A stretch of DNA of 9,007 nt from Selenomonas sp. (GTDB lineage: Bacteria > Bacillota_C > Negativicutes > Selenomonadales > Selenomonadaceae). A program made the position numbers and the translations under genes. Positions 1-9,007 of the stretch are shown here, one piece after another. Where the stretch lies: NCBI GenBank assembly GCA_017940705.1, contig JAGAYB010000175.1, positions 1 through 9,007 on the forward strand. The letters are read 5' to 3'. Position 1 is the first letter of the stretch; each line of letters begins with the position of its first letter. The notes below the pieces were generated by a model. It was not told the origin of the DNA. It ran no database searches and worked only from the letters and a program-made list of their open reading frames with translations.

Positions 1-318
1 CTGCACAATCCCATTCCTGACGCGCTTGTAGTAAACAGCAATATTTTGCTGGTGGAGGGCAACTGGCTGCTGCTCAATGAACCGCAGTGGCGTGACTTGC
101 ATGAACTGGCTGATTACACACTCAGTATAAAAGTGGCACCGGAACTCCTAAAAGACCGCCTTATTCAGCGCAAAATACAGGGCGGCCTGTCCGAAAAAGA
201 CGCTGTAAATTTCTACGAAACCAGCGACCGCCTAAATGTAGAACGTATATTAAACAACCAAGTCCCAGCCGATGAACAATGGCAAATGTTCGCGGACGGA
301 GACTTCATAAAATGCTGA
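1..318 (+). CDS. P-loop nucleoside/nucleotide kinase-like protein, C-terminal part
   Basis: The frame is open from the first base and ends with TGA at 316-318, so 105 C-terminal residues are visible and the N-terminus, including any Walker A loop, lies outside the window. The segment LLVEGNWLLLNEPQWRDL, followed by DYTLSIKVAPELLKDRLIQR and a later SDRLN, resembles the second half of uridine kinase/pantothenate kinase-type P-loop kinases (the 'nucleoside/nucleotide kinase family' related to PRK09270): a hydrophobic strand ending in EGN, then an R-rich lid region. Such proteins phosphorylate a small metabolite in the cytosol; the substrate cannot be told. It is an ordinary housekeeping-type gene separated from cas1 by a terminator, so it marks the left border of the CRISPR locus. 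The family call is from recalled motif pattern and is fairly secure; the exact function is not. Confidence 0.75.
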   Translation: MHNPIPDALVVNSNILLVEGNWLLLNEPQWRDLHELADYTLSIKVAPELLKDRLIQRKIQGGLSEKDAVNFYETSDRLNVERILNNQVPADEQWQMFADGDFIKC

Positions 319-325
319 TAATTTG

Positions 326-360
326 AAACCGCACACGGCAGCAGGCTGTGTGCGGTTTTT
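326..360 (+). terminator. Rho-independent terminator of the kinase-like gene
   Basis: AAACCGCACAC at 326-336 pairs perfectly with GTGTGCGGTTT at 348-358 (11 bp) and the stem runs into a T tract (356-360). It starts 8 bases after the TGA stop, so it ends the upstream transcript and separates it from cas1. No convincing -35/-10 pair lies between it and cas1. Confidence 0.85.
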
Positions 361-390
361 GTCGAATATAAAAAAGGGGAGGGCTGAAAG

Positions 391-1380
391 ATGGAAAGTT
401 TAACGCCTACAGAGTTGAAATCTATATTGTATTCCAAACGTGCTAATATATATTATTTGGAAAAATGCCGAGTAATGCAGAAGGATGGTCGTGTCTTATA
501 TCTGACGGAAGGAAAGAAGGCAAAACAGTATTGGAATATCCCTATAGCCAACACAACTGTGATTTTATTGGGGACGGGAACGTCCATTACGCAGGCAGCA
601 ATGCGTATGCTGGCTGGTGCAGGTGTATTGGTAGGATTCTGTGGCGGTGGGGGAACACCGCTGTTTTCAGGAACGGAGATTGAATGGTTAAGTCCGCAAA
701 GTGAATATCGGCCGACGCAGTACGTACAAGGCTGGGTGTCATTTTGGTTTGATGAAAATAAGCGTTTGCATGTAGCGAAGAATTTTCAAAGACAACGCTG
801 TGATTTTTTGGAAAAGGTGTGGGGAAAAGACAGAGACTTACAAAGCGCAGGCTTTTATGCAGATGATGCTGAAATTGAGCGGGCTTTGCAAGGTTTTCGT
901 CAAGGAATCGAGTGTGCTGATAACGTTGCGGAACTTTTAGCAGCAGAGGCGAATTTTGCTAAACAGTTGTATAAGTATTCAGCAATGCGTACAGATTATG
1001 GAGATTTTTCACGTGATGTTGACGCTGTGGATACGGCAAATATATTTTTAAACCATGGCAATTATCTGGCATACGGTATGGCTGCATCTGTTCTGTGGGT
1101 ATTGGGTATACCGCATGGCTTTGCTGTTATGCACGGCAAAACACGGCGCGGTGCGTTGGTATTTGATGTGGCCGATTTAATCAAAGATGCGATTGTGCTG
1201 CCCGGAGCGTTCTTTTGCGCGATGAATGATTATCGGGAGCAGGAATTTCGCGAGTATTGCCTGCAAAAATTTACGGAACACAAGGTACTGGACTTCATGT
1301 ATGATATAGTGAAAAAACAAAGCTTGCAGTGGCAGAAGGGAGTCGGTTCCGATGATGGTGATATTTACCAGTCAGAGTGA
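391..1380 (+). CDS. cas1: Cas1, type I-F CRISPR integrase
   Basis: Cas1 of 329 residues, the usual size for subtype I-F. Cas1, with Cas2, integrates new spacers at the leader end of the array; in I-F the partner Cas2 is fused to Cas3 and the proteins form a Cas1-Cas2/3 complex. The opening (MESLTPTELKSILYSKRANI) and the glycine-rich GFCGGGGTPLF region are typical of I-F Cas1. Metal-binding residues are visible: E186 in LLAAEANF, H248 in AVMHGK, and D259/D262 in VFDVAD, in the spacing of the E-H-D-D active site, so the enzyme looks intact. ATG at 391 is preceded by a purine-rich site, AAGGGGAGGG, at 374-383. The gene overlaps cas2/3 by 29 bases, implying co-transcription and coupled translation. 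A promoter is not evident; only an AT-rich TATAAA at 367-372 is seen, too close to the start to be persuasive. Confidence 0.96.
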   Translation: MESLTPTELKSILYSKRANIYYLEKCRVMQKDGRVLYLTEGKKAKQYWNIPIANTTVILLGTGTSITQAAMRMLAGAGVLVGFCGGGGTPLFSGTEIEWLSPQSEYRPTQYVQGWVSFWFDENKRLHVAKNFQRQRCDFLEKVWGKDRDLQSAGFYADDAEIERALQGFRQGIECADNVAELLAAEANFAKQLYKYSAMRTDYGDFSRDVDAVDTANIFLNHGNYLAYGMAASVLWVLGIPHGFAVMHGKTRRGALVFDVADLIKDAIVLPGAFFCAMNDYREQEFREYCLQKFTEHKVLDFMYDIVKKQSLQWQKGVGSDDGDIYQSE

Positions 1381-4300
1381 TAAAAACGCCCTGAAAACCA
1401 CGCGTTGGATTTTGGATGCTTTTGCCAACCGTATTGGAACGGATACCTGGCAGACGATTATTACCGAAGATGGCCTGCAGATGGTGAAAACTCTGCTGCG
1501 CCGTCATGCGACCAAGAGTATGTCCGTTTCCTGCCGTTGGATAAGGTCACGCACCCACAGTCAGCTATTATGGATTGTTGGCGATAAAAGTCGCTTTAAT
1601 GAAGAAGGTATTGTGCCTGTGAACAGTACACAGAAAGATTTGGCGCATAGCGAATGGGAAAACGATTGGGCACATCTGCCTGCCATCAAGGCTTTAGCGG
1701 CAATGGCCGGACTATTGCACGATTGGGGGAAGGCGAATAAGTCCTTCCAGAAATTGTTGAAGAAGAAAAAGGACAAGGACGGGAAAAAGACCAGTGACGA
1801 AGTCTATCGTCATGAATGGCTGAGCTGTAAATTGCTGGAAGGCTTGGTCTATCAGACAGATACGCAGAAGGATAACGCTTGGCTGGAACTTTTGCATACC
1901 GGAAAAATCCCGGAGAAAAAACTGGCGGAATATCTTAAAGAAAATGCAGATAAAGAATTAGCCGTTATGCCTCCGGCTGCCAGTATGCTGTGCTGGCTGA
2001 TACTTTCTCACCATCGTTTGCCGGCTTTGGATGAAAACCGCAGAAATAATTATAGCGAAACAGAAATGCCGGACTTTTCGGCGCTGCTGGCAAATTTCCA
2101 AGCGGATTGGGGATATAAAAAAGAGGGCAAGGATGAAGTTAAACTTGTTTCTGGCCTGCTAAAATCTGCCCCGTGGAAAAAGCAGTTGAAAAAATGGTCG
2201 GGCAGGCTGCTGGAGGTATATAGTGACTTGCAGGAGTTGTGGCAGCAACGGAATATCCGTCCACTGCTGCTGTATGCCAGAGTCAGCCTGATGCTCGGCG
2301 ATTATATGGTATCGGCAGATAAAGCCGACCCATCATGGCCACAGGATTGCACGTTATATGCCAACACCGATAAAAATGAGTTGAAACAGCGTTTGGATGA
2401 GCATTTGGTGCGTGTGGGCAGACAGGCGGCAAAAGCAGCACGTTGCCTGCCGCGCTTCGCGGAAGGCATGGAAAGAATAGAAGATGTGCCAGCCTTGCAG
2501 AAAAAAAGCCGGTTAAAGAATTTTTATTGGCAGGACAAGGTTACAGCTAAGATACAGGCTTACCGCAAGGAACATAGCGAAATCGCACATGAAGGCTGGT
2601 TTGTCATCAATATGGCCGGTACAGGTTGTGGCAAGACCTTTGCAAATGCGAAAATCATGAGAGCATTGTCCAGGGATGGAAAATCCCTGCGTTACAGTCT
2701 GTTGTTGGGCTTGCGTACCTTGACTCTGCAAACCGGTAAAGAATATCGCTCACGCGTGAAACTGGACAGCAGCGAAATGGCTGTGCTGGTGGGTTCCGCA
2801 GTCGTTAAGGATTTGTATGAGGATGAGGTCTGTTTAGAGGATACGGGCGATACAGCCTGTATGAATGAATTGCTGTCGGGCACGGTGCAGGCTAAATTTT
2901 CTGCGGAAGATGAAATGCTGGATGTATTGTTTGACCCGGCAGAAAAAATGACGGATGAAAAACGGCAGCTGCTCTATGCGCCTGTTCTGGTGGCCACGAT
3001 TGACCACTTAATGCCCAGCGTGGAGACCGTGCGCGGCGGCCGTCATATATTGCCGTTTCTGCGCCTTATGGCTGCTGATGTGGTCATTGATGAAATAGAT
3101 GATTTTGCCGGAAAAGATTTGGTGGCTATCGCGCGGCTGGTACATCTGGCGGGCTTGTTGGGAAGAAATATTGTGCTGTCATCTGCAACCATACCGCCGG
3201 ACTTAGCGGAAGGGCTGTTTTCGGCCTATTGGCGCGGACGGCAGGAGTATGCGCAGTTTTTTGGCTATAAGAACAACATCAATTGCGTTTGGTGTGATGA
3301 ATTTCAGCCGCAGGTGCAGACGATAGGTACGATGGAGCAGGACGGTGCTCTGCTTGCCTACCGTCAGGGACATAAGGAGTTTTCCCTGCGTCACTTAGAA
3401 AAATTGAAATCACAGCCAATCAAGCGGCGCGGCTGGATTGTTGATTGTGAAAAAATCCTGCAGCTGCCGCAGGAAGAACGAAAAGAAGCCTATTTTCAAG
3501 CTATGCAGCAGGCCATTGTGCGCTTGCATAATCAGTACGCCGTGAAGGATAAACGAACAGGAAAACGTGTGTCTTTCGGACTGGTGAGAGTCGCAAATAT
3601 TCTTCCCTGCGTTCAAGCCGCAAAGTATATGTTGAAATCGGAGTGGCCGGAGAAAATCGCTCCCCGGCTGCTGGTTTATCACAGTCGGCAGACAGCACTG
3701 TTACGCAGTCAGGAAGAAAAATATTTGGACAGAGTGTTAAAACGTAACGGACAAACAGGAACGGAAATTGATTTTCAAGATGCGCTTGTGCGTCGGCATA
3801 TTGAAGGGACAGAAGCGCAGGATATTATTTTTATACTGGTGGCAACACCGGTTGAAGAACTGGGACGCGACCATGACTTTGATTGGGCGGTAGTGGAACC
3901 ATCATCTTACCGCTCGCTTATTCAGCTGGCCGGACGTATTCGCCGCCATCGTGGTGAGCCTGCGGCGGCAGAATTGGGCAATATTGCGGTCATGCAATAT
4001 AATATCAAGGCTTTGCAGGAGATAAATGGCCCTGTATTTTGCCGCCCCGGCTTTGAGACGCAGGAAAAATACAGGCTGCGTACCCATGATATGAAGGAAT
4101 TGGTCAATACGGCTGAATTGGCAGCGGTCATAGATGCTTCGCCACGCACGGTGCGCCCCGAAAAATTGCAGGCACGCAGCAATCTGGTTCATTTGGAACA
4201 TAAGGTGTTAAGCGATTTCCGTGACCTGTCAAATTGCGGAGCGGCTTTCCTGCATGGCTGGCAGGAAGAATATTGGTGGCTTACGGCCTTGCCACAGCAG

Positions 4301-4630
4301 TTGAATAAGTTCCGTGAAGGGCAACAGGATATCGAATTATGCCTAAGAGAAGAAGAGGGAAATTTTGCTTTTTATGAAAAAAGCAGCCATACGGGACATT
4401 GGATAAAATGTGAAGATTGTTATCATATCAAGCAGGATGAAGCGGAAGACAATGCACGCTTTTGGCTGAAACGGGATTATAAAGAAGCTTGGAATGCTTA
4501 TAAGGGAACACGCGAAGAATGGGGGAAAATGGATAAAGTGGGATTACTGCATTTGCCTGCCAGAGATGAAGAATGGCGATACTCAGACCAATTTGGGATG
4601 TATGAGGAAAAAGAGGAATTTGACCAGTAG
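1352..4630 (+). CDS. cas3: Cas2/3 fusion, type I-F nuclease-helicase and adaptation subunit
   Basis: A 1092-residue Cas2-Cas3 fusion, diagnostic of subtype I-F. Residues 1 to about 95 are the Cas2 domain (MVIFTSQSDKNAL, then CRWIRSRTHSQLLWIVG). The HD nuclease domain follows, with H123-D124 in LLHDWGKA, H154 in YRHEW and H220/H221 in LSHHRLP. The superfamily 2 helicase core shows Walker A AGTGCGKT (422-429), a DEAD-box variant DEID (580-583), SAT (611-613) and motif VI QLAGRIRRHR (858-867). The last ~160 residues form the C-terminal domain. All catalytic residues expected are present, so it should unwind and degrade target DNA recruited by the Csy complex, and support spacer integration through its Cas2 part. 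ATG at 1352 lies inside the end of cas1 and has AGAAGGGAG at 1334-1342 as ribosome binding site; a second ATG follows directly. No strong terminator follows the gene. Confidence 0.97.
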   Translation: MMVIFTSQSDKNALKTTRWILDAFANRIGTDTWQTIITEDGLQMVKTLLRRHATKSMSVSCRWIRSRTHSQLLWIVGDKSRFNEEGIVPVNSTQKDLAHSEWENDWAHLPAIKALAAMAGLLHDWGKANKSFQKLLKKKKDKDGKKTSDEVYRHEWLSCKLLEGLVYQTDTQKDNAWLELLHTGKIPEKKLAEYLKENADKELAVMPPAASMLCWLILSHHRLPALDENRRNNYSETEMPDFSALLANFQADWGYKKEGKDEVKLVSGLLKSAPWKKQLKKWSGRLLEVYSDLQELWQQRNIRPLLLYARVSLMLGDYMVSADKADPSWPQDCTLYANTDKNELKQRLDEHLVRVGRQAAKAARCLPRFAEGMERIEDVPALQKKSRLKNFYWQDKVTAKIQAYRKEHSEIAHEGWFVINMAGTGCGKTFANAKIMRALSRDGKSLRYSLLLGLRTLTLQTGKEYRSRVKLDSSEMAVLVGSAVVKDLYEDEVCLEDTGDTACMNELLSGTVQAKFSAEDEMLDVLFDPAEKMTDEKRQLLYAPVLVATIDHLMPSVETVRGGRHILPFLRLMAADVVIDEIDDFAGKDLVAIARLVHLAGLLGRNIVLSSATIPPDLAEGLFSAYWRGRQEYAQFFGYKNNINCVWCDEFQPQVQTIGTMEQDGALLAYRQGHKEFSLRHLEKLKSQPIKRRGWIVDCEKILQLPQEERKEAYFQAMQQAIVRLHNQYAVKDKRTGKRVSFGLVRVANILPCVQAAKYMLKSEWPEKIAPRLLVYHSRQTALLRSQEEKYLDRVLKRNGQTGTEIDFQDALVRRHIEGTEAQDIIFILVATPVEELGRDHDFDWAVVEPSSYRSLIQLAGRIRRHRGEPAAAELGNIAVMQYNIKALQEINGPVFCRPGFETQEKYRLRTHDMKELVNTAELAAVIDASPRTVRPEKLQARSNLVHLEHKVLSDFRDLSNCGAAFLHGWQEEYWWLTALPQQLNKFREGQQDIELCLREEEGNFAFYEKSSHTGHWIKCEDCYHIKQDEAEDNARFWLKRDYKEAWNAYKGTREEWGKMDKVGLLHLPARDEEWRYSDQFGMYEEKEEFDQ

Positions 4631-4793
4631 CACAGAATATAAAGAACAGATAGGGGGAGTTCTACCCCAAATTTTAATGTTGCTTGCAGAGCCTTATAAA
4701 ATAAGGGGCGAGAAAAGGAGGCTAAATTTGAGTAAAACAGTCAAAAATAGCCGGAAGCCTTTATCTCGCAGGAAGTATGGATAATTTTTTGCA
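4631..4793 (+). promoter_or_regulatory. CRISPR leader
   Basis: This stretch between cas2/3 and the first repeat is the expected leader. It lies on the 5' side of the array when repeats are read in the type I-F orientation (ending in CTTAGAAA), and degenerate repeats are at the opposite end. A -10-like GATAAT at 4780-4785 would place a start near 4792, almost at the first repeat, but no good -35 is visible, so this promoter is tentative. A short hairpin (GGGG around 4653-4657 with CCCC at 4665-4668) is too weak to call a terminator, so read-through from cas2/3 is possible. Confidence 0.7.
4728..4784 (+). CDS. Possible 18-residue basic leader peptide
   Basis: A TTG codon at 4728 has a near-ideal Shine-Dalgarno site, AAGGAGG at 4715-4721, six bases upstream. 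The frame encodes MSKTVKNSRKPLSRRKYG and stops at TAA 4782-4784, nine bases before the first CRISPR repeat. Seven of the 18 residues are K or R. The good binding site is what makes it worth listing: nothing else in the leader needs one. It could be a small unannotated protein, a translated leader peptide, or chance in a purine-rich leader. I recognise no family. In the same frame an open stretch continues upstream into cas2/3, but no better start is seen there. Confidence 0.25.
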   Translation: MSKTVKNSRKPLSRRKYG

Positions 4794-5721
4794 GTGTTCC
4801 GCCGAATAGGCGGCTTAGAAAATCTGTATAAGTGTTCGGCGGGCGTTATACCGGTGTTCCGCCGAATAGGCGGCTTAGAAAATATAGCCCCTGCCCCACA
4901 TAGGGGGGCAGGGGTGTTCCGCCGAATAGGCGGCTTAGAAAAGATAGTCGCACTGCTAACCAAGTAACACGCTGTGTTCCGCCGAATAGGCGGCTTAGAA
5001 ATATGAACCGACCACGGACGAAAAGATTGCGGCGTGTTCCGCCGAATAGGCGGCTTAGAAATTTTAGCACCATCTCCTGCGTTATCTGGTCATGTGTTCC
5101 GCCGAATAGGCGGCTTAGAAAATAATGCTCTGCTATCCTTCAGGCATTGGAGCGTGTTCCGCCGAATAGGCGGCTTAGAAAACGGGGGCCTAGCGCGGAG
5201 CCGTCACCTGTTTGTGTTCCGCCGAATAGGCGGCTTAGAAAGTGCCAGTTCCATCACTTCGGCGGTGGTGTTCGTGTTCCGCCGAATAGGCGGCTTAGAA
5301 AAGCGCCTCCAGCTCGGTGTGAAATAGCTTTGAGTGTTCCGCCGAATAGGCGGCTTAGAAAATAGATGTGATATGTTTTGCCCTTGTCAGCTTGTGTTCC
5401 GCCGAATAGGCGGCTTAGAAAATATATCAAAGATGTAGTCAATTCCGGGATGAGTGTTCCGCCGAATAGGCGGCTTAGAAAACAATACGCTGCAGACTGC
5501 GCTGTGTAAGATGGTGTTCCGCCGAATAGGCGGCTTAGAAACAATACTTGCCCAGAAGCGCGTCTTTGCCCTCGTGTACCGCCGAATAGGCGGCTTAGAA
5601 AGAATAGCCAAAAGCGCCCGTAATGTTTGGTAGGTGTACCGCTGAATAGGCGGCTTAGAAATACTTTGCCCTGCGAATTGAAGGGCGCAGCATGTGTACC
5701 GCCGAATAGGCGGCTTAGAAA
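4794..5721 (+). CRISPR. Type I-F CRISPR array, 16 repeats and 15 spacers
   Basis: Repeats of 28 bp begin every 60 bp from 4794 to 5694, and every spacer is exactly 32 bp, the I-F standard. The repeat reads GTGTT, then stem CCGCC, loop GAATA, stem GGCGG, then CTTAGAAA. This matches the I-F class, in which Cas6f/Csy4 cuts after the stem to leave an 8-base CUUAGAAA 5' handle. Transcription is therefore on the + strand with the leader at the left. The first 13 repeats are identical. The last three (5574, 5634, 5694) carry GTGTACC instead of GTGTTCC, and the one at 5634 also has CCGCT in the stem, keeping pairing by a G-U wobble; drift at the leader-distal end agrees with the orientation. Spacer 2 (4882-4913) is strongly self-complementary. 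I cannot assign spacer targets by eye, and saw no spacer matching this window. Confidence 0.99.
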
Positions 5722-5858
5722 TATGTATCCTTATTATGTGTTACGGGGGATATGTTTCACGTTGATAGGCATTATACGTTTTAGCATCATGGGATATGTT
5801 CTGCGAACCCAGTGATAAAAAGGTTATTATGCTTAAATGAAAAGAAGGGACTTATAAA

Positions 5859-6059
5859 GTGGATGATCAGAGTAAATTTAAGTGTGGATGCTGTGGGCAA
5901 TATACAATTGAAGAAGAAGGAACAATGGAATCTTGCCCCGTGTGCGGATGGATGCAAGACCCATATCAGGAGGAGTATAAAGATAAAACGGGTGGGGCTA
6001 ACCTTATGTCCCTCAATGAAGCACGTAAGGCTTACAAAGAGGGGCGACCAATCGAATAA
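5859..6059 (+). CDS. CPCC-type cysteine-rich small protein, copy 1
   Basis: A 66-residue protein with two CxxC knuckles (C9/C12 in CGCC, C26/C29 in CPVC), followed by the conserved tail GGANLMSLNEARKAY. This is the pattern of the CPCC cysteine-rich family (Cys_rich_CPCC), small presumed zinc-binding proteins of unknown biochemical role found singly or in clusters in bacterial accessory regions. The start is GTG at 5859, preceded by AAGAAGGGA eight bases upstream. It is 137 bases after the last CRISPR repeat, and I see no convincing promoter or other gene in that gap. It is a clear paralogue of the gene at 6165, and the two share even the ribosome-site context (GGACTTA before the start), so they arose by tandem duplication. 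No link to CRISPR function is known to me; position between array and csy1 is unusual. Function unknown. Confidence 0.85.
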   Translation: MDDQSKFKCGCCGQYTIEEEGTMESCPVCGWMQDPYQEEYKDKTGGANLMSLNEARKAYKEGRPIE

Positions 6060-6164
6060 ATAACTGGGAAATGTGATTGGTATTATCACCAACAGGAGTG
6101 AATATGTTTGTAAATTAGGACATATTCGAGAACGTTGCAATGTTATAACAGGAGGACTTAAAGC

Positions 6165-6359
6165 GTGGAGGAAAGGCATAAATGCCCAGTTTGTGGTAAA
6201 TATATGTTTGAATATCGTAACTGTATGGACATTTGTGATGTATGCGACTGGTGTGACGATGCTATACAAGAAGATTCGCCCGATTACGCGGGTGGTGCAA
6301 ATCGTATGTCACTTAACGAAGCTCGTAAGGCGTACAGAGAGGGAAGGCAGGTAAGGTAG
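6165..6359 (+). CDS. CPCC-type cysteine-rich small protein, copy 2
   Basis: A 64-residue paralogue of the preceding gene, with C7/C10 (CPVC) and C24/C27 (CDVC) knuckles and the tail GGANRMSLNEARKAY. Its first knuckle is closer to the family consensus than that of copy 1. GTG at 6165 is preceded by AGGAGG at 6150-6155. The intergenic spacer of 105 bases holds a small inverted repeat (GAATATGT 6100-6107 with ACATATTC 6120-6127) of unknown meaning. Divergence between the copies outside the tail indicates an old duplication or separate acquisition of homologues. It probably shares a transcript with copy 1 and ends at the terminator just downstream. Presumed zinc-binding; role unknown. Confidence 0.87.
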   Translation: MEERHKCPVCGKYMFEYRNCMDICDVCDWCDDAIQEDSPDYAGGANRMSLNEARKAYREGRQVR

Positions 6360-6363
6360 CATG

Positions 6364-6413
6364 AAAATAGCCTACAACTTAACATTGAAGTTGCCACATG
6401 CCAGCTATTTTTG
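6364..6413 (+). terminator. Probable terminator of the CPCC gene pair
   Basis: AAAATAGC at 6364-6371 pairs with GCTATTTT at 6404-6411, ending in a T run, and an inner hairpin CAACTT/AAGTTG (6375-6380 with 6388-6393) shortens the loop. It begins just after the TAG of the second CPCC gene. The pairing is AT-rich and the loop branched, so efficiency is uncertain. The promoter for the next unit overlaps its 3' half. Confidence 0.5.
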
Positions 6414-6419
6414 TATAGT
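6391..6419 (+). promoter_or_regulatory. Sigma-70-type promoter starting at an orphan CRISPR repeat
   Basis: TTGCCA (6391-6396) and TATAGT (6414-6419) are each one mismatch from consensus and are 17 bp apart. The predicted start, about seven bases after the -10 box, falls at or next to 6426, the first base of the orphan repeat. It would drive the ATPase gene with the repeat as the 5' end of its mRNA. Confidence 0.55.
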
Positions 6420-6425
6420 GAAGAA

Positions 6426-6453
6426 GTGTTCCTCCGAATAGGAGGCTTAGAAA
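6426..6453 (+). repeat. Orphan CRISPR repeat with compensatory stem change
   Basis: A single 28-base copy of the array repeat, about 700 bp beyond the array. It differs at only two positions, and these are the facing bases of one stem pair: CCGCC/GGCGG has become CCTCC/GGAGG. Loop GAATA and handle CTTAGAAA are unchanged, so an RNA hairpin that Cas6f could bind and cut is preserved. No second repeat follows; 33 bases after it the ATPase start codon occurs, with its ribosome binding site inside the would-be spacer. It may be a 5' UTR element that lets Cas6f act on the ATPase mRNA, a crRNA-like guide, or an array remnant. Confidence 0.9.
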
Positions 6454-6486
6454 GCTGTATCCTTTTTTCTAGGAGTGGAGTATGCT

Positions 6487-7227
6487 ATGATGGATTGGTT
6501 GCTTTTCATCCGTAAGGCAGTAATTGATTGGAATTATGTCGATGATGATAGCTATCTGTTTGATATTCCTGCGATTAGCGATATAGATGAGATTGAGTTT
6601 CATGTCCCAATAACGCTGTTAGCAGGAGAAAATGGTATGGGGAAATCTACATTACTTGAAGCGATGGCTGTAGCGGCAGGTTTCAATCCTGAGGGAGGTA
6701 CAAGAAATTACGCATTTTCAACATATAATTCCCATTCTGATTTGTGTAATGCTATGAAACTGGTCAAAAGTGGCAAAAAAAACAAATGGGGTTATTTTCT
6801 TCGTGCCGAGAGTTTCTATAATGTCGCAACTAAGGAAGATGAATATAGCAAAGGTCCTGGAGGTATACCAGAACATTTTCATGAAATGTCACATGGTGAA
6901 AGTTTCTTTAGAATTGCAGAAAGCCAATTCCGTGGAAATGGACTTTATTTTTTGGATGAGCCAGAAGCAGCGCTGTCTCCGCAACGACAGCTGGCCTTGC
7001 TAAGAAAAATTTGTATGTGTGTTAAGAATGGGGCACAATTCTTCATTGTAACTCACTCGCCTATATTGCTTGGAATACCTTATGCACAAATCCTTTCTTT
7101 CGATGAGGATGGGATTCATGTGACCGAATATGAAGATACAGACAGCTATCTAGTGACGTCGCTTTTCATCAATCGTCGAGAGTATATATTAAAGCAAATT
7201 TTAGAAGATGAGCAGTCATACAATTAG
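6487..7227 (+). CDS. Stand-alone ABC-type AAA ATPase (COG3910-like)
   Basis: A 246-residue single-domain ATPase. Visible motifs (numbered from the ATG at 6487) are Walker A GENGMGKST (47-55), a degenerate signature MSHGES (134-139), Walker B LYFLDEPE with D157/E158, and the H-loop histidine H190 in FIVTHSP. This is the layout of small ABC-like or OLD-like predicted ATPases without membrane segments. No nuclease, TOPRIM or transporter domain is attached, and no partner gene of that type is adjacent. Relatives are scattered in bacteria, often as orphan genes or near defence genes; the substrate is unknown. A longer form could begin at GTG 6475, but AGGAG there overlaps that codon; GGAG at 6477-6480 is six bases from ATG 6487, which I prefer (ATG 6490 is next). 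Its 5' leader would be the orphan CRISPR repeat. No clear terminator follows. Confidence 0.85.
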   Translation: MMDWLLFIRKAVIDWNYVDDDSYLFDIPAISDIDEIEFHVPITLLAGENGMGKSTLLEAMAVAAGFNPEGGTRNYAFSTYNSHSDLCNAMKLVKSGKKNKWGYFLRAESFYNVATKEDEYSKGPGGIPEHFHEMSHGESFFRIAESQFRGNGLYFLDEPEAALSPQRQLALLRKICMCVKNGAQFFIVTHSPILLGIPYAQILSFDEDGIHVTEYEDTDSYLVTSLFINRREYILKQILEDEQSYN

Positions 7228-7300
7228 AAATCCAGATACAAAGTTACTAGCTTGCGAAAAGTGTTGCAACGGATTATGACAAGACAATCTGCCTAGAGTA

Positions 7301-7330
7301 TTGGCAAAGCGTATCAAATCGTGCTAAGAT
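7301..7330 (+). promoter_or_regulatory. Promoter of the predicted CRISPR-like small RNA
   Basis: TTGGCA (7301-7306, one mismatch) and an extended -10, TG at 7322-7323 followed after one base by TAAGAT (7325-7330), are 18 bp apart. Transcription would begin around 7336-7338, directly before the degenerate repeat at 7340. The placement mirrors the promoter before the orphan repeat at 6426. The weak -10 hexamer lowers confidence. Confidence 0.6.
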
Positions 7331-7336
7331 AACATT

Positions 7337-7414
7337 GGTTGTTTCCGTCGTGCAGACGGCTTAGAAATCTATTATTTTATTGGATGATATTCCGCCGAGA
7401 AGGCGGCATTTTTT
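7337..7414 (+). ncRNA. Predicted mini-crRNA regulating the csy operon (CreR/CreA-like)
   Basis: About 78 nt with three parts. First, a degenerate repeat at 7340-7367: 20 of 28 bases match the array repeat, the last eight (CTTAGAAA, the Cas6f handle) perfectly, and stem CCGTC/GACGG shows a compensatory change against CCGCC/GGCGG. Second, a guide from 7368. Third, a hairpin CCGCC-GAGAA-GGCGG (7392-7406), the array-repeat stem itself, running into a T run. The guide's first 15 bases equal 7423-7437, just before the csy1 promoter and behind a CC. Known CreA/CreR RNAs use the same logic: a repeat-derived RNA with partial target complementarity leads the effector complex to a promoter, which is bound but not cleaved. 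I infer autorepression of csy1-csy2-csy3-csy4. If cut by Cas6f at both hairpins, the mature RNA would span 7360-7406, 47 nt instead of 60. It has its own promoter and terminator. The alternative, a decayed array end, does not explain the target match. Confidence 0.85.
7392..7414 (+). terminator. Repeat-derived Rho-independent terminator of the small RNA
   Basis: Stem CCGCC (7392-7396) and GGCGG (7402-7406), loop GAGAA, then CA and a run of six T. Stem and the preceding TT are the same as in the array repeat, while the handle is replaced by the T run. It thus seems to be a CRISPR repeat turned into a terminator, and could serve as the 3' Cas6f-binding hairpin of the small RNA. Confidence 0.8.
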
Positions 7415-7420
7415 ATTTAA

Positions 7421-7440
7421 CCTCTATTATTTTATTGTAT
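7421..7440 (+). promoter_or_regulatory. Predicted Csy-complex operator (CC PAM plus seed match)
   Basis: CC at 7421-7422 is followed by TCTATTATTTTATTG (7423-7437), identical to the first 15 guide bases of the small RNA; after one mismatch the next two bases also agree (17 of 18). Matching then breaks down. 5'-CC is the canonical type I-F PAM on this side of the protospacer. The site ends at the -35 box, so a bound complex should exclude RNA polymerase. Confidence 0.8.
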
Positions 7441-7468
7441 TGACTAGCGATGGAGACGGGAGTATAAT
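7440..7468 (+). promoter_or_regulatory. Promoter of the csy (cas8f-cas5f...) operon
   Basis: TTGACT (7440-7445) and a perfect TATAAT (7463-7468) are 17 bp apart, the best promoter in the window. The start would be near 7475, giving a 5' UTR of about 54 bases to csy1. It lies between the operator and the csy1 ribosome binding site. Confidence 0.85.
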
Positions 7469-7528
7469 ACAAAACATAAAGGAAATTTACAGATAATCTT
7501 GAATAGTATAGTGAGTGAGGTGAAGGCG

Positions 7529-8686
7529 ATGAGTATTTTGGGAGATTATGTACAGGCGGAGGCCGACAAGAAAGGCAGTCCACCGGGGCAATGGCTGGCT
7601 GATGTTGCTAAAAATGCAAGCAAATGTCAGTTTGCTACACATATTGGGCGTTTTGTCAATCCTGATGTGACCGTGAACTGGCAGGCAAAAATAAGGGAAA
7701 AGCCGGATGAACCGTATGTGTCCACCGCAGCGGCAGAATGTCAGCCGGATATTTTTGTGGCGGCTAACTATTTGGCTACTGCCAGTTTGTTGCAGCTGGC
7801 ATTAGAGGACGGCAGGACCTTTTATGAGCATTTGCAGGATGATGATGACCAACTGCGTCAGGAACTTAGTCATTGGCAGCTTAATTATGAACAGGTACGG
7901 GAGGATTTTCTGGCGATAAAATCCGATGAAGTGCCAACGGCAACGGATACGCGGCTAAAGCAGGTGTATTTTCCTGTAGGGAATGAAGATTATCACCTGT
8001 TGACGGTGTTGCCGCCATCCAGTCTGATGCAGGAGGTAAGAACACGCATTCGCAAGATGGAGACGGATGCGCGAGAGGCTTGTGATAAAAAATCGACAAA
8101 ATACGGCAGTACGCATAGGCGTATCTATAATCTGACCCAGACGAAGTTTGGCGGTACGAAGCCTCAGAATATATCCTTCGGCAATAATCGCCAAGGAGGG
8201 CGCAGCTATATGCTGCCATCTATGCCACCACAGTTGTATAAAAGAGAGGTAATTCTGCCCAAGCGCGATTTTTTCAAAGAATCATTACGGCTGCGGAATT
8301 TTGCCAATCTGTTCCGGCAGCTGCATGGCCGTTATGCGGATACCCGGAACAATAAGGACATACGTCAGGCGGCCCGCCTTATAGAACGGCAGATTATGGA
8401 ACTCACCTTGCAACAGGTCTATGCCTTGCGGCAGGAGGAACAAGGCTGGAGTGATAGCCGTAAATTGAGCAAGGCGCAAGCTGTTTGGCTGGATGATAAA
8501 TATGCTGATATGCGTATTGAGGAAACAGATTGGCAGAAAGAATTGGCTGGCCAGTTCGCCAGTTGGATATTAGATACTTATCGGTTTGTGTTGAAAACAG
8601 ACGGTGTAGATTTGGGGGATGACGAACTGGCGGCATTGAGAAAAGAAACGCAAGAACTTATTAAAGAGGATTTGCGGCAGCAATAG
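7529..8686 (+). CDS. cas8f: Cas8f/Csy1, large subunit of the type I-F Csy complex
   Basis: Large subunit of the crRNA-guided Csy surveillance complex; with Cas5f it caps the 5' handle and recognises the PAM. The family hallmark GGTKPQNIS is at residues 208-216, followed by RQGGRSYMLPSMPP; an earlier YFPVGNEDYHLL (147-158) also fits the family. K211 and N214 have the spacing of the lysine wedge and PAM-contacting asparagine (K247/N250) described in Pseudomonas aeruginosa Csy1, so CC recognition is probably retained. With the ATG at 7529 the protein has 385 residues, shorter than the P. aeruginosa protein (~434), though no frameshift is seen. The frame can be extended to TTG 7499, but ATG 7529 has GAGGTGA at 7517-7523 in front, while TTG lacks a suitably spaced site. 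It is the first gene of an operon with csy2, which starts 12 bases after its stop, and is probably controlled by the mini-crRNA. Confidence 0.95.
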   Translation: MSILGDYVQAEADKKGSPPGQWLADVAKNASKCQFATHIGRFVNPDVTVNWQAKIREKPDEPYVSTAAAECQPDIFVAANYLATASLLQLALEDGRTFYEHLQDDDDQLRQELSHWQLNYEQVREDFLAIKSDEVPTATDTRLKQVYFPVGNEDYHLLTVLPPSSLMQEVRTRIRKMETDAREACDKKSTKYGSTHRRIYNLTQTKFGGTKPQNISFGNNRQGGRSYMLPSMPPQLYKREVILPKRDFFKESLRLRNFANLFRQLHGRYADTRNNKDIRQAARLIERQIMELTLQQVYALRQEEQGWSDSRKLSKAQAVWLDDKYADMRIEETDWQKELAGQFASWILDTYRFVLKTDGVDLGDDELAALRKETQELIKEDLRQQ

Positions 8687-8698
8687 GGGGTGATGTGT

Positions 8699-9007
8699 GT
8701 GTCGGCAAAATATTTAGTCATTCCCCATTTGCATATTCAGAATGCAAATGCAGCCAGCAGTCCATATACCGTGGGTTTTCCGGCAATGACGGCATGGCTG
8801 GGGATGATTCATGCTCTGCAGCGTCGGCTGCAGAAAAATGAGGTACTGCGTAAGATAAGCCTGCCTCGTATGGGCATATCTTGTCATGCCTGTGATATGC
8901 AGATTTTTTCCGATAGGGACAACTATTATGGTTATTTGATTGGTACGGCGAATCCGCTGAAAAAAAGCAAAAAAACAGGAGAGTTTGAACGGCCGCCGTT
9001 TGTCGAA
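8699..9007 (+). CDS. cas5f: Cas5f/Csy2, type I-F Csy complex subunit, N-terminal part
   Basis: The frame is open to the window edge, giving the first 103 residues. It opens AKYLVIPHLHIQNANAASSP, then VGFPAMTAWLGMIHALQRR and GISCHACDMQI, which match the start of Csy2 proteins (hallmark RL.IQNANA and the GF...G..HALQRR block). Csy2 pairs with Csy1 at the crRNA 5' handle. AGGGGGTGAT at 8685-8694 nearly equals the ideal ribosome binding sequence; GTG at 8699 lies at correct distance and is preferred, while ATG at 8693 in the same frame overlaps that site and would add only two residues. The gene begins 12 bases after csy1, so the two are cotranscribed. csy3 and csy4 are expected next. Confidence 0.93.
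   Translation, partial: MSAKYLVIPHLHIQNANAASSPYTVGFPAMTAWLGMIHALQRRLQKNEVLRKISLPRMGISCHACDMQIFSDRDNYYGYLIGTANPLKKSKKTGEFERPPFVE

Follow-up and report, generated by a model that had tools for sequence, protein, structure and literature searches.

Stand-alone pairs of CRISPR repeats (mini-arrays), mostly of type I, were reportedly described by Shmakov et al. in 2023 as being aimed at cas promoters, those of cas8 above all; one I-F1 mini-array is said to have been experimentally tested there as a regulatory guide, and phage mini-arrays were reportedly predicted to repress effector genes. CreR RNAs are crRNA-like, have partial complementarity to the promoter of their own cas operon and are predicted to exert autorepression (PMC13131331, PMC12737573); the types named in PMC13131331 are I-B, I-E and V-A. 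In Acinetobacter, the type I-F CreA consists of psiR1, a 20-nt psiS and psiR2, uses a CC PAM, lies in the gap between cas3 and csy1 and represses a promoter (PMC10097628). Positions 6, 11 and 18 of its guide are naturally unpaired, while breaking positions 10, 12, 19 or 20 is described as harmless (PMC10097628). Also within type I-F, the RNA anti-CRISPR RacrIF1 acts by way of Cas6f and an aberrant subcomplex (PMC10651486).

Here we analyse a stretch of 9,007 nucleotides from Selenomonas sp., hereafter the window, which contains a mini-CRISPR whose guide matches a site at the promoter of csy1. The likeness to CreR lies in a crRNA-like RNA aimed at the promoter of its own cas operon, with autorepression predicted in both cases; unlike the I-B, I-E and V-A examples, the element of the window is of type I-F, has a 19-nt guide and allows mismatches at positions 6 and 12. 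With Acinetobacter CreTA it shares the psiR1-psiS-psiR2 arrangement, the CC PAM, unpaired guide positions and the cas3-csy1 gap, whereas CreTA represses a toxin RNA in divergent orientation and the target in the window is at the csy1 promoter, with no toxin seen. Compared with the mini-arrays that Shmakov and colleagues reportedly described in 2023, the selenomonad form is co-directed with csy1 and upstream of its target, while in 21 other loci of our survey the mini-array reads away from csy1. Given CreR and the I-F1 mini-arrays just mentioned, the kind is already known and the element of the window is a further member of it. Among the open-licence papers listed in literature searches, there was no I-F CreR in Selenomonas, nor any mention of selenomonad mini-arrays co-directed with csy1, of a counted periodicity at 6 and 12 or of the phage near-copy reported below.

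Results

The locus and its mini-CRISPR

The window carries a type I-F locus with affinity to Selenomonas ruminantium. In it, cas1f and cas3f (the latter presumably a cas2-3 fusion, as is usual in I-F) are followed by a 16-repeat array, two small cysteine-rich genes, the gene of a PtuA/AriA-like AAA ATPase, csy1 and the start of csy2 (Table 1). The gene csy4 falls outside the window; a relative, S. ruminantium UBA3715 (L004), whose Csy1 is 96% identical to that of the window, carries csy1-4. The mini-CRISPR, at 7340-7414, sits between the ATPase gene and csy1.

Table 1. Features of the window, with the phage mini-array in the last line.
Feature	Position	Strand	Basis or details
cas1f	391..1380	+	TIGR03637
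cas3f, 1092 aa	1352..4630	+	TIGR02562
CRISPR array, 16 repeats, spacing 60	4794..5721	+	16 DR4 matches (Rfam CRISPR-DR4)
Predicted mini-array promoter, TTGGCA-18-TAAGAT, TG before -10	7301..7330	+	9/12
psiR1, degenerate I-F repeat, stem CCGTC/GACGG, intact CTTAGAAA handle	7340..7367	+	sequence
psiS, 19-nt guide TCTATTATTTTATTGGATG	7368..7386	+	sequence
psiR2, repeat-like hairpin CCGCC-GAGAA-GGCGG, then T tract; predicted Csy4 site and local terminator	7387..7414	+	
CC PAM	7421..7422	+	CC flanks the best guide match near csy1 in 33/33 loci
Protospacer-like target	7423..7441	+	guide matched at 1-15 and 17-18; overlaps first two -35 bases
Predicted csy1 promoter, TTGACT-17-TATAAT	7440..7468	+	11/12 consensus
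csy1 (cas8f)	7529..8686	+	TIGR02564, 179.7 bits vs cut-off 169.4
csy2 (cas5f), cut by window end	8699..9007	+	TIGR02565, E 1.2e-21
Phage two-repeat mini-array, 22-nt spacer	L129 11645-11790; L139	minus (L139)	IMG/VR scans

Two other observations concern the region between the array and the ATPase gene. The two small genes located there (5859-6059 and 6165-6359) are alike and belong to Cys_rich_CPCC (PF14206). A second solitary repeat, GTGTTCCTCCGAATAGGAGGCTTAGAAA, is found at 6426-6453, immediately ahead of the start of the ATPase gene; its stem is compensated, with CCTCC/GGAGG in place of CCGCC/GGCGG, and a TTGCCA-17-TATAGT box, recognized by eye at 6391-6419, lies just upstream. This repeat may be an mRNA leader bound by Csy4. 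A target for it was sought across the window and none was found, the best CC site reaching 10/15, and no solitary repeat at the ATPase gene was listed in the relatives scanned.

The mini-CRISPR is composed of psiR1, the guide psiS and the repeat-like hairpin psiR2. Against Rfam CRISPR-DR4, psiR1 scores 22.6 bits over 7341-7367 (E 0.35), below gathering; across the 12 elements found in Negativicutes, 60 of 60 cells of its stem are paired and two-sided changes occur in three of the five pairs. The psiR2 hairpin, which spans 7387-7407 in the window, is present in all 12 as well. The original prediction regarded the hairpin at 7392-7406 as a terminator belonging to the element, and in the window, where a T tract follows it, this description fits. 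As a general role it was rejected, since the T tract occurs in only 3/12 elements (window, L001 and L004), and for this reason psiR2 is read as a 3' repeat first and as a terminator only sometimes. A similar nuance applies to the promoter assigned to the element: taken alone it is weak, since 7200-7600 contains two promoter-like sites and shuffled sequence gives 1.3 (sd 1.3), and in its favour a TGnTAAGATA element in the -10 region is common to the window, L001, L002 and L004. Where psiR2 could be measured, psiS has 19-20 nt in 19 of 32 elements, versus 32 nt in arrays. As 20 equals 32 minus two six-base steps, the short psiS suggests a shorter Csy complex, and the mature RNA is predicted at about 47 nt (8+19+20).

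A copy of the guide at the csy1 promoter

The first 15 bases of the guide are found again, identical, 36 bases past its end, at 7423-7437, and a repeat search extends the pair to 18 nt with 94% identity (7368-7385 vs 7423-7440). The coordinates originally proposed for the repeat, its handle, the guide, the copy and the CC were exact, as was the description of a match that starts at the boundary between handle and guide, behind CC, and adjoins the -35 box of the csy1 promoter. When the guide was shuffled and compared with the 37 CC sites located from 500 nt upstream of csy1 to the csy1 start, 0 of 20,000 shuffles reached the observed 14/15, a score taken over positions 1-17 with 6 and 12 left out. 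Among all other CC sites of the window, the highest score is 9/15.

Guide and site in related loci

We gathered 106 loci, comprising the window, the best 80 of 397 csy1 loci found and 25 more that were contributed by 23 of 189 genomes within the same family; 20 duplicates were dropped, leaving 86. Repeats were called by a handle of 7/8 and a five-pair stem, up to 500 nt upstream of csy1 and ignoring the target, which yielded 43 repeats in 35 of the 86 loci. In 33 loci, one repeat each has its own CC-flanked site with 13-15 of the 15 positions equal. The remaining ten repeats score 6-8, nine of them belonging to ordinary arrays at 60-nt spacing (L010, L089) and one a second repeat in L049. The element occurs in 12 of the 27 Selenomonadaceae/Negativicutes loci (window, L001-L008, L011, L016, L101) and in 21 of the 59 others, which by record title are mostly Gammaproteobacteria with some Desulfobacterota and include one Legionella. 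It was absent from 15 of the 27, even in a looser scan to 900 nt (589 nt upstream being covered in L010), and from 38 of the 59 (under 300 nt upstream being covered in L039 and L054), so that it is not universal. Both in the window and in the relatives that have it, the mini-CRISPR lies near cas genes and its repeat-like sequences flank a short spacer.

In each locus we took the best promoter-like site ahead of csy1, and considered that the target touches this promoter when it overlaps the interval that runs from 5 nt before its -35 to 10 nt beyond its -10. By this measure the target touches the promoter in 31 of 33 loci, where random placement would give 8.7, and in 12/12 of Negativicutes; L030 and L046 are the exceptions, and 8 of the 33 best promoter calls are weak (8/12 or less). 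Ten of the 12 hits in Negativicutes have the PAM-distal end of the 20-nt site inside the -35 box or no more than 2 nt from it. Selenomonad mini-arrays run in the direction of csy1 and precede their targets. In the 21 loci outside Negativicutes (e.g. L023, L028, L031) the mini-array is on the opposite strand and read away from csy1, with the site also on that strand in 20 of them, and in 11 the PAM end of the site is at most 4 nt from the predicted csy1 -35 box. The same placement is thus reached with two geometries. In both, the spacer is partially complementary to the predicted cognate cas promoter, with the CC next to the site in every locus.

Guides are diverse, with 10 distinct ones among the 12 Negativicutes elements and 31 among the 33 overall, and each matches its own site. 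When the PAM requirement and the position weighting were dropped, the same best site was recovered in 33/33 loci, with CC in 33/33. The mismatches per position from 1 to 15 over the 33 loci are 0,0,0,0,0,15,0,1,0,2,1,17,0,2,0, which amounts to 32/66 at positions 6 and 12 versus 6/429 elsewhere (Fisher p 5e-26, with loci that share ancestry). Where guide and target pair in type I effectors, the base at each sixth position is flipped out, and this pattern of mismatches is the one expected from pairing inside the Csy complex.

The original prediction anticipated that guide and promoter site would co-vary in relatives, and they do so: independent drift was not seen, and 33 of the 43 called repeats match their own site. 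Among the nine alignable selenomonads, variation is seen in 7 of the 13 columns left when 6 and 12 are set aside, and in each of the seven the guide agrees with its site in all nine loci; pairwise changes are concerted in 144/144 cases outside positions 6 and 12, versus 14/53 at these two, the pairs sharing ancestry. In L006, L007 and L008 the guide is identical over 20 nt and the sites differ within 1-17 only at 6 and 12. Own guides score 13-15 and swapped guides mostly 7-10, with 17 of 1056 swaps reaching 13. In fourteen of these, a relative with a similar guide is involved and the match falls on the target proper to the promoter; the other three correspond to the guide shared by L006-L008 on a different, minus-strand site of the window, a chance match which shows that in AT-rich DNA a score of 13 can be reached fortuitously. 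The covariation has no easy explanation apart from pairing within the Csy complex, and points to selection keeping guide and site paired.

Whether guides turn over faster than neutral sites was also considered, and this idea was rejected as a rule. Window and L004 are suggestive, with 4/13 guide changes vs 25/143 at four-fold sites; L006-L008 are contrary, with 0/13 vs 0.38-0.39. In view of the latter, no general acceleration is claimed.

A near-copy in a phage

Two scans of IMG/VR, one for the repeat end followed by TCTAT (36 stretches) and the other for a single repeat hairpin (8 contigs), both returned L129 and L139, which are 99.4-100% identical over the aligning stretches and carry a two-repeat mini-array (Table 1). 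Eight of ten tested proteins of L129 match PHROGs (including large and small terminase, head-tail adaptor, major head, tail and internal virion protein). Its terminase is ~51% identical to those of Escherichia phages, some with podovirus-style names, from which we infer that the virus is a podophage. The unit of L129 has a TTGACA-15-TATAAT box preceded by TG, noticed by eye (the promoter scan spans spacers of 16-18 and did not list it), and downstream of the mini-array there is a 16-bp hairpin that has a T run.

The phage guide, TCTATCATTTTGTTG, differs from the window site, TCTATTATTTTATTG, within positions 1-15 at 6 and 12, the 13 others being equal, and within 20 nt also at 16 and 18. None of 200,000 shuffles reached 13/13 on any of the 12 Negativicutes sites; the first five letters of the phage guide were preselected in the TCTAT scan and not in the hairpin scan. 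At least 459 I-F-like repeats, located on 134 of 196 viral stretches, were set against the 33 targets and, among the matches listed, only the L129/L139 phage reaches 13/13; no other viral repeat among them exceeds 11/13, in a set biased by the preselection of the guide start in several scans. The phage mini-array had no match in the named phage and plasmid collections searched, and a search for viral relatives of Csy1 found none.

With respect to the hosts, 19 selenomonad-type loci provided 384 array spacers, of which one matches the phage strongly. It belongs to L001 (S. ruminantium UBA6979), where 3139-3170 equals L129 9235-9266 at 30/32 positions, with CC, and the two mismatches fall at positions 2 and 4 of the seed, like those of escape variants. 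The other matches between spacers and phage cover short lengths of 12-21 nt and are probably fortuitous. On the basis of the S. ruminantium spacer, the phage very probably meets hosts of the selenomonad group.

Pairs of viral I-F repeats with a spacer of 28 nt or less were also recorded: there are 23 on 19 contigs, namely L129, L139, L193, L201, L202, L213, L217, L228, L229, L241, L243, L248, L251, L263, L267, L176, L178, L298 and L301. Most of the spacers have 18-22 nt, the length of the host guides aimed at promoters. L202 contains four repeats at 48-nt spacing. On the minus strand of L178, the guide after the repeat end at 8533, which begins with ATTACATAATTAG, resembles the csy1 promoter sites of Crenothrix/Methylobacter L030 and L040 (11/13).

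Discussion

The anatomy of the element, the match, the CC, the position at a -35-like box and the concerted evolution of guide and site are established by comparison of sequences. We consider it very likely that the mini-CRISPR yields a crRNA-like RNA that would direct the Csy complex to the csy1 promoter, where the complex would repress its own operon. In this mechanism, the mini-array would be transcribed and its RNA processed by Csy4 to about 47 nt and loaded into a shortened Csy complex. By covering the csy1 promoter, the complex would block RNA polymerase sterically, and it would not recruit Cas3, since the guide is too short for the full 32-bp R-loop. A complex on its own promoter implies that free complex would limit its own synthesis. 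By analogy with CreR, repression may be released once array crRNAs or anti-CRISPRs have depleted the complex (PMC12737573, PMC13131331).

A first alternative is that the element is the antitoxin half of a CreTA/CrePA-like module, in which the guided complex represses a toxin and csy1 is merely downstream. Both the psiR1-psiS-psiR2 arrangement and the CC PAM recur in the I-F CreA of Acinetobacter, which likewise lies in the cas3-csy1 gap (PMC10097628), and the csy1 5' leader is strongly conserved in the closest loci. Nevertheless, the target is on a promoter-like site reading into csy1, and the leader that follows (7469-7528) has 60 bases and no ATG, an arrangement with which an RNA toxin lacking an ORF would still be compatible. 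Moreover, the leader of L006-L008 is not alike and yet guide and target persist there, and in L016 and L101 the site covers the predicted csy1 promoter (the -10 box and the -35 box, respectively) just before csy1. Taken together, this makes a toxin module very improbable.

The promoter site could also be a protospacer for priming or interference, that is, self-targeting and not repression. In type I-F, CC plus a partial match can suffice to trigger priming. However, cleavage of self DNA would kill the cell and the site would disappear, while it is instead kept and co-evolves with the guide; in addition, from what is generally known of Csy structures, guides of 19-20 nt would not form a full R-loop. 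We give this explanation as slight a chance as the preceding one.

Slighter still is the chance that psiR1 is a decoy, similar to Racr RNAs, that merely occupies Csy4, the guide match being incidental. Solitary I-F repeats do act in this manner in phages (PMC10651486), but 33 matches to own sites with CC, together with concerted changes, would be unexpected of a decoy. Finally, a chance match or a mechanical tandem duplication, which the AT-rich composition of the match, the distance of 55 nt and the one swapped unrelated guide reaching 13/15 might evoke, is practically ruled out, in line with the original view of the match as no simple duplication, by the shuffles, the swaps, the covariation, the start at the handle boundary behind an invariable CC and the 21 non-Negativicutes loci whose opposite-strand elements have the same 6/12 mismatch pattern.

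Racr RNAs resemble the phage near-copy in being phage-encoded I-F repeats, Racr being expressed from its own promoter (PMC10651486), whereas the L129 element also carries a guide matching the host csy1 promoter site. Judging from that guide, this podophage-like virus likely exploits the csy1 switch of its host. A more elaborate scenario, which we regard as evenly balanced between true and false, is that a Selenomonas podophage carries a forged autorepressor, a mini-array with a promoter and terminator of its own and a guide that departs from the window's csy1 promoter site within 1-15 solely at 6 and 12, positions that the Csy complex would not read. During infection it would enter Csy complexes and shut csy1-4, the concerted turnover of guide and site among host strains being equivalent to changing the lock. 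The absence of guide change in L006-L008 weighs against this last part.

In conclusion, the model of autorepression in type I-F is backed by a strict periodic covariation and not by one sequence match. The case in Negativicutes is far from the proteobacterial I-F cases and has the opposite orientation. Furthermore, the near-copy in a phage that is matched by an S. ruminantium spacer makes a predicted counter-move, the repression of the effector genes through the host's own switch, directly testable.
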